From positions 124,001 through 188,000 of the forward strand of contig JAPJBO010000235.1 in the NCBI GenBank assembly GCA_030068145.1: a DNA stretch of 64,000 bases, read 5' to 3'. This document shows, one piece after another, positions 1-64,000 of the stretch. Within the stretch, counting starts at the first letter, position 1. Each line of letters opens with the position of its first letter. This DNA comes from Diplonema papillatum (taxonomy: Eukaryota; Euglenozoa; Diplonemea; Diplonemida; Diplonemidae). The position numbers and the translations under genes are program-made. The notes below the pieces were generated by a model. It saw only the letters and a list, made by a program, of their open reading frames with translations. It was not told the DNA's origin and made no database searches.

Positions 1-2961
1 ACGCGGGTGAACAGCGAGTTGCGCGCGGAGGCCGGAACATCGCGGGAGACACCGGCGGAAACGCACGACGAGGGCATGGGTCGCTCGAGTAGTGCAGTCT
101 ACGCCTCGATGCAACGAGAAAAACTCGAGTTGGAGCAGAAGGTGGGCGACTTAACGCGGGAGAACAACGAGCTGCGCGCGTCGGTCGGGAGACCAGAGGA
201 GGCGGATAAGCAACACGGCGAGGGCACTGACCGCTCCAGCAGTGCGGGCTACGCCTCGTTGCAACACGAAAAACTCGAGTTGGAGCAGAAAGTGCGCGAC
301 TTAACGCGGGAGAACAGCGAGTTGCGCGCATCGGCTGGAGCGGTACGGGAGAGATCAGAGAAGGACCACCCCCCCAGCAGTGCGGGCTACGCCTCGTTGC
401 AACACGAAAAACTCGAGTTGGAGCAGAAGGTGCGCGACTTAACGCGGGAGAACAGCGAGTTGCGCGCATCGGCCGTGGCACCCCCACAGGATCGACCGGA
501 GGAGGCGAACGCCACCGCGAGCGAGGGACCGACACCGTCACTCGAAGCCCTGCGGGAGAGAATTGAGCAGGCCGTCGCAGAAAAGGCCGCCAACACGCAG
601 AACAACGAACGCGGGGCCTCAGCAGAGGGAAGCGGCGAGCAGCGGCAGCCGGCATCGGAGCCCGTCGGCGACCGAGCGCGGGAAAACAGCGCACCGAAAG
701 CCTCCTCCGACGGGGCGCAGTCGGCCGCTGATTGGTCGGCAACACTCTCCGACCTCACCGCGGCGAACGAAGAACTGCGCGCGAAGGTCCAGGAGTTCGA
801 AGCGAGCGGTGAAAACTCCGCTTTGCGAAGACAGATTGAAGACCTCACCGCGGCTAACGCAGAGCTGCGAAAGAGCGTCGATCAACCCGATGCTGGAACA
901 AGCGGTGAAAAGTCTGTTTTGGAAAGAAAAGTCGAAGACCTCACCGCGGCGAACGACGAGCTGTGGGCGAAAGTTCAGGAGCTCGAAGCGAGCAGTGAAA
1001 CCACCGCTTTGCGAAGACAGGTCGAAGACCTGGCGACGGCGAACGCCGAGTTGCGAAAGAACGTCGATCAACCCGATGCCGAAAACAGTGGCGAAACGTC
1101 CGCTTTGGAAAGACAGATCGAAGACCTCACCGCGGCGAACGACGAACTACGGGCGAAAGTTCAGGAGTTCGAAGCGGGCGGCGAACACTCCGCTTTGCGA
1201 AGCCAGGTCGAAGACCTGGCGGCGGCGAACGCAGAGTTGCGAAAGAGGGTCGATCAACCCGACGACGACACAGCCGGCGAAAAGCTCGCGTTGGAAAGAA
1301 AGGTCGAAGACCTCACCGCGGCGAACGACGCATTGCGAGCGAAGGCCGCGCAGCTCGAAACGAGCAACGACCGGTCGATCTTGGAGAGAACGGTCAACTC
1401 GCTCACGCAAGAGAAATACGCGCTGGCGGCCTCGGCCGGAACCTTGCGCGAACGCATCGGGCAGCTCGAGGAGAGCGAGGAGCACATCATGCGCGAGAAG
1501 CGCGGCGCCGAGCAGACCGTGCAGGACCTCACCCGCTCCATCGGCCAGCTGCGGGGCAGGAACAGGGTCCTCGAGGAGAACCTCACCGCGGACGTCGACC
1601 GGCTCTTCGGCCGCGACGACGAGACGGGGTTCAAACAGCGCATCGGAGACCTGCTGAGGGTCCACCGGGAGCTCGAGGACTCCCTGGAAGACCTCAGGGG
1701 CATCGCAAAGCAGTCGGCCGGCCCCGCCGAAGAACTCGCCCCCGACCAGCCCGAGCTGCAAGAGCAGGCTTCGAGCGTGCTCACCCAAGTGCAAGCGATC
1801 GCACACTCCATGCCGAAGGCCACCTCAGCCGATCCCGCGGCTGATGATCAAGGTCAAGCTCTGCGAACCCTGGAAGCCACCGCGGCGGCGCTCTTCATGA
1901 GCCTGAAGGCTGGAGGCGGTTCTTGGGCGCGTGACCAGGATTCAGCCGTGCGCGCCGTGCGTGCGGAAAAAGACGCGCTCGAAAAGGAACTCGCCGAGTA
2001 CCGGCACAAGACGCGCCTGCTGGAAGCCGTCGCGGCGGCGGCGGACGGGCCGTCTGCGGCCAAGGGGGGTGCGCAGGCGCGGGACACGGTAGACAACTTG
2101 ATGCTGCTCGTGAGGGAGAAGACGGAGTCCCTCGAGGAGACGTCCGGCTGCCTGTGCAGGGCGAAGGCGGAGGTCGTCGACTTGAAGACAGCGGTCGCCG
2201 TCGCGCGGGAAGAGCGGGAGTCGCTGGAGCACAAGCTGGCGGACGCCGAGCGAAGGGAGGGCGCAGCGCAGCGACAATCCGCCGAGCTCGCGGCTGCGGC
2301 GGCAGAGCAAGCAGCAGCCGACGCGGAGCACCAGCTGCGGAGCGAGCTGGTGGCGGTCCGGAGGGAAAAGAACGAACTCGCCGCTGAGTTGGAACGGCTG
2401 CAAGGCGTTGTCGCCACGCTCTCGGTGCGCGATGCCGCCCCGGCGGCAGACCTCGCCGACAAACTGAGAGAAGCTGAAGAAGAGCTCGGTCTACTCCGCG
2501 CGAAGGCGGCGTGCATCCCCGCCCTGGAGACAGAAACCGCCGCGAAAACCGCGGAAGTGCTCCGGCTGCGCTCCGCCCAGTGGAGCGGGGAAGGAGACGA
2601 AGGCGACCTGGCAGCCCGCATCGAGAAGCTCGAGTCCGCCAACGCGCTCGTTGCGGCAAAGCTCAGCGACGCAGAAGGCCGGCTTCAAGAGCAGAGAGCT
2701 GAAAAAGCAGACATCGCCGTTGACAGGCAGCGTCTCGAGCGGGAGTTGGAGGAGCAGCAGCGCGAGAAAGCCAAGGTCATCGACGACAAGCAGCGTCTCG
2801 AGCGCGAGTTGGAGGAACAGCAGCGCGAGAAAGCGACAGTCATCGGCGACAAACAGCGGCTCTCCCGCGAGCTCAGCGAAGCGGTACGAAAACTAGGCGC
2901 TGCAGCCTTCTCCAACGACTCGTTCGAGTTCTCGCAGTCCGAGAGCGAAGAAGTCTCCTAG
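1..2961 (+). CDS. Long coiled-coil protein, 5'-partial
   Basis: The frame is already open at base 1 and ends with TAG at 2959-2961, giving at least 986 residues; the true start lies upstream, because the first codons already sit inside a repeat. The protein is almost wholly charged heptad-type coiled coil. Residues about 36-155 hold three copies of a block with the core EKLELEQKVRDLTRENSELR. Residues about 251-465 hold alternating 30- and 32-residue units beginning DLTAAN or DLAAAN, a 62-residue (186-bp) higher-order repeat in about 3.5 copies. Later segments are Ala/Glu/Arg-rich, with a short repeat LERELEEQQREKA near residue 915. The acidic Ser-rich end is SNDSFEFSQSESEEVS. No motor, ATPase or membrane segment is visible. 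I infer a structural or scaffolding role; the family is not identified. Antisense and frame-shifted open frames over it follow from its repeats and high GC3. Confidence 0.85.
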   Translation, partial: TRVNSELRAEAGTSRETPAETHDEGMGRSSSAVYASMQREKLELEQKVGDLTRENNELRASVGRPEEADKQHGEGTDRSSSAGYASLQHEKLELEQKVRDLTRENSELRASAGAVRERSEKDHPPSSAGYASLQHEKLELEQKVRDLTRENSELRASAVAPPQDRPEEANATASEGPTPSLEALRERIEQAVAEKAANTQNNERGASAEGSGEQRQPASEPVGDRARENSAPKASSDGAQSAADWSATLSDLTAANEELRAKVQEFEASGENSALRRQIEDLTAANAELRKSVDQPDAGTSGEKSVLERKVEDLTAANDELWAKVQELEASSETTALRRQVEDLATANAELRKNVDQPDAENSGETSALERQIEDLTAANDELRAKVQEFEAGGEHSALRSQVEDLAAANAELRKRVDQPDDDTAGEKLALERKVEDLTAANDALRAKAAQLETSNDRSILERTVNSLTQEKYALAASAGTLRERIGQLEESEEHIMREKRGAEQTVQDLTRSIGQLRGRNRVLEENLTADVDRLFGRDDETGFKQRIGDLLRVHRELEDSLEDLRGIAKQSAGPAEELAPDQPELQEQASSVLTQVQAIAHSMPKATSADPAADDQGQALRTLEATAAALFMSLKAGGGSWARDQDSAVRAVRAEKDALEKELAEYRHKTRLLEAVAAAADGPSAAKGGAQARDTVDNLMLLVREKTESLEETSGCLCRAKAEVVDLKTAVAVAREERESLEHKLADAERREGAAQRQSAELAAAAAEQAAADAEHQLRSELVAVRREKNELAAELERLQGVVATLSVRDAAPAADLADKLREAEEELGLLRAKAACIPALETETAAKTAEVLRLRSAQWSGEGDEGDLAARIEKLESANALVAAKLSDAEGRLQEQRAEKADIAVDRQRLERELEEQQREKAKVIDDKQRLERELEEQQREKATVIGDKQRLSRELSEAVRKLGAAAFSNDSFEFSQSESEEVS

Positions 2962-3160
2962 TTGTCTCGCGCGGGTTCCTATTTTCTGGAACTTGAATCT
3001 GAAAGTGAATGCAGCTGTACAGGACGGCAAGCCAGACCTGACAGCCTGCAACTGCACTGCAGACTCACTGGCTGCGGCAAAGCTCAGCAGCGCCGAAGAA
3101 AACGCTGGCGTCGCCATCGACGACACACAGCGACTCTACCGGTCAGCACAGTGGCGCGGA
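2962..3160 (+). pseudogene. Decayed copy of the coiled-coil gene tail
   Basis: Just after the stop codon a stretch reads SLAAAKLSSAEE followed by AGVAIDDTQRLYR. This matches ALVAAKLSDAEGR and ADIAVDRQRLER near the C-terminus of the preceding protein. Nearly the same DNA recurs at 33686-33890, including the lead-in TCGCGCGGGTTCCTATTTTC. It is read as a partial internal duplication of the 3' coding end, now non-coding or 3' UTR. Confidence 0.6.
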
Positions 3161-4917
3161 ATATCGGTGTAATAGTTCAGAACGAACAAGCGCTTTCGCT
3201 GTTGCCCCAAAGCAGGTGTTCATCGTGAATGAGAAAGAATGGAATAACAAGGGATCGACTCCTGCACGTTCTCTTGTAGTGAGAACGCAGAAATGATGTT
3301 TCTGCGTTTCCAAACGAAGGTGTCTGTTGGCTCCGTCTACCAACCGTCCCTCGTGGTTGCACCCGTTGGTATTATGAAACCTTTCTGGCCGCAGCCGCAA
3401 GTCCTCCTTAGAACCTTACTCCAAGAGTCAAGGTCAAAACGCAACCCGTCACCGAGAGCACTAGATTTCATGGCTCTCGCTGACACTCTGTATTATAGCC
3501 GTTGTTGATCTTTTCTGTTGCTTGGCAAACCATGTTTATCGCCCTGAGTTTATTGTTTCAAATAGCAACAAGGGGTTTCCTAGGAAGCACTCGCGGTCCG
3601 CGCAGATGGATTAAAGGACCGAAACACGGCTCAGGTTGAGCACATACTTCAGACTCTCCCTAGAAACCCTATAGACAATTCAACCACAAGCGTTTTTTAC
3701 GAGCCAATTCCTATCTAACCTGTAGTATGTCGCGACCGACCGAATTCCTTGGTGTTAATTCCATCTGTGCATCGTGGATTCCAGCCTCAGAAGCCGGCGA
3801 AATCTTGCAAAGTAGATGGGAGGCGGGGCAAGGTCGCGTCGCTGTGTGTCCGCATCATTACACCGATGTCAGCCCGCTCGTTCCGCCGCCGTTTCTGGCA
3901 GTGATTAAAACGAGACCGGTCACCCCCCTCCACCCGTCGAACGGCACTCTTTCTGTCAATGCCTCGGGCTTGCACGCTTACACCCTGCACTAGCCCCAGA
4001 TTAACCTGAGCTTTGCGCGTGGTCACAGCACGTTTCCACCTTGGCATCCCGGGCTCTTTGTTGCGTAAGTAGTTTTGTCTTTTAACACCGCGAGCCGATG
4101 CCTCTCGTCTCACCTTTCATATAGCATTCCACGGTTGTGCCACGCTTGCTCTTGATATTGCGCAATGCGTTTCACTGCCGTTGGGTGGTATTGACGAGGG
4201 GGGTTCACCTCGAACACTCGAGCGAGCTCCTTCCGGGCAGAGGGAAACCTTCGGGGGGAGAATACCCCGCCAGTCGCGCCCTGTCGCGTGCATTTCTTGC
4301 CTGGCGCTTCTCTCTCATGAATGCAGAAACCGGCCTTTTTTGCTTACTATTTCATTCCGGCTGTACTTCCTTAAGCTTGATACCGAGGTAGACCCATGAC
4401 CTCGGAGAGAGGAACGGGCAGACACCATTCGTCAAACCGAGCCAATCAGTACAGCGACCCGAGGCAGTGGATACGACCAGGTTGATTTATCAACACTGGC
4501 ACCATAATACAACAACCAGCGAACAGTGCATGTCCTCTGCTTTCACGACACTTGCACATTTTTGCACCCAATGCCGTCCCTGACCACATAGAAAAAGGGC
4601 ACCTCACCATTCTTGTCGGCGAGCCTACCGAAGGAGGACACGGAGTGTGGCGCAGAGGAGACAAAGCGTTTTAAAACAACTGCGATACGAAAGTGAGCGG
4701 TGACAACACGCATCCGCGTATAGCCAGCGTGGCTTTCATCACCGTCATCGTTGGCTCAGTCTTCGGTTGTCAAGCAGCACTCCCCGGCAGTGCATGTTTT
4801 CTAGCTCTCAATGCCACCCCTATCTGCTCTTGGCGATGAGAAGTCTCCCTCTTGGCCCGTCCACAATGCAGAACTCAGGTGTTTTTGACAAACACGTACC
4901 AACACCACCCCGCCCTG
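3161..4917. other. Intergenic stretch, no gene recognised
   Basis: Only short open frames without coding character are present. There is no recognisable repeat apart from the tail relic to its left. It separates the coiled-coil gene from the PLA2-like gene. Confidence 0.5.
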
Positions 4918-6090
4918 ATGCTCGCCGCATCCAAGACCGTGTGCCTTCTCGTCGTCTGCGTGGCGCTTGCGGCCGCCAACACGCGCGACTGCCCGGAGCA
5001 ATGCAGGCATGAAAACTGCGATGTATGTCTTACCCCTTAGCCTCTGCCAAGTTGCGGTCAATCGATGGCTCTTTTGCCCCGGCGGTAGCAGGCTAGTCGT
5101 TGTCCAGCGCTTTGGGTCGCAACCCGTCGAAGGAGAGCTGAAACAACGTCGGAAACATCACTTACGTATCTATCACACAGGACCCGCTAGGGCCGTGCAC
5201 TTGGCATCTCACACCGGAGAAAATAATCTACGAGCAATTGACCTCATCAATTGCCGTAGACACGGAGAAACCTTCCCCACTTACCTTGCCTTCTTCAAGG
5301 TTCTCCATTGGCATGGCCATTCGCATTGTGTATTCGCTACCACAACTGAGATCTGCACTCAGCCATGCTCCATCGAGGCGGATGCCGGCGAAAAATGCTG
5401 CGCCTGTCCTCTATGTCTCGTCGCAACAGTCTGCAGTGGTGGCCCAACGAAATTGCGCACCACACACAACAGAGCCCGATGAAGGTGCGTTGGGGTAAGT
5501 TCTGCGGGACGAGGCACGGTGCCTGCGCCGGGCAAGAGCCTTGCGACGATGTCGACGAGTGCTGCAGGAACCAACAACAGTGCACCGCCATCTCCGGCCT
5601 GATCGACCCAAAAGTATGCACCCTTCCACCATTTCCCATTGAATGCGTATCGCTACTTGAGGCAGACTCACAGTACTCCGACGGCTGCATTGTCAGTCGC
5701 GCTTGCTCCGTATTCCTTTTAGACTTGTTGTTCCCGAACGAAAACAGCACGGACTACTACTACCATTCTTGCAGTCAATCGTCACAGATTATTGCCGCAC
5801 ATCAAGTTCAAACTGCTCTACTACTGGGCACATCGTTATGGAACCTCACAACTACTCCACAACAGTGCTTCGAAGGAGTACGGAGGTGCTTGCAGGAAGC
5901 CGCAGTTTCGAACAAGCCCATTTACACGGACGACCACTGCCCAAAAGCCCAGCTTATCGAAAGCTTGACGAAGGGTGCCGAATTGGCAATGCACCTTGCG
6001 GAACACATGTCCGGGGAGTCCGGTATAGAGGGCGAACAGAAAATGGAAGCCATGCTCCGGAAGAAGAGGGAGATCATGGATGAGCTGTGA
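4918..6090 (+). CDS. Plant-type secreted phospholipase A2-like protein, catalytic pair replaced
   Basis: Three exons: 4918-5022, 5473-5613 and 5866-6090, all joined in phase 0 with donors GTATGT and GTATGC and acceptors CAACAG and CAACAG. The product is 156 residues. Residues 1-20 form a signal peptide (VCLLVVCVALAAA). Mature Cys-rich start is CPEQCRHENCD. Exon 2 gives WGKFCGTRHGACAGQEPCDD, the calcium-loop and active-site region of plant-like sPLA2. Where the family has CCxxHDxC, this protein has CCRNQQQC, so the catalytic His and its neighbouring Asp are both Gln. The cysteine framework is otherwise kept. The C-terminus is KREIMDEL, resembling a KDEL-type ER-retrieval tail. I infer a secretory-pathway protein that folds like sPLA2 but is unlikely to hydrolyse phospholipid. 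Exon lengths and borders match the paralogue at 34445; exon 2 is 141 nt in both. Confidence 0.85.
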
Positions 6091-7506
6091 ACGGAGGTCC
6101 ATTGGGACCCGTCGAAAAGCTCCTACTGCACGTGCGCCACGAGCGAAAAAGCCCTCCTCCGGAAAGGTTACCAAACTGTTTTCCTTAGCGGAGTGCAGGG
6201 GTTTGTCTGTTCCGTGCGGGACTGCCCGGAGGTGGTTGAGCATCGACGATGCCACCTGCCCTATGCGCCGGCATCGTCGTGTTGTACTCCCTCGCTCCTG
6301 TTTGTAGACACTCAGGTTCCACGCGGACGATTGTGCATTCCCCCTGGCTTGCAGAACCCGAACACGGCACAGCTGGGCAATTGCCCTGCGGAGTTTTCAC
6401 ATTCTGCGGCCATTCTTCGAGGCTAAACGAGCATCCAACCACTTGTTCTGGAATTCCGGAGCGCTTTGGGGGCACCCAAGTGATTGTTTCCTGGTTTTAG
6501 GTGTCTGACGAACCCCCCCCTTTTCAGGCGATTTGGATTCCTCCAGGGAATCCTTTTCCTGCAAATCCCAACGAAGAACGGAGGACGGTTCAGATATTGC
6601 GGTCTTTTGGCCACTAGCACCCAACCTTTGCATCCGTCGCGGGGGGTTGCATGGCGAACCCGCGGAAACAACCCGACGGTAGCGTTCTGCGGCACTCGAT
6701 TAGCGTACCAATAGAGGGCCCCTCCCGCCCTAAACAAGCCAAACAGCAGGCCGAACAAGCTCCCGGAAGCAAATTGAAGTCCCCCGGCCACCCCGCTTCA
6801 TACTGCCCCTTCATTGGTGTCCGTTGCACGACTCTATCTTTTTAGTTCTCCCGCCTTGTGTCGAACGCCCTCCTCACGGGCTCTTCTCGAACGACTCTGC
6901 ACTACATGCTGGTATCGCTCGCGCTACTGGTTGCGTGTTTGTGCGTTGGAGACGTTTGCACCCCTCGCGGAAGCTTTAGTTTTGTTTCCCTTTTCACTCT
7001 TCTGTGTGGGACGAACGCCCGTCGATACATAATTCGTGCGGCAGCGGGGAGCGTGGCCGTGCTTCACTTGCAAATCTGTGCGGGCAGCCCTCTCTTACCA
7101 TGCGCGCGCTGTCGATCGGCAGCGCTTGTTGCTCCGATATGGCCGCTGCCCTGTCTGCATACACTCAGGTTCTGCGCTGACGGCCCGCCTGTTGTGTCCG
7201 GAACACGGTGCAGATAGGAACAACCTCTTTTGCCTTCCGCAGAAAAAAACGCTGCGGTTGGGATCCAAGACACTAGGACGTGTCGTATTGGGCGAAGGTG
7301 CGTTCGAGCGAGCACCTCTTACATTTTGGGTTCTTTAGTGTTTTCGGACTGCAGCAGAAGTGCAAAATACCAGGGCTGCAGGATACAGGAGCTACAGGAC
7401 CGCACAACTACTGGATTTCATGACAGTGCTGATCAAACTTGCAACCTCGTTTTTCGAGAGAAGGACTACCCCCCTTCTGTCTGGACCTCCAAGTCCAGAC
7501 AGAAAA
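6091..7506. other. Intergenic stretch, no gene recognised
   Basis: Short open frames only, with no conserved motif seen. The likely 3' UTR of the PLA2-like gene occupies the left end. Nothing repetitive stands out before the inverted-repeat element at 7507. Confidence 0.45.
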
Positions 7507-8121
7507 CTACTGGGGGGGCCCAAATACAATAGGTATAATATTGTATTTGGAGGGGAAGGATAGAGAAAACAGGGTTTGGTTTCAAACAGTCTGGATGCTG
7601 ATAGTCTGGCTTCAGGCACTTGCAGGTCAACATTGGAGGAAATTTGGCAAATATTTTGTGGGGTGGAAAGAGCTACCCCCCGGCATGTATGGCACCTTTT
7701 CTACACTCGATGTGGCCAAAAATCTGGCCCCCAGATGGCATTTCAGACTTTGGAAAAACCACTCCGCCGAGGAATCGAACCAGCACCCTCAGCATCACAT
7801 GTGGGTGCGGTGACCGCTGGACCACGGGCTAAAAAAAAGCGGGCCATTTATTTTTGTTTGGGTGCGGGCCTCAGGAATTATTGATCCCTGACCTGAGGAA
7901 AATGCCACAGATAGCGAAATCAAGTAGTCGACTCGAACTTTCGGCTTCAGGAGTGTTCCACATTGAACTTCTCTCGAAAAAGAAGCTGCTCTCGCGAGGG
8001 GAAGCCCGTGGGACAATGTATTCCGAAACAATGCTCAACGAAACCCCCATTTCAGCGTACCTACTGTATTCCGAAATAATATTGTATTTGGGTACCTATT
8101 GTATTTGGGCCCCCCCAGTAG
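7507..8121. mobile_element. MITE-like element with perfect 29-bp inverted ends and TA duplication
   Basis: Bases 7507-7535 and 8093-8121 are perfect reverse complements. Each end begins CTACTGGGGGGGCCC. The outermost pattern C-TA-CTGGG ... CCCAG-TA-G suggests a TA target duplication (7508-7509 and 8119-8120), as in Tc1/mariner-pogo elements. There is no transposase inside, so it is non-autonomous. A tRNA-like segment lies within it. Confidence 0.7.
7766..7829 (-). pseudogene. tRNA-Glu-like sequence, degenerate
   Basis: On the minus strand an A-box-like TGGTCCAGCGG and a B box GGTTCGATTCC are correctly spaced, with a CACCC/GGGTG stem between them. The anticodon loop would be 14 nt and the acceptor stem does not pair, so this is a tRNA relic or SINE head, not a working tRNA gene. 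Confidence 0.45.
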
Positions 8122-8567
8122 CCCAGCATCTACCTGGCGCGCCTGACCCAGCGAGCTACGAGGGTCCAAAAATACAACCTGCCCCTTTTCCTTTATAGAA
8201 ACATTTGCTCCTTTTCTCCTTTACTTTGATCATAGGTGTCACGGCAAGTTTTGGCAGCTGCTGCTTAACTTAAAGTGCATGCTAATCCACGTGGTTCATG
8301 TACTTAAAAGAACTCAACGCTTAACACAATTTGACGTGGGCGGCTTTGGATTTACATCTGAATGACACCTCAATACAAAAAAAAAGCTGTCGACAACTAG
8401 CAAGTAAAATAATAAAACAAAACTACGCATTTCTTTCTTCGCGGATGGAGAGGTACGAGAACGAATTTCTCGTTTTCTACCCCACCTCCTCCCCCGCAGG
8501 TGGATATAAGCCAACGACAGGTTCAGGGGAGAGGGGAACACACACTTCGCGCGCGCACAACCAAGCA

Positions 8568-9366
8568 ATGGAGGGCAAGGTCGGGAAGCGAACGAGAACG
8601 GCGCCGCGCTCAGCGAACTTGAACGGGTTCCAGGAGATCCTCGACGCGATGACAAAGGCGATGGACGGGGGCACCGGGCTGGATTGGATGAACCGGCACG
8701 CGAACGAAGGGATGGTGTTCGTGGTTTGTCCCGACATCAACAACCCCGAACTCGACGCGAGGTCCTGCGGCACGGAGCTGGTGCTCTCCGCGTACAACAC
8801 CGCGGTGACCGTCCGGTACGAGGGGATTCCGGCGTGGGACTTCGAAGAAGAGATCCGCCAGCTCTCCGCGCGCACGTTCCAGGTCGACTGGATCAGCACC
8901 GAGGCGGAGGGGAAGCGCAGCGAGCGGTTCTTCTTCTCTCTGACGGAAGGGCGGGTGTCGTTCGTCCAGAAAAGCTGGCCTGTTGGTGACCCGACGAACC
9001 TCCACAGAAAGGAAGCCGAGGCGGTGCGTGAGACCATAGGCTCCTCGACACTCAGCACCCCGCCGTGTTGGCACAATTCGTGGGACTCCGTCCGCGGGCG
9101 GGTGGCCTGCTCCGTGCTCCGCTGCAGGGAGTGTTCCTGCATATGGAAGATCGAGGCGCGCCACCTGCAGGACTGGCGGTGCTGCGACTTTCTGCGCGGC
9201 TGCCGCCTCCCGCAGCCCTGCCGCCGCCTCCACATCCACGCCCGGAAAGCCCGCTCCAACGACGAACCGAACCAAGACAAGACCTGATTCGCCCTCCGAA
9301 TCGCCTGGGGACGAGTCTGCCTTGGCCTTCTCGCCCCCCTGTCCGTGCATCATTCACCCTGAGTGA
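8568..9366 (+). CDS. Unknown protein, probable two-exon gene
   Basis: The proposed model is 8568-8985 joined to 9128-9366 (218 residues). The donor is GT at 8986. The acceptor follows a pyrimidine-rich run ending CCGCTGCAG at 9127. Phase 1 splicing leads into a frame that ends at TGA 9364-9366. The start MEGKVGKRTRTAPRS is chosen because a TATA-like GGATATAAG lies about 55 bases upstream; an in-frame ATG at 8445 is the alternative. Exon 1 encodes a compact mixed domain (NGFQEILDAMTKAMDGGTG, then EGMVFVVCPDINNPELDARS, then FSLTEGRVSFVQKSW). Exon 2 is an Ala/Ser/Pro/Thr-rich tail. Without splicing, the exon 1 frame runs on to a stop at 9287. Codon use is GC-rich like the other genes here. No family is recognised. 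Confidence 0.5.
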
Positions 9367-9487
9367 TGCACGCGGCACACCTTCGGGCTCACCTGGTCTA
9401 CGGTCGCGCACACGCCAACCACAATGCCTGGGCGCAGGCATGTGCAGACCGCTTGACCGGAACTACACATAGGGGGGGGGGGGGGGG

Positions 9488-10695
9488 TAGGGGGGGTCAA
9501 AAGGTCTTTTCTTGCGTCAAAATGGTGACATTTTCAGCCTGTAGACTTAACGGCAGTTTAAGCCTAAAAAAACATGCAACCCGCCTCAGAAATGCCCGGA
9601 AACGTGTTTTTGGGGGAAGTTTCATGGAAAATGGCCCAGGGGGGGGTGTATTAGTTGATGGTTTTAGGGTGGACACCGTTTGGTACCGGCTAGCAGCCTG
9701 TGTGTGTGCTTCACTGTTCATACCATGCAAAGATGAGACTATAATCACGTACAGGCAGCCACAAATGGAAGCAACAAAAGGGCGAACGGCACCCAGGAGG
9801 AAGGTAGCTATGAACGTTGCTCGTCTGGATGGTTAACAACGTCCCAAAAGGCTCTCTGGGTCTTGCGCAAGCTGAGGTGTTGTGACACCGCAGGCAGCAG
9901 CTCTTCCCCGAACTTCTGCTAGAGCGATATTCACAAAGTTCGATGTCTTTCCGAGAAAAACAATGAGATGCTCCCATCCGTAGTGGGATTTTCCAGATCC
10001 CAACGTTTTTGTTGAAGGGATGCACGCGACAGTGTCTTTTATTCAAGTTCGCCTTTCGTACACCACCCCGAAAGGGTCGCATTGCACACGCAAGACAATA
10101 CTGGTCACCGGGGTGTATCTCTGGTACCTAACCCCAACGCACGTTGAGCTTGAACAAAAATAGAAAACTGGACTTGAACGAAAAGGTTCGGCGGTGGATT
10201 TATAGGACTGCCACGACATAGCAGCTCAGGGCAGGGTATCTGCAGCTTGCGGTAGCACGCTACACGACACAGGCCACTACGAAAGCTGGCGCTGACGTCA
10301 AGGACTCGAGGGGGCGGCACGTTACGAAGCCGTACCTCATTGAGTCGCTTGTCGATGCCTCCTACGAAGCCCCACCATCCCCAACTCGCAGGAAAGTCTT
10401 TTGAGTAAAAATACATAGGTTTGGGCAGTGTTGTTTTCCTTCTTCGGTTCATGCTGTCAATATTTTTGGGGTTGTCACCTAAAAAGAAGAACACCGGTAC
10501 CAAACGGTGTCCACCCTGAGTCCAAAAATTGGGCACTCGTAAAAAGGCCTTTTCGGGGCACTTCAGCAGCCAAAAAGTATGTTTTAGGCATTTCTATACG
10601 GTTCTGGGGTGGTTTACCAATTTTTATTGCCTTTTAGGAGCCCCTATGTGGTTCCCAAAAAAATGACCTATTTTGACAGCTTTTGACCCCCCCTA
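9488..10695. mobile_element. Non-autonomous inverted-repeat element, G-run ends
   Basis: The left end TAGGGGGGGTCAAAAG (from 9488) is the reverse complement of the right end CTTTTGACCCCCCCTA (to 10695). Further in, AGGGTGGACACCGTTTGGTA (about 9665) pairs with its complement near 10495-10515, so the ends form long imperfect inverted repeats of about 200 bp. TA at each tip could be the target duplication. No coding sequence is seen inside. Confidence 0.55.
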
Positions 10696-10710
10696 GGGCT
10701 GGGCTGGCTG

Positions 10711-10800
10711 CATACGTGCATACGTATGCATATGCGTATGCGTATGCGTATGCAGATTTGAAAATATGCATACGCATACGGCTGCATACGTATGCATATG
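10711..10800. repeat. TATGCG/CATACG short tandem repeat, copy 1
   Basis: Alternating blocks of CGTATG and GCATACG form a locally palindromic array. A second array of the same words lies at 11391-11509. Confidence 0.75.
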
Positions 10801-10854
10801 TGGGGCTGTGTGAGGCCGGGCTTCTGGCTGCTGCATGACGGGCCTATGAGTGCG

Positions 10855-10978
10855 ACGGTGGAGTCCAGAGCCCCAGAAACTGGAGTTAAAGCTGGAGTTG
10901 AAAAAGCGGGTGTCACACGCTTTTTAGGTGTGACTCGCGCCTTTTTTGACTGCAGTTTCTGAGGCTGGACCTCACCGT
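10855..10978. mobile_element. Foldback MITE, family with 3 copies, copy 1
   Basis: The ends ACGGTGGAGTCCAG and CTGGACCTCACCGT are imperfect inverted repeats. The core holds AAAAGCGGGTGTCACACGC and its near complement. The same architecture recurs at 36304-36482 and 56826-56946, so this is a dispersed hairpin-forming family. Confidence 0.65.
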
Positions 10979-11122
10979 GGAACAATGCAATGTACTGGGA
11001 AGTAGAAAGCAGGTCGATGAGGATGCGTGCCACGGTCAATGTCTGCCTCGCTTTTTCCCCGACGACGTCGAACGCCAGCTCGAAGCACTGAACGAGCATG
11101 CTTCATGACGCACGACAGCCTA

Positions 11123-11180
11123 CAACGGGCTGGCGGAAAAGGCCCGCACCACGTGGGCGGGCCTTTCCGCCAGCCCGTTG
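11123..11180. repeat. Near-perfect hairpin, about 24-bp stem
   Basis: The arm beginning CAACGGGCTGGCGGAAAA is followed by a short loop around ACCACGTG and then its complement ending TTTCCGCCAGCCCGTTG. One A is bulged. It could be a foldback relic or a structured RNA. Confidence 0.6.
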
Positions 11181-11390
11181 CTCAGCAGATCCTGAGACAA
11201 CCAGCTTCGGTTGCCTCATCGGAGCGCGGCTCGTCGGCTTACGGGAGCTAGTGAACACACTGCCCGTGTACCCCTGGTTGCGGCGGACATAGGTTCCGTC
11301 GACACTCACGAAACTTTGCTTTTAAGTATCCTTTTCGACTCCCCCTTCGTCCTGGACGAAGGAGGTGCATTGTCAGAGAAGTCACAGCCA

Positions 11391-11509
11391 CATGCATAGC
11401 CGTATGCATACGTATGCACAGCCGTATGCAGCGCCGTATGCGTATGCGTATGCGTATGCGTATGCGTTTGCAGGTTTGGGCGCATACGCGTATGCAGCCG
11501 TATGCAGCC
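11391..11509. repeat. TATGCG/CATACG short tandem repeat, copy 2
   Basis: GTATGC units in blocks of five or more are interrupted by GCCGTATGCA. It ends immediately left of the inverted-repeat element starting at 11513. Confidence 0.75.
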
Positions 11510-12182
11510 ACCATCACGGTGCAGTAGTAAAGGCTTTCACTAGTAAATTTACTAGTGGTTTTACAAGTGAAAATGGTTTACAAGTGCCACTAGTAAATTT
11601 TACAAGTGCACTTGTAAAATTTACAAGTGCACTTGTAAAATTTACAAGTGCACTAGTAAAATTTACAAGTGATTTCAGGTGTTTTGGCAGGTGTTTTGGG
11701 GTGAAACAAGAAGAAACTGTGGCAAGTGAAGCACACATTCAGAAGAACCGGCTTCTTTTTCACCTAACTCGTCAAAATGGGGCTGGGAGAGCAGAGCAAA
11801 GTGACAACCCAGTGCTTGAGAGCCCCGCGCGTAGGCAGACCGCGTCAATCCAGATTTCCCCCACTCCAAGGCAAACGTGAACACTCGAACACGACCCCCC
11901 TGTGGCTCGATGCGGTGGGAACACGGGACAATAACATCGGAACAGACGGAGCGCGAAGGAGGAGGCGTTCTTGTCCTCTCAGAGCAGAGTCGTGCACAGG
12001 TACGTCCTGGTACCAGAAATAGAGTTGCACGGCAAAAGACGCTCTGGTATCTTGCTTTTGGCCCAGGAGGTTACGAATATCTCTGCCTGCGTGCGTCTTG
12101 TGCCGGACAGGCTTGGCATCCATTTTTTGGACTGAGTCGTGGGCAACAGTGCGGTCAACTCTGAAGGGCAAATACCGATAAA

Positions 12183-12256
12183 CGGAAATAAGTTGGACCG
12201 GACAAAATGGTCCAACTCACCTATTTTGGGCTCTGGTGGTCCAACTTTTGTCCGGC
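12183..12256. repeat. GGACCGGACAAAATGGTCC palindromic repeat, copy 1
   Basis: It begins CGGAAATAAGTTGGACCGG and continues with the inverted TTGGTCCAACTTTTGTCCGG-type half. It is a partial copy of the unit at 13845-13943, lacking the outer right end. Confidence 0.5.
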
Positions 12257-12706
12257 CACTTTTTTTCGGGGGGTTCTGTGTACTTGGTGCAGTTTTGCGG
12301 CTGGCCAGCACTCGCTCCACTCCGTAGTCGCGCATGGGTCCGCCGCCAGGAGTTCCCGAACACTGCGCGGCGCTGCGTAACCCGCTGAGTTCCCTCCAGC
12401 AACTCGCAACGAAGCACCCTGGCCATGGTCATTGGTCGCCATGGCCTTGTGGTGGAATCACAAGATCTTCCTTGCGCGGAAGGGTGTTTGATCGCGACCG
12501 GTTGCGGTTGGTCAGTGCCGAGGGTGGACCAAGATGCGTCCACCGTCTGTCCCATTGCTTTGGTAGAGTGCAAACGCAAAAATGCAGAGTGCAAACGAGA
12601 TGGCTCGAGGTTGTGTGGCTGACAGTGAAGGAAAAAGTATGAGCCGCCAATAAAAGACGATCTTGGTACGCTCAAGAAGAAACCCAACGCATCTCTCGCG
12701 CCTGAC

Positions 12707-13762
12707 AGTGTGGGGGCTGGCACCGGTGCTGGCCGGTGCCCGGTGCTGAGCACCAGCACCGGGCACCGCGGTGCTGGCGGTGCTCTCCGGTGCTGGAAAA
12801 ATAATTTCGGTTTTCACACCTCAAAAAGCTCAAAAAAACGAAAAAAAAGTGTTGAAACCATAGTTTGGGCCTCGTTCTCGGTTTTTTGAGCAGATTTTTT
12901 TTGAGTTGCACCCCCCCCCACGCTCCCCCATTGAGTCTGGGTCGCAGTGGGTGCTTCCCCATTACGACTGTGGGCCTGATCCTGGCTCCTGGAAGCCGGT
13001 CCACAGTACCAGACCTTTTTCGACGACTTTTTGCTCGAGATCAACTCCGATGAAGAGATCTGTGGATAATAGACCCGGGGGCCAAAGAGTTGGTACGTGG
13101 TTCGTCGAGACAGGGACCGGGACGTGGATCCGCGTGAAAGCGGAAATCGTGGAAGTCGAAGTTTCCTTTTCAGATTTCTTGGTTCAAATGCCCGCACACG
13201 TGAAATTATCAATTCCCGCAGGGTGCGTTTTTTGACATTTGACCCCGACGAAACAACACTATTGCACTGGTAGTTTTGACCGATTCTGTGATGCAAAGTT
13301 TTGCATTCCGCGGTGTAGTTTTCATGCCTGGTGCCCTGAACGTCGGAAAGCCTCAACGAACCACGCAAATACTGTGGGTTCCCTGGGTCCATTTTGCACA
13401 AATCTCCTCATCGGAGCTGAACGTGAGCATAAAGTCGACGAGAAAGGTCTGCTACAAGGGCCATCAAAATAATGTCACAAAACAGGGGATTTAGCATTGC
13501 AAAACTGGTGGGTTCCATATCCGCCGTAACCCGGTGCCCTTTACCTCGTACGAACCCAAGAAACGCGCACATACTTATTGGTCGCCGGATCCATTTCTCA
13601 CGGCTCTCTTCATCGGAGCTGCTCGCGAGCAAAAACTCGTTGAAAAAGGTCTGCTACGGGGTGGTTAAAGTCGAATACCAGACCCAGCACCGGAGAGCAC
13701 CGGAGAGCACCGGCCGTGCTCTCCGGTGCCAGCACCGGTGCTGTGGTGCCAGCCCCCACACT
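12707..13762. mobile_element. 1.06-kb MITE with flanking 9-bp direct repeats
   Basis: The ends are AGTGTGGGGGCTGGCACC and its complement. GCGCCTGAC at 12698-12706 is repeated at 13763-13771 as a target-site duplication. A 9-bp duplication suggests Mutator-like mobilisation, but the border is ambiguous by one or two bases. Subterminal arrays of GCACCGG words lie inside both ends. Internal repeats around TCATCGGAGCTG occur at about 13410 and 13610, and inverted near 13045. No coding region is seen. Confidence 0.7.
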
Positions 13763-13844
13763 GCGCCTGACTACCCATTTGTCACGGGACATTTTTTACC
13801 TCATGCCCATCGACCCAACCCCGCCTAAGTGGATACGTGCCTGG

Positions 13845-13943
13845 GCGGAAATATGTTGGACCGGATAAAATGGTCCAATTGTTTGGTCGTCCGCGGTCCA
13901 ACCTTTGTCCGGTCCAGTATATTTTCGGTCCAACATATTTCCG
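13845..13943. mobile_element. Mini inverted-repeat element, 99 bp
   Basis: CGGAAATATGTTGGACCG at the left end is perfectly inverted at the right end (CGGTCCAACATATTTCCG). The middle carries further TTGGACC/GGTCCAA copies. It is related to 12183-12256. Confidence 0.55.
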
Positions 13944-15485
13944 GTCCAACTTTCTTCTGCTTATGGTATGGAAGATCCACGGGGGGTTTCGAGGGCTGAA
14001 GGATTCTTGTCACACGAGGGTGCTAGGGGAAGTTGTTTGGGCTGTTGCCGTGAGATTAGTACTTCTTGGGGTTTGGCGGTTGCTTTGGTCGGGTCGGGGT
14101 GTTGGGAACGAACGCGGTGTGCCTACTGCTTCATTTTATTGTCGTTGATTATTGGGGTGTTGCTGCCGCTGCCGTGCTTGCGTTCTCACCTTCTTCCTAT
14201 GCTTGTAGGGCCCATGTTGCCCATTCAGCGCACTTGTCTCCCGGGCAGCTGGCACGCGTAGAGCCACACTCCGGATTACCGCGTGGTTCCCTTCGCATAG
14301 GCGTCCAGGGCCTGCATTCGGGTGCCCGAACACCGGCCTTTGGTCCGCCTCCGGCTGAACCATCTAAGGTGCGCTGTGTCGCCCCCTGTCAGAATGTGTT
14401 GAGAGGTGGCCTTTTCGTTGCACCCTCCTAAACCACATATCTCCGTTGTGCCGTTTTGTAGAATCGATTGCCTCACTAGCGCACTGCTCCGCTGGACCTC
14501 CGGAGTTGGTGCAGCGTCTTGCCGTTGATGCTGCTCTGTGGCGCGTTTAGTCGCTCTCTGATGCTCGAGGGTCCCCCGTGCAAACCTGCCGATCTCTTCC
14601 ATCTGCACAAGGCCGGCGGCATCTTGGGCGCATACATATTGATCCACATCAAAGACGCTTCGTCCGTTTAGCACTCTTCCTGCTGCCTCGTCCGCTTTTT
14701 CATGTTTACGAAACCTCACAAATTCTGACTATTATGGTCGAGCCCGAGTGTTACATTGATGGGCTGTGTGGAACTCCTCACTGCGGCAACAACAATGTCA
14801 AGATCCCTGCTTGGGCAAAGCCTCCGTGCCGAAGCGTGTCGGGAAATGGTAGGCATGCTCGGACCGACTGGAAGTATTCGCAACAGTCAGGCGGCCGCTT
14901 CTGCCCAGGGTTCCCCGCTCCCCGCTCACGTCGCTATTGTAGAGTGTGTTTCACTGTTGTGAATTTGGCACGACACCACTCACAGTGCGTCTCTCTTGCC
15001 TCCGTTTCTTCTCATTTTGTAGACGCTTTTCCTCGGCAGCTGTCAACTAGCTCAACAAAAGTCTCAGGGTAAAGGGGCTGGACAGTGCGTACAGTTCCAG
15101 TTGGGTGCGCGCTGCTCCTCTCATCCTTTTTCAACGGCGCCGCTGTCTATCAGGGGAGATGATTCCCATCAAGGCCCCCAACAACCCTGCCCAACTCAGT
15201 CCGAGGGGTAGTGCACATCGACCAAACCTCCCCAGTTTTCGATCTCGCAATTTTTCACGCAAAACCCCCTATAAATCACTGTTTTGGACTGAAAAACACC
15301 TGAATTCACTTGTAATTTTTACAAGTGCACTAGTAAAATTTACAAGTGCACTAGTAAAATTTACTAGTGCACTTGTAAATTTTACAAGTAAAACTGTAAA
15401 TTTTACTAGTAAAAGTTTTTACTAGTAAATTTACTAGTAAAAGGGTCATTTTACAAGTTTACTACTGCACCGTGATAGCCCTAGG

Positions 15486-16155
15486 GGGGGGGGGCAAGGG
15501 TACCTGTAAATCCAGGGCCTCCAGGGCCCGGGCCCCGGGCCCCGGGCCCCGGGTTAGCGCTAGGGTCCAGATAGGGTCCAGGCCCACGGTAATCACGCCA
15601 TCCAAGGATGGAATCTTCAATATTGCAGCTTCCACAACAAGCGGAGAGCAAGACGAGAAAAATCAAGAAATAAGTTTGATAAAATTTGATAAAAAAAGCT
15701 CACAGTCGTGCATTTACCATATGGGGTGAGCAGGCGGAGGCTCTAAGGTGAAATGGTCAAAATGCCCTGGGAAAAATGTAGGACAAAAACTTTCCGAAAT
15801 GCGGGTTTTTAGGGATTCCGGCCCAAAAAAAAAAAAAAAAAAATTCAACGCCCACCTTGCCACCTGTGACCTTGGGTGAGCCGTGGTACCCTTTAGGCAG
15901 CCAGCTAGACCTGCCAGAACCTGAAAACCTTCTTCAGGTTTCGTGGCTGTGTCAAAAAATACATTCCGAGGACGTTTTTGAACGCTTTTGAATCCGTTGA
16001 GCTCAAGGACAGTCTGGGGCCCTGGAATGGAATTGTAAACGAATTGCATCTTGTACCAAAGAGTTTTTCCTTTGGTAATCGTTCAGGGCCAAAAACCCTG
16101 GAAAATTTTCCAGGGCCCGGGCCCCGGATTACAGGTACCCCTGGGGGGGGGGGGG
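15486..16155. mobile_element. Inverted-repeat element with GGGTACCTGTAA ends
   Basis: GGGTACCTGTAAATCC at 15498 and GGATTACAGGTACCC at 16126-16140 form inverted ends, each bordered outside by a run of at least 12 G and inside by GGGCCCGGGCCCC. An A-run (about 15824-15842) is internal. No gene is seen. Confidence 0.5.
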
Positions 16156-16159
16156 TTGG

Positions 16160-18260
16160 TGCTCGATTACAGAAGGGTCCCCTTCGTTTTTGGCCAGTTT
16201 CTAGAATTTTACAACGACAGCAAACCTTCACCACCAGACGCTGGGTGTCTGCTCGACTACGGGCCCCACCCCCAACATGCCTTTGCAACCGCCACAGCAT
16301 GTTGCGCAGTATGTGAAACCTCATACCAAGTGTCGAGCGAAAAATTGTAGTATACTGCTGGAGGGGGGGGTTGCCAACGTATTACCATGACAAGTGGTGG
16401 TGGTGGGGTGTGTAAAGGGATAAGCATCGAATAAGGCGAGAGGTTCCTCGTACTCGACACCGACCACCATTTTTTATCTCTCTAGTGAACGAATTCCTTC
16501 CCTCCCTCCCGGCCCGTGGTCAAAAAAGGTGTATCAAGGTTTGCGAAAACTGAATTGCGCCCCGCTAGTCAAATCATCTGAAAGAGAAGGTTTTCCGGTA
16601 CCTAAAAGACGGTCCGACATCTATCTGCAACACCACACGTAGAAAAGCCTACCGTGTGTAGAGTCCGGGGCATACTGGTCAAACGATTCGCATTATCGCA
16701 TGCGAATCGTTCGACACTATGCCTAGGACTTAGGGTGTCGTGGATGGCGGTCGAAACCGCAAACGAACCATTCCGAAGGTACTGACCGGTGCTCTACTCG
16801 GGCTACACCACGTCGCCGCAAGTCATGCGGAGAATACTACCCGGAGGCACAAGCGAACTTACTCGAGTTGCGAACGTAACTTAACCTGCGTCCCAGACGC
16901 ACGATTGAGTCAGCCCACCCCATCTGCCGGGTCCAAGCAAACTTTCACTCTAGAACCTAGAACCTCTGCCTAGTCCCTCCCTCCGTGTAAGCAATGCGGC
17001 TGAATCCTGTCTCTCCTGGGTGACGAATTTGTCACCCCGGCGAAAGCCCCGGGCCCAACAAAGCAGCGTATTCGCGAGATGGGGGGCACTGTGCTGGGTT
17101 CGTTAGCCTGGCACGCTATGCAGAAAGAACTTCAAAAAGAAAACCAGGGCATTAGCTTCTAAGGGCGGCGACATAGGGTGTGACAAATCGGCTACCTGAT
17201 GGCTGGTGTCGACGAAAGGTGATCACAGCCCGACGGGAAAGCGACAGCTGCCCGATCACGACGGGAAAGCGGTGTGGAGATGCGCCAAATCCAGATCCTA
17301 GCCCGAAGTGTCAAGCTAGTGCCCCTTTGCCAAACAAACAACGTCGCGAGAAACCAAGCTGATCGTCCCTCGGGATCGACGGCAGCACAAAAAATAGTCG
17401 CACGTCCCCACGGGATCTTCGGTAACAACAAGGAGCGTGGTGCCGGTGATAAATGTTGGGGTGTTCCCATTCGCTTCTACGTGGTGAAGCAGGCTGGCTA
17501 CGTGAGACCGTTCGAGTGAAGTTCTTACCCGTTTGCTTTTCAGATGAACTAGCTCCGCAGGTCTCCGACTCCCTGACCTGAACACACTGAAATGGCAGCA
17601 CCCCACCCAATCTCAAGCACATGCTTCATGGACGCGCCAGGGGACGGAGTGAAACGAGAAATGCCCTTTTTCTCTTTACGTCTAAAAACGACATCCTCAA
17701 CAAAAAAAAACACTGGAACGAGCAAAAGCAAGCCGATCCATCCCTATCCCCTGAAACTCCATAGAATCTATTGGAGCTGTCTACCACGGTGATCGCGGTA
17801 GTCACCTATTGACTAATACGGGCCATCGCCACAGATATTCTGCATTCCAACGTCAAACGATCACGATGATCCACCATGGTCTATCAGGAGGGATGGACCG
17901 GTTTACAAAGGACGATCCAAAACTACATGCCCTGCATCCCTCTCCAAGCCTATACGTACGGAAGACTTCAAACGTACCGGCCTGTCAAAACCCCAAAATA
18001 CGCTGAAAGACGGGTACTTCGTTTTATTGCCAGCGTCCCAGTGAATGCAGGTTGGTTGTTCGATTTCTTTCGTACGTGCATATTTCGCCTGTTTATCTTC
18101 TTCGGGATAGGAACTCAGATCAAACACGCCCCCAGCTTCTTTTTTTTTCTCTGCGTTCACATGACCTTGCAGGGCAACCCGCAAGATTCCAACCAAGCAT
18201 ACCTACATGCGGACTCCTCGAAGCTGCACGTGACTGGCGCTTCCAAGAGCTAGCCAATTG
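16160..18260. other. Intergenic stretch, one foldback, no gene recognised
   Basis: Only short frames without coding character occur. The foldback at 16663-16728 is listed separately. Dispersed GGGATCGxCGG-type words (for example near 17370 and 17410) recur to the right but have no clear borders. Confidence 0.4.
16663..16728. repeat. Foldback, 12-bp perfect inner stem and imperfect outer stem
   Basis: The inner stem AACGATTCGCAT / ATGCGAATCGTT closes a 6-base loop. Outer arms GTCC..GGCATA and TATGCC..GGAC pair imperfectly, giving a 66-base hairpin. It may be a mobile-element relic or a small-RNA precursor; the sequence alone does not decide. Confidence 0.5.
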
Positions 18261-18263
18261 TCG

Positions 18264-18310
18264 CGTGCCTGTGACGCTCGTACAGGTCGCAGGCCGCACC
18301 GACAAGTCCC
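18264..18310. repeat. Dispersed CGTGCCTGTGA..CGCAGGCCGCACC repeat
   Basis: The first of four copies; others lie at about 18508-18548, 19104-19146 and 29005-29058. Each ends TCGCAGGCCGCACC and most continue into a G/C-rich AxGTCCC word. It is part of a larger dispersed composite; no function is seen. Confidence 0.55.
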
Positions 18311-18727
18311 TCCTAAAAGGTCGAAAGACACCAATCTGTACGTCCCACGGGATCGTCGGAAGCGCGTATCAGTCCACTACAGGACACAAAAACTTGGCTA
18401 GCCGTGTGTAATCGTGCGTACTTCCCTCGTACCACCCGTCTCCCCGGTTGGCCGCTTCCTCGAAACTGCATGCGGCTTGTTTCCAGAAGAGCAAGCCTTT
18501 TGCTGCGTGCCTGTGATGCAAATATCGCAGGCCGCACCAACGAGTCCCCACAAATAAAAAATGGTCTTGGTGTTGGTCACAAATTGGGTTGAACCTGACT
18601 TGCCAAAGCAAAGAAGCCATGCATGTCCCCTCCCCAAACCCACCCAGTACGTATTAGCTTTAAAAGAAGCCATTCGACGAAGGTCACCCGGAGACTCTAA
18701 AATCCCGCGTAGTTTAGCAGTGTTGCT

Positions 18728-18868
18728 ATTGGGCAATTTGCGTACTGCCATCCTTAGATGTGGTAGCCGTTTCTCAGGCACCCTCTCCGGAATCGAACCC
18801 TAATTCCCCGTTACCCGTTACAGCCACGGCAGGCCACTACACTACCGTCAAAAGCTGATAGGGCAGAA
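18728..18868 (-). rRNA. Fragment of nuclear 18S rRNA, degraded
   Basis: On the minus strand the universally conserved small-subunit stretch is legible: CTGCCCTATCAG, then TAACGGGTAACGGGGAATTA, then GGGTTCGATTCCGGAGAGGG, then CCTGAGAAACGGCTACCACA, then CGCAAATTGCCCAAT. This is the 5' domain of 18S rRNA. Similarity stops on both sides, and a few bases are missing between GGCAG and CGCAAATTG, so it is an inserted pseudogene fragment and not part of an rDNA unit. Confidence 0.85.
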
Positions 18869-19354
18869 GCTCTTGCGGGCTTGCACCGACTTGAAGTCGT
18901 GTACTCTAAAAAAAAAGAAGGAACCTCTCCGAGGCAAGGGCGTATCGGTCCACTACAGCACACAACGCTGGAGCCACAACCCGGGCAAACTGGAAGCCAA
19001 TTCCCAAACCAAAGTTTCATGGCGTGACACGAGTCCGTAGAGACGGTAGTGTTGGCGGGTTGCTGCTTCCTCGCTTGTTTCGGAAGATCAAGCCGATCGC
19101 CGCGTGCCTGTGATGCCCCATAAATGTCGCAGGCCGCACCCATGCACCGCTTCCCCACTTCACGAGATTTATTTTTCAACCCATCGCCGCTTCATGTTGA
19201 CTACTACCATTACTCACCACCATGTCACCCCTTCACGTGGACTCACAACACACACGTGTTAGGTACCCTTCGGGTTTATTATGCCTACGCTATTGCTGAT
19301 TCTCGAAATGATTCCACATGAAGTGCTAACTATTTTTGTCACAAGTAACGGAAA

Positions 19355-19500
19355 CTGAAATCATCCGAGGACCCTCTGATCATGATCAATTGCCAATTTG
19401 CCATTTTCCTGAAACGACCATGACCTGGGTTCGGGTAGTGCGGACGACGAGAAACTAGTTTCCCTTTCTTCTTTCTCCTACTCTCGCGGTGCACGGTTTT
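19355..19500. repeat. Dispersed repeat, pair with 29220-29420
   Basis: Both copies carry a TGATCrTGATC word, CCAATTT, GGGTAGTGCGG, CTAGTTTCCCTTTCT and CTCTCGCGGTG in the same order. The 29-kb copy has an extra inverted GGTCAACGAAA block. Neighbouring repeats on both sides occur in the same order at both places, suggesting a degraded segmental duplication. Confidence 0.55.
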
Positions 19501-19600
19501 TTCGTCACCGCTTCAAGCAGCCCCGCAGCAAGCTTGTTAGGCAGATGCATGGCCCACACCAACCATTCCCTCAACAATTAGCTCTAAAGAAAGGATCGAC

Positions 19601-19680
19601 GCCAAAGTGGATTGGCGGTAAGGGGATTATAATCCACTTTGTCGTGATCCAATAATATGGAATCCACTTCGTCGCTTTTC
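19601..19680. repeat. AGTGGATTATAATCCACT palindromic repeat, copy 1
   Basis: GGATTATAATCC with ACTTTGTCGTGATCC and AATCCACTTCGTCG follows the same scheme as 57693-57810. It is a small AT-rich hairpin family. Confidence 0.5.
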
Positions 19681-20695
19681 CCGAATATAAGCTGACAACA
19701 TCCGGTAGAGAGATCTGCCAGAAGATGACCTGCTGTCGTCGGCAGGTGTTTTCTACAGGAGAAAACGAGAAAGCTCACCCCCCCTCTCTGACTTTGGATT
19801 GGTCTGCGTTCAAGAGCGAAACACGAGACGAAGAACGAGGTGCACACAACACCGCGGTGAAAAAAAACACAGGGGGCTAGTCCCTCAAGGTTTCATTCCC
19901 CACTTTGGGAGCCGTACACTCCTCTTTACAACTTTCTATTTTCTATTTTGCATCCCTTTCCTAGACGACATCTTCCTCGAAGAAGACTTGATGCTAGCAT
20001 CAACCATGCAGTGCTCTGCCTAAACATTAAACTATTCCCCCCAAAACACTCTTTATTTCCCAATTTCCCTACAGCCAGACCAAACTACAACCAACCTTCC
20101 CCCCAGGAGTTATCCTGCAATGGTCAAAAACAATTTCTTCACCAAAAAAGAAAAGAAGGGAAGTCGGAAACACAAAACCCCTCGGAATTTCAAGCGAACT
20201 TTAACTCTAAAAATATTCTCAAAACATGCCGGTTAAAAAAAGGGGTTTTGACCACAGGAGTTTCTGGTGAAAACTTTTTTGTGCTTGCAAGGCCAGAGAC
20301 ACGGAGGCTACAGGACCCGCAATGGCGAAGCAACACCACGCCCACGAAGGTCGCATACCAGGATCACAGGCCATTCAAAAAAAGCTCGCGCAGCGTGAAA
20401 AAAGGCTTGCTACTTTTTAACCATGATTTTCCCGTTTCGGGGATGAGAATAATCCGTGCTTCCCCCCCCCAAAAAAAAACCTTTTAAATTCCCTTCAAGC
20501 TAGACCTTTATAACAACGTTCCCCCCCAAAAAGAACAGAATGTGGTCGTTGCGTCGGCGATCTGCACGAACACCGGGAGGGGTGTCGCAAGAACATCTCA
20601 TAAAACAGACCGGTACGGGCTACAAGGCAACCCCTGCTCAACTTGTAGAACGTGGGGGGCCCAAGACTACACTCCACGAAGGAATGTACTTGGTG

Positions 20696-20870
20696 TCGGT
20701 CACAAACAGTCCCGGACATGGCTAGCCATAACCCATAACGAAAGCGTGCACTAAATATACAACCCGTAACCACATAGCCCTTTCTTGCTCTAAGAGAACC
20801 CATTCATGAACGGTCACACGGAGACCCTAAAACCCCGGAACTTCAAGCGAACTTTAACTCTATAAAAAGC
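20696..20870. repeat. SINE-like dispersed repeat, full copy A
   Basis: The start TCGGTCACAAACAGTCCCGG and the end CAAGCGAACTTTAACTCT are shared with 51869-52030 over the whole length. The terminal block GGTCACACGGAGACCC..GAACTTTAACTCTAAA also occurs alone at about 18682, 20180, 29801, 31362, 39145, 39235 and 52259. No A/B boxes are recognised. Confidence 0.65.
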
Positions 20871-21262
20871 GACTCTTAAAAAAAAGCGAAATTTAACTCT
20901 AAAGCTCGCTTACTTTCACTCTCTAACCAACTTTCACTCTCTAACCAACTTTCACTCTCTAACCAACTTTCACTCCAAAAACACCGCCGAATTCGGGTTC
21001 TCTGCGACGTCGCCGCGCAATGCCCTCCCGCGATGACCAGTTCGGACTCGTCGGGAGGGGGGAAAATAAAAAAAAGGTGTAATGCCCTTATATCCCACTC
21101 AAAACAAATTTGTGCCCTTATATCAGGGGACTTTAAAAACCCGGTGTCCCGGTGTCAGACACCGGGAAAACCCGGTGTGTCAAAAAAAGAGGGGGAAAAA
21201 AAAAAGTCAGAAATTTTCTGGGGAAATTTTTTTCCAGATTTCTGTTTTGTCACTGTGTAGGC

Positions 21263-21780
21263 TGGAAATTTTCTCGTGGAAACTACCGGCGGAAATTTCT
21301 TTCGTGGGAAGGGAAACTGGTGGTGGAAAATTTTCTCACGACAGAAAACTGATGGAAATTTTCTCGTGGAAACTACTGGCGGAAATTTCTTTTGCGGAAT
21401 ACTGTTGTGGTGGAAAATTTCTCTCACGACAGAAAAGTGATGGAAATTTCCTCGTGGCGGAAACCTGATGGAAATGTTCTCGTGGAAACTACTGTCGGAA
21501 ATTTCTTTCGTGGGAAACTGTTGGTGTAAATTTTTCTCACGACAGAAAACTGATGGAAATTTTCTCGTGGCGGAAACTACTGACGGAAATTTCTCTCGTG
21601 ACGGAAACCGATGATGGAAATGTTCTCGTGAAAACTACTGGCGGAAATTTTGTTTCGTGGGAAACTGGTGGTGGAAATTTCTCTCGTGGCAGAAAACTGG
21701 TGGAAATTTTCTCGAGGCGAAAGCTACTGGCGGAAATATCTCTCATGGTGGAAACCTGGTGGAAATGTTCTCGTGGAAAC
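21263..21780. repeat. Minisatellite, GGAAATTTTCTCGTGGAAAC units
   Basis: About 18 degenerate units of 27-33 bp contain GGAAATTT, CTCGTGG or CTCACGAC and AAACTACTGGC. Stop-poor frames on both strands reflect the repeat and are not taken as genes. Confidence 0.75.
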
Positions 21781-21973
21781 GCTACCGCATTATTTGCTCA
21801 TTCTGTTCACAGTGTTCCACCGTGGCAGGCAATGCAGGGGCGTTGTGCAGGACGAAAACCTGCTGCAGCCGGTGAACAACCAACGTGTTTCCGTCCATCT
21901 GTTTAGCTGTAAGTGCGACCGTCAAAATTTCCGCGCCTGCGGCGCAGGTTTAATTGACATGTGAGCCAACCTA

Positions 21974-24910
21974 CCGTAGCGGTGTTTATTATCGGCGGTG
22001 TTAATTATCGTCATGGGTCGAAATGCCGATAAATTACACCGACGGTAATATTTCAGTCACGGGTAGGGTTACGCACTTAGAAGAATTTCGCGTTTTTGGC
22101 ATGCCACGCTCGGGTTATGCTCGCCTGTGGAAGATACTCAGTTTAACTTTCGGATGTACCGAAGGCGCACTTCTGTATCGCTCCATGCCTGCCCACTCAC
22201 GCCTCTGCTTCAAGCGCTTTTGACCTCCTTTTACTCAACCTGCGCGAGGTGTCCCTTGTGAACGGAAAACGAGTAACAGGAACCTGCACCGGAAGAACCA
22301 ACGACGATTGATGGTGGAGGCGAAGAGACGGGTGCCGAAGGCAGCCAAAAGGAAGCGGTGTACAGCAAACGGAAGGCAAACGACAGACAACAGCAGGATC
22401 CGCAAGAACTAATCAGACCCAGGCGTGCATCAACCAGCCCCACGATTCCCTTCCAGCTTTTGTCCAGTTCAACATTCTTCCGAATGCGGTGGTACAGATT
22501 TGTGCTTCCATACCGGATTTCCTACTCATCCTCAGCAGTGAATGCTGCCTGCAAGATGTGTTCAAAGTCTTGCGCTACGCCCGCGATCTCTTCGTCCAAG
22601 TCGGATTCCAGCTGTGTGTCGTCAATGCCTGCTTCCTCAGCAGTCAGTCCTTCGTGACTTGCGACCTCGAGTTCATCCTGCGTAACGATGCCGCTCGAAA
22701 CGAAGCTCAAAGCAATGGCACTTGGTTGAATCTCCCCAAGTGCCTTTTTGAGCCACCTCAAATGGCGGTTTCGCAGTGACCTGACATCCATGTCAAGCTT
22801 CTGAGCCAGTTCCTGCATCGTGTCGTCAAGACATGCGTCGTTACATCCAACCGTCACAAGTGCAACAAAGTGTTGGTGTCCAAAGACAAGGGCAAGAGGA
22901 GAATTGCGGCAACCTGTCGACAAGTAGTCTCGCGGAAGTGTCGCCAGGTCGTAGTATCGCGTAAGAACTCCAAACCGGCGTGTTATTGCCCGCAGGACTA
23001 CAAAAGCAACGAAGCTGGAAAGTCTGTGGCGTTCTTCGAACTTCGAAGACACGCTGCCTTCGAAGAGGCACCGGAGGTTCGCCACTTGCCCCTGCCCCCC
23101 CTCTTCCGCAGACAAGAAATCCTCGTCCGTGACCAGACTCAAAATTTCGAAGGCCGTCTGGTGGGTGGGCACGTCATTTGCGTTTTGTACCCCTCGAGAC
23201 TCGCAGGTCAGTCGGATCGCCTGCAGGGCAAACCATCCGCAGGCGTGGATGTCCTCCTGCAGCCACCACTTGGGGCCCTCAGCGAGCGTTGACGGAGCGT
23301 CGCGAAAGAGGGTAGCAGACACACGGCTTCGCATCTGCAAGCTGTCATAGAGGACGGTCTCGTGGTGGTTGTCAGAAGGTGAGAAGACGATGCTCGATTG
23401 GGCTTCAGGCGCTGGCGGCATGGGTGCGTCGGGGCGGGCGCGTGCCGCACGCCGCTCTTCACGACGGAGCAGCTTTAGAATCTTCTTGCTGTACCACATG
23501 GCGAAAGATGACCGGATAGACCGTTTCAGGATAGCATTGAAGTTGAGGTCAAGCGGTTGCAAGCGACCCGTCCATCCTGCGGGAACGGACACAACCGCAA
23601 CTTTGTTGTCCGACAAGAGCTGCCGAACCCGCTCCGTGGACTGCCCTGTAAACTTGTCGATGACAAGTAGAGCCCACTCATCCTGATTGCGCATGTCGGC
23701 CAAGGCGGGGAGTAAGAGCCGATTAATCCACCTCAAGGTGGTTTGTTCGTTGGCCCAGCGTTTCGGATTGGCACAGAAGTCCCACTTTTCAGGCCGCTGT
23801 GTAACCGGCGGAAATACGCGATGAGTCTTCCCTGCGTAAATGAGCTGTGTGGGGAGAAGTGTGCCAGTGGCAGTCACCGCGAATAGCCCTGTAATGCTCC
23901 GTTTCTCGGAGAGGTGAGCGACGGGTACACGTCTCGAGCCCGACATGGCGTACGTTGATTTCCCCACCGGGACCAGTGGTAGCGCGGTGTGGTCCGCGTT
24001 GACGATAAGGCGCGGGGGAATGCCATGTTGGTCTCGAATCGACTGAATCTCCTCTTGAAACTCTTGCTGTGCGGTGGCGAACGGTTTCGATGCCGTGCTT
24101 ATGCTGGTCGTAGGGGCACGCATCGACCATCCAAGGCCGCGCATGAAGGTCTTGGCCCATTCTCCATTGAGCGACGAGTCGTCTTTTATGCGCTCTGGAT
24201 GGCTGCTTACTTGCACGATACCTCGGGCAATCGCGGACACAGTCAGGCGCGTAACAATTCCGCCTGCTGCTCGCGCTGCACGGACAAGCTGGAGCACGTT
24301 TCTAGTTTCCCTCGTATCCAGTGTCTCTTTGCGGCCTCTCTTGACCTCCCTGAACACTGTATCACCTACGTCAAGCCCACGCGCTCGCTTCTTTTCCCGG
24401 TCTGCCAGGAGTCTGATGTACTCATCGTACATGCTCTTCGCCGTCTGGCGAGTTAGCACCTTCGCGTTTCCTTGCAGGGGGCCATTCCAGTGAACCGCCG
24501 CCTTCGCTGCACCTCTTTGTGCCACTGATTGAGCGATGTGCTCTTTCTCCTCTGCTGACCAGGTTGCTCGCTGCAACGCCGACTTCTCCACCTTTCGCAG
24601 TTCGTCTCCTACTGCTTCCGCAACAGCATTCCCAGCAACTTCCTGCACTGCTCGGCTGATGACCGTTGTTTGGGAGGGAGATGTATGGCTCGCGGTCGAA
24701 ATCGGTGCGAAGCGTTCTCTAGGTCGACAAAACCGCTGCATTTCGCTCACCACCCCACCACCCCTTCCGCGTTTCCTAAGTTGTTTGTAGCTACCGGTCT
24801 TTATTACCGTCGGTGTTAATTATCGTCATGGGTCGAAATGCCGATAAATTACACCGACGGTAATATAGACCGACGGTAATAAAGACCGCCGATAATAAAC
24901 ACCGCTACGG
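21974..24910. mobile_element. Complete pogo/Tigger-like DNA transposon
   Basis: Perfect 26-bp inverted ends begin CCGTAGCGGTGTTTATTA (21974-21999 and 24885-24910) and are flanked by TA on both sides (21972-21973, 24911-24912), the duplication typical of the Tc1/mariner-pogo group. One intact transposase gene lies inside on the minus strand. A 56-bp subterminal sequence is repeated in direct orientation at 21996-22051 and 24811-24866. Intact ends and an intact frame suggest recent activity. Confidence 0.85.
22522..24741 (-). CDS. DDE_1 (pogo/Tigger-like) transposase with cysteine-peptidase-like C-terminal domain
   Basis: The product is 739 residues from the first ATG. It would cut and paste the surrounding element in the nucleus. 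Residues about 55-215 look like the helix-turn-helix DNA-binding part, ending WAKTFMRGLGWSMR. The catalytic core follows: D250 in VNADHTALPL, D362 in LLVIDKFTGQ and D398 in GRLQPLDLNF, spaced D-35-D as in the pogo group, with GSRRVPV and ITGLFAVTATGTLLP between. About 300 residues follow the core, longer than usual for pogo. They contain WWLQEDIHACGWFAL (Q495, C501) and later LVFGHQHFVALVTVG (H622/H624), the Gln-6-Cys...His order of papain-fold peptidases such as Josephin or OTU enzymes. An acidic end (DDTQLESDLDEEIAG) closes it. The transposase call is firm; the peptidase-like reading is inference. Confidence 0.85.
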   Translation of the reverse strand: MQRFCRPRERFAPISTASHTSPSQTTVISRAVQEVAGNAVAEAVGDELRKVEKSALQRATWSAEEKEHIAQSVAQRGAAKAAVHWNGPLQGNAKVLTRQTAKSMYDEYIRLLADREKKRARGLDVGDTVFREVKRGRKETLDTRETRNVLQLVRAARAAGGIVTRLTVSAIARGIVQVSSHPERIKDDSSLNGEWAKTFMRGLGWSMRAPTTSISTASKPFATAQQEFQEEIQSIRDQHGIPPRLIVNADHTALPLVPVGKSTYAMSGSRRVPVAHLSEKRSITGLFAVTATGTLLPTQLIYAGKTHRVFPPVTQRPEKWDFCANPKRWANEQTTLRWINRLLLPALADMRNQDEWALLVIDKFTGQSTERVRQLLSDNKVAVVSVPAGWTGRLQPLDLNFNAILKRSIRSSFAMWYSKKILKLLRREERRAARARPDAPMPPAPEAQSSIVFSPSDNHHETVLYDSLQMRSRVSATLFRDAPSTLAEGPKWWLQEDIHACGWFALQAIRLTCESRGVQNANDVPTHQTAFEILSLVTDEDFLSAEEGGQGQVANLRCLFEGSVSSKFEERHRLSSFVAFVVLRAITRRFGVLTRYYDLATLPRDYLSTGCRNSPLALVFGHQHFVALVTVGCNDACLDDTMQELAQKLDMDVRSLRNRHLRWLKKALGEIQPSAIALSFVSSGIVTQDELEVASHEGLTAEEAGIDDTQLESDLDEEIAGVAQDFEHILQAAFTAEDE

Positions 24911-25305
24911 TAGTTGTGACGAGCCACCCTACTGCCCATCTGCTTTGATCCATATGTGCGACCGTTTAAAAGTTTCCGCGCCTGCGGCGCAGGGCTCCTT
25001 TAAGAAACACAAAACCGCCACAAAAAGAGTTGCTGGATCGGTGTTCCGGAGTTTAACGCTGGTTCAATCGTGCACCAGAGGCGGCACACGCACACAGAAG
25101 CCAAAAGGTGGCTCACCACCACAAAGTATATTCGCTGCGCGGGCAGGTCTCCCCCCACCCGAAGCATCAAGACAGCCTACTGTGCGGGTCGGGCTACAGT
25201 AGGGTCACCGCTGAATGCCGTGTGATTCCCCAAAACCCCGGTTTAGAGCGTAGATTTTCGTCCCAAGGCATCCCTGCTGCCCACGTGTTGGAAAAAAAAA
25301 TTGAC

Positions 25306-25560
25306 CTTACACCGGGTTTTTGGCTGACACCGGGTTTTCCGCTCCAACCCCCAAACTTTTAAAGACTCCTGCCTTATATCCCACTTCAAACAAATTTTGT
25401 GCCCTTATATCCCAAACTGGGATATAAGGGCACAAATTTGTTTTGACAAATTTGAATCGAGGAAAATGCTGGAAAACTTGCCGAGGAGGGGCTTGAACCC
25501 CCGACCACTCACCTTGAAACCCAAGGGTGGTTGGCTCGACCATCCGGATACCTACGGCGA
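25306..25560 (-). repeat. SINE-like repeat: tRNA-like head plus CCCTTATATCCC tail
   Basis: On the minus strand, A-box-like GGATGGTCGAGCC and B-box-like GGGGGTTCAAGCCCC with a T-loop stem (25475-25560) are followed by an inverted array of AAATTTTGTGCCCTTATATC (about 25370-25445) and an ACACCGGGTTTT block. The head/tail order matches 27330-27580. A related tail lies inverted at about 21080-21180. The acceptor stem does not pair, so it is not a functional tRNA. Confidence 0.5.
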
Positions 25561-27069
25561 AAAAGAAAAAAACTTTTCGTCCAGCCGGGTCCCGACGCTG
25601 GACTCCTGTTGCTGTTGCTATTGCCACGTGCATGCGTCCTGTCACGGGCGCACCCCTGCCAGGCGGCCTTGTTCAAACCCTGACCTTGAGTCAGCTCTCG
25701 GTTGATGGACTTCATCCCGCGTTGTCAGTCGTGCTGACTCGCAGCATAGCTGGACAAGCGAAAACTTTGACCACGTGTCAGTCCCGTGCAGCGAACGAAG
25801 GAGGAGAGCGGGCGCGTGCGCTTTGACTCAAAGTTTGAGTGCTCAGACAGGAACAACAGCGAAAGGTGGCGTTTGAGTGCACTGCCATGCTCCACGCTGA
25901 CATTGGCAGTGACATGGAGACATCACGTGTCGCGAGTTGACGCCCACGCCTGGCACGGCGAGCCAAAGCCGAAATCGAACCCGAACCCAGAAGTTCTGAG
26001 GAGTGATGGTGGCAGAACCGAACCCGAAACCGAACCTCAACCCGAAACCGAACCAGTGCCCGATAGCCTCGGATAGGAAACCAAACTCGGAACTGAACCC
26101 AGATTACAAGACAGATGGCCAGAACCGCGGAGGACGGTGGGCTAACAACCCAAGGTGGCGACACAGTCGGACACTGTTGCCGACAGACGGAATCTGCAGC
26201 TCACGCAAGAATGGCTGATTCCTTCCTAAAGTCATCAACTGTCGTTGTGCCCACGCCTGCACCGCAACTGGTTGCACACACACCGGTTGCACGACGGTGG
26301 ACACAGCTTCCTTCACTGCAGGCTTCACTGCGTAAGTGAAATCAGCTGTGACTGTGGCTGACTCGCAGCCGCGTGACAGCGGCGCCTTCACTCCACTGAG
26401 CCAGTAGTCCCGGTCCTGCTGCTGTTCCTTGCTGCAGCTGCTGCTCCATTGTCCAGAGGTAACTGGACCAGGCTCTCCACTCCAGGCACTCGGAGTCGGA
26501 CAGCTATAGCGATACCCTGTGTTCTGGTCCCCGAATCTGGAGGTGAATCCTGCAGACGTGCGGTGGGTGTGCAGTTTACGGCTGCCGCGACACTGTCCGG
26601 TCACTCAGTGACTGACACTGTGACAGTCACAGTGTGACACAGCCTCAACAAGGACAGTGGAGAATGACCGTGGTCACTGGTATGTCAGGCCAAGAAACGG
26701 ATCATGAGTCTGATGAGATCAGTTGTCTCGCCTGACTCTCGGCTGTAGCATCTGGCCAGCTACTACAGTTCTGTCACCGCGATTAGCCCCGAACGTCAGC
26801 GTGGCACGCCGTGACACGCCGCACGGTCAGACGGTGCAGCCAGGCACCTGGCTCTGATGCGGTTCTCTTGAGTACTTGCTTGAGCCTCCCAAGTTGAGGC
26901 ACCCGATCGGGGATCGAGTGTGGCCGCGGTGGCCAGCTTGAAGTTGTGAAACGGTGCAACCAGTCGCTCTGAGGCACCCAGAACGTCTTGAGACGTCTCG
27001 GGTGGGGCACTGAAGCCAGCTCTATGCCTACGGACAAGGAAACACCAAAAACGAATGGAAGGGGCTGGA

Positions 27070-27310
27070 CTGGGTCAAAAATTTTGGTCAAATTTTAGGG
27101 GTCCAAATTTTTGGGGTCGAGAATTTTGGTCGAGATTTTTGGTCCAAATCTTTGGTCGAAATTTTTGGGGTCCAATTTTTGGGGTCGGAATTTTTGGTCG
27201 AAATTTTTGGTCCAAATTTTTGGTCGAGATTTTTGGTCGAATTTTTTGAGTCCAGATTTTTGGTCAAAATCTAGTTGGGCAAAATGTTGGGGCAAATTTT
27301 GGTCGAAAAT
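27070..27310. repeat. TTTTTGGTCGAAA tandem repeat
   Basis: Roughly 17 units of 12-15 bp with the word AATTTTTGGTC alternate with AATTTTTGGGGTC. No gene is seen. Confidence 0.75.
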
Positions 27311-27329
27311 TTTGCCCTCGAATTTTTGG

Positions 27330-27580
27330 ACATTGTGGCCGAGTCAAAGCACGTACGCCACCGGCACCACAGGTGGCCGGTTCGGTTCCCTCAAAAGACT
27401 TTTTACACGACCAAACAAATTTTGTGCCCTTATATCCCACTTCAAACAAATTTTGTGCCCTTATATCCCAGATTGGGATATAAGGGCACAAAATTTGTTT
27501 GAAGTGGGATATAAGGGCACAAAATTTGTTTGAAGTGGGATATAAGGGCACAAATTTGTTTGGGGTGGGATATAAGGGAA
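27330..27580 (+). repeat. SINE-like repeat: tRNA-like head plus TATATCCC palindromic tail
   Basis: The A-box-like TGGCCGAGTCA, a GCCACC/GGTGGC stem and the B-box-like GGTTCGGTTCC (27336-27392) resemble a tRNA-Leu/Ser type. They are followed by five copies, two direct then three inverted, of a 31-bp unit with AAATTTTGTGCCCTTATATC. It has the same organisation as 25306-25560 on the other strand. Confidence 0.5.
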
Positions 27581-27599
27581 ATTTACCTAAAAAAAAAGA

Positions 27600-30500
27600 A
27601 GGCTGGCCCAATCAACTTTCGCCGGTAGAGAAGCCCTGTCCAAAAAGTATTCAACTGCTTCCAGGTCGCTGTCGTTGAAATACTCGGCTGCCGTGCTTTT
27701 TTTTTTAATGGTAACAAGCTTGCTTGTCTGTATCAAAAAGTGTCGGATGGCAGCGTGCTTTGTTAAATCACCACACGCACGCACAAACAAAAGGAGGCTA
27801 GAGGTGGGGAAAACGCGCGACTACAAAGTGGGTCTTTCTTGTTGAACGCGTGCACTGCCACGAAACCGCAGATAAAATACCTGTATAAGTCGATCTTTGA
27901 GTGCGTGAGCTCCTCCGAAGAAAGGTCCATCACACTAGTTCCAAGCTACTTAGCCCGGGTCTCTGGGTCGCGTCCCCATCCTTCTCTTGGTCGCCTGGTC
28001 TTGCATCTTGTTGGTCCGTCCGGGCTGGTCGCTTCGCGCTTCCCTTTCCGTCTTGCATCACCTCGTCTCCACTCCCTGCCGCACGGGCTTTTCCGGTTTG
28101 TGCCACCTGCGACGCGGGCCGCTTAACTGCTCTTCTGCGCGACGACTGCTCTGTACTCGTTGCCTTATCCGCGATTGCCGCTTCTCGTACCGACCGCGCC
28201 TGCCTTTCCTTCCTGTGGTTCGTGCGACTGCAGCACCTCCTTGCGATTTGGGACTTGTGTTGCGATAGCGGGGTGTCCTCGGCATGCCGATGAGTACCAC
28301 ACCAGGGCCGGTCTTTTTGCTACGTGACACCGGAAGGGTCACGTCACTCTTGGCGCGCTTCCGTCGTCGTGCAACTCGTGACGGTTGCAACTGCTGCTGG
28401 TAGCCAGTGAACTTCGGGAAAAGGATTGGCTCTTGAGGACACATGCGGGATTGTCAGAGCGGGTTTAGGTCTGGGCTCAGATTGAGGGTGTGTGGTGCTC
28501 TCGGTGCTACCCGCGGCTCCTGAATTCTTCCAGGCCTTCTTGCACGCATTGTGCCCGCAATGAAGTGTCAGCTTGGAACTGTTACGAACAAGAGGAAACC
28601 AACTGGTTAATTAAACCATCATTTCGCTTCACCACGGCGGTGGCGAGTGGAATGTGACTTCTGCCCAGACAAGTTCGTAGTCAGATCCGGAATCGGAGTC
28701 CTCGTCTTCCGGCACGGCGAGATGCGGCAGTCGTTGAGGGGCGAGCTACGTCGGTGGAGGTGCGTGATCGTCGTGCGACCTGTAGCGGGGGGCCAAGTGT
28801 CACGTCCAAAGCCAGAACCAGAGTCCTCCTTCGAGCTTTCGCAACTGGCAGCCTCTTCAAGCATTTCCTACAAAGCAGGTGCTTATACTTATACAAAAAA
28901 CCCAACAACTAAGTTGTTTCGTTACTGTGACGGAGTCATCGGCGGTTTGCTGCTTATCCCTGGATGCGGATGCAGACTTGCATACTTATTAAAAAACGTG
29001 CGTACCTGGTTCCCGGCGATGCTCACAAATGTCGCAGGCCGCACCAACACGCCCCTCAAAGAAAGTAAAGCAGAGAGCCGCTGAAAAGGCAAGGGGCAGG
29101 TTGCTTGGCTGGCTCGGCTGAAGATCGCGAGTCTTGCTCGGAGCAGTGTTGTCGTGCCAGGGCAGCCAGGCAGGGCAGCGGGTCCCATGTAATTAAAGTT
29201 TTAGCCACATGCAGGTGTGAGGAAACGGAACTGCCCACGTAGGACCTTCTGATCGTGATCATGTGCCAATTTTCCACCTGAAACCACGCCAGGATTTGGA
29301 CTCAGGGTAGTGCGGTCAACGAAAAAGGGAAACTGGAGATTTCGTTGACCGCGGTCAACGAAACTCTAGTTTCCCTTTCTCCTTTTCTCCTGCTCTCGCG
29401 GTGTACGGGTTCTGCGGAAAGGTTCAGGCACGCCCACCTGCTGTTTTTTTTTCTGGTGTCACAGCGGTGTATATCCAATCACTGCACAGTGCACCCTGTC
29501 AGTAACAAAAGAAACGTCGTGAAAAAGCACGTGGACGAAACAGGCATGATAAACGAACCCCCACACACATAAACACCCTCTTCGCAGGCACAGCAATACG
29601 AAGCAGCAGCTGTTAGCAGGCTGTTGCCAGTATGCCTGCTCTTTTCCTCATACCGGCGAGACACACAACATGCTGTGTCTTTTTGGGTTCCTGCCGTCGT
29701 AGCGCGGACGCCATCCGCGGGGACAGAAAGCCAGAAACTCCGTTGTTGCCTTCGCTGTGCAGCGCAAAAAAAAGTGCGAAAAAAAAGAGAACCCATTCAT
29801 GAACGGTCACACGGAGACCCTAAACCCCCGGAACTTCAAGCGAACTTTAACTCTAAACAAAATGCAAAAAAGCTGCCTATGACATGCGCCTGACAAACTC
29901 ACGGCCACACCTGTCCCATGGTCTCACGTCTTGTTTACGGAGTATTCCACGCCGTCCTTTTCTCTATTTCTCATTTTTCCATAGCAGAAGTAGGTGTCAT
30001 GGGGGGCCTTCACGAGGCGACACTGTAATTGAGCTGCGGTCGCCGATCTCCCAACCGCCAGCATCATGTACTTGACGCGACACGGAACGAAGTGCTGCTG
30101 CTGCGGCCAATGGCCTGTGATGGCTGAGTGCACACCTAAACAGGGCTGCATCCTCGTGTTGTAGCCGTGTTGTTCATGGGGGCCGGTCAACCACCTCATC
30201 ACTATATGCACAAACCTTTCGCGACCGTGATCGGACAGTCGGGATTGCCGGGGGCGGGTCTCCATGAACAAGAGAGAAGTAAAGCAAGACCTGCCCCCTG
30301 CGCCTGCGAGCAGCAGTTCGGACACCTCCAGGGCGAAGACACGTCAAGAAGGATGAATCACGATACCTGGGGTCCCCTCGTAAAACTCTTCAGACTGCTG
30401 CCGAGTGATACCCCGGAAGTCACCCTCCCTCCCCCTTCTTCAAACCCAAGAAACATTTTCCCCCTACAACAACCCCCTACAACTAAGATTTGCCTTGTTG

Positions 30501-30770
30501 ATATCTCAGCTCTTCATTTTTGATACCTCAGCCCTTCATTTTTCGTACACCCAAGGAAACTAGATCAGGCCAAGTTAGGCTGGGTTTAGAAAACAAAAGG
30601 AGTGGGTTCACCCAGCCTGGAACCGGCTTGTACACCGCTGCGCTGCTGCGGTGCACTGCATGCTCTACTCTAACCGGGAAACCTCCTGGAACACACAGGG
30701 AACAGAGGTACAAAAACACCCTAACTGTCCCCCTAGTAAAGCAGGAAAATAAACCCAAACGGCAGGGCTT
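27600..30770. other. Repeat-derived intergenic stretch, no gene recognised
   Basis: It contains the second copy of the 19-kb repeat (29220-29420), a solo GGTCACACGGAGACC block (29801-29860), a short inverted piece of the 31112/41993 repeat (about 28838-28885) and the direct/inverted GGTCAACGAAA hairpin near 29308-29365. A basic, Arg-rich frame on the minus strand (28444-28058) has no recognisable domain and is not called. Confidence 0.4.
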
Positions 30771-30772
30771 AC

Positions 30773-31346
30773 GCTCCATGTGTGGAACATGTGGATTCCC
30801 ACACGTTAATTTTTTGCGACTACCAATATTTCTGCATCCCTGGAGACACAGCTAAAAGAACGTTGACATCTGTCTAACCGGAAAACATGCAGGTTAAATC
30901 GCACAACCCAAATTTTTCCCTCACGTGTGCTTCCACGTGTGGATCCACAGGTACCACATGTGCTTTTGGTTCATATTTTCCGCCTTCCACGTGTGGACCC
31001 GCAGGTAGGTCGACATGCAGGGGAGTCTAGGCGGTCGGTCTGACAAGTCGCCAAGGCCGCACAGCCAAGTGTCGCTAAGTCCAGCAGGGGCACATTTTTT
31101 TTTGTATACGCACCTGCTTTGTAGGAATACTTGAGGAGGCTGCCAGCTGCAAAATATCAAAGGAGTGTAGCCCACACGAAACACAGGTGAATCTGGGCTC
31201 AGTGGCGGGCGTAAGCGTTCAACAAAGTGGGTCTTTTTTGTTGAACGGTTGCGCACATATGGGGAAAAGGATTTTTTTAACCTGAAGCGTCCACATGTGG
31301 ACCGCACGTGTTTTTCTCTGAGACCGAAAACGGAGCTTATGCCCTG
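30773..31346. mobile_element. hAT-like MITE, copy 1, carrying a nested repeat
   Basis: The ends are CAGGGCTTACGCTCC and GGAGCTTATGCCCTG. The flanks share CCAAACG. The body carries CACACGTGTGGA palindromes and AAGTCGCCAAGGCCGCACAG, all found again in the copy at 39564-39889. The extra length is explained by an insertion at about 31112-31250 (next entry). Confidence 0.6.
31112..31250 (+). repeat. Dispersed repeat nested in the MITE, copy 1
   Basis: Starts TTTGTAGGAATACTTGAGGA and runs to GTTCAACAAAGTGGGTC. A second copy is at 41993-42128, and a short inverted piece lies at about 28838-28885. It is absent from the sister MITE at 39564, so it inserted later. Confidence 0.65.
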
Positions 31347-31349
31347 TCC

Positions 31350-33685
31350 AAACGAGAGTCACCCAGGAACTTTAAAAATCCCGGAGGTACGCGCGAACTT
31401 TCAGTCTAAAAATAGTTGCGGGCATCGTGTGCTGAGAAAAAACACTGAGTCGGGGTCCGATCCAAGGCGCCCCGAACCCTGTTTGGGCGCTGAAGAGTAA
31501 CCCGCATCCCGAGCTTCTGCCACGTGACTCCTCCGCTCCTTTTTCGAGGATTCACGTGCGCGAAGAGGCTGGGCACAGGAAGGAGATGGACACCACAACC
31601 CGTCGAATTCACGACATGCATCATAATCCGTCCTTGGCACGAGGCTACTGACCCGATTTCAGAGCCAGTGGCGTGTTTTCGGTGATCGGTTCCAGGCGCC
31701 GGCTCTTCATCTTGTGAGAACGAACTGTCTTACCTCACGTGACTGTTGTACCGACACGTGTTTGTTTAAAGCCATGAGAAAAAAAAAAAAGTCAACCGCA
31801 AACAACTTCTGCCGGCAGGCAAAACCTGCCGAAAGGAATCAACCACCTTGGGGTAGGCTAGTTTGACACATGCTGTGGTTGGGGACAGAGACGCCGCCCA
31901 CCAGCACTACCTCCCCCGCGGGTCGAAATAGGCGGACGCCAAACGCAAACCTCTTCCAAAAAAAAAAAAAAAAATGGTCTACCTTGGCGCCTTTACTACC
32001 CAACCCATGGCAACGTTGGGGTTTTAGGTCTCGGAAACCCGTTTGAACAGTTTCCCGAGGTGGGAACACTTTCTAAAGTTTGGGAGGTTCGATGTCGGAA
32101 AAAAACTGTTAGGACAATTCAAGCAATAACAACGCAATTAGATGTCACTTCAGCTGTCCCATCACAAAGAGATCCCCTTAGGCTTACGTTACCATCCAAT
32201 AGGGTTCACGGACTACATCAGCTGGAAGGGCCCCGCAAAAAATTACTTTTCAACAGTCTCATTTGCTTGGCATCGTGTAGCCGTTTCTGCATCTGGTTCT
32301 TGCTTGATCTGAAGTCAAGGGAGGGGGGCTATGGTTACCACCCCAAGCCCGTGTCCCTCCGCCAAGGAAAAAGCGACGAGATCAACGCAAGCAGACATCA
32401 AGCAAGGGTCGACCGGTGCCCGTGATACTTCCAGTTGAAAACATTCTGCTGGCGAAAAATGATACTTACCGCGGGTTTTGGAAAAAAACCCAGAGCAAAA
32501 AACAAGAAAAAAAAAAAAAAACAAGACACTATCGCCGGGAACACAAAAAGGAGGCACCGATTCGATATATTGCACTGACGATTCATCTCTGGAGCCCCGT
32601 GGCACATGTGATCCCTACGACTGGAGTACGCTTTCGACATGTCAGTTTACCATCCCTGTAGCTTTCTGATGAGACTCCAGAAGAGGTTGCATCCTGTACA
32701 CATGGAGATGGACCAGTTGATGCAACATCGTCAGTTGCGTCATTTATCAGTGCGATGCGCCACACGGGAAATGCTCCTTTCCAAGCCCTGAAAAGTTCGC
32801 ACAACACAAGAATATAGCTCCAGTCTCCGGTCGGGGAAGATCCGCGCTTTCCTTCGTCCGGCACCACACCATCGCCATGAAATGCGAGCAAGTTCGCCGC
32901 ATGTGATTCGCTTGATACTCGCCTTCTTGCAACGCAAGTGAAGGCAACAAATGCGGTAAAAACGAACAACTTCTGGCCGAAACGGATATATGTGATACTT
33001 GCTTTGCTTGCATTTGATGCACGGCCAACCGGAGTTTCCACATTCAGGGCCCGGGGTTTACTCTGGACCGGGAGATTCTGCTTGCTGGTCTGCCTGCACC
33101 TTTGTAGCTGACGCAATGTTGCCCGCTGTGAGCCAGCATGAGAGAGCGAGAACGTAAGTCCAAGGCATACCTACCGTAATCGGAATTAGCCTTGGCCCCG
33201 CTGATCGCACAAGTCGATCGATTGACGACGCTCGATCGATCGAAGACGCTATGGCAGGCGACGACGGCGTCGATCCCAGTCCCCCCCAGACCAGTACTCC
33301 CGACGAATTTCCCCGCAGAACATCTTCGACCCCCTTGCACCTTCCTCAAATATTATTGCCTTCTATTGGGACCATTGCGCTTTCGGGTTCACCCGCGGGG
33401 GCGCTCTTTTATCCTGACCACACGAACCAAGCTGCTTTTCGACCGAGCCACTGGTTTTTCGCCCCTTTCTTGTCTGCCAAGATCGAGTCGCATTGCAACC
33501 ATTCAACCAGTGTCAGGCCGAAGGGCGACTCTGGCGGAAGTACCTGTCGCGTCAGGAGGGCACAGGTCACCTTCAAGAAAGACTGCCAGATCCGAGGTAG
33601 CGATTACCGTGGCCACTTGATTGAGGCATACCCGCATGCGCAAGTACGTGCAAAGGCGACGTAGGAGATTTATTAGTCGTCGAGG
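31350..33685. other. Intergenic stretch, no confident gene
   Basis: Frames at 33116-32583 (minus) and 33251-33664 (plus) are the longest. Neither shows a domain, splice logic or a paralogue, so they are not called. A CTGCCGAAAGGAATCAACCA-type word near 31830 is shared with the 3' end of the gene at 58484-59338. Confidence 0.4.
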
Positions 33686-33890
33686 CTGTCTCGCGCGGGT
33701 TCCTATTTTCTGGAACTTGAATCTGAAAGGACGGCAAGCCAGACCTGGCAGCCTGCAACTGTACTGCGGACTCGCTGGCTGCGGCGAAGCTCAGCAACGC
33801 CGAAGGCCGGCCAGAGAGCAGAATAGTCGAAAAACGCTGGCATCGCCATCGAAGCCACGCAGCGACTCTACCGGTCAGCACAGGTACGGT
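33686..33890 (+). pseudogene. Relic of the coiled-coil gene 3' end, second locus
   Basis: It shares TCGCGCGGGTTCCTATTTTC, LAAAKLSNAEGR and, in another frame, AGIAIEATQRLYR with 2962-3160. Frameshifts prevent a single reading. It lies upstream of the second PLA2 gene just as the intact coiled-coil gene lies upstream of the first. Confidence 0.6.
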
Positions 33891-34104
33891 CGAGAACTGC
33901 CCCACCGAAAGCTGAAGCATTAATAGAACGCTCACTGATCCCGTCTGGTTTGGATGACAAGAAGCTGCTATTAGTCATGTGCTTGTTTCGAGGGTGACTC
34001 CATCACTTTGGGTGCAAGAGATCAACCTTGGACATTTGGTCTAGTCTACCGTCCGCAGTTGGTGCAAATACTTGTTAGAACATGGCGCACACAACCTGAT
34101 CAGG

Positions 34105-34392
34105 GAAGAAGAAAGAAAGAAAAAGGCCGCTCCGGGTTCAGGAACGTGACAGTCAACTACAGCTTGCAAAGCTTGAGTCGGAGGCAGCACAGTGCTACAA
34201 CCCCGTCCGCTCTGCCCTGTGGCCGACCGTTTTGACGAGCTTGTGTTAAGCGCAAGCGCCAAGCCCCAAGGTGCGCCACGCCTTGATGCTTTAGTTTGGG
34301 AAATCGGTAGCCACTTGACCCATAGGCCCGTGGCTCTGCAGAACCGCCGAACACGTGAAGCTTTGCTCCCGTGTAGCAGGCTTTCCCACCTC
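34105..34392 (+). repeat. Duplicated 3' exon and intergenic segment, copy 1
   Basis: About 290 bp resembles 55927-56212 closely. The left part encodes a Lys-rich C-terminus ending AAPGSGT with TGA at 34147-34149 (AAPGPGT in the other copy, same spacing after an EH pair), so it looks like a terminal exon with its 3' UTR. The right part runs to 53 bases before the PLA2 start and may carry that promoter. Confidence 0.5.
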
Positions 34393-34444
34393 TCTAACAA
34401 CCTCATCAGAAAACAGAAAACCCCGACACCAAAGACGATCAACA

Positions 34445-35904
34445 ATGCACCGTGCATGCCTCGCTGGCCTTCTGCTTGCTGTCGTGGCAAGCGCTGACGA
34501 CGGCTTCAAGTGCGGCCGAGAGTGCATCGCGTCAAATTGCGACGTATGTAATTTGTCCGTCTTGTCTCAGTTGTTTGTTGCCGCGAATAAAGAGAAACCT
34601 TTGCGACGGCTTCTAAAGGTCAGCAGTGCGCGCGTTGCGCGTGTGGCTTGTGTTTTGTGTCTCGTGGGTGCCTCTCATGCGTACCGTGTGATGTGTTGCG
34701 TTGCGCCTCCTATTCGAACGCGAATATATTATCGGAAAGGAAGATTTCTGTGAATGCTGCGCCCTCCGAAATGACTTGCGCACCATAGCAGAGAGCGTAT
34801 GGGAGGAAGCTGAAGGGCTCGGAAACTACTCCGAAGGATGGTACTGCACTCGAACTCGTTCTCTCCTTCTAGAGAGCAAGTTTCTATGTACCTCTTCTCT
34901 CTTTCGTTTGCCAACTCGCTTGCATCGAACACGGGTGTCGAACTCTCAAACACCGAAACAGAACGGTCTCTCATTGCGCTGGGGAAAGTACTGCGGCATC
35001 GGCCACGGCGGGTGCCCTGGCGAAAAACCGTGCGATGCGTACGATTCATGCTGCAAGGCACACGACGATTGCGTCGGTTTGACCAACATGCTCGACACTA
35101 AGGTATGCTTAATCTGCACCACGCTCCTTCACCCATTTCGCCCCCCTTCCCCCCGTGTTGACATATTCTTCGAAGAAGACTTGATGCTAGCATCAAACAT
35201 GCATGAAAGGGCAGACAGTACTGCCAAACACCAACTAAGTCTTCCTCCGAAGACCGCGGTGAACAAAAAAATAATACGACGACATCCCGCCCTTCCTCGT
35301 TTTGCTTCCATTTCGCCACACTCGGTCCGGATTTTGGCAGCTATCTCTCTCAGCAAGCTGAGCTCACGCCGCCCTGTACACTTACCGTGGAGTGTCTACA
35401 CACCCGCACATGAAGGCATACGTTAGCATTCACCTTCACTCTGTCAGACAAAAGGCCCGAGATTCGTTTTCGAAGATTTGTCGGTGGCTAAAATCCAAGC
35501 ACCTGCGTATGTGCTATCACCTGTATGGTAATTTCCGCAGTGCGCTGCCAACCGTCACTTTTTGATAATGACAACCGCGGTTGTTACCATAAACGAAAGA
35601 AATCTCAAGACAAAGCCTGCTCCTTTAAACATTGAAACCGCCGTCCAATACACAGTGTCACACGGAGCTGAAGATTTGCCTGCAGGCCGCCCGAAGCGAT
35701 AAGGAGCCTCTGTTCTCGAAGAAGTGCGGGGTTGACGAACTCGTTGAAACGATGAGCTCCGGCATGGACCTCGCCAACCTGCTGTCCAGTGGACTCATGG
35801 GTGCTCCGTCCGGCGGCGGCGGCCGAAAAGAGAAGATGAAGAAGGTCCAGGACAAGAAGGATCGCCGGGCGAAGGAAAACCGCAGACGGAAGGACGAGCT
35901 GTAA
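34445..35904 (+). CDS. Plant-type secreted phospholipase A2, ER-retrieved
   Basis: Three exons: 34445-34543, 34962-35102 and 35656-35904, all phase 0, donors GTATGT and GTATGC. The product is 162 residues. By family it would hydrolyse the sn-2 acyl bond of phospholipids using calcium in the secretory pathway. Residues 1-17 are a signal peptide. CGRECIASNCD is the plant-type N-terminal cysteine pattern. Exon 2 carries the calcium loop WGKYCGIGHGGCPGEKPCDA and the active-site stretch CCKAHDDC with the His-Asp pair intact. Exon 3 adds the remaining paired cysteines (CHTELKICL, KKCG), a Gly run and a strongly basic tail ending RRKDEL, a canonical KDEL signal. Plant sPLA2-beta proteins have a comparable C-terminal retrieval tail. 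Exon 2 is the same 141 nt as in the paralogue at 4918. Confidence 0.9.
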
Positions 35905-38282
35905 GCGAAAATGCGCGCCGTGGCCGACGCAGCGTCCGTACCAGAATTTGGTTGGCGGAGCGCGATGTCGGAAATGATGCTGCGGAACTGTTGTACCTGC
36001 TGTGCCGGTTACGTTTATAAGCACGCAGGCGCTCGTTTCGTACCATGCAACACCGCCTGTCGGTATCGAGTAGGCCTGTTCCAGGCCGCTTGGTTATCTC
36101 GGCTGACTGTGCCGTCTGTAAACCTGGACACGACGTCAGCAAGTCCAACTTTGGATTGATGCTCATCGGCTTGCAGGGTGGAAGGAAGGAAGAGCCCGCG
36201 CACCATAGAGAGAGACGTCGCGACTCTGGAAGGTGGTTTTGTGGCTTGTCCTGCGGCGAACGCGAATGTTACCCCGCGGCTCTTTGCACGGACAGTGCCA
36301 CACACGGTGGAGTCCAGCCTCAGAAGCGTGGAGTGACAGCTGGAGTTAAAATGCAGGGGTGTCACACCACGCTTTTCGGGTTAGGATTTGCATGCGTTTT
36401 GGTTGTAGCACACACCCGCTTTTCGGGCGTGACTCGGGCACACCCTCTTTATCTCCAGCTTCTGAAGGCTGGACCTCGCCGTAAGCACATCCCAACAGTT
36501 CCCTTTTTATTGGCTCGCCGTTTGTCGTCCCGCACATTCTCGGATGGCTCTTAGATCACGCATTTCCGATAGTTGTTGAGCGCTCTGCAGTTGTGTGTAC
36601 CTGCAGCGTGGCTTCAACCGGATATCAGGGACTTCCGTCTGACTTGCAATCTTGGGCTGAGAATGAGGGGGCGAAGTAGGCCTTTTCCGGGTTAGTTTGA
36701 GTAGTCAGCACACTCCGCTTAAAAATTGGCCGACCTGGACGTGTCGAACGATGAAGGGTACTCGATGGAAACACCCACGAAGCGAGACTGCCCTCTTTGC
36801 CTCGAAGCCTCTCTCCGGCTTCGTTCCCCGGACAAGCACTCGGTTATCGATCAGGTGGAGGCGGCGAACGGGGGCACGATCCCGTGGATTCTCCCACTCA
36901 CTAGTTATCTCTCACTTTGTTTGCAACCAACTCAGAAAGCACCTTCGACTTCCGAACCATAATTTCGTAGGCAATAGCGAAATTATGACTCCCCTCTTAC
37001 AGGAGTGACCTCGAACCGTGGAAACACGGGAACAGGCCGCCTTCGTTAGATTGTTGCCTGCCGATCCACGCAGCTGGTGGACTGCAGCCAGCAAGGATTC
37101 TTCCAAGCGAGCTAATGACGTTTTTGATACTTTAACCACGCGAGCGAACTGCCACAAGGGGTAGTTAATTCACGAAAGAGTTTTGCGGGTGTCTGTGGGA
37201 GGCCAATTATTGATCGACAAGGCTCGGAAAAGACCCCCGTTTTGCCGGAAAAAGGGGGGCCCCCAGCAACCCAAAACTAGAAACCTACTACTCGGGTGGT
37301 CCTAAAATGCTCGGGAAATCCAAACGAACTGTTCGGATGCTCGTTTAGGCTGAAATAAGGGCTGCAGAATGCGAAAACAAGGCAGTCGGGCTGTTTTTTG
37401 TGGCTGCGGTTTGGGGTTTTGATGTTTTTCCTTAAGGAATTGCCTAGGAATTGGCTTGAAAATCACCTCCACAAGTCAATTCCTTACGGAAAAACGTCGT
37501 CACCAGAAATTCAAAACTCGAAACCTACAACTCTGATGCCCATAAAATGCTCCGAAAGGGCGGGAAAAGTGGTCGGACGCTCGTTAGGGCTGCAGAATGC
37601 GAAAACAAGGCTTGCTTTATCGAAAGACGGCACAAATCCTTTAAGTTCGCTCATCGTTGGATAATAATATTGATCCAGAAGCCGAACTGTTGGGCAGATG
37701 ATACGAACGGATTCATTTCGAGACAGGAAACGAACCATCGGAAGACATCAGGAAGTCAGACACACACTTCTCGCCAAAACAAACCTTCGCATCGCTTTAT
37801 GTTGGACGAGTTCTGTGTTCCTTTGTTATTGCCCCCCCTGCCCCTTTCTCCGAGAACCAGATCCTAATATAACTACCCCCGTTCACTCCGGTGCAGCGCA
37901 CGCTAAACGAAAAAAAAACACAAAAGAAAGCTCTTTAGTCGATCGGTATCAGAATCGAGCAAACAGTCGACAGCTCTTTGAGCACCCTGCTTTGTAGGAA
38001 AATCCTCGAGGCGTGGAGCACACCCAAAGAAACATCTCTGTGTCGGAAAAGGTGAGGATGGACCCACTTGTTGTTTGGCAGGGGCCACACACTATCACGG
38101 AAGGACGGGGCCGCCCCACGTTTTACCAGAACAGGCACAAGCACGACATCAACGTGCACTTCACGTGCCAAAGAAGGTGTGCGACTACGAAGTAATGCTG
38201 GAGTACATCTGTACATTACCCAGCTTCCCCTCAGGGAAGTATGGGCTTCTCGTAATGGTGGAGGGGTACAGGCGGCCGTCGC
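35905..38282. other. Intergenic stretch with a foldback MITE
   Basis: The MITE at 36304-36482 is listed separately. A short GC-rich frame at about 36726-36906 (MADLDVSNDEG..., with DCPLCLEAS) resembles a single coding exon with a CxxC pair, but it has no ATG or clear splice sites and is left uncalled. A duplicated 95-bp word set near 37310-37430 and 37530-37620 (CGGATGCTCGTTTAGGCTG, GCTGCAGAATGCGAAAACAA) is a local repeat. Confidence 0.35.
36304..36482. mobile_element. Foldback MITE, copy 2
   Basis: The left end ACGGTGGAGTCCAGCCTCAG and right end CTGAAGGCTGGACCTCGCCG are imperfect inverted repeats, with GGGGTGTCACACCACGC and GGGCGTGACTC inside. It is longer than copies 1 and 3 because of an extra GC-rich middle. 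Confidence 0.65.
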
Positions 38283-38823
38283 TTGAGAATTACACGGGCG
38301 AAAATGTGCCGTAACCCGCGAAAACCGGTGGCGTGGACGTTCCTTTTTCTTCCTTTCCTTGCACTCGACGACTCCACAACCCGCTCCCACCCTGAGATAC
38401 TGTCTGAGTGTGATCCAGCGTTCGTTGGCCACTTGCAAAGTTTGCTGACGGCCAGTGCATCCGTGCACCTTTGTGGGGGAAGTGTCGAAGTTTTCTGACA
38501 TCCTACCAGGTCCAGATGTTTTCGTAATGTTGAAGCGAACACGTTGGGTGAACAACAGGGCTGTAAAGGTCACCTCGCCGGTTACAATCACTGAGACGGT
38601 ACTTCTTGACAGTGGGGAAGAATACAACGTTCTCGGAGTGATCGTGCACCTTGGAGAGTCAGGGGGTGGACACTACGTGACCTACACGAAGGAAGGGGAG
38701 GTTTGGGTCCTTTACGACGACAACATGGTGGTACAGAAACAGTGGCATCATGTTTGCCAAGCGTTCCGGAGCGACGGGTATGCCGTGATGTTGCAGCAGA
38801 AGGCGGGTCTGGCAGTACATTAG
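38283..38823 (+). pseudogene. USP-family ubiquitin protease, C-terminal fragment with one frameshift
   Basis: The second part (to TAG 38821-38823) reads LPGPDVFVMLKRTRWVNN, then EEYNVLGVIVHLGESGGG, then HYVTYTKEGEVWVLYDDNMV, then an end FRSDGYAVMLQQ. This is the His box and Asp/Asn box of USP enzymes, with the catalytic His codon at 38671-38673. The preceding frame (38283-38498) reads LALDDSTTRSHPEILSECD and HLCGG and would join it in a USP. The two frames differ by one base at a run of five G (38475-38479). No Cys box was found upstream. It is either a truncated pseudogene, a sequencing indel, or the last exons of a larger gene. Confidence 0.6.
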
Positions 38824-39563
38824 TGTATATATTTATTGTATGCCCCTGCCCCGACAGATAGAAGAAGAGACGACAGACTCGCTATTGTAAAGGGGGGGAG
38901 CCACCGCCGGGAGAATAATCAATAGAAGCTGAGCCGACCTTGGACTGCTTCCTGCGCAAAAAAATTGCCCAGTCGAACATCAGAGAGGGCGGAACGGTTC
39001 TGTAGCCCATGCGAAACATTCGTAGCTCTAGGTGTAGCGCGGTCGTCAGCAACAAGCTTTCACAACGAAAAGACCACACACACGTACTGTCACCACCGCA
39101 GATACAGTACACGATGCCTCAAAGGAATCTTTACAACAGTGGTCACCCGGAGACTTTAAAACCTCCGCTCTCTAAGCGAACTTATACTCTAAAAGAGGCA
39201 AGCCCGCCTCCAACGAAAACCGCGAAAAAAAAAAGTCGGAGGACTCTAAAATCCCAGATTCTCAAGCGAACTTTAACTTTAAAAAGTGGCGAATAGGAGA
39301 AGAAAGCACAACGCTGCTGAGGGCCGCCCGGAGGCTTCAGTCCTCGCCTCGAGCACGCGTGCCTGCTCAGAGCGGAAGGGATTGCGGGAACAGGTCTTCT
39401 CGTCGGCAGTCCTTCCGTGCATCGTCGAAGGGGAAGGTGTGGCCCGGTGTTGCTGCTGGAGAGGACGGCGCGGGCGTGATTTAATAGAAGGACGCCGTGC
39501 GGGGCTGGCGGATCGAAACGCGGAACTGCGCCGTGTTCGACCCGGAGCACCCGGAGTTTCAAG

Positions 39564-39889
39564 CAGGGCTTACGCTCCACGTGTGGAACGTGTGGATTTC
39601 CACACGTTAATTCTTTTTGGATTTGTTCCCCCACGTGTGGATCCACAGGTACCACATGTGGATTTTGATTTATTGGTCCACATGCAGGGGGGAGTCTAGG
39701 CCCACTAGTGGTCAAGGCCGCACAGGCAGGTGTCGCCAAGTCCAGTAGCTACCTAGCGATGCTATTTTTTTTTTTTTTTTTTTTGCCGTCGCACATGAGG
39801 GGAAAGGTTTTTTTCCCCCTCGAACCTTAGGCGCCCACATGTGGACCACACGTATTTTCTCTGAGACCGAAAACGGAGCGTAAGCCCTG
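39564..39889. mobile_element. hAT-like MITE, copy 2
   Basis: Perfect 15-bp inverted ends (CAGGGCTTACGCTCC). The 8 bases before (GTTTCAAG) and after (GTGTCAAG) match at 7 of 8, as expected for an aged hAT target duplication. CAGGG tips are also usual for hAT. Non-coding, with CACACGTGTGGA palindromes and a run of T. Confidence 0.65.
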
Positions 39890-40191
39890 GTGTCAAGCGA
39901 GCCTTCGCATTTCTGCAGAACTGCAAAAAGGCGGAAAAGGTCGCCCGGATCTAGCCCGATACCGGACTGCTTGCTTCCTGTGTTTCCTCTCTCTCAAAGT
40001 TGCAAACACCGAACCTCTAAACCACAATAAACGCTACTTGCGACAGCATCCACGCACGCACAATAGGTCGCAAAGCAGACACCCAGACTGCGTTCCCCTT
40101 TTTGGGAGCGACAGTAAAAGGAGCCAAGTTCACGACCCCGACACCCCCCCTGTTCCTCTCCCGCCCTCCTTTTTCTGGCGAAAAAAAAAAA

Positions 40192-40701
40192 ATGGCGAGC
40201 TACGTCGAGTGCTGCAGCGTCTGCGAAAAGGAGTCGCCCGTCCAGCTTCCGACCGACGGGCAGCTAAAGTGGACAAGCAACGGCTTCTGCAACGCGTGCA
40301 ACAAGGACACGGCGTGGGTGCTGTACTGCTTCGGGAAGAGGAGGAAGGTGACGGATCGAGCGACGTATCTCCCCGAGGACGGGGGCGAGGCGAGGGTGAA
40401 GCTGTACAAAGCGAAGCTGTTGTCGCTGCAGGATGAGCTGCATGGCCTCCAAGAGAGGCTGGCGAAGTATCAGAAGGGCGGGGGTGGGCCCGCGTCTCCC
40501 GCGAAGGGCAAACCCGCGTCGCCGGCGGCCAAGCCGCAGGGCAAGGCCGCGAAGGCGAACGGGAAGCCGGCACCGAAGGCGAAGCGGCCGGCGCCGAAGA
40601 GCAAGCGGAAACCTGCCCGCGCCGCCGCCGACGACGAGCCCGTCGTCCGGCCGGCCCTCGACAAGAAAATCTCCTTCGGCGCCATCCTGCAGCACTACGC
40701 G
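40192..40701 (+). CDS. Zinc-ribbon-like, Lys/Ala/Pro-rich protein, first exon
   Basis: The ATG lies just after a run of A and opens a 170-codon exon ending in phase 0 at a GTATGC donor (40702). Residues 1-50 contain C7, C8-x2-C11, C33-x2-C36 and C46, a possible zinc ribbon. Residues about 60-95 are helical (YKAKLLSLQDELHGLQERL). Residues about 100-150 are a basic disordered tail (KGKPASPAAKPQGKAAK, KRPAPKSKRKPARA) resembling nucleic-acid-binding linkers. The exon ends DKKISFGAILQHYA. Family unknown; a nuclear or RNA-binding role is inference. A likely next acceptor, after TTTTTTTTGCAG at 41785, would continue in phase 0 as QRKGEASVEVTEK, but the rest is uncertain. Reading through the donor gives only a Val-Cys repeat from the GT microsatellite. 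Confidence 0.65.
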
Positions 40702-40704
40702 GTA

Positions 40705-40707
<3 letters not shown>

Positions 40708-40791
<84 letters not shown>
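40708..40791. repeat. (GT)n microsatellite, about 42 units
   Basis: It begins six bases after the intron donor at 40702. Two shorter GT arrays follow at 40974-41013 and 41384-41419 in the same presumed intron region. Confidence 0.95.
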
Positions 40792-40792
<1 letters not shown>

Positions 40793-40969
40793 GCGGACCC
40801 GTTTTAACGTGGTGCCTCCCTTCACGAAAGTACGACCACGCTCATTTTTGGCTAGGTAACGGCCGATGCACCCCCGGGCTGGGAGTGGGGGTCTCTGTTC
40901 GCTCTTCTGTTTGCATGGTGCTTCGGGCAGCAGCTGGCTAATGCTTCGTTTGCTACTACGCAATCGCCG

Positions 40970-40973
<4 letters not shown>

Positions 40974-41013
<40 letters not shown>
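40974..41013. repeat. (GT)n microsatellite
   Basis: Uninterrupted GT dinucleotides, second of three in this region. Confidence 0.95.
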
Positions 41014-41014
<1 letters not shown>

Positions 41015-41019
41015 GGAAT

Positions 41020-41320
41020 CCCTTCTGTTTCTTCGCTATTCCTAGGAAGTCGATAGAACGCATGTGGCTCCGTTCTTGGCTGTTCCGCTATCTCCGAGCT
41101 GTTTTTGCAGCAGAGCAAAAGGAGAGGCATCCGTCGAAGTCACGGGAAAAAGGTGGGAACAGATGAATGGGGAAGAACATACAGGTAAAAAAGAGGGCCG
41201 TCAGAGACGGAACGAAGGGATTCGAAGGGGGAGTACAAAAAGGGGGCAAACGGTGGGCCTGCGTTTGTCAGTTTTTGCTTACCCCTCCAACCTCGCTTTT
41301 GGCGAGTGGATAATATGAGG
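41020..41320 (+). repeat. Direct duplication, copy 1 (pair with 41690-41930)
   Basis: Both copies contain GAAGTCGATAGAACGCATGT, GCTGTTCCGCTATCTCC, a TTTGCAG acceptor-like site, GGAGAGGCATCCGTCGAAGT and CCAACCTCGCTTTTGGCGAG. A stretch with an exon acceptor seems to have been duplicated; the frame KGEASVEVT is conserved in both. Confidence 0.65.
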
Positions 41321-41689
41321 AGTTCGCTCAGAAACGTAAGGATTCCAACTTGACGCGCCGAAGGCGCTCAAGCAAGCTTGCTAGGTGTGTGTGTGTGTGT
41401 GTGTGTGGGTGTGGGTGTTGTTGACCCGTTTTTATCTCTCTCTATGGTGCCTCCCTGTGCGAGGGGCGTCCACGCTCCCCTCTGTTTCAAGTAACTGCGG
41501 ATGCTCCCGCGGGTTGTGAGTAGGGGTCCGTGTTCAACTGGGTGGGTTGGACCCTTCTGCTTCTGGCTGACACCATTTTGCGCACTTAACCATGGTTAAG
41601 GAGACGGACGAAAACAGCGACACAAGCATAGCTCAAAGCATCTGCAGATTAACACGAAAAGCTTCGTGCAAACAAAACCCGGTCTCATA

Positions 41690-41930
41690 TTTTCTTCGCG
41701 CGTCCTGGGAAGTCGATAGAACGCATGTGGCTCCGTTCTCCGCTGTTCCGCTATCTCCCAGCTGTTTTTTCCTTTTTTTTTGCAGCAGAGAAAAGGAGAG
41801 GCATCCGTCGAAGTCACAGAAAAGGTGGGGGCAGTTTTTGTTGTTGTCAGTTTTTGCTTCACCCGTCCAACCTCGCTTTTGGCGAGTGGATATGAGGAGT
41901 TCGCTCAGAAGCATAAGGAATCTCACGGAT
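41690..41930 (+). repeat. Direct duplication, copy 2
   Basis: Partner of 41020-41320. This copy has the longer pyrimidine tract before its TTTGCAG and is the better candidate exon 2 for the gene starting at 40192. Confidence 0.65.
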
Positions 41931-41992
41931 TTTCAGGGGAATCCGCGAGGCATGACGAATCTACGGGGGAAACATTTTGTTTTTTTGTAAGC

Positions 41993-42128
41993 TGTCTTGT
42001 AGGAAATACTTGAGGAGGCTGCCAGCTGCAAAATATCAAAGGAGGTAAATGTGCTGTAGCCCACACGAAACACAGGTGAATCTGGGTTTAGTGGCGGGCG
42101 TAAGCGTTCAACAAAAAAAGACCCACTT
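41993..42128 (+). repeat. Dispersed repeat, copy 2 (pair with 31112-31250)
   Basis: CTTGTAGGAAATACTTGAGG through GGGCGTAAGCGTTCAACAAA matches the 31-kb copy apart from a small insertion. It ends where the inverted-repeat-bounded satellite block begins. Confidence 0.65.
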
Positions 42129-42200
42129 TGGGACGACGTTTTTGGAATACCGACGGACATTGTCCGTCGAAAATGGGGGAGGGGGGGGGGTACCCACCCA
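42126..42200 (+). repeat. Left boundary inverted repeat of the satellite block
   Basis: GACGACGTTTTTGGAATACC, GACGGACATTGTCC and GGTACCCACCCACCCC recur in reverse orientation at 51481-51562. Together they bound about 9.4 kb of satellite and retrotransposon. Confidence 0.7.
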
Positions 42201-42339
42201 CCCCCCAGAAATCCAGAGATTTTTTTTTCTAACCTACCAATTTTTCCCCGCGCAGCGGGGGAGATTTTTTTGGGGGCTTTTATACTGTAGTTTCTCTTCG
42301 CCCCGCGCAGCGGTTTTTTTTTTTTGAGGTTTTTGTGGT

Positions 42340-42628
42340 GGGCGCAACCATGCGCAACTATGCGCAACAGCCCAAAGAACTATGCGCAACTATGCGCAAG
42401 TATACGGAACGACCCGAAAGTATGCGGAACAGCCCAAAACAACTATGCGCAACTATGCGGAACTACCCGAAAGTATGCGGAACAGCCCAAAAAACTATGC
42501 GCAACTGACCCGAAATTATGCGGAACAGCCCAAAACAACTATGCGCAACTATGCGCAACTATGCGCAATTATGCGGAACGACCCGAAAGTATGCGGAACA
42601 GCCCAAAAAACTATGCGCAACTATGCGG
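42340..42628 (+). repeat. 10-bp-modular satellite, + orientation, left block
   Basis: Modules AACTATGCGC, AAGTATGCGG, AACGACCCGA and AACAGCCCAA follow one another. The array is cut at 42628/42629 by the retrotransposon and resumes at 47318. Confidence 0.9.
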
Positions 42629-42779
42629 GAATGCTTTGTGCGCTTCACTCGGTGACAGTGATAAGTTCAATGATAATGAACGCGAAAGGAAGAAAATTAA
42701 ACGAATTGCACTTACGATGGGGTAACCCCCCGAGATAGCCGCTGAATGGTGAGAGAAACAGGCTAGCCCAGGAGGTCAC
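42629..42779 (-). repeat. Split direct repeat B2 of the YR retrotransposon
   Basis: A 151-bp unit from GAATGCTTTGTGCGCTTCAC to CCCAGGAGGTCAC, the 3' terminus of the element on the minus strand. It matches B1. Confidence 0.9.
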
Positions 42780-42871
42780 GGGGGACGGAGGGCGGGAACC
42801 CAGGTCCCCTGGACCTCGCGCTGAACGCGGACACGAAAAACAAGACAAGCAAACCGGTGTGGGTGGGTGGG

Positions 42872-42964
42872 AACTTTTGTTGTCTGATTCCTTTGAATCC
42901 GGTGCCCAACACCTTCCTAGAGAGTGGTTCGTTACGCGCTTAGCATTCCCACGATGAATCGACA
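42872..42964 (-). repeat. Split direct repeat A2 of the YR retrotransposon
   Basis: A 93-bp unit from AACTTTTGTTGTCTGATTCC to CGATGAATCGACA, matching A1 at 47225-47317. It abuts B1 directly. Confidence 0.9.
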
Positions 42965-43115
42965 GAATGCTTTGTGCGCTTCACTCGGTGACAGTGATAA
43001 GTTCAATGATAATGAACGCGAAAGGAAGAAAATTAAACGAATTGCACTTACGATGGGGTAACCCCCCGAGATAGCCGCTGAATGGTGAGAGAAACAGGCT
43101 AGCCCAGGAGGTCAC
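42965..43115 (-). repeat. Split direct repeat B1 of the YR retrotransposon
   Basis: A 151-bp copy of B2. The RT-RNase H stop codon (43114-43112) lies at its inner edge. Confidence 0.9.
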
Positions 43116-44752
43116 ACCACCAAACCCATATCGCCAGTCAGGAACTGCCTAACTGCAAGTGCCATGTCGGCCATATTCTTATCGGAAATTGCCGATAACG
43201 GAACCCGTGACGGAAGGTCAGCAGGATTCCCGGCGCTTTTTACCCAGCGCACAGATAAGGAAATGTTCATGTGGCGCAGGCGTGTGAGCCCGTTCACCAC
43301 GGCATCGTTCAAAGTCTGCGATCGCAGACATGCCCCTTTCCGAGCAACACCCTGCACCGTCGTGTTGTCGACCACGACGGTGACCGTGCCGCCCGCGTAC
43401 TTGTCAGGCACTGCCGACACACAAAGTTCAAATGCAAGGGCCTCCAGCTCGTTGATGTGAAGGCCCTTTTCTTTCCTGGACCACCGCGAGCCCAGAACTT
43501 CGATCGCGTTGGTGGCGACGTCAACCAGCACGCCGCCCCATCCCTCGAGACTTGCGTCCACAAACACGGTGAGCGACGGCACCCGGGCCGTCACTGGCAT
43601 TCTTCGCTTCTCCAACACCGCGCGAACCCAGCCGTCGAGTAGCCGCTGCACACTACCCGAGAGGCGAACCGTCTGGTCGACGGCCTTCTCGCCCCGGTTC
43701 AGCGCATTCGTCAACCGGCGAAGAAACTTCAAGGCGAAGTAGAACTCGCCGACGAAAACACCCACGATGGCCGACGCGTGCAGCAACCGACCACCCAGCG
43801 TCTCCAGACCGGACGCGGACATCGCACCCTTGCGCACCTCTACCAGATCCCGTGCCAATTTCTTCGACAACCTTGCCGAAATGCCGACCTTCCCGCTCTG
43901 GTGGTCCCAGTCCACCCCGATAAACTCGTACCGGGTGCTGGCGGTTCTCGTGTCGGCGTCCTTCCACGTAACCTTCGAACGAGCTGCCAATTCGTCGACC
44001 TTGCGGGACGCCTCGAGCACGTCTTTCCGGGACCCCGCGTAACGCACGTTGTCGACCCACGTGTGCACCGTCACAGCCGCTGGCACCGCATGCGCCGTCT
44101 TAACGAAATCGGGGTGCCCGGCGATCGTCGAAGTCAACGTGTGCATCAATTCCGGTGCACACGTGTGGCCCATCGGCAGGCGGGTGAGTTCCCACCAATC
44201 GCCTGCGTCGTCCTGGAAGCGAAAGGCATCCCGTGCCCCCCGCGGAACTTCTACGCCGTAAAAACCGCAGCGGAGGTCGCGTGTCGAGCCACACTCCGCG
44301 TGCACCGCGTCGAGGTACGTGCTGACGTGCTTCAGCGGTACCTGGGCCTCGTAGCCATCCGCCTCGATCGCGTCGTTCGCTTCGTGCGTCCACAAAATAA
44401 AACGTTGGCGCAGAGCGCCTTCCTTTTCCTCCACCACAGTGAAGGGGACGTTGACCGACCTACCCGGGCCGCTAGCCCGTTGCGCAATGCCGTTCATCTC
44501 CAGCTCCTCCGCATGCTTCGCTTGCAGCCGCGAAACCCGTCGAGAAGAAGACGGCCGCAATTTCGCCACATCAAACGTCCGCCGCCACGTCTCATCGAAC
44601 CTGGCCCGCGTCGTCTCGTTCATACGCCCACGCAACAGCCCCACGTTCATGGGTCGCACGTTGTCGACGTGCAACGGCGAAGCCTTCTCGTCCTCCGTCT
44701 TCGGTAGGCGCGTCTGTTTGCCGCGCTTGAACACCGAGTGGTGCTGCCGCAT
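43112..44752 (-). CDS. Reverse transcriptase-RNase H of the YR retrotransposon
   Basis: 546 residues from the first ATG after the recombinase stop; the same frame is open far upstream, so frameshift expression cannot be excluded. RT motif A is RDLRCGFYGVEVP (D159) and motif B is RLPMGHTCAPELMH (192-205). Motif C is HTWVDNVRYAG with D234-N235 where YxDD is usual. FIGVDWDHQSGKVGIS follows. The RNase H domain has LTVFVDASLEGWGG (D399), HINELEALAFEL (E435), VVVDNTTVQG (D462) and NPADLPSR (D512), the complete D-E-D-D set. It would copy the element RNA to DNA and remove the RNA strand. It ends within B1. Family level: DIRS/Ngaro-type RT-RH. Confidence 0.85.
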   Translation of the reverse strand: MRQHHSVFKRGKQTRLPKTEDEKASPLHVDNVRPMNVGLLRGRMNETTRARFDETWRRTFDVAKLRPSSSRRVSRLQAKHAEELEMNGIAQRASGPGRSVNVPFTVVEEKEGALRQRFILWTHEANDAIEADGYEAQVPLKHVSTYLDAVHAECGSTRDLRCGFYGVEVPRGARDAFRFQDDAGDWWELTRLPMGHTCAPELMHTLTSTIAGHPDFVKTAHAVPAAVTVHTWVDNVRYAGSRKDVLEASRKVDELAARSKVTWKDADTRTASTRYEFIGVDWDHQSGKVGISARLSKKLARDLVEVRKGAMSASGLETLGGRLLHASAIVGVFVGEFYFALKFLRRLTNALNRGEKAVDQTVRLSGSVQRLLDGWVRAVLEKRRMPVTARVPSLTVFVDASLEGWGGVLVDVATNAIEVLGSRWSRKEKGLHINELEALAFELCVSAVPDKYAGGTVTVVVDNTTVQGVARKGACLRSQTLNDAVVNGLTRLRHMNISLSVRWVKSAGNPADLPSRVPLSAISDKNMADMALAVRQFLTGDMGLVV

Positions 44753-44790
44753 GAACCGTCTCGGATCATCGTGGCCCCGCTTCCGGCCCT

Positions 44791-46092
44791 TCACAGGTGT
44801 TCGGTCACCTCCGCCGTTCTCAACACGCGCGCCAGTGCCACCACATCCGATGTGTACCGCACCGTCATTTGAGCCAGCGTCGGGTCGACGTTGTCGGCGG
44901 TGTGTTTCGCCAAGCGCGAAATCAGGTGCTCGGGAAATGGAGCCCCCGCCGCTTTCGCGCACACGAGGTGGTCGACCGCCCCTCGTTTGATGCTGTGCGC
45001 CGAGTACCGGCACATCCGCGGTTCGCGCGCCCACATCCCGTCGAGCTGCGACGTTGTCACCGGCGTCAGCGGGCTGAAATTCCCTGCGCCACGTACCAAC
45101 GCCGCGATCTCCTCCGTCAACGCCCCGCGAATCACTGCTGTTTTGCTCAGACAATACGGGTTTCTGGAACGCCCCTTCGGAAGCGTTCCCCAGTCGATGA
45201 TCACCTCCGTGGTGCTCACCAGCACAAAACACGGGCGCGTCAACAGTCTCACCTCCGCCCAGCGCGACGCCGTCTTCCACGCCACGAACGCTGCCAAACG
45301 CAGGTGCGGCACCTGCCGCCTCGCCCACGAAATCAGCGTCTCCCTCGGGATACCCTCCGCCTGGGACAGGGGGATAGACGCCCCATCCCCACGAAGCACC
45401 GACGCCAGCACCTTCAACGGCTTGCTGTCCACCCCCATATGGCCAAAAACTGCCGAAAGGAGGCGGGAATACCCCAACATCCCCTGGGGTTCCACTGACG
45501 TTGCCACAACAAAAAGCACAGCCACATCCGGGTTGAGGCCCAGTCCACGCCCACTGGCCCACGCCTGGAACCGGCGCCACATATTGCGCCGGTCGTCCAC
45601 CGTAGAACTCGCCCATGCCCGACCAACTGCCTGCTGCAAACGGCGGTGCGCCTCCGCCACCGACACCCCATTCTCCTTGTGTCTCGCCGCAAGAGCCCGG
45701 GAAATCCCCACGCCCGTCTTCGACGCCACCAACTCGTGGATCGCCTGCCCGATGACTGAGGCTGCGCGCGCCGACGGTTTCAGCACGTCTGCTACCCCGA
45801 GCGAGGATGCGGGAAACTGCGAAGAGTTGGTTCTCCCGCTCTCGCGTGAAGGGCCGGTGGTCGGGTTCTGATCGGACCGGTCGCTCGGGAGAAGATGGTC
45901 CGCGTCTAGGGCGCGCCGAACGGCCGCCAAAACCGTCTCGGTCTCCACTTCGAGAGGAACTCTGTGGTTGGTGCGGGGAGGGGCCGGCGGCACCGTGACT
46001 GCCGCGGGGGTGGGAGGATTGAATAAAAGAGGGGGAGGAAGAATAACTGGCCGTGCAGGGGTAGCCCCGCTTACTTGCCGGGGGAACGCCAG
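44791..46092 (-). CDS. Tyrosine recombinase, probably made by stop-codon readthrough from Gag
   Basis: 433 codons open directly after the Gag UGA and in the same frame; there is no ATG until about 170 codons in, past much of the N-terminal domain. The catalytic set is visible: Arg in TASRWAEVRLL, the HSIKRGAVDHL box, His in RLAKHTADNVD and the nucleophile Tyr in MTVRYTSDVVAL. The usual HxxR reads HSIK followed by R. It would integrate a circular DNA copy without target duplication, which fits the seamless junctions. The linker after the stop is Pro-rich (ILPPPLLFNPPTP). Ends at TGA 44793-44791; the RT frame overlaps its end. Confidence 0.8.
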   Translation of the reverse strand: MAFPRQVSGATPARPVILPPPLLFNPPTPAAVTVPPAPPRTNHRVPLEVETETVLAAVRRALDADHLLPSDRSDQNPTTGPSRESGRTNSSQFPASSLGVADVLKPSARAASVIGQAIHELVASKTGVGISRALAARHKENGVSVAEAHRRLQQAVGRAWASSTVDDRRNMWRRFQAWASGRGLGLNPDVAVLFVVATSVEPQGMLGYSRLLSAVFGHMGVDSKPLKVLASVLRGDGASIPLSQAEGIPRETLISWARRQVPHLRLAAFVAWKTASRWAEVRLLTRPCFVLVSTTEVIIDWGTLPKGRSRNPYCLSKTAVIRGALTEEIAALVRGAGNFSPLTPVTTSQLDGMWAREPRMCRYSAHSIKRGAVDHLVCAKAAGAPFPEHLISRLAKHTADNVDPTLAQMTVRYTSDVVALARVLRTAEVTEHL

Positions 46093-47202
46093 TCACTTCC
46101 CCCCGTAACCGTTTCCCTGACCATACCAAGACTTGCCCCCTTTTCCGCCTTTGCCTTTCTTCCAAGCAGGCGTCGCGTTCCACTTTGGCGTCCTGTTCTT
46201 CTCCTTCTCCAGGTCCCCTTTGACCTTCGCCATCAACCGCTCGACCAAGTCGCCGGACTCGGCTTCCATTTCCCGTAGCATCCGGGACCGCGGGACCTTC
46301 TCCACGCACCATCCGTAGTTGAGGCGGACATCCAGCAACAGCTCGTTGCCCAGCCGGACCAGCTCTTCGTTGGCCGACCACCCCGCCGACCCGGCTGCGA
46401 CCCCAAGGATCCACGTCTTCAGCTTCTCGAAGCTCGCCTTCAAGAACGCGCCCCCCGGGGCTCCGACGTACCCAGCCACGTACTCCGAATGGAGGTCGCG
46501 AACAAGCCCGTGCGGGTCGGACGCCGCAACATCCGCCCACTCGCGGACATCCTTCAGACTGTACCGCACGGGCAGCGCGTAATGTGCTGCCGCCCCCTCA
46601 AAGGCAGCAGCCGACAGGTTGGCCGCCGGTAGCCCCGAAAGCCGTCCGTGTAGCGAGGCGATCTCCGCCTTCTGCTGCTCCACCACTGCGTACAGGTCCT
46701 TGACCAACGCGGCTAGGCCCCCGCTCGCGTCCACGGACGCCCCAGCAACAGGGGGCGGAGGGAGAACCGGTGGCGCCACCGGCTCAATGGGATCGGCCTC
46801 GGCGTCCCTCCGCTCCGCCTCGGCCCACATGCGGCACGCGGGCACGCCTTCCTTCCAGCATCCACTCGCCTTCATCACGCGTCGAAACAATGGGCCGTTC
46901 GTGACCCCGACCTCCGCCAGCACAGCAATGAGCTTCCAAGGCTCCCAGGACTCTACGAAGCCTAAGCCCTCCGAGGCAGCCGCAAACTCGAAAACTTCGC
47001 ACGCAACCTTGCGCGCCAACGCAACGGCGTCTCCGGCACCCCCAAAGAAGAACACGGCCCACCTCTCTAACTCCGGCAGGTTCACGGTGCGGCGAGGAAG
47101 GACGGGTCCTACCGCATCTTCGAACGCACTGCGGATATCCGCCGGCACCGCGAACGTGGTGTATCCAGTGGTCGTCGCCTTTCGGAAGGGGCTTGCTGCC
47201 AT
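46093..47202 (-). CDS. Gag-like protein of the YR retrotransposon
   Basis: 369 residues from MAASPFRKATTTG; an in-frame ATG at 47265 lies within repeat A1 and is less likely. Its first ORF position, Pro-rich hinge (VAPPVLPPPPVAG, about residue 145), helical segment VVEQQKAEIASLHGRL and very basic Gly-rich end (KKGKGGKGGKSWYG) fit a nucleocapsid-type protein. No zinc knuckle is present. It stops at TGA 46095-46093 followed by CTG, and the frame stays open beyond into the recombinase. Confidence 0.7.
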   Translation of the reverse strand: MAASPFRKATTTGYTTFAVPADIRSAFEDAVGPVLPRRTVNLPELERWAVFFFGGAGDAVALARKVACEVFEFAAASEGLGFVESWEPWKLIAVLAEVGVTNGPLFRRVMKASGCWKEGVPACRMWAEAERRDAEADPIEPVAPPVLPPPPVAGASVDASGGLAALVKDLYAVVEQQKAEIASLHGRLSGLPAANLSAAAFEGAAAHYALPVRYSLKDVREWADVAASDPHGLVRDLHSEYVAGYVGAPGGAFLKASFEKLKTWILGVAAGSAGWSANEELVRLGNELLLDVRLNYGWCVEKVPRSRMLREMEAESGDLVERLMAKVKGDLEKEKNRTPKWNATPAWKKGKGGKGGKSWYGQGNGYGGK

Positions 47203-47224
47203 GTTTTCTTTAACTTGCGTAACA

Positions 47225-47317
47225 AACTTTTGTTGTCTGATTCCTTTGAATCCGGTGCCCAACACCTTCCTAGAGAGTGGTTCGTTACGCGCTTAGCATT
47301 CCCACGATGAATCGACA
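47225..47317 (-). repeat. Split direct repeat A1, 5' end of the YR retrotransposon
   Basis: A 93-bp unit matching A2. Its outer edge joins the satellite module AACGACCCGA at 47318. The Gag start lies 23 bases inside its inner edge. Confidence 0.9.
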
Positions 47318-48076
47318 AACGACCCGAAGGTATGCGGAACAGCCCAAAACAACTATGCGCAACTATGCGCAACTATGCGCAAGTATGCGGAACGACCCGA
47401 AAGTATGCGGAACTGCCCAAAGAACTATGCGCAACTATGCGGAACGACCCGAAAGTATGCGGAACAGCCCAAAACAACTATGCGCAACTATGCGCAACTA
47501 TGCGCAAGTATGCGGAACGACCCGAAAGTATGCGGAACAGCCCAAAACAACTATGCGCAACTATGCGCAACTATGCGCAAGTATGCGGAACGACCCGAAA
47601 GTATGCGGAACAGCCCAAAAAACTATGCGCAACTATGCGGAACGACCCGAAAGTATGCGGAACAGCCCAAAACAACTATGCGCAACTATGCGCAACTATG
47701 CGCAAGTATGCGGAACGACCCGAAAGTATGCGGAACAGCCCAAAACAACTATGCGCAACTATGCGCAACTATGCGCAAGTATGCGGAACGACCCGAAAGT
47801 ATGCGGAACAGCCCAAAAAACTATGCGCAACTATGCGCAACTATGCGGAACGACCCGAAAGTATGCGGAACAGCCCAAAACAACTATGCGCAACTATGCG
47901 CAACTATGCGGAACGACCCGAAAGTATGCGGAACAGCCCAAAACAACTATGCGCAACTATGCGCAAGTATGCGGAACGACCCGAAAGTATGCGGAACAGC
48001 CCAAAACAACTATGCGCAACTATGCGGAACGACCCGAAAGTATGCGGAACAGCCCAAATAACTATGCGCAACTATA
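47318..48076 (+). repeat. 10-bp-modular satellite, + orientation, right block
   Basis: Continuation of the array cut at 42628. All three plus frames stay open and encode the same peptide words (MRNYAQLCA, ERPESMRNSPK), because each module shifts the frame by one. It is not taken as coding. Confidence 0.9.
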
Positions 48077-48241
48077 CCGGTTTGGTGGTGTGACCTCCTG
48101 GGCTAGCCTGGTTCTCTCACCATTCAGCGGCTATCTCGGGGGGTTACCCCCATCGTAAGTGCAATTCATGTTGTTTTCTTCCTTTGGCGTTCAATTCATT
48201 GTCAGTCAAGATCGTCACCGAGTGAAGCGCACAAAGCATTC
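48077..48241 (+). mobile_element. 3'-terminal fragment of a second YR retrotransposon copy
   Basis: It reads the last codons of the RT ORF (GLVV stop) followed by a diverged B repeat (48090-48241) ending GCATTC, in plus orientation. It abuts inverted satellite at 48242. The rest of the element is missing. Confidence 0.75.
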
Positions 48242-51200
48242 TTTGGGCTGTTCCGCATACTTTCGGGTCGTTCCGCATACTTGCGCATAGTTGCGCATAG
48301 TTGCGCATAGTTGCACGTTGTTTTGGGCTGTTCCGCATACTTTCGGGTCGTTCCGCATACTTGCGCATAGTTGCGCATAGTTGTTTTGGGCTGTTCCGCA
48401 TACTTTCGGGTCGTTCCGCATACTTGCGCATAGTTGCGCATAGTTGCGCATAGTTGTTTTGGGCTGTTCCGCATACTTTCGGGTCGTTCCGCATACTTGC
48501 GCATACTTGCGCATAGTTGCGCATAGTTGCGCATAGTTGTTTTGGGCTGTTCCGCATACTTTCGGGTCGTTCCGCATAGTTGCGCATAGTTTTTTGGGCT
48601 GTTCCGCATACTTTCGGGTCGTTCCGCATACTTGCGCATACTTGCGCATAGTTGCGCATAGTTGTTTTGGGCTGTTCCGCATACTTTCGGGTCGTTCCGC
48701 ATACTTGCGCATAGTTGCGCATAGTTGTTTTGGGCTGTTCCGCATACTTTCGGGTCGTTCCGCATACTTGCGCATAGTTGTTTTGGGCTGTTCCGCATAC
48801 TTTCGGGTCGTTCCGCATACTTGCGCATAGTTGCGCATAGTTGTTTTGGGCTGTTCCGCATACTTTCGGGTCGTTCCGCATACTTGCGCATAGTTGCGCA
48901 TAGTTGCGCATAGTTGTTTTGGGCTGTTCCGCATACTTTCGGGTCGTTCCGCATACTTGCGCATACTTGCGCATAGTTGCGCATAGTTGCGCATAGTTGT
49001 TTTGGGCTGTTCCGCATACTTTCGGGTCGTTCCGCATAGTTGCGCATAGTTTTTTGGGCTGTTCCGCATACTTTCGGGTCGTTCCGCATACTTGCGCATA
49101 CTTGCGCATAGTTGCGCATAGTTGTTTTGGGCTGTTCCGCATACTTTCGGGTCGTTCCGCATACTTGCGCATAGTTGCGCATAGTTGTTTTGGGCTGTTC
49201 CGCATACTTTCGGGTCGTTCCGCATACTTGCGCATAGTTGCGCATAGTTGCGCATAGTTGTTTTGGGCTGTTCCGCATACTTTCGGGTCGTTCCGCATAC
49301 TTGCGCATAGTTGCGCATAGTTGCGCATAGTTGTTTTGGGCTGTTCCGCATACTTTCGGGTCGTTCCGCATACTTGCGCATACTTGCGCATAGTTGCGCA
49401 TAGTTGCGCATAGTTGTTTTGGGCTGTTCCGCATACTTTCGGGTCGTTCCGCATAGTTGCGCATAGTTTTTTGGGCTGTTCCGCATACTTTCGGGTCGTT
49501 CCGCATACTTGCGCATACTTGCGCATAGTTGCGCATAGTTGTTTTGGGCTGTTCCGCATACTTTCGGGTCGTTCCGCATACTTGCGCATAGTTGCGCATA
49601 GTTGTTTTGGGCTGTTCCGCATACTTTCGGGTCGTTCCGCATACTTGCGCATAGTTGCGCATAGTTGCGCATAGTTGTTTTGGGCTGTTCCGCATACTTT
49701 CGGGTCGTTCCGCATACTTGCGCATACTTGCGCATAGTTGCGCATAGTTGCGCATAGTTGTTTTGGGCTGTTCCGCATACTTTCGGGTCGTTCCGCATAG
49801 TTGCGCATAGTTTTTTGGGCTGTTCCGCATACTTTCGGGTCGTTCCGCATACTTGCGCATACTTGCGCATAGTTGCGCATAGTTGTTTTGGGCTGTTCCG
49901 CATACTTTCGGGTCGTTCCGCATACTTGCGCATAGTTGCGCATAGTTGTTTTGGGCTGTTCCGCATACTTTCGGGTCGTTCCGCATACTTGCGCATAGTT
50001 GCGCATAGTTGCGCATAGTTGTTTTGGGCTGTTCCGCATACTTTCGGGTCGTTCCGCATACTTGCGCATAGTTGCGCATAGTTGCGCATAGTTGTTTTGG
50101 GCTGTTCCGCATACCTTCGGGTCGTTCCGCATAGTTGCGCATAGTTTTTTGGGCTGTTCCGCATACTTTCGGGTCGTTCCGCATACTTGCGCATAGTTGC
50201 GCATAGTTGTTTTGGGCTGTTCCGCATACTTTCGGGTCGTTCCGCATAGTTGCGCATAGTTGCGCATAGTCGCGCATAATTGTTTTGGGCTGTTCCGCAT
50301 ACTTTCGGGTCGTTCCGCATACTTGCGCATAGTTGCGCATAGTTGCGCATAGTTGTTTTGGGCTGTTCCGCATACTTTCGGGTCGTTCCGCATAGTTGCG
50401 CATAGTTTTTTGGGCTGTTCCGCATACTTTCGGGTCGTTCCGCATACTTGCGCATAGTTGCGCATAGTTGCGCATAGTTGTTTTGGGCTGTTCCGCATAC
50501 TTTCGGGTCGTTCCGCATAGTTGCGCATAGTTGCGCATAGTTGCGCATAATTGTTTTGGGCTGTTCCGCATACTTTCGGGTCGTTCCGCATACTTGCGCA
50601 TAGTTGCGCATAGTTGCGCATAGTTGTTTTGGGCTGTTCCGCATACTTTCGGGTCGTTCCGCATAGTTGCGCATAGTTTTTTGGGCTGTTCCGCATACTT
50701 TCGGGTCGTTCCGCATACTTGCGCATAGTTGCGCATAGTTGCGCATAGTTGTTTTGGGCTGTTCCGCATACTTTCGGGTCGTTCCGCATAGTTGCGCATA
50801 GTTGCGCATAGTCGCGCATAGTTGTTTTGGGCTGTTCCGCATACTTTCGGGTCGTTCCGCATACTTGCGCATAGTTGCGCATAGTTGCGCATAGTTGTTT
50901 TGGGCTGTTCCGCATACTTTCGGGTCGTTCCGCATACTTGCGCATAGTTGCGCATAGTTGCGCATAGTTGTTTTGGGCTGTTCCGCATACTTTCGGGTCG
51001 TTCCGCATAGTTGCGCATAGTTTTTTGGGCTGTTCCGCATACTTTCGGGTCGTTCCGCATACTTGCGCATAGTTGCGCATAGTTGCGCATAGTTGTTTTG
51101 GGCTGTTCCGCATACTTTCGGGTCGTTCCGCATAGTTGCGCATAGTTTTTTGGGCTGTTCCGCATACTTTCGGGTCGTTCCGCATACTTGCGCATAGTTG

Positions 51201-51420
51201 CGCATAGTTGTTTTGGGCTGTTCCGCATACTTTCGGGTCGTTCCGCATACTTGCGCATAGTTGCGCATAGTTGCGCATAGTTGTTTTGGGCTGTTCCGCA
51301 TACTTTCGGGTCGTTCCGCATAGTTGCGCATAGTTTTTTGGGCTGTTCCGCATACTTTCGGGTCGGTCCGCATAGTTGCGCATAGTTCTTTCGGCTGTTT
51401 CGCATAGTTGCGCATAGTGT
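48242..51420 (-). repeat. 10-bp-modular satellite, inverted orientation, 3.2 kb
   Basis: The same modules as 47318-48076 but on the opposite strand, in higher-order units of about 50-90 bp and longer repeats of roughly 400 bp (for example around 48540, 49000, 49410 and 49760). The three minus-strand frames are open for over 1,000 codons each with the same peptide words; this is a property of the modules. The right edge degenerates into AATTGGACCAAA tandem words (51428-51475). Confidence 0.9.
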
Positions 51421-51480
51421 TTGGGGACCAGAATTGGACCAAAACTGGACCAAAATTGGACCAAAATTGGACCAGTATTA

Positions 51481-51562
51481 GGGGGGGGTACCCACCCACC
51501 CCGGCCACGGCCCCAGGGTGGGACATTGTCCGTCGGTATTCCAAAAACGTCGTCCCTTTGTA
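51481..51562 (-). repeat. Right boundary inverted repeat of the satellite block
   Basis: GGTACCCACCCACCCC, GGACATTGTCCGTCGGTATT and CCAAAAACGTCGTCCC mirror 42126-42200. Confidence 0.7.
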
Positions 51563-51868
51563 GTTGTATTGTTTCTCCCCCTCTAGCCTCCTTCGAAGTA
51601 AGCACAAGGCAGCCCCTCGAGTATTTCCCCGCCTGACTGCAATGTCCTACTGCAATGCCCAACACTGAGGATAGCCGATAGAGATTCCCTGTCCTTCAGT
51701 CAAGTTTCTTCGCTGTTATTGTTCGGCACATGCTCACTAGGGCACCGGCCTATACTGTCCCGATTGGCAACACAACGAAAAGAGAAAGCATGCACTCAGT
51801 TGACAAGACGGAATTTCGAATCCGGGCTGCTCACAAAGGGTTCGTCGGAAACACAAAAACTACGTGGC

Positions 51869-52030
51869 ATCGGTCACAAACGGTCCCGGACATGGCTAGC
51901 CATAACCCATAACGAAAGCAATATACAACCCGTAATCATATAGCCCTTTCTTGCTCTATGAGAACCCATTTAACAACGGTCACAAGAGACCCTAAAACCA
52001 CGGAATTTCAAGGGAACTTTAACTCTAAAA
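51869..52030. repeat. SINE-like dispersed repeat, full copy B
   Basis: Matches 20696-20870 through GGACATGGCTAGCCATAACC, ATATAGCCCTTTCTTGCTCT and GGTCACAAGAGACCCTAAAA. A solo terminal block follows at about 52259-52290. Confidence 0.65.
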
Positions 52031-52766
52031 AAAACTTTCAGATCGACGAGCTCCGTGTCTTCGCCATATCTTGCGGTTTCGACGCGCGGTGTGCGGACAA
52101 GCGCATTCAGGTTTGGAAACCAACACTTCGCAGGAGAAAGCGTTCAACACAGAAGGCACATTTCTTTTTTTGTAGGTGTTTTGTTTCTTGAACGAACACC
52201 CGCAACGAGCTGCACCCTCTCACTATTCTCAACCCCCCGCCATACTCGAGCCTCTACGGTCAACCGGAGACTTTAAAATACCGACCTTCTAATCCACAAA
52301 TAACGCTGGGAAAAACACACGCAGTCTTTTATCCCCGAGGTTTTATTATCCCGCAATCGAACCAGGTTGTAATATCTAAGCTCATACACACCTTCTCCGG
52401 TAGCTCCCGGTTCAGCCGACTTCCGCGGCCTTCCTAAAAGGTCGCTGCCAGCGGGTCAGAGAAGGGAAATCCAATCCAGGGTTTCCTGCGAGAAGCGAGT
52501 TTCTGAGCGCTTGCGGCAATACGGATGAGCTTTGAGATGTCCAGAAACTGTGCGCGTGCCTCGGGGCGGCTTCGCAAAGTAGTTGACAGTCCTCGTGTCG
52601 TTTTCAAACACCCGCCTGCCTGCCATTTTCTGCCGGACGAATGACAACTCCGTCCTTCCTTGCTCCAGGGTAGCTGCGGTAAACCCAGAACCAGTCCAGT
52701 TTACATTCGCAAACGGGATTGCCTGTATATTCGGAGGGGCTCACGCACTCAAAGATCGACTTATCA

Positions 52767-52982
52767 TGCAGGGTCAAAACCTTGTGTCTTTTTAAAACAC
52801 ACCTGCAGGGCCGATGGCCCCCCCCAAAAAAAAAAATTGGAAAAAAAAAAAAAAATGCTCAACTTCCTCAAAAATTACTGCAGAGTTTGTATCAAAATTT
52901 TAAAATTCAAAAAACCCAAAAATTTTCCGGAATTTTTTTTTTTCGCCATTTCCAAAAAGACACAAGGTTTTGACCCTGCATG
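52767..52982. mobile_element. 216-bp MITE with perfect 29-bp inverted ends
   Basis: The ends begin CATGCAGGGTCAAAACC and are exact reverse complements (52767-52795, 52954-52982). The interior is A-rich and non-coding. Confidence 0.75.
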
Positions 52983-53056
52983 TCATACGCACCTCCTCCG
53001 TAGGGGGACTGCTGTGTTGTCCATGATGGACTCTGTCTCTCTCTGTCATTATCGTA

Positions 53057-53313
53057 GACCCCCCGCCAACCCGCATCAACAGGCGCTCGCACGCGACATC
53101 CACAACTACCTCACGACAGGTGCCCGGCCTTTGCCCCGGGACCTGGGCGATGCTGTCGAGCCAGCCCGCATACCGCGCAAGAGGTACGCCGCCTTATTTT
53201 CGCAGCAAAACACTCCGCATTTCTTCCATGCGCGACAGCACCATGCCGCAACCGGGCAGGGGATACCTCTGAGAGATGAGGCACGCAGCAGGCACCTTTC
53301 CCTCGAGCGGTAA
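53057..53313 (+). CDS. Candidate terminal exon, unknown protein
   Basis: A pyrimidine-rich run ending CATTATCGTAG precedes a GC-rich frame reading ANPHQQALARDIHNYLTTG, then RPLPRDLGDAVEPARIPRKR, then a stop at 53311-53313. Composition and codon use resemble the real genes here. No upstream exon was found, and a MITE lies just to the left, so this may be a gene remnant. Confidence 0.3.
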
Positions 53314-53839
53314 AGTCGCTCGTGGCCGGCGGTACTGCAGAGCTGCGAGACGCGGACTTGAAGAGGTTCAAAAGTTATTTGACGAATTCGCAGCTCGCAA
53401 CGTAAACAAATAGCCACGAAGTCCGTCTGGATACCAGAAGGAGCCCAGTGGAAAAGCACACGGGATTGTCGGAAACACCACAAAATTACTCCGCGTCAAA
53501 GCCCGACAAATTTTTGTCTTGCGACATGAAGCTGGGGAAGCCGCTGCCCGCCCTAATTGTTTTTTGCCGCGGGAATTTGCTGTGTGTCGTTGCTCACGTA
53601 GCACGCATAAAAGGAAGGGAAAACTCGTTCAGTAGTCATTCATGAACCAACCGAATTCATGGTAACTTGCGAGATGGAAGAAAAGGTCTCACCAAGGTTG
53701 GAGAAACAACCCGGTGAAGTCACTTTCCGTGGCTGGGGGAAGCGCACTTCCGCACCTCCTCTGTACACAAGTTCCCTCAGAGGGGTACTGCAAAAGTTCA
53801 GGTGACACAGGTTCACCTGGCTGCTTCACCTGGAGACTT

Positions 53840-54003
53840 TTTTTAGTACTAGCAATCTTGCGGACCCTTCAATGTATTGTGCAGGCTAAAAAGACGTAGG
53901 CAGCGTGTTTTGGTGGTTGATCAGAATTCCTTACCTAGGGTAAATACAAGTGGGAAAAACGATCAACCGGCACGCACAAACAAAACGAAGCGCCTGTCTT
54001 TTT
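53840..54003 (+). repeat. Dispersed repeat, copy 1 (pair with 55225-55412)
   Basis: TAGTACTAGCAATCTTGCGG, AAAAGACGTAG, GGTTGATCA and CGATCAACCGGCACGCACAA occur in the same order in both copies. No coding content. Confidence 0.6.
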
Positions 54004-54162
54004 TGGGTGTGAAAGAAGCTGCGCATCATCAAGAAGTTCTACACCTACTCATACATTGCGACGTTCTTTCTGGATAGACCTGTGCTTCGCCTAAATACGT
54101 TCAGGCTCAAGACATAGGGGGACACCATTGAACCCGGCCCAAACTGTCTCCACAGGCAACAG

Positions 54163-54534
54163 CCAGAAGACGACGGCGATCAAGAGGATGGCAACGAGAA
54201 GCCGAAGCGCCGCAAGAAGCCTACGAAGGACGAACCACCGGTGCGCCAGGGCAAAGGCAAGGAAGGGTCCGGGATGACAAATCCAGCGGTCCGCCACGGA
54301 AAGGCGCCGGAGGCAGACAACCAGACAGACAAGGACTCGGACGCAGGCCTGCCGAAGGAGGCCGATGAAGCCGGCAAGAAGGACAGCCCTAGCGCAGACG
54401 CCGACAAAAAGGACGAGCAGAAGCCGGCCGAGAAGGAGGAAAAGGCAGATTCAAAGCGCACCGAAAAAGCGACAGCAGCTAGCAAGCGCAAGAAAGCGCA
54501 GAAAGAAGAAGCCAAAGCCCCGGCGCCCGAGTGA
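54163..54534 (+). CDS. Candidate terminal exon, Lys/Glu-rich disordered protein
   Basis: After an acceptor-like CACAGGCAACAG the frame runs 123 codons to TGA 54532-54534. The sequence is highly charged: EKPKRRKKPTKDEPP, then DKDSDAGLPKEADEAGKKDS, then KRKKAQKEEAKAPAPE. It is probably an intrinsically disordered tail of a nuclear protein; the upstream exons are not identified. The overlapping minus frame rich in Ala/Phe/Ser is its shadow. Confidence 0.45.
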   Translation, partial: PEDDGDQEDGNEKPKRRKKPTKDEPPVRQGKGKEGSGMTNPAVRHGKAPEADNQTDKDSDAGLPKEADEAGKKDSPSADADKKDEQKPAEKEEKADSKRTEKATAASKRKKAQKEEAKAPAPE

Positions 54535-55224
54535 CGAGCCGTGCATATTCGATGGAACGACGAAGGACTGCTAAAGCAGGCCCGTTCGAGTGGGTTCTCT
54601 TCTGCTCACGCGGGGCTGCCGTGGCTTTGGCGTTGTAATGCAATGCACTTGGATTGTTTACACCTGTATCCACTCCAACGCATGTGCACGACGCACTTGC
54701 GCGAGTGGGATATGACCACGTGCAAACACAACAAGCAACTGGTCACGTGATATGCCATGTACCGCACACCCGGGGTGACACCGTGCTCTTGAAAACTCGA
54801 TGTGCTTCCCTCACGTAACTTTTGTATCGGCGTCGCCGCTGTGCAATACCCTCGCCGGAAACTGCAGAAGAGCTTCGGCCACGTCAGAACCGTTCCTGAT
54901 GGTTGAACTCAAAAACAGGGAGAAGCCCTACACCGAGTCAGTACCACGGATAGCCGAGGCTGGAGGCTGGTGTAGTGGGTCGTTCTCCTCCACGAGCCTT
55001 CCGGACTTCTAACGGGCAAACGCTTGCTCTCCGTCCCCCGTTGGTATCGCGACCACGCGCGGTGGACGGAAAACCACTTCCAGCCCTTGCTTCGCTTCAC
55101 AACGGCGCTTCCATTTGGCCCCATCGACTGCCGACGCCTCTAGATAGCCCCCACCCCGGGTCCCCCCCCTACCCCCATTCTCCCCAAACGTGCAACCAAA
55201 GTCGCTCCACTCGCGAGCATTAGT

Positions 55225-55412
55225 TTTTGTAGTACTAACAATCTTGCGGGTTGCCCTTCAATGTATCGCGCAGGCTGAAAAGACGTAGACAGGCGTGTTT
55301 TTGGGGGGTTGATCACAGAGTTTCTTACCTGCCGAAAACCGGCACGGGGTAAATACAAGCGGCAAAACGATCAACCGGCACGCACAAACAAAACGAAACG
55401 CCTATCGTTTTT
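55225..55412 (+). repeat. Dispersed repeat, copy 2
   Basis: Partner of 53840-54003, with a 20-base insertion CTGCCGAAAACCGGCACGGG in the middle. Confidence 0.6.
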
Positions 55413-55474
55413 AGCAGAAGTACCTTGCGCCCCACTCCTCAGCGCTGTCCTGCAGCCAACGCCTGGAGGTAGCA

Positions 55475-55717
55475 GTGTCGAAGTGTGTCCTCAGCGAAGC
55501 TACGCCGGCCCACCCCTGTGTGACCGGAACTGCATCGTGCTTTGCCTGCCGTCTACCACCGAACACTGGTACTGGTAAGGAAGCAACCAGCGACGCGCAA
55601 CCGATGCACCTGGACGAGCAATCTAAGGGGAAGCGCGGCACCAAACGCGCGCCTGAGCGCGACGATCAAGACGAGCTTCAGAGGCGAAAGCATGACACAT
55701 CACGTGCGAAGAGATAA
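55475..55717 (+). CDS. Candidate terminal exon, basic tail
   Basis: The later part reads GKEATSDAQPMHLDEQSKGK and RAPERDDQDELQRRKHD before TAA at 55715-55717. Charged low-complexity sequence similar in style to the other candidate terminal exons. The start is unresolved. Confidence 0.25.
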   Translation: MSKCVLSEATPAHPCVTGTASCFACRLPPNTGTGKEATSDAQPMHLDEQSKGKRGTKRAPERDDQDELQRRKHDTSRAKR

Positions 55718-55854
55718 CCGCGCCGTCGGCGAAGCAGATTATCGCCACAGATTCTTTGCATTCTAACCCAAACTACCACGGTCTATCAGGTCCAACTGTG
55801 TCTCCTGAAGCTGCATAGCGTTGGCTGCCGCGCGTACCCATCGCGGAGCAAAAC

Positions 55855-55971
55855 GAAAACGAGGGAAGACGACCCCCCCACAAGAAGTGTCCTGCAATCG
55901 AGCATACACCGGCGAAGAAGGGAAAGAAGAAGAAGAACGAGAAAAAGGCCGCACCTGGTCCAGGAACGTGA
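55855..55971 (+). CDS. Candidate terminal exon, Lys-rich end AAPGPGT
   Basis: The frame ENEGRRPPHKKCPAIEH, then TPAKKGKKKKNEKK, ends AAPGPGT with TGA at 55969-55971. The copy at 34105-34149 ends AAPGSGT with the same spacing from an EH pair, which supports this frame. Upstream exons unknown. Confidence 0.4.
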   Translation, partial: ENEGRRPPHKKCPAIEHTPAKKGKKKKNEKKAAPGPGT

Positions 55972-56212
55972 CGGTCAACCACAGCTTGCAAAGCTTGAGT
56001 TCGGAGGCAGCACAGTGCTACAACCCCGTCCGCTCTGCCCTGCTGCTGACCGTCTCGACGAGCTTGTGTTCATCGCGAGCGCCAAGCCCCAAGGTGCGCC
56101 AAGCCTTGATGCTTTAGTTTGGGAAATCGGTAGCCACTTGACCCGTAGGCCCGTGGCTCTGCAGTACCGCCGAACACGTGAAGCTTGGCTCCCGTGTAGC
56201 ATGCTTTCCCTG
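55927..56212 (+). repeat. Duplicated 3' exon and intergenic segment, copy 2
   Basis: Partner of 34105-34392, sharing CACAGTGCTACAACCCCGTC, CCAAGCCCCAAGGTGCGCCA and TTTGGGAAATCGGTAGCCAC. No PLA2 gene follows here. Confidence 0.6.
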
Positions 56213-56825
56213 GTACCGAAGGCAGGGACCGCAGAAAGCATGCACACCGGCGAGGGAGGGAAAGAACGCAAATCGACCGTGCGAAGATGATGGACACTAT
56301 ACTGCATGCGTCCTTTGGGCCCGCAGGAGGTTTGGGGCTCTGTGGACGGTCTCCCAAGGACTCCGCCAAAACGATGGCAGCGCGAGCCAGGCGCAGCCAG
56401 GGGCGGAAAATGGGTAGCGCGAGAGACGGCCCCGCCCCTACCAACGGACGGGCGCACCCACCGTCCCAACAGTTCGTGTTTAGGAGGAGGAGTGTGTAGC
56501 GTCAGCTCTCGGACGTTTGTGCGCCTCGGCGCAATGTTCAGTACACAGTGGTAGGGAAACCTATGTCGCGGGACCATGGGCGCTCCTCAAACCACCCACT
56601 CTATTTAACTGCCAGTGCGAGTAAAGAGAAAGACACCAATCTGCAAGCCCACATGGGATCGCCGGAAGCACAGGAGAAAGAAAAGTCCGTTTGACGCAGC
56701 AACGGATCTCCCGGACTAAAAGCCTCCGGCTATTGGCGAGCAAAATATTGAAGGAACCCGGCCCACCCAAGCCTCTACGGAGGCGTTACCACACCGACCT
56801 TAATCCACGAACAACGCTTGCAAAC

Positions 56826-56946
56826 ACGGCGAGGTCCAGCTTCAGAAGCTGGAGTTGAAAAGGGTACACCCGAAAAAAAGCGGGTGTGGCACCCGCTTTT
56901 TTAACTCCAGCTTTTGCCTCCAGCTTCTGAGGCTGGACTCTACCGT
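56826..56946. mobile_element. Foldback MITE, copy 3
   Basis: ACGGCGAGGTCCAGCTTCAG is inverted as CTTCTGAGGCTGGACTCTACCGT at the other end; AAAAAGCGGGTG and CACCCGCTTTTTT form the inner stem. It is the most symmetrical of the three copies. Confidence 0.7.
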
Positions 56947-57692
56947 GAAGAAAGTCGGCAAAACTGGATCCCGCTAGCGGTACTAAGCACAGAGGGGAGA
57001 CAACCTAAGTACTTTCCATAACCCATGAGCCGAGGCAGGTTACCGCCCAATCAAGGACAAAAAATGCAATGTTCAGGTTGGACAAAGTGCAGATATCTGG
57101 CGCTGCGTCCCGAGGACGTGTGGCGCTCGTGAAACCCTTCACGTATCGAACGCAAGAAAGCAAGAAAGGATCCGCCCGGAGTATCAACGCGAACTTTCAC
57201 TCCGAAGAAAGAAAGGGAGTCGAACAACGTAAGAAACCCCAGTGGAACCCCACCCCCAAGACAGAACGGAGGGTGTTCGGATCGAGGCGAGCGGGGTTCC
57301 GGGTCCCCTCGAGGTGCTCATTGAGTGGTATCGCCCCGCGAGGGCAAAGGGGCTCATTTCGAAAAACAATCTGCCCTGAACTCAGCCGGTGCTGACAAAT
57401 ATTGCACCGGCGGAAAGCGGACCGGGTGCCCCGAGTCTTCTGCCCTTTGCCGCTGACGCTGACCTTCTGTTATGTAACGAAGAAAGAAAAGCCAAGAACG
57501 TTAGAAAAAAGCAACAAGAAAAAAAAAAAAGAAGAAGAAAAAACTAAACCGAACAAAGAAAAGTACCAGTTTGCCTATGTGTTCCGCGTTCAGCCTTTTC
57601 TTTTCCCCACCCGTGTGTTATTCTTGTGAACCTCACGTTGTGTGTCGGGGCAGCAGCTGGATCACGAGGCGGATCTGGCAGTTTTTACCCTA

Positions 57693-57810
57693 CTTGATTA
57701 GTGGATTATTACTGGATTATAATCCACTAATAATCCAGTTCGTCGCGACAAAGTGGATTCTGAATCCACTTTGTCGTAATCCAGTTATATAGAATCCGCT
57801 TTGTCGTTGA
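57693..57810. repeat. AGTGGATTATAATCCACT palindromic repeat, copy 2
   Basis: Multiple TGGATTATTA/TAATAATCCA and ACAAAGTGGATTCTGAATCC words. Related to 19601-19680. Confidence 0.55.
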
Positions 57811-58483
57811 TCCTGAACCAAAACTTTCTTTCGGACCAGTGCATTCCGACAGCATTCCGATCTCAGGCCCGTGTTCCAGACTCGGCTCTGGCTTAGAGGC
57901 GTCCAGCCATAGTCCATTCAGCAGTAGCCAATATGGCACCGATCGCACCGTAGTATATCAGGGACTAAAAATCGGGGCTTTCGCTTGTACCACTCCGGAT
58001 CATGAGCAGCGATCGGCCCCCCATCACTCGTACTACAACAGTCACTTCATCGAAGGCGCTGCGTGTCCGGCTCGGGCAATGCTCACCAACATTGGGCGTC
58101 GACAGGAAAAACGTATTCTTGCGTCCGTGGATTGCGAGAAGGGCAACATGGTCGACGCTTTGGTAGCGAATAAGTCTCGATTGCGAGTAGGGGTCATTCA
58201 TAACATGACGTGGACGGCATAGAGTAGGACACCATAAGGTCCAGAAAATCCATGGTAACCCAAAATACCGTCGCTAAAAGGCGTGCAAAGACATGGTAAA
58301 TAGTGTTGTCGACAGCGAAAAGCAAAAAAGTACACCAAAACCATGCGATTCATTTCTTTCTCAATGCCCCAAGGGTTCGTCTTGCGAATTACTCGAAACA
58401 CGACACGCACTGCAGGTAAACCACCTTTTGCGAATCCCCGTTGTCACTTCGCCCTCCTTACACAAGAAAACAGAAAAGACAAA

Positions 58484-59338
58484 ATGACGGAGCCCAGTGA
58501 TGTCACCCTTGAAGCCGCGCGCAAGCAGAAGATCCACAACCTGAAGCTGAAGACGGCGTGTCTCGAGAACGAGGAGTTCGTGCAGGAGCTGCACGTTTCG
58601 GACTGGAGCGAAAACCAGAAGCAGAAGCTCTCGAGCGCGCACGAGAAGGGAAGCCAGCTGCTGACCGCTGTGGAGAGCGGCACAAAGTGGAACTTGACTG
58701 CCGCATACGACATCCAGAAGCTGATGCGTGTCTGCGGTCTTGAGATGAGCGTGCGGGAATTGTACAAGCCCGAGGACAAGCCGCAGTTCATGGACATTCT
58801 CAGCTTGAAGCGCGTGCTTCAGGACATGAAGCAGCACCGGAACAAGACGAGAATCGTCAGCTTCACGGGCACCATCGACAATGGCCTCTCCAAGCTTGAA
58901 AAAGTGGAGGAAGAGCTTCGCAGGTCGCAGCTCGACGCGACCGAACTCGCTCAGGTCCCCGTCAGCGTCCTCAAGAACTTGGAGGACTGCATGAACGTCA
59001 CCGTCATCCAGGTATCTTCCCCCGCTTTTCGTACGAGCCTCTTCGAAAACCTGCTTCATTGCTTCATTTTATAGCACCACCAGAAGCCGCAGAAACGCAA
59101 CGGCATGGGCCACTTAGCGAACCATGGTATTACAAAGCATGCCTTCGTCTCTGAACATCTTACGCCCGTGCGCGATTGCCGGAAGCACAGCACTCAAACC
59201 AAGCAACATTCGCCGGTCGAGAAAGACCTGCCAAAAGGAATCAACGGCTTCGCGGTGGGCTGGTCTGATACTTACCGTCGTCGGCGTCTTCTTGCGCGCT
59301 TCCTTCAATCGGTTTCCTCGATCTCACAGAGAGGATAG
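58484..59338 (+). CDS. Unknown helical protein, two exons
   Basis: Exons 58484-59011 and 59075-59338, joined in phase 0 across a 63-base intron (donor GTATCT, acceptor TTTTATAG); 263 residues. Exon 1 is clearly coding and predicted mostly helical: ARKQKIHNLKLKTACLENEE, FVQELHVSDWSENQKQKL, IQKLMRVCGLEMSVRELY, and LSKLEKVEEELRRSQLD. No signal peptide, membrane segment or catalytic motif is seen, and no family is recognised. Exon 2 starts HHQKPQKRNGMG and is basic. Its last part overlaps a word shared with repeats at about 27608 and 31814, so the end of the protein may derive from a repeat or the true stop may differ. The minus frame over exon 1 is a shadow. Confidence 0.65.
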
Positions 59339-59719
59339 CCCGCTGTAATCGATCGGATCGTGTTGTCATCGACAAATCGCATTTGTTAACCACATACGGT
59401 GTTACCCACTAGGAGCCTACACAACTTCTATCAAACTTCTATATTCAGGGGGATGTGTCACCTTTTATTTTGGTACCATTTTGGCATGTCAAAAATGACC
59501 ACCCTACGGCAGCGCACACAGTCACCAAAGGGTTCACTAAATCGACCCATTTTTGATGCTATGAGAGCAGGTGTCCCCGGTTTCTCTGTTCCCGAGGGTT
59601 TAGAAAAAAAAGATGACCCCCCTTGGATTTCGACCAAATAAATGGAAGGGAAAAGTTGAGAGCCCGGAGTTAAGGGGTTAAATGGATGAACCAGGGAAGG
59701 TACAAATCTGCACACAACA

Positions 59720-62700
59720 ATGTCATTTACGTTCAGGATGATCGTGAACAAAGTTATGCTGAAACAAGGAAAGATGGCAGCGGAAGCCGCACCAGTCCTC
59801 TCCCATATAGCACTGGGCGCTTACGAGCAGTGCATGGCGGGATTGCCGCGGCTGTTTAATAATACGGTGACCACGTCAGCAACGCCGGTGGCCCGTCGTT
59901 TTGGCGCGGCTGTGATGCAAAACGGAGCCAGTCGCCCAGCCAGCTGCCCAGCCAGCTGCCCAGCCAGCCACCCAGCCAGTCGCCCAGCCAGCTGCCCAGC
60001 CAGCTGCCCACAGCCAGTCGCCCAGCCAGCTGCCCAGCCAGGCACCCAGCCAGTCGCCCAGCCAGCTGCCCAGCCAGGCACCCAGCCAGCTGCCCAGCCA
60101 GTCGCCCAGCCAGCCACCCAGCCAGTCGCCCAGCCAGCTGCCCAGCCAGGCACCCAGCCAGTCGCCCAGCCAGCTGCCCAGCCAGGCACCCAGCCAGTCG
60201 CCCAGCCAGCTGCCCAGCCAGGCACCCAGCCAGTCGCCCAGCCAGCTGCCCAGCCAGGCACCCAGCCAGTCGCCCAGCCAGCTGCCCAGCCAGCTGCCCA
60301 GCCAGGCACCCAGCCAGTCGCCCAGCCAGCTGCCCAGCCAGCTGCCCAGCCAGCTGCCCAGCCAGCTGCCCAGCCAGGCACCCAGCCAGTCGCCCAGCCA
60401 GCTGCCCAGCCAGCTGCCCACAGCCAGTCGCCCAGCCAGCTGCCCAGCCAGGCACCCAGCCAGTCGCCCAGCCAGCTGCCCAGCCAGCACCCAGCCAGTC
60501 GCCCAGCCAGTCGCCCAGCCAGGCACCCAGCCAGTCGCCCAGCCAGCTGCCCAGCCAGGCACCCAGCCAGTCGCCCAGCCAGCTGCCCAGCCAGGCACCC
60601 AGCCAGTCGCCCAGCCAGCTGCCCAGCCAGGCACCCAGCCAGTCGCCCAGCCAGCTGCCCAGCCAGCTGCCCAGCCAGGCACCCAGCCAGTCGCCCAGCC
60701 AGCTGCCCAGCCAGCTGCCCAGCCAGCTGCCCAGCCAGCTGCCCAGCCAGCTGCCCAGCCAGCACCCAGCCAGTCGCCCAGCCAGCTGCCCAGCCAGCTG
60801 CCCAGCCAGCTGCCCAGCCAGCTGCCCAGCCAGCTGCCCAGCCAGCTGCCCAGCCAGCTGCCCAGCCAGCCACCCAGCCAGTCGCCCAGCCAGCTGCCCA
60901 GCCAGCTGCCCAGCCAGTCGCCCAGCCAGCTGCCCAGCCAGGCACCCAGCCAGTCGCCCAGCCAGCTGCCCAGCCAGCACCCAGCCAGTCGCCCAGCCAG
61001 CTGCCCAGCCAGGCACCCAGCCAGTCGCCCAGCCAGCGCCCAGCCAGCTGCCCAGCCAGCTGCCCAGCCAGCTGCCCAGCCAGCTGCCCAGCCAGCACCC
61101 AGCCAGTCGCCCAGCCAGCTGCCCAGCCAGCTGCCCACAGCCAGTCGCCCAGCCAGCTGCCCAGCCAGGCACCCAGCCAGTCGCCCAGCCAGCTGCCCAG
61201 CCAGGCACCCAGCCAGTCGCCCAGCCAGCTGCCCAGCCAGGCACCCAGCCAGTCGCCCAGCCAGCTGCCCAGCCAGCTGCCCAGCCAGGCACCCAGCCAG
61301 TCGCCCAGCCAGCTGCCCAGCCAGCTGCCCAGCCAGGCACCCAGCCAGTCGCCCAGCCAGCTGCCCAGCCAGCTGCCCAGCCAGCTGCCCAGCCAGCTGC
61401 CCAGCCAGCTGCCCAGCCAGCTGCCCAGCCAGCTGCCCAGCCAGCCACCCAGCCAGTCGCCCAGCCAGCTGCCCAGCCAGCTGCCCACAGCCAGTCGCCC
61501 AGCCAGCTGCCCAGCCAGGCACCCAGCCAGTCGCCCAGCCAGGCACCCAGCCAGTCGCCCAGCCAGCTGCCCAGCCAGTCGCCCAGCCAGCTGCCCAGCC
61601 AGCTGCCCAGCCAGCCACCCAGCCAGTCGCCCAGCCAGCTGCCCAGCCAGCTGCCCACAGCCAGTCGCCCAGCCAGCTGCCCAGCCAGGCACCCAGCCAG
61701 TCGCCCAGCCAGCTGCCCAGCCAGGCACCCAGCCAGTCGCCCAGCCAGCTGCCCAGCCAGCTGCCCAGCCAGCCACCCAGCCAGTCGCCCAGCCAGCTGC
61801 CCAGCCAGGCACCCAGCCAGTCGCCCAGCCAGCTGCCCAGCCAGGCACCCAGCCAGTCGCCCAGCCAGCTGCCCAGCCAGGCACCCAGCCAGTCGCCCAG
61901 CCAGTCGCCCAGCCAGCCGCCCAGCCAGTCGCCCAGCCAGCTGCCCAGCCAGGCACCCAGCCAGTCGCCCAGCCAGCTGCCCAGCCAGGCACCCAGCCAG
62001 TCGCCCAGCCAGCTGCCCAGCCAGGCACCCAGCCAGTCGCCCAGCCAGCTGCCCAGCCAGGCACCCAGCCAGGCACCCAGCCAGGCACCAGCCAGCTGCC
62101 CAGCCAGCTGCCCAGCCAGCTGCCCAGCCAGCTGCCCAGCCAGCTGCCCAGCCAGCTGCCCAGCCAGCTGCCCAGCCAGCTGCCCAGCCAGCTGCCCAGC
62201 CAGCTGCCCAGCCAGCTGCCCAGCCAGCTGCCCAGCCAGGCACCCAGCCAGTCGCCCAGCCAGCTGCCCAGCCAGCTGCCCACAGCCAGTCGCCCAGCCA
62301 GCTGCCCAGCCAGGCACCCAGCCAGTCGCCCAGCCAGCTGCCCAGCCAGGCACCCAGCCAGTCGCCCAGCCAGCTGCCCAGCCAGGCACCCAGCCAGTCG
62401 CCCAGCCAGTCGCCCAGCCAGCCACCCAGCCAGTCGCCCAGCCAGCTGCCCAGCCAGGCACCCAGCCAGTCGCCCAGCCAGCTGCCCAGCCAGGCACCCA
62501 GCCAGTCGCCCAGCCAGCTGCCCAGCCAGGCACCCGGCCAGTCGCCCAGCCAGCTGCCCAGCCAGGCACCCAGCCAGTCGCCCAGCCAGCTGCCCAGCCA
62601 GGCACCCAGCCAGTCGCCCAGCCAGTCGCCCAGCCAGCCACCCAGCCAGTCGCCCAGCCAGCTGCCCAGCCAGGCACCCAGCCAGTCGCCCAGCCAGCTG

Positions 62701-64000
62701 CCCAGCCAGGCACCCAGCCAGTCACCCAGCCAGCTGCCCAGCCAGGCACCCGCCAGTCGCCCAGCCAGCTGCCCAGCCAGGCACCCAGCCAGTCGCCCAG
62801 CCAGCTGCCCAGCCAGGCACCCAGCCAGTCGCCCAGCCAGTCGCCCAGCCAGCCACCCAGCCAGTCGCCCAGCCAGCTGCCCAGCCAGGCACCCAGCCAG
62901 TCGCCCAGCCAGCTGCCCAGCCAGGCACCCAGCCAGTCGCCCAGCCAGCTGCCCAGCCAGGCACCCGGCCAGTCGCCCAGCCAGCTGCCCAGCCAGCTGC
63001 CCAGCCAGGCACCCAGCCAGTCGCCCAGCCAGCTGCCCAGCCAGCTGCCCAGCCAGGCACCCAGCCAGCTGCCCAGCCAGGCACCCAGCCAGTCGCCCAG
63101 CCAGCTGCCCAGCCAGCTGCCCAGCCAGCTGCCCAGCCAGCTGCCCAGCCAGCCACCCAGCCAGTCACCCAGCCAGCTGCCCAGCCAGGCACCCAGCCAG
63201 TCGCCCAGCCAGCTGCCCAGCCAGGCACCCAGCCAGTCGCCCAGCCAGTCGCCCAGCCAGCCACCCAGCCAGTCGCCCAGCCAGCTGCCCAGCCAGGCAC
63301 CCAGCCAGTCGCCCAGCCAGCTGCCCAGCCAGGCACCCAGCCAGTCGCCCAGCCAGCTGCCCAGCCAGGCACCCGGCCAGTCGCCCAGCCAGCTGCCCAG
63401 CCAGGCACCCAGCCAGTCGCCCAGCCAGCTGCCCAGCCAGGCACCCAGCCAGTCGCCCAGCCAGCTGCCCAGCCAGCTGCCCAGCCAGCTGCCCAGCCAG
63501 CTGCCCAGCCAGCTGCCCAGCCAGCTGCCCAGCCAGCTGCCCAGCCAGCTGCCCAGCCAGTCGCCCAGCCAGCTGCCCAGCCAGCTGCCCAGCCAGGCAC
63601 CCAGCCAGTCGCCCAGCCAGCTGCCCAGCCAGCTGCCCAGCCAGCTGCCCAGCCAGCTGCCCAGCCAGCTGCCCAGCCAGGCACCCAGCCAGTCGCCCAG
63701 CCAGCTGCCCAGCCAGGCACCCAGCCAGCCGGCCAGGACAATCCCCTTGTGAGCTGGTGGCAGGGAAAGGCCGAGGCGAGCCATCCAGTGCATCAGCCCA
63801 AGAAACGCAAGGTCGCTTGCACATTGGTCTCTTGCCAAGATGAGCATCACAGGTGGTCAGGAAGTACTGGAGGTGTTGGCAAGGCCAGTGTCTTTACCAC
63901 ACCCGAAATGGGTCCAAAGGGCCCCGTGCAGCGCGAACCACAACCGCAGTTGGGCTTGCGCGCAGAAAACGGGAGTTTGGCTCAAGAAAACGTCAGCGTC
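59720..64000 (+). CDS. Giant Gln/Pro/Ala/Ser tetrapeptide-repeat protein, 3'-partial
   Basis: One plus frame is open from the first ATG after a TGA at 59687-59689 to the last base, 1,427 codons, and has no stop in the window. In-frame ATGs at 59720, 59738, 59756 and 59774 are all possible starts; the last gives MAAEAAPVLSHIALGAYEQ. A unique N-terminal 50 residues (LPRLFNNTVTTSATPVARRF) is followed by about 1,270 residues from a 12-bp minisatellite, read as PASC/PASR, QPAA/QPGT/QPVA or PSQL/PSQS depending on local register. A unique C-terminal part follows: QDNPLVSWWQGKAEASHPVH, then the basic cluster PKKRKV, then TTPEMGPKGPVQREPQP, running off the edge. The basic cluster resembles a nuclear-localisation signal. 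Disordered protein; role unknown. The minus-strand WLGx frames are judged shadows. Confidence 0.6.
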   Translation, partial: MSFTFRMIVNKVMLKQGKMAAEAAPVLSHIALGAYEQCMAGLPRLFNNTVTTSATPVARRFGAAVMQNGASRPASCPASCPASHPASRPASCPASCPQPVAQPAAQPGTQPVAQPAAQPGTQPAAQPVAQPATQPVAQPAAQPGTQPVAQPAAQPGTQPVAQPAAQPGTQPVAQPAAQPGTQPVAQPAAQPAAQPGTQPVAQPAAQPAAQPAAQPAAQPGTQPVAQPAAQPAAHSQSPSQLPSQAPSQSPSQLPSQHPASRPASRPARHPASRPASCPARHPASRPASCPARHPASRPASCPARHPASRPASCPASCPARHPASRPASCPASCPASCPASCPASCPASTQPVAQPAAQPAAQPAAQPAAQPAAQPAAQPAAQPATQPVAQPAAQPAAQPVAQPAAQPGTQPVAQPAAQPAPSQSPSQLPSQAPSQSPSQRPASCPASCPASCPASCPASTQPVAQPAAQPAAHSQSPSQLPSQAPSQSPSQLPSQAPSQSPSQLPSQAPSQSPSQLPSQLPSQAPSQSPSQLPSQLPSQAPSQSPSQLPSQLPSQLPSQLPSQLPSQLPSQLPSQPPSQSPSQLPSQLPTASRPASCPARHPASRPARHPASRPASCPASRPASCPASCPASHPASRPASCPASCPQPVAQPAAQPGTQPVAQPAAQPGTQPVAQPAAQPAAQPATQPVAQPAAQPGTQPVAQPAAQPGTQPVAQPAAQPGTQPVAQPVAQPAAQPVAQPAAQPGTQPVAQPAAQPGTQPVAQPAAQPGTQPVAQPAAQPGTQPGTQPGTSQLPSQLPSQLPSQLPSQLPSQLPSQLPSQLPSQLPSQLPSQLPSQLPSQAPSQSPSQLPSQLPTASRPASCPARHPASRPASCPARHPASRPASCPARHPASRPASRPASHPASRPASCPARHPASRPASCPARHPASRPASCPARHPASRPASCPARHPASRPASCPARHPASRPASRPASHPASRPASCPARHPASRPASCPARHPASHPASCPARHPPVAQPAAQPGTQPVAQPAAQPGTQPVAQPVAQPATQPVAQPAAQPGTQPVAQPAAQPGTQPVAQPAAQPGTRPVAQPAAQPAAQPGTQPVAQPAAQPAAQPGTQPAAQPGTQPVAQPAAQPAAQPAAQPAAQPATQPVTQPAAQPGTQPVAQPAAQPGTQPVAQPVAQPATQPVAQPAAQPGTQPVAQPAAQPGTQPVAQPAAQPGTRPVAQPAAQPGTQPVAQPAAQPGTQPVAQPAAQPAAQPAAQPAAQPAAQPAAQPAAQPAAQPVAQPAAQPAAQPGTQPVAQPAAQPAAQPAAQPAAQPAAQPGTQPVAQPAAQPGTQPAGQDNPLVSWWQGKAEASHPVHQPKKRKVACTLVSCQDEHHRWSGSTGGVGKASVFTTPEMGPKGPVQREPQPQLGLRAENGSLAQENVSV
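59930..63728. repeat. 12-bp minisatellite, about 316 units
   Basis: Each unit is CCCAGCCAG plus a variable triplet, mainly CTG, TCG, GCA or CCA. Triplets follow higher-order patterns (CTG-GCA-TCG). Rare indels (for example CCCACAGCCAG and CCAGCACCCAG) shift the register. There is no TAA, TAG or TGA on the plus strand in any frame. Confidence 0.95.

Follow-up and report, generated by a model that had tools for sequence, protein, structure and literature searches.

Organization of the element

The window analysed here is a 64,000-nucleotide stretch of the genome of Diplonema papillatum, a marine relative of the trypanosomes, and at positions 42629-47317 it contains a tyrosine recombinase (YR) retrotransposon of 4,689 bp, coded on the minus strand and inserted seamlessly within a satellite. 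Its exact repeat ends, its junctions with the satellite, and the further end-to-end copies described below mark it as a complete VIPER-like element. Read in the coding orientation, it begins with the 5' terminal repeat A1 (93 bp; 47225..47317, minus strand), followed by the Gag, YR and reverse transcriptase/RNase H (RT/RH) regions, the repeats B1 (151 bp; 42965..43115) and A2 (93 bp; 42872..42964), a spacer (92 bp; 42780..42871) and the 3' terminal repeat B2 (151 bp; 42629..42779), all likewise on the minus strand. Repeat comparison gave 93/93 identical positions for the A pair and 151/151 for the B pair. The preliminary description had reported split direct repeats without differences within pairs, and its coordinates proved exact; its A and B labels had been read on the antisense strand, and the coding orientation yields the same formula, A1...B1A2...B2. 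The A2 repeat is further supported by matches to the BA junction elsewhere in the genome. The sequence of the B1|A2 junction is that of the product expected if the two ends of the element were joined. A1 carries two AG sites, A:51-52 (47267-47266) and A:80-81 (47238-47237), at which spliced-leader joints occur in the copies L033 and L021.

Satellite repeats adjoin the element both on the B2 side (42387..42628) and on the A1 side (47318..48075), and excising the element restores the satellite sequence, as was originally claimed for exact junctions without target duplication. The A1-side satellite ends at a second, truncated copy on the plus strand (48076..48241), which consists of the RT end and B, without A and without the tail, and is followed by satellite in the opposite orientation.

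Coding regions

The three coding regions first described are all open and all lie on the minus strand. The Gag-like ORF (46093..47202; 369 aa) ends in UGA and was assigned by its position and by one weak homologue, the Diplonema protein P0034 (28% over 320 aa). The protein gave no Pfam match and no CH-box was seen in it; a fold prediction was dropped (mean pLDDT 40). Gag and YR share one frame with this single UGA between them. The UGA-CUG at the border (46090..46095, minus strand) is a candidate stop-codon readthrough site, since TGACTG is kept in all 25 fetched copies in which the Gag/YR site was located. The first in-frame methionine of the YR ORF is residue 171, and UGA readthrough probably yields the recombinase as a Gag-YR fusion.

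The YR ORF (44791..46092, minus strand) comprises 433 codons. Its structure model matches Cre in fold comparison (E 3.6e-7), so that by predicted fold the protein is a Cre-type recombinase, and R277, H366, K369-R370, H397 and Y413 are invariant among 22 aligned sequences. In the recombinase motif the third residue past the catalytic H is R; here it is K, which counts against the explanation we prefer. Pfam recognized Phage_integrase in one of the 22 sequences (E 0.005), and a PDB sequence search with YR and RT returned nothing useful.

The RT/RH region (43112..44830, minus strand; first in-frame methionine at 44752) was identified as an ORF with Pfam matches, homologues and conserved motifs. 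Motif C reads D-N in 17 of 19 aligned sequences and D-G in the other two, and the RNase H residues D425, E463, D488 and D538 are invariant or nearly so. The reading frame stays open as far as 46597; this long frame overlapping YR gave four weak matches (about 26-31%), which an echo of the YR coding could equally yield. The RT protein P0004 of D. papillatum is 99% identical to that of the element over 95%. Other RT/RH homologues were found in Trypanosoma cruzi, T. theileri, T. grayi, T. melophagium, T. vivax and L. pyrrhocoris.

Insertion and target sites

Fifteen more end-to-end copies, with 98.4-99.5% identity, are present in the genome, including some that duplicate each other. When the two flanks of the element in the window are joined with the element left out, the resulting 26 bp are found twice elsewhere in the sequence compared, at zero offset only; joined flanks carrying a 1-12 bp duplication or a 1-12 bp deletion gave no match. 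The preliminary description had expected no target duplication at the junctions of other copies. This is borne out by 13 of 50 paired copies, which match an empty site at zero offset, and not by five, which match only at other offsets and lie within satellites; the remaining 32 have no comparison site. Six of the 13 match at zero offset only, one of these outside satellites. A natural non-satellite empty site was obtained by comparing L032 against L078. Insertion is thus seamless where comparison is possible.

Once duplicates had been strictly removed, the target preference R-R-T-T-N^Y-Y emerged from 50 left and 36 right non-satellite flanks, with C or T directly following B in 36/36 of the right-hand ones. 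The copy L033 is flanked on either side by TCCGCATA, perhaps a target duplication, perhaps the satellite's own repeat; this copy integrated although it has no complete A, and this too counts against the best explanation. That explanation is that the element is a member of the VIPER-like YR retrotransposons, inserted by its recombinase, in D. papillatum. We put its probability at about 0.9, a figure that covers identity and YR-mediated insertion; the rebuilding of the ends is graded separately below.

Truncated copies and spliced-leader joints

Among copies found through A itself or the BA junction, in all 35 that bear A and are cut inside the ORFs or B the breakpoint is variable and is joined to A within its final 11 nt, at A:83-93; 10 distinct ORF breakpoints are represented. 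The long capped copies retain the tail (A2-spacer-B2). In the open literature searched we found no description of capped truncation in recombinase-inserted retrotransposons. Cis-splicing was considered as an origin of these joints and rejected, as no consistent AG stands ahead of the printed body breakpoints (L042 is ambiguous by 2 nt).

In two long copies, L021 and L033, the host spliced leader, identified by comparison with its published sequence, is joined to A at the AG sites mentioned above. L021 in addition has its A:93 end joined to the first bases of the spliced leader. The pattern SL+ACAACAA occurs at four exact places, L021 and L122-L124; the latter three, like L125, a place with one mismatch and without element sequence, are retrocopies of another gene that carry the spliced leader. 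The second type of joint was found at one place, L033.

A proposed rebuilding of the ends

These joints suggest a route by which the ends could be restored. The element transcript would be trans-spliced within A1, so that the 5' part of A is lost from the mRNA, while the complete A2 near the 3' end would preserve the full A. On reverse transcription the cDNA end, wherever synthesis stopped, could be linked to a fixed end near A:93. Circularization of this product would create a B|A junction, which YR would recombine with a short, degenerate target sequence, leaving no duplication. The split direct repeats would then be a device for life in a trans-splicing host: the full A of the tail rebuilds the 5' end, any cDNA stop, including a spliced-leader 5' end, can be joined to the end near A:93, and truncated cDNAs become YR substrates that give seamless A-capped copies. 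We offer this proposal tentatively, at somewhat less than even odds. Our confidence in it was lowered slightly because of five long truncated copies without an A cap. When long copies were collected from their 3' side, in 37 regions around BA junctions, six distinct ORF-truncated copies proved to carry the cap and these five (L016, L018, L022, L035 and L038) to lack it, other DNA adjoining them directly; a second route therefore exists and the cap is not a general rule. A further copy, L020, lacks A:1-17.

The capped copies might instead be later genomic deletions in full-length copies, arising through microhomology between the end of A and internal sites, in which case they would be uninformative on reverse transcription. 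Overlaps of 1-4 nt at many joints, and a joint in L085 about 37 nt beyond A, are as a deletion would leave them. This account is nevertheless improbable in our judgement, since all 35 joints fall in A:83-93 even though A was searched by its first 34-46 nt, so that joints at 47-82 were detectable; under a uniform model the 10 distinct ORF breakpoints give about (11/47)^10 = 5e-7. Nor can deletion produce the joint of A:93 to the first bases of the spliced leader in L021.

Another reading makes A an independent, SINE-like RNA of 93 nt: template jumping would add the cDNA of this RNA, and the element would merely exploit it. Exact A 5' ends number 187 in the genome against 53 exact BA junctions, and 26 of 104 A contexts run into DNA without an element match and without a visible B (six of the 26 being one duplicated locus), A ending at 86-93 in 21 of them. 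Five A loci followed further (L046, L048, L054, L055 and L060) contain neither B nor any other part of the element over an additional 2.6 kb or so. The 26 contexts are left unexplained by the end-rebuilding model. Folded alone, A is predicted to form a terminal stem with a single-stranded 3' tail; the predicted fold differs in a 140-nt context, A has no Rfam match up to E 1, A1 equals A2 within most copies, and the solo A copies may be remnants. We regard an independent A as rather unlikely, a little less so than deletion.

The tail bears on the order of events. Tails on the long capped copies are not predicted by the simplest version of the end-rebuilding proposal, in which cDNA starts at A2:93, and they allow no choice between a template jump onto A RNA and a start at A2:93 with circle closure. 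It is conceivable that the tail is not copied with the element at all, and is a resident short unit beside which YR inserts tail-less circles. The genome does contain short A-spacer-B units, RT copies that lack the tail (L126 and L128, read without their 5' ends) and extra 336-bp units in L040, L041 and L042; in L036 the two B repeats are 7 edits apart, and across the 80 nt shown its B2 is identical to the one in the short unit L063. On the other hand B1 equals B2 in most tail-bearing copies, consistent with co-copying, and we consider a resident tail about as doubtful as an independent A. The end-rebuilding proposal remains the reading we favour for the capped copies.

Significance

A 2013 account (PMC3783388) described VIPER as "known only from kinetoplastida". 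A populous and nearly uniform diplonemid family extends the reach of the VIPER-like group beyond kinetoplastids. It supplies what kinetoplastid copies mostly lack: numerous young copies whose ends are intact, empty sites, forms with no tail or with a multiplied one, and remnants of processed RNA. New here are the target preference, the natural empty site, the tail-less copies, the short A-spacer-B units, the A-cap joints and the spliced-leader copies. Present understanding of how split-direct-repeat elements regenerate their ends is model-based; through the A-cap joints and the pair of spliced-leader copies it becomes testable in a laboratory organism.

Comparison with known elements

In Ngaro the recombinase is the last ORF, unlike the Diplonema element, in which YR precedes RT/RH. 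Ngaro and PAT share split direct repeats and YR with it (PMC4157794), and on this layout it could be read as Ngaro- or PAT-like and not VIPER-like. The position of YR ahead of RT/RH makes this very improbable, as do the named RT/RH homologues, which are all trypanosomatid or Diplonema proteins in a tree that contained no DIRS, PAT or Ngaro reference. A methyltransferase domain, which accompanies RT/RH in PAT and DIRS1, was not found by Pfam in the three proteins, a search that could miss a weak domain. In DIRS1-like elements the circle junction is mostly NTT and there is no target duplication (PMC3266345), and the Diplonema target likewise contains TT at its core; their terminal repeats are inverted and accompanied by internal complementary regions, whereas those of the Diplonema element are direct. 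Crypton has YR without RT, and the present element has RT/RH.

The preliminary description saw a pairing of PAT/Ngaro-type repeats with a Gag-YR-RT/RH order recalling VIPER/TATE. Both are present; the pairing is not new, since split direct repeats and this gene order are already the architecture described for VIPER/TATE (PMC6681497, PMC12278014). What we have is a new family member in a diplonemid, with a layout known from kinetoplastids. With VIPER of T. cruzi and Crithidia fasciculata, as described by Ribeiro et al. (2019, PMC6681497), it shares the order Gag-like, YR, RT/RH (Gag by position and a weak homologue), the split direct repeats with A1 at the 5' end and B1-A2-B2 at the 3' end, and a homologous RT/RH; VIPER/TATE RNase H is reported there as related to that of hepadnaviruses. 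The absence of target duplication stated for VIPER/TATE (PMC12278014) is found in the window copy, at zero offset only. VIPER has the short derivative SIRE (A2-B2; PMC6681497), and the Diplonema element likewise has short derivative units. It differs from VIPER in its diplonemid host, in the single frame shared by Gag and YR and interrupted by UGA-CUG, in a Gag in which no CH-box was seen, and in repeat length, A and B being 93 and 151 bp here versus 173 and 219 bp in T. cruzi VIPER (PMC6681497).

TATE of Leishmania and other kinetoplastids agrees with the element in gene order and in the layout of its repeats. Among the ORFs listed for the Diplonema genome (PMC10161547) are some resembling TATE, given without anatomy in the passages concerned. 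The database names of the RT/RH matches do not separate VIPER from TATE; those from T. cruzi should be VIPER, because TATE is reported as lost in most Trypanosoma (PMC6681497). As a difference from TATE, the insertions seen in Diplonema lie in satellites and in ordinary DNA; VIPER and TATE are not separable for this element with the sequences compared.

Structure and insertion of the element

Repeat search of the window, together with the positions of the open reading frames (ORFs), bore out the repeats, ends and coding regions of the preliminary description. The 151-nt repeat B (42629-42779 and 42965-43115) and the 93-nt repeat A (42872-42964 and 47225-47317) are each 100% identical between their two copies. 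Since all three coding regions lie on the minus strand, the coding order is A1-Gag-YR-RT/RH-B1A2-spacer-B2, with a spacer of 92 nt; nucleotide n of A is written A:n. The element had also been described as seamlessly inserted in a satellite, and this holds: the satellite is continuous once the element is removed, and only at zero offset does the joined 26 bp recur elsewhere in the sequence analyzed, in two places.

The sequence at the end of the Gag frame is GGG AAG UGA CUG, and the frame continues unshifted into the YR ORF. The first Met of YR, residue 171, lies within the conserved part. In other systems a UGA stop is leaky when CU follows it, and we infer readthrough of the stop codon at this border. 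TGACTG occurs in all 25 retrieved copies in which the Gag-YR site was found, which is weak evidence of constraint because these copies are nearly identical (about 99%) and include some duplicates.

Several other features of the window were recorded. The RT frame (43112-46597) is open for 1,161 codons and spans the entire YR ORF in a different frame. A second, truncated copy at 48076-48241 consists of the RT end plus B, without A or tail, and lies where the satellite flips orientation. A 3.8-kb array of a GC-rich 12/36-bp unit (59926-63736) falls within a minus-strand open frame of 1,324 codons, and a 984-codon open frame at 7-2961 has tandem repeats inside.

Copies in the genome and their target sites

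The genome searched totals 271 Mb over 2,910 contigs, against ca. 280 Mb for the published D. papillatum assembly (PMC10161547). Exact B1|A2 borders (BA junctions; 29-base pattern) were found at 53 places, exact B ends (36-base pattern) at 93 and exact A ends (34-base pattern) at 187; a 46-base A end with ≤3 mismatches gave 247. The A-end loci analyzed were drawn, for both the 187 and the 247 sets, from among the first 100 matches listed. Thirty-seven regions around BA junctions were chosen from a DNA search of the genome. Fifteen of these hold an end-to-end element, 98.4-99.5% identical to the window copy, and locus L033 carries 4,638 bp of it at 99.8%. Duplication, in the assembly or of segments, accounts for some of the copies, L010, L011 and L027 having common flanks.

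Judged by eye, satellite of the window type or a TGTAACC type flanks the copy on one or both sides in 31/37 regions, the others being L016, L024, L026, L031, L032 and L035. An initial profile was drawn from 59 non-satellite flanks on the left and 36 on the right; after stricter removal of satellite and duplicates the numbers were 50 and 36, with L091 entered twice in the right-hand set. On the coding strand, position -5 is A or G in 39/50 flanks and T in one, position -3 is T in 25, G in 20, C in four and A in one, and position -2 is T in 37/50. The first base after B is C (22/36) or T (14/36) and never A or G, and the second is C or T in 30/36; more distant flanks contain about 25% of each base. 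These counts indicate a target preference R-R-T-T-N^Y-Y, where ^ is the insertion point. The predicted circle junction, GCATTC^TGTC, has TT in common with the target, in agreement with DIRS1-like elements, in which the circle junction has NTT (PMC3266345).

Of the 50 A...B pairs that differ in their flanks, 13 have an empty-site match at zero offset, and for six of them no other offset matches (the window copy, L014, L025, L032, L037 and L068); five match at other offsets only (L009, L028, L034, L036 and L039), and 32 have no matching site for comparison. The non-satellite copy L032 has its empty site in L078 (contig C158), found by chance, in which the 26-bp join is exact and the surroundings are nearly identical.

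Truncated copies and A caps

Many shortened copies carry an A cap, that is, an A repeat joined directly to an internal breakpoint. The non-random sample of 71 short regions around listed A ends, plus five extensions, gave 104 distinct A contexts. Eighteen were classed as A plus gag leader, although L062 is misclassed and L085 departs from the leader after ca. 37 nt; in eight A2 lies behind B; 14 are A plus spacer, the counterpart of the T. cruzi SIRE; 35 are A plus part of a truncated ORF or of B; one has a spliced leader; and 28 had no element match by BLAST, although among these L050 proved to be B on inspection by eye and L093 a divergent gag that has a B end.

In all 35 truncated contexts A ends at nt 83-93 (93 in 15, 92 in five, 91 in eight, 90 in three, 89 in two, and 87 and 83 in one each), breakpoints before nt 46 being invisible because A was located by its first 34-46 nt. 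The joints have 0-4 nt of overlap as scored, and some contain filler. Since short copies form families, distinct breakpoints alone count as independent. Eleven breakpoints fall in ORFs, at ten distinct positions from 975 to 3050, one being common to L074 and L114; 11 lie within B; and 13 cluster at the RT end (element 4190-4207) with differing joints, representing either a hot spot or one family. A further 2.6 kb beyond the A plus YR piece of L046 contained no B or more element sequence.

In 26/104 contexts, including L040, L053, L054, L055, L067, L107 and L108, A leads into DNA lacking an element match, with no B seen, and in 21 of these 26 it ends at A:86-93.

The 37 BA-junction regions form a sample unselected for the cap. 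Here six distinct ORF breakpoints are capped (L014/L015, L026, L034, L041, L042 and L043) versus five uncapped (L016, L018, L022, L035 and L038), so that capping is frequent but not general. The uncapped long copies abut other DNA on the 5' side and are clean on the B side; L035 lies within a tandem repeat, where by eye just 2 nt are absent at the join. L030 and one L034 copy continue into an inverted copy, and L020 is without A:1-17.

Copies with a spliced leader

Virtually every D. papillatum mRNA reportedly bears a spliced leader of 39 nt (PMC10161547). L021 (contig C717) reads A:1-93, ACCAACGATTTAAAAGCTACAGTTTCTGTACTTTATTG, A:82-93, gag leader, so that a full A precedes the leader. In L033 (C176), which is without a complete A, that leader is joined at A:53 and satellite lies immediately upstream of it. 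The leader sequence equals a published 39-nt Euglenozoa spliced leader minus its first 1-2 bases (PMC3795323, in a table row without a species), and both joints directly follow AG in A; on these grounds trans-spliced mRNA is the source of at least two of the copies. The sample is small, two copies out of about 18 whose gag leader could be read. A variant of A found in many copies, GGAATCGGACAAC, is without the AG at A:80-81. The flanks of L033 have TCCGCATA in common, perhaps as a duplication, perhaps as part of the repeat of the satellite itself.

Retrocopies of another gene, with the spliced leader, occur at L122, L123 and L124, and suggest that reverse transcription in this genome acts on spliced mRNAs.

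Proposed mechanism

We propose that trans-splicing would remove A:1-52 or A:1-81 from the mRNA, a complete A being retained in every mRNA that extends to A2. An end near A:93 would then be joined to wherever the cDNA stopped: at the 5' end of the leader (L021), or at a point in the ORFs, the RT end or B. In a first version, cDNA would initiate near A2:93 and the circle would close by joining of both cDNA ends, which predicts tail-less copies. Four RT copies were checked because they lack an exact BA junction: two are tail-less (L126 and L128, 3' sides only), the tail of L127 is present but altered, and in L129 B is broken; L034 also contains a copy with a 3' side ending at A2:90. In a second version, the cDNA end would jump to the 3' end of an A template and proceed into B1, B1/B2 homology closing the circle; this would explain the tail kept by long capped copies. 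Each version fits parts of the data.

At L034 an A-end fold-back, AAC-AAAA-GTT followed by GTCTGATT, suggests a free end at the A end. The extra 336-bp units (L040, L041 and L042) and short A-spacer-B copies are consistent with YR exchange at B|A junctions. The uncapped copies and L033 would need a different 5'-side joining route.

Proteins

The closest RT protein is from D. papillatum itself (99% identity over 95%). Protein search gave 92 RT/RH relatives at E ≤ 0.01, and a second search, with a T. grayi protein heading the alignment, gave 29, including proteins of T. cruzi, T. theileri, T. melophagium, T. vivax and Leptomonas. A tree was built from 40 proteins picked from the matches, without DIRS, PAT or Ngaro references. 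In it, a branch with 100/100 support separates ten trypanosomatid rows from eight Diplonema rows, and the latter likewise fall on one side of a branch; this grouping leaves 22 unnamed rows uncounted, some of which sit inside, e.g. P0118 among the trypanosomatid rows. RT motif C has D-N in 17/19 aligned sequences and D-G in two.

YR had no Pfam match. Its AlphaFold2 model (22 aligned sequences; mean pLDDT 75, ≥90 in 210/433 residues) is closest to Cre-lox structures (E 3.6e-7; TM by target 0.54-0.60 among the ten best), and R277, H366, K369, R370, H397 and Y413 are invariant in 22/22 sequences. No known domain was found in Gag using Pfam.

Four VIPER-like RT/RH proteins (P0007, P0120, P0122 and P0127) are named TOR kinase 1, Rab1 or similar in the database, probably through misnaming carried over. 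A second RT family (78% identity) occupies 18 places in the genome, C20:407819-409531 and equal-scoring places, 14 of them within a 1,041-codon open frame. At 14 places (C1190, C1354, C1395 and others) a 459-codon open frame contains only RT residues 152-572 at 96-97%, and looks like a repeated chimera.

Comparison with known systems

The Diplonema genome paper reports >60 ORFs resembling proteins of DNA transposons, including TATE (PMC10161547); 'VIPER' and 'DIRS' are absent from its main text. In the open-licence literature we found no account of diplonemid YR retrotransposons like this family and no matching account of truncated split-direct-repeat elements. VIPER and TATE of kinetoplastids have the same gene order and repeat order as the Diplonema element (PMC6681497, the text of which has no mention of 'diplonem'). 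The VIPER/TATE group is thus already known, while the anatomy of the Diplonema family appears undescribed in the open-licence papers searched. What is new is the anatomy of the copies, which informs how such elements rebuild their ends.
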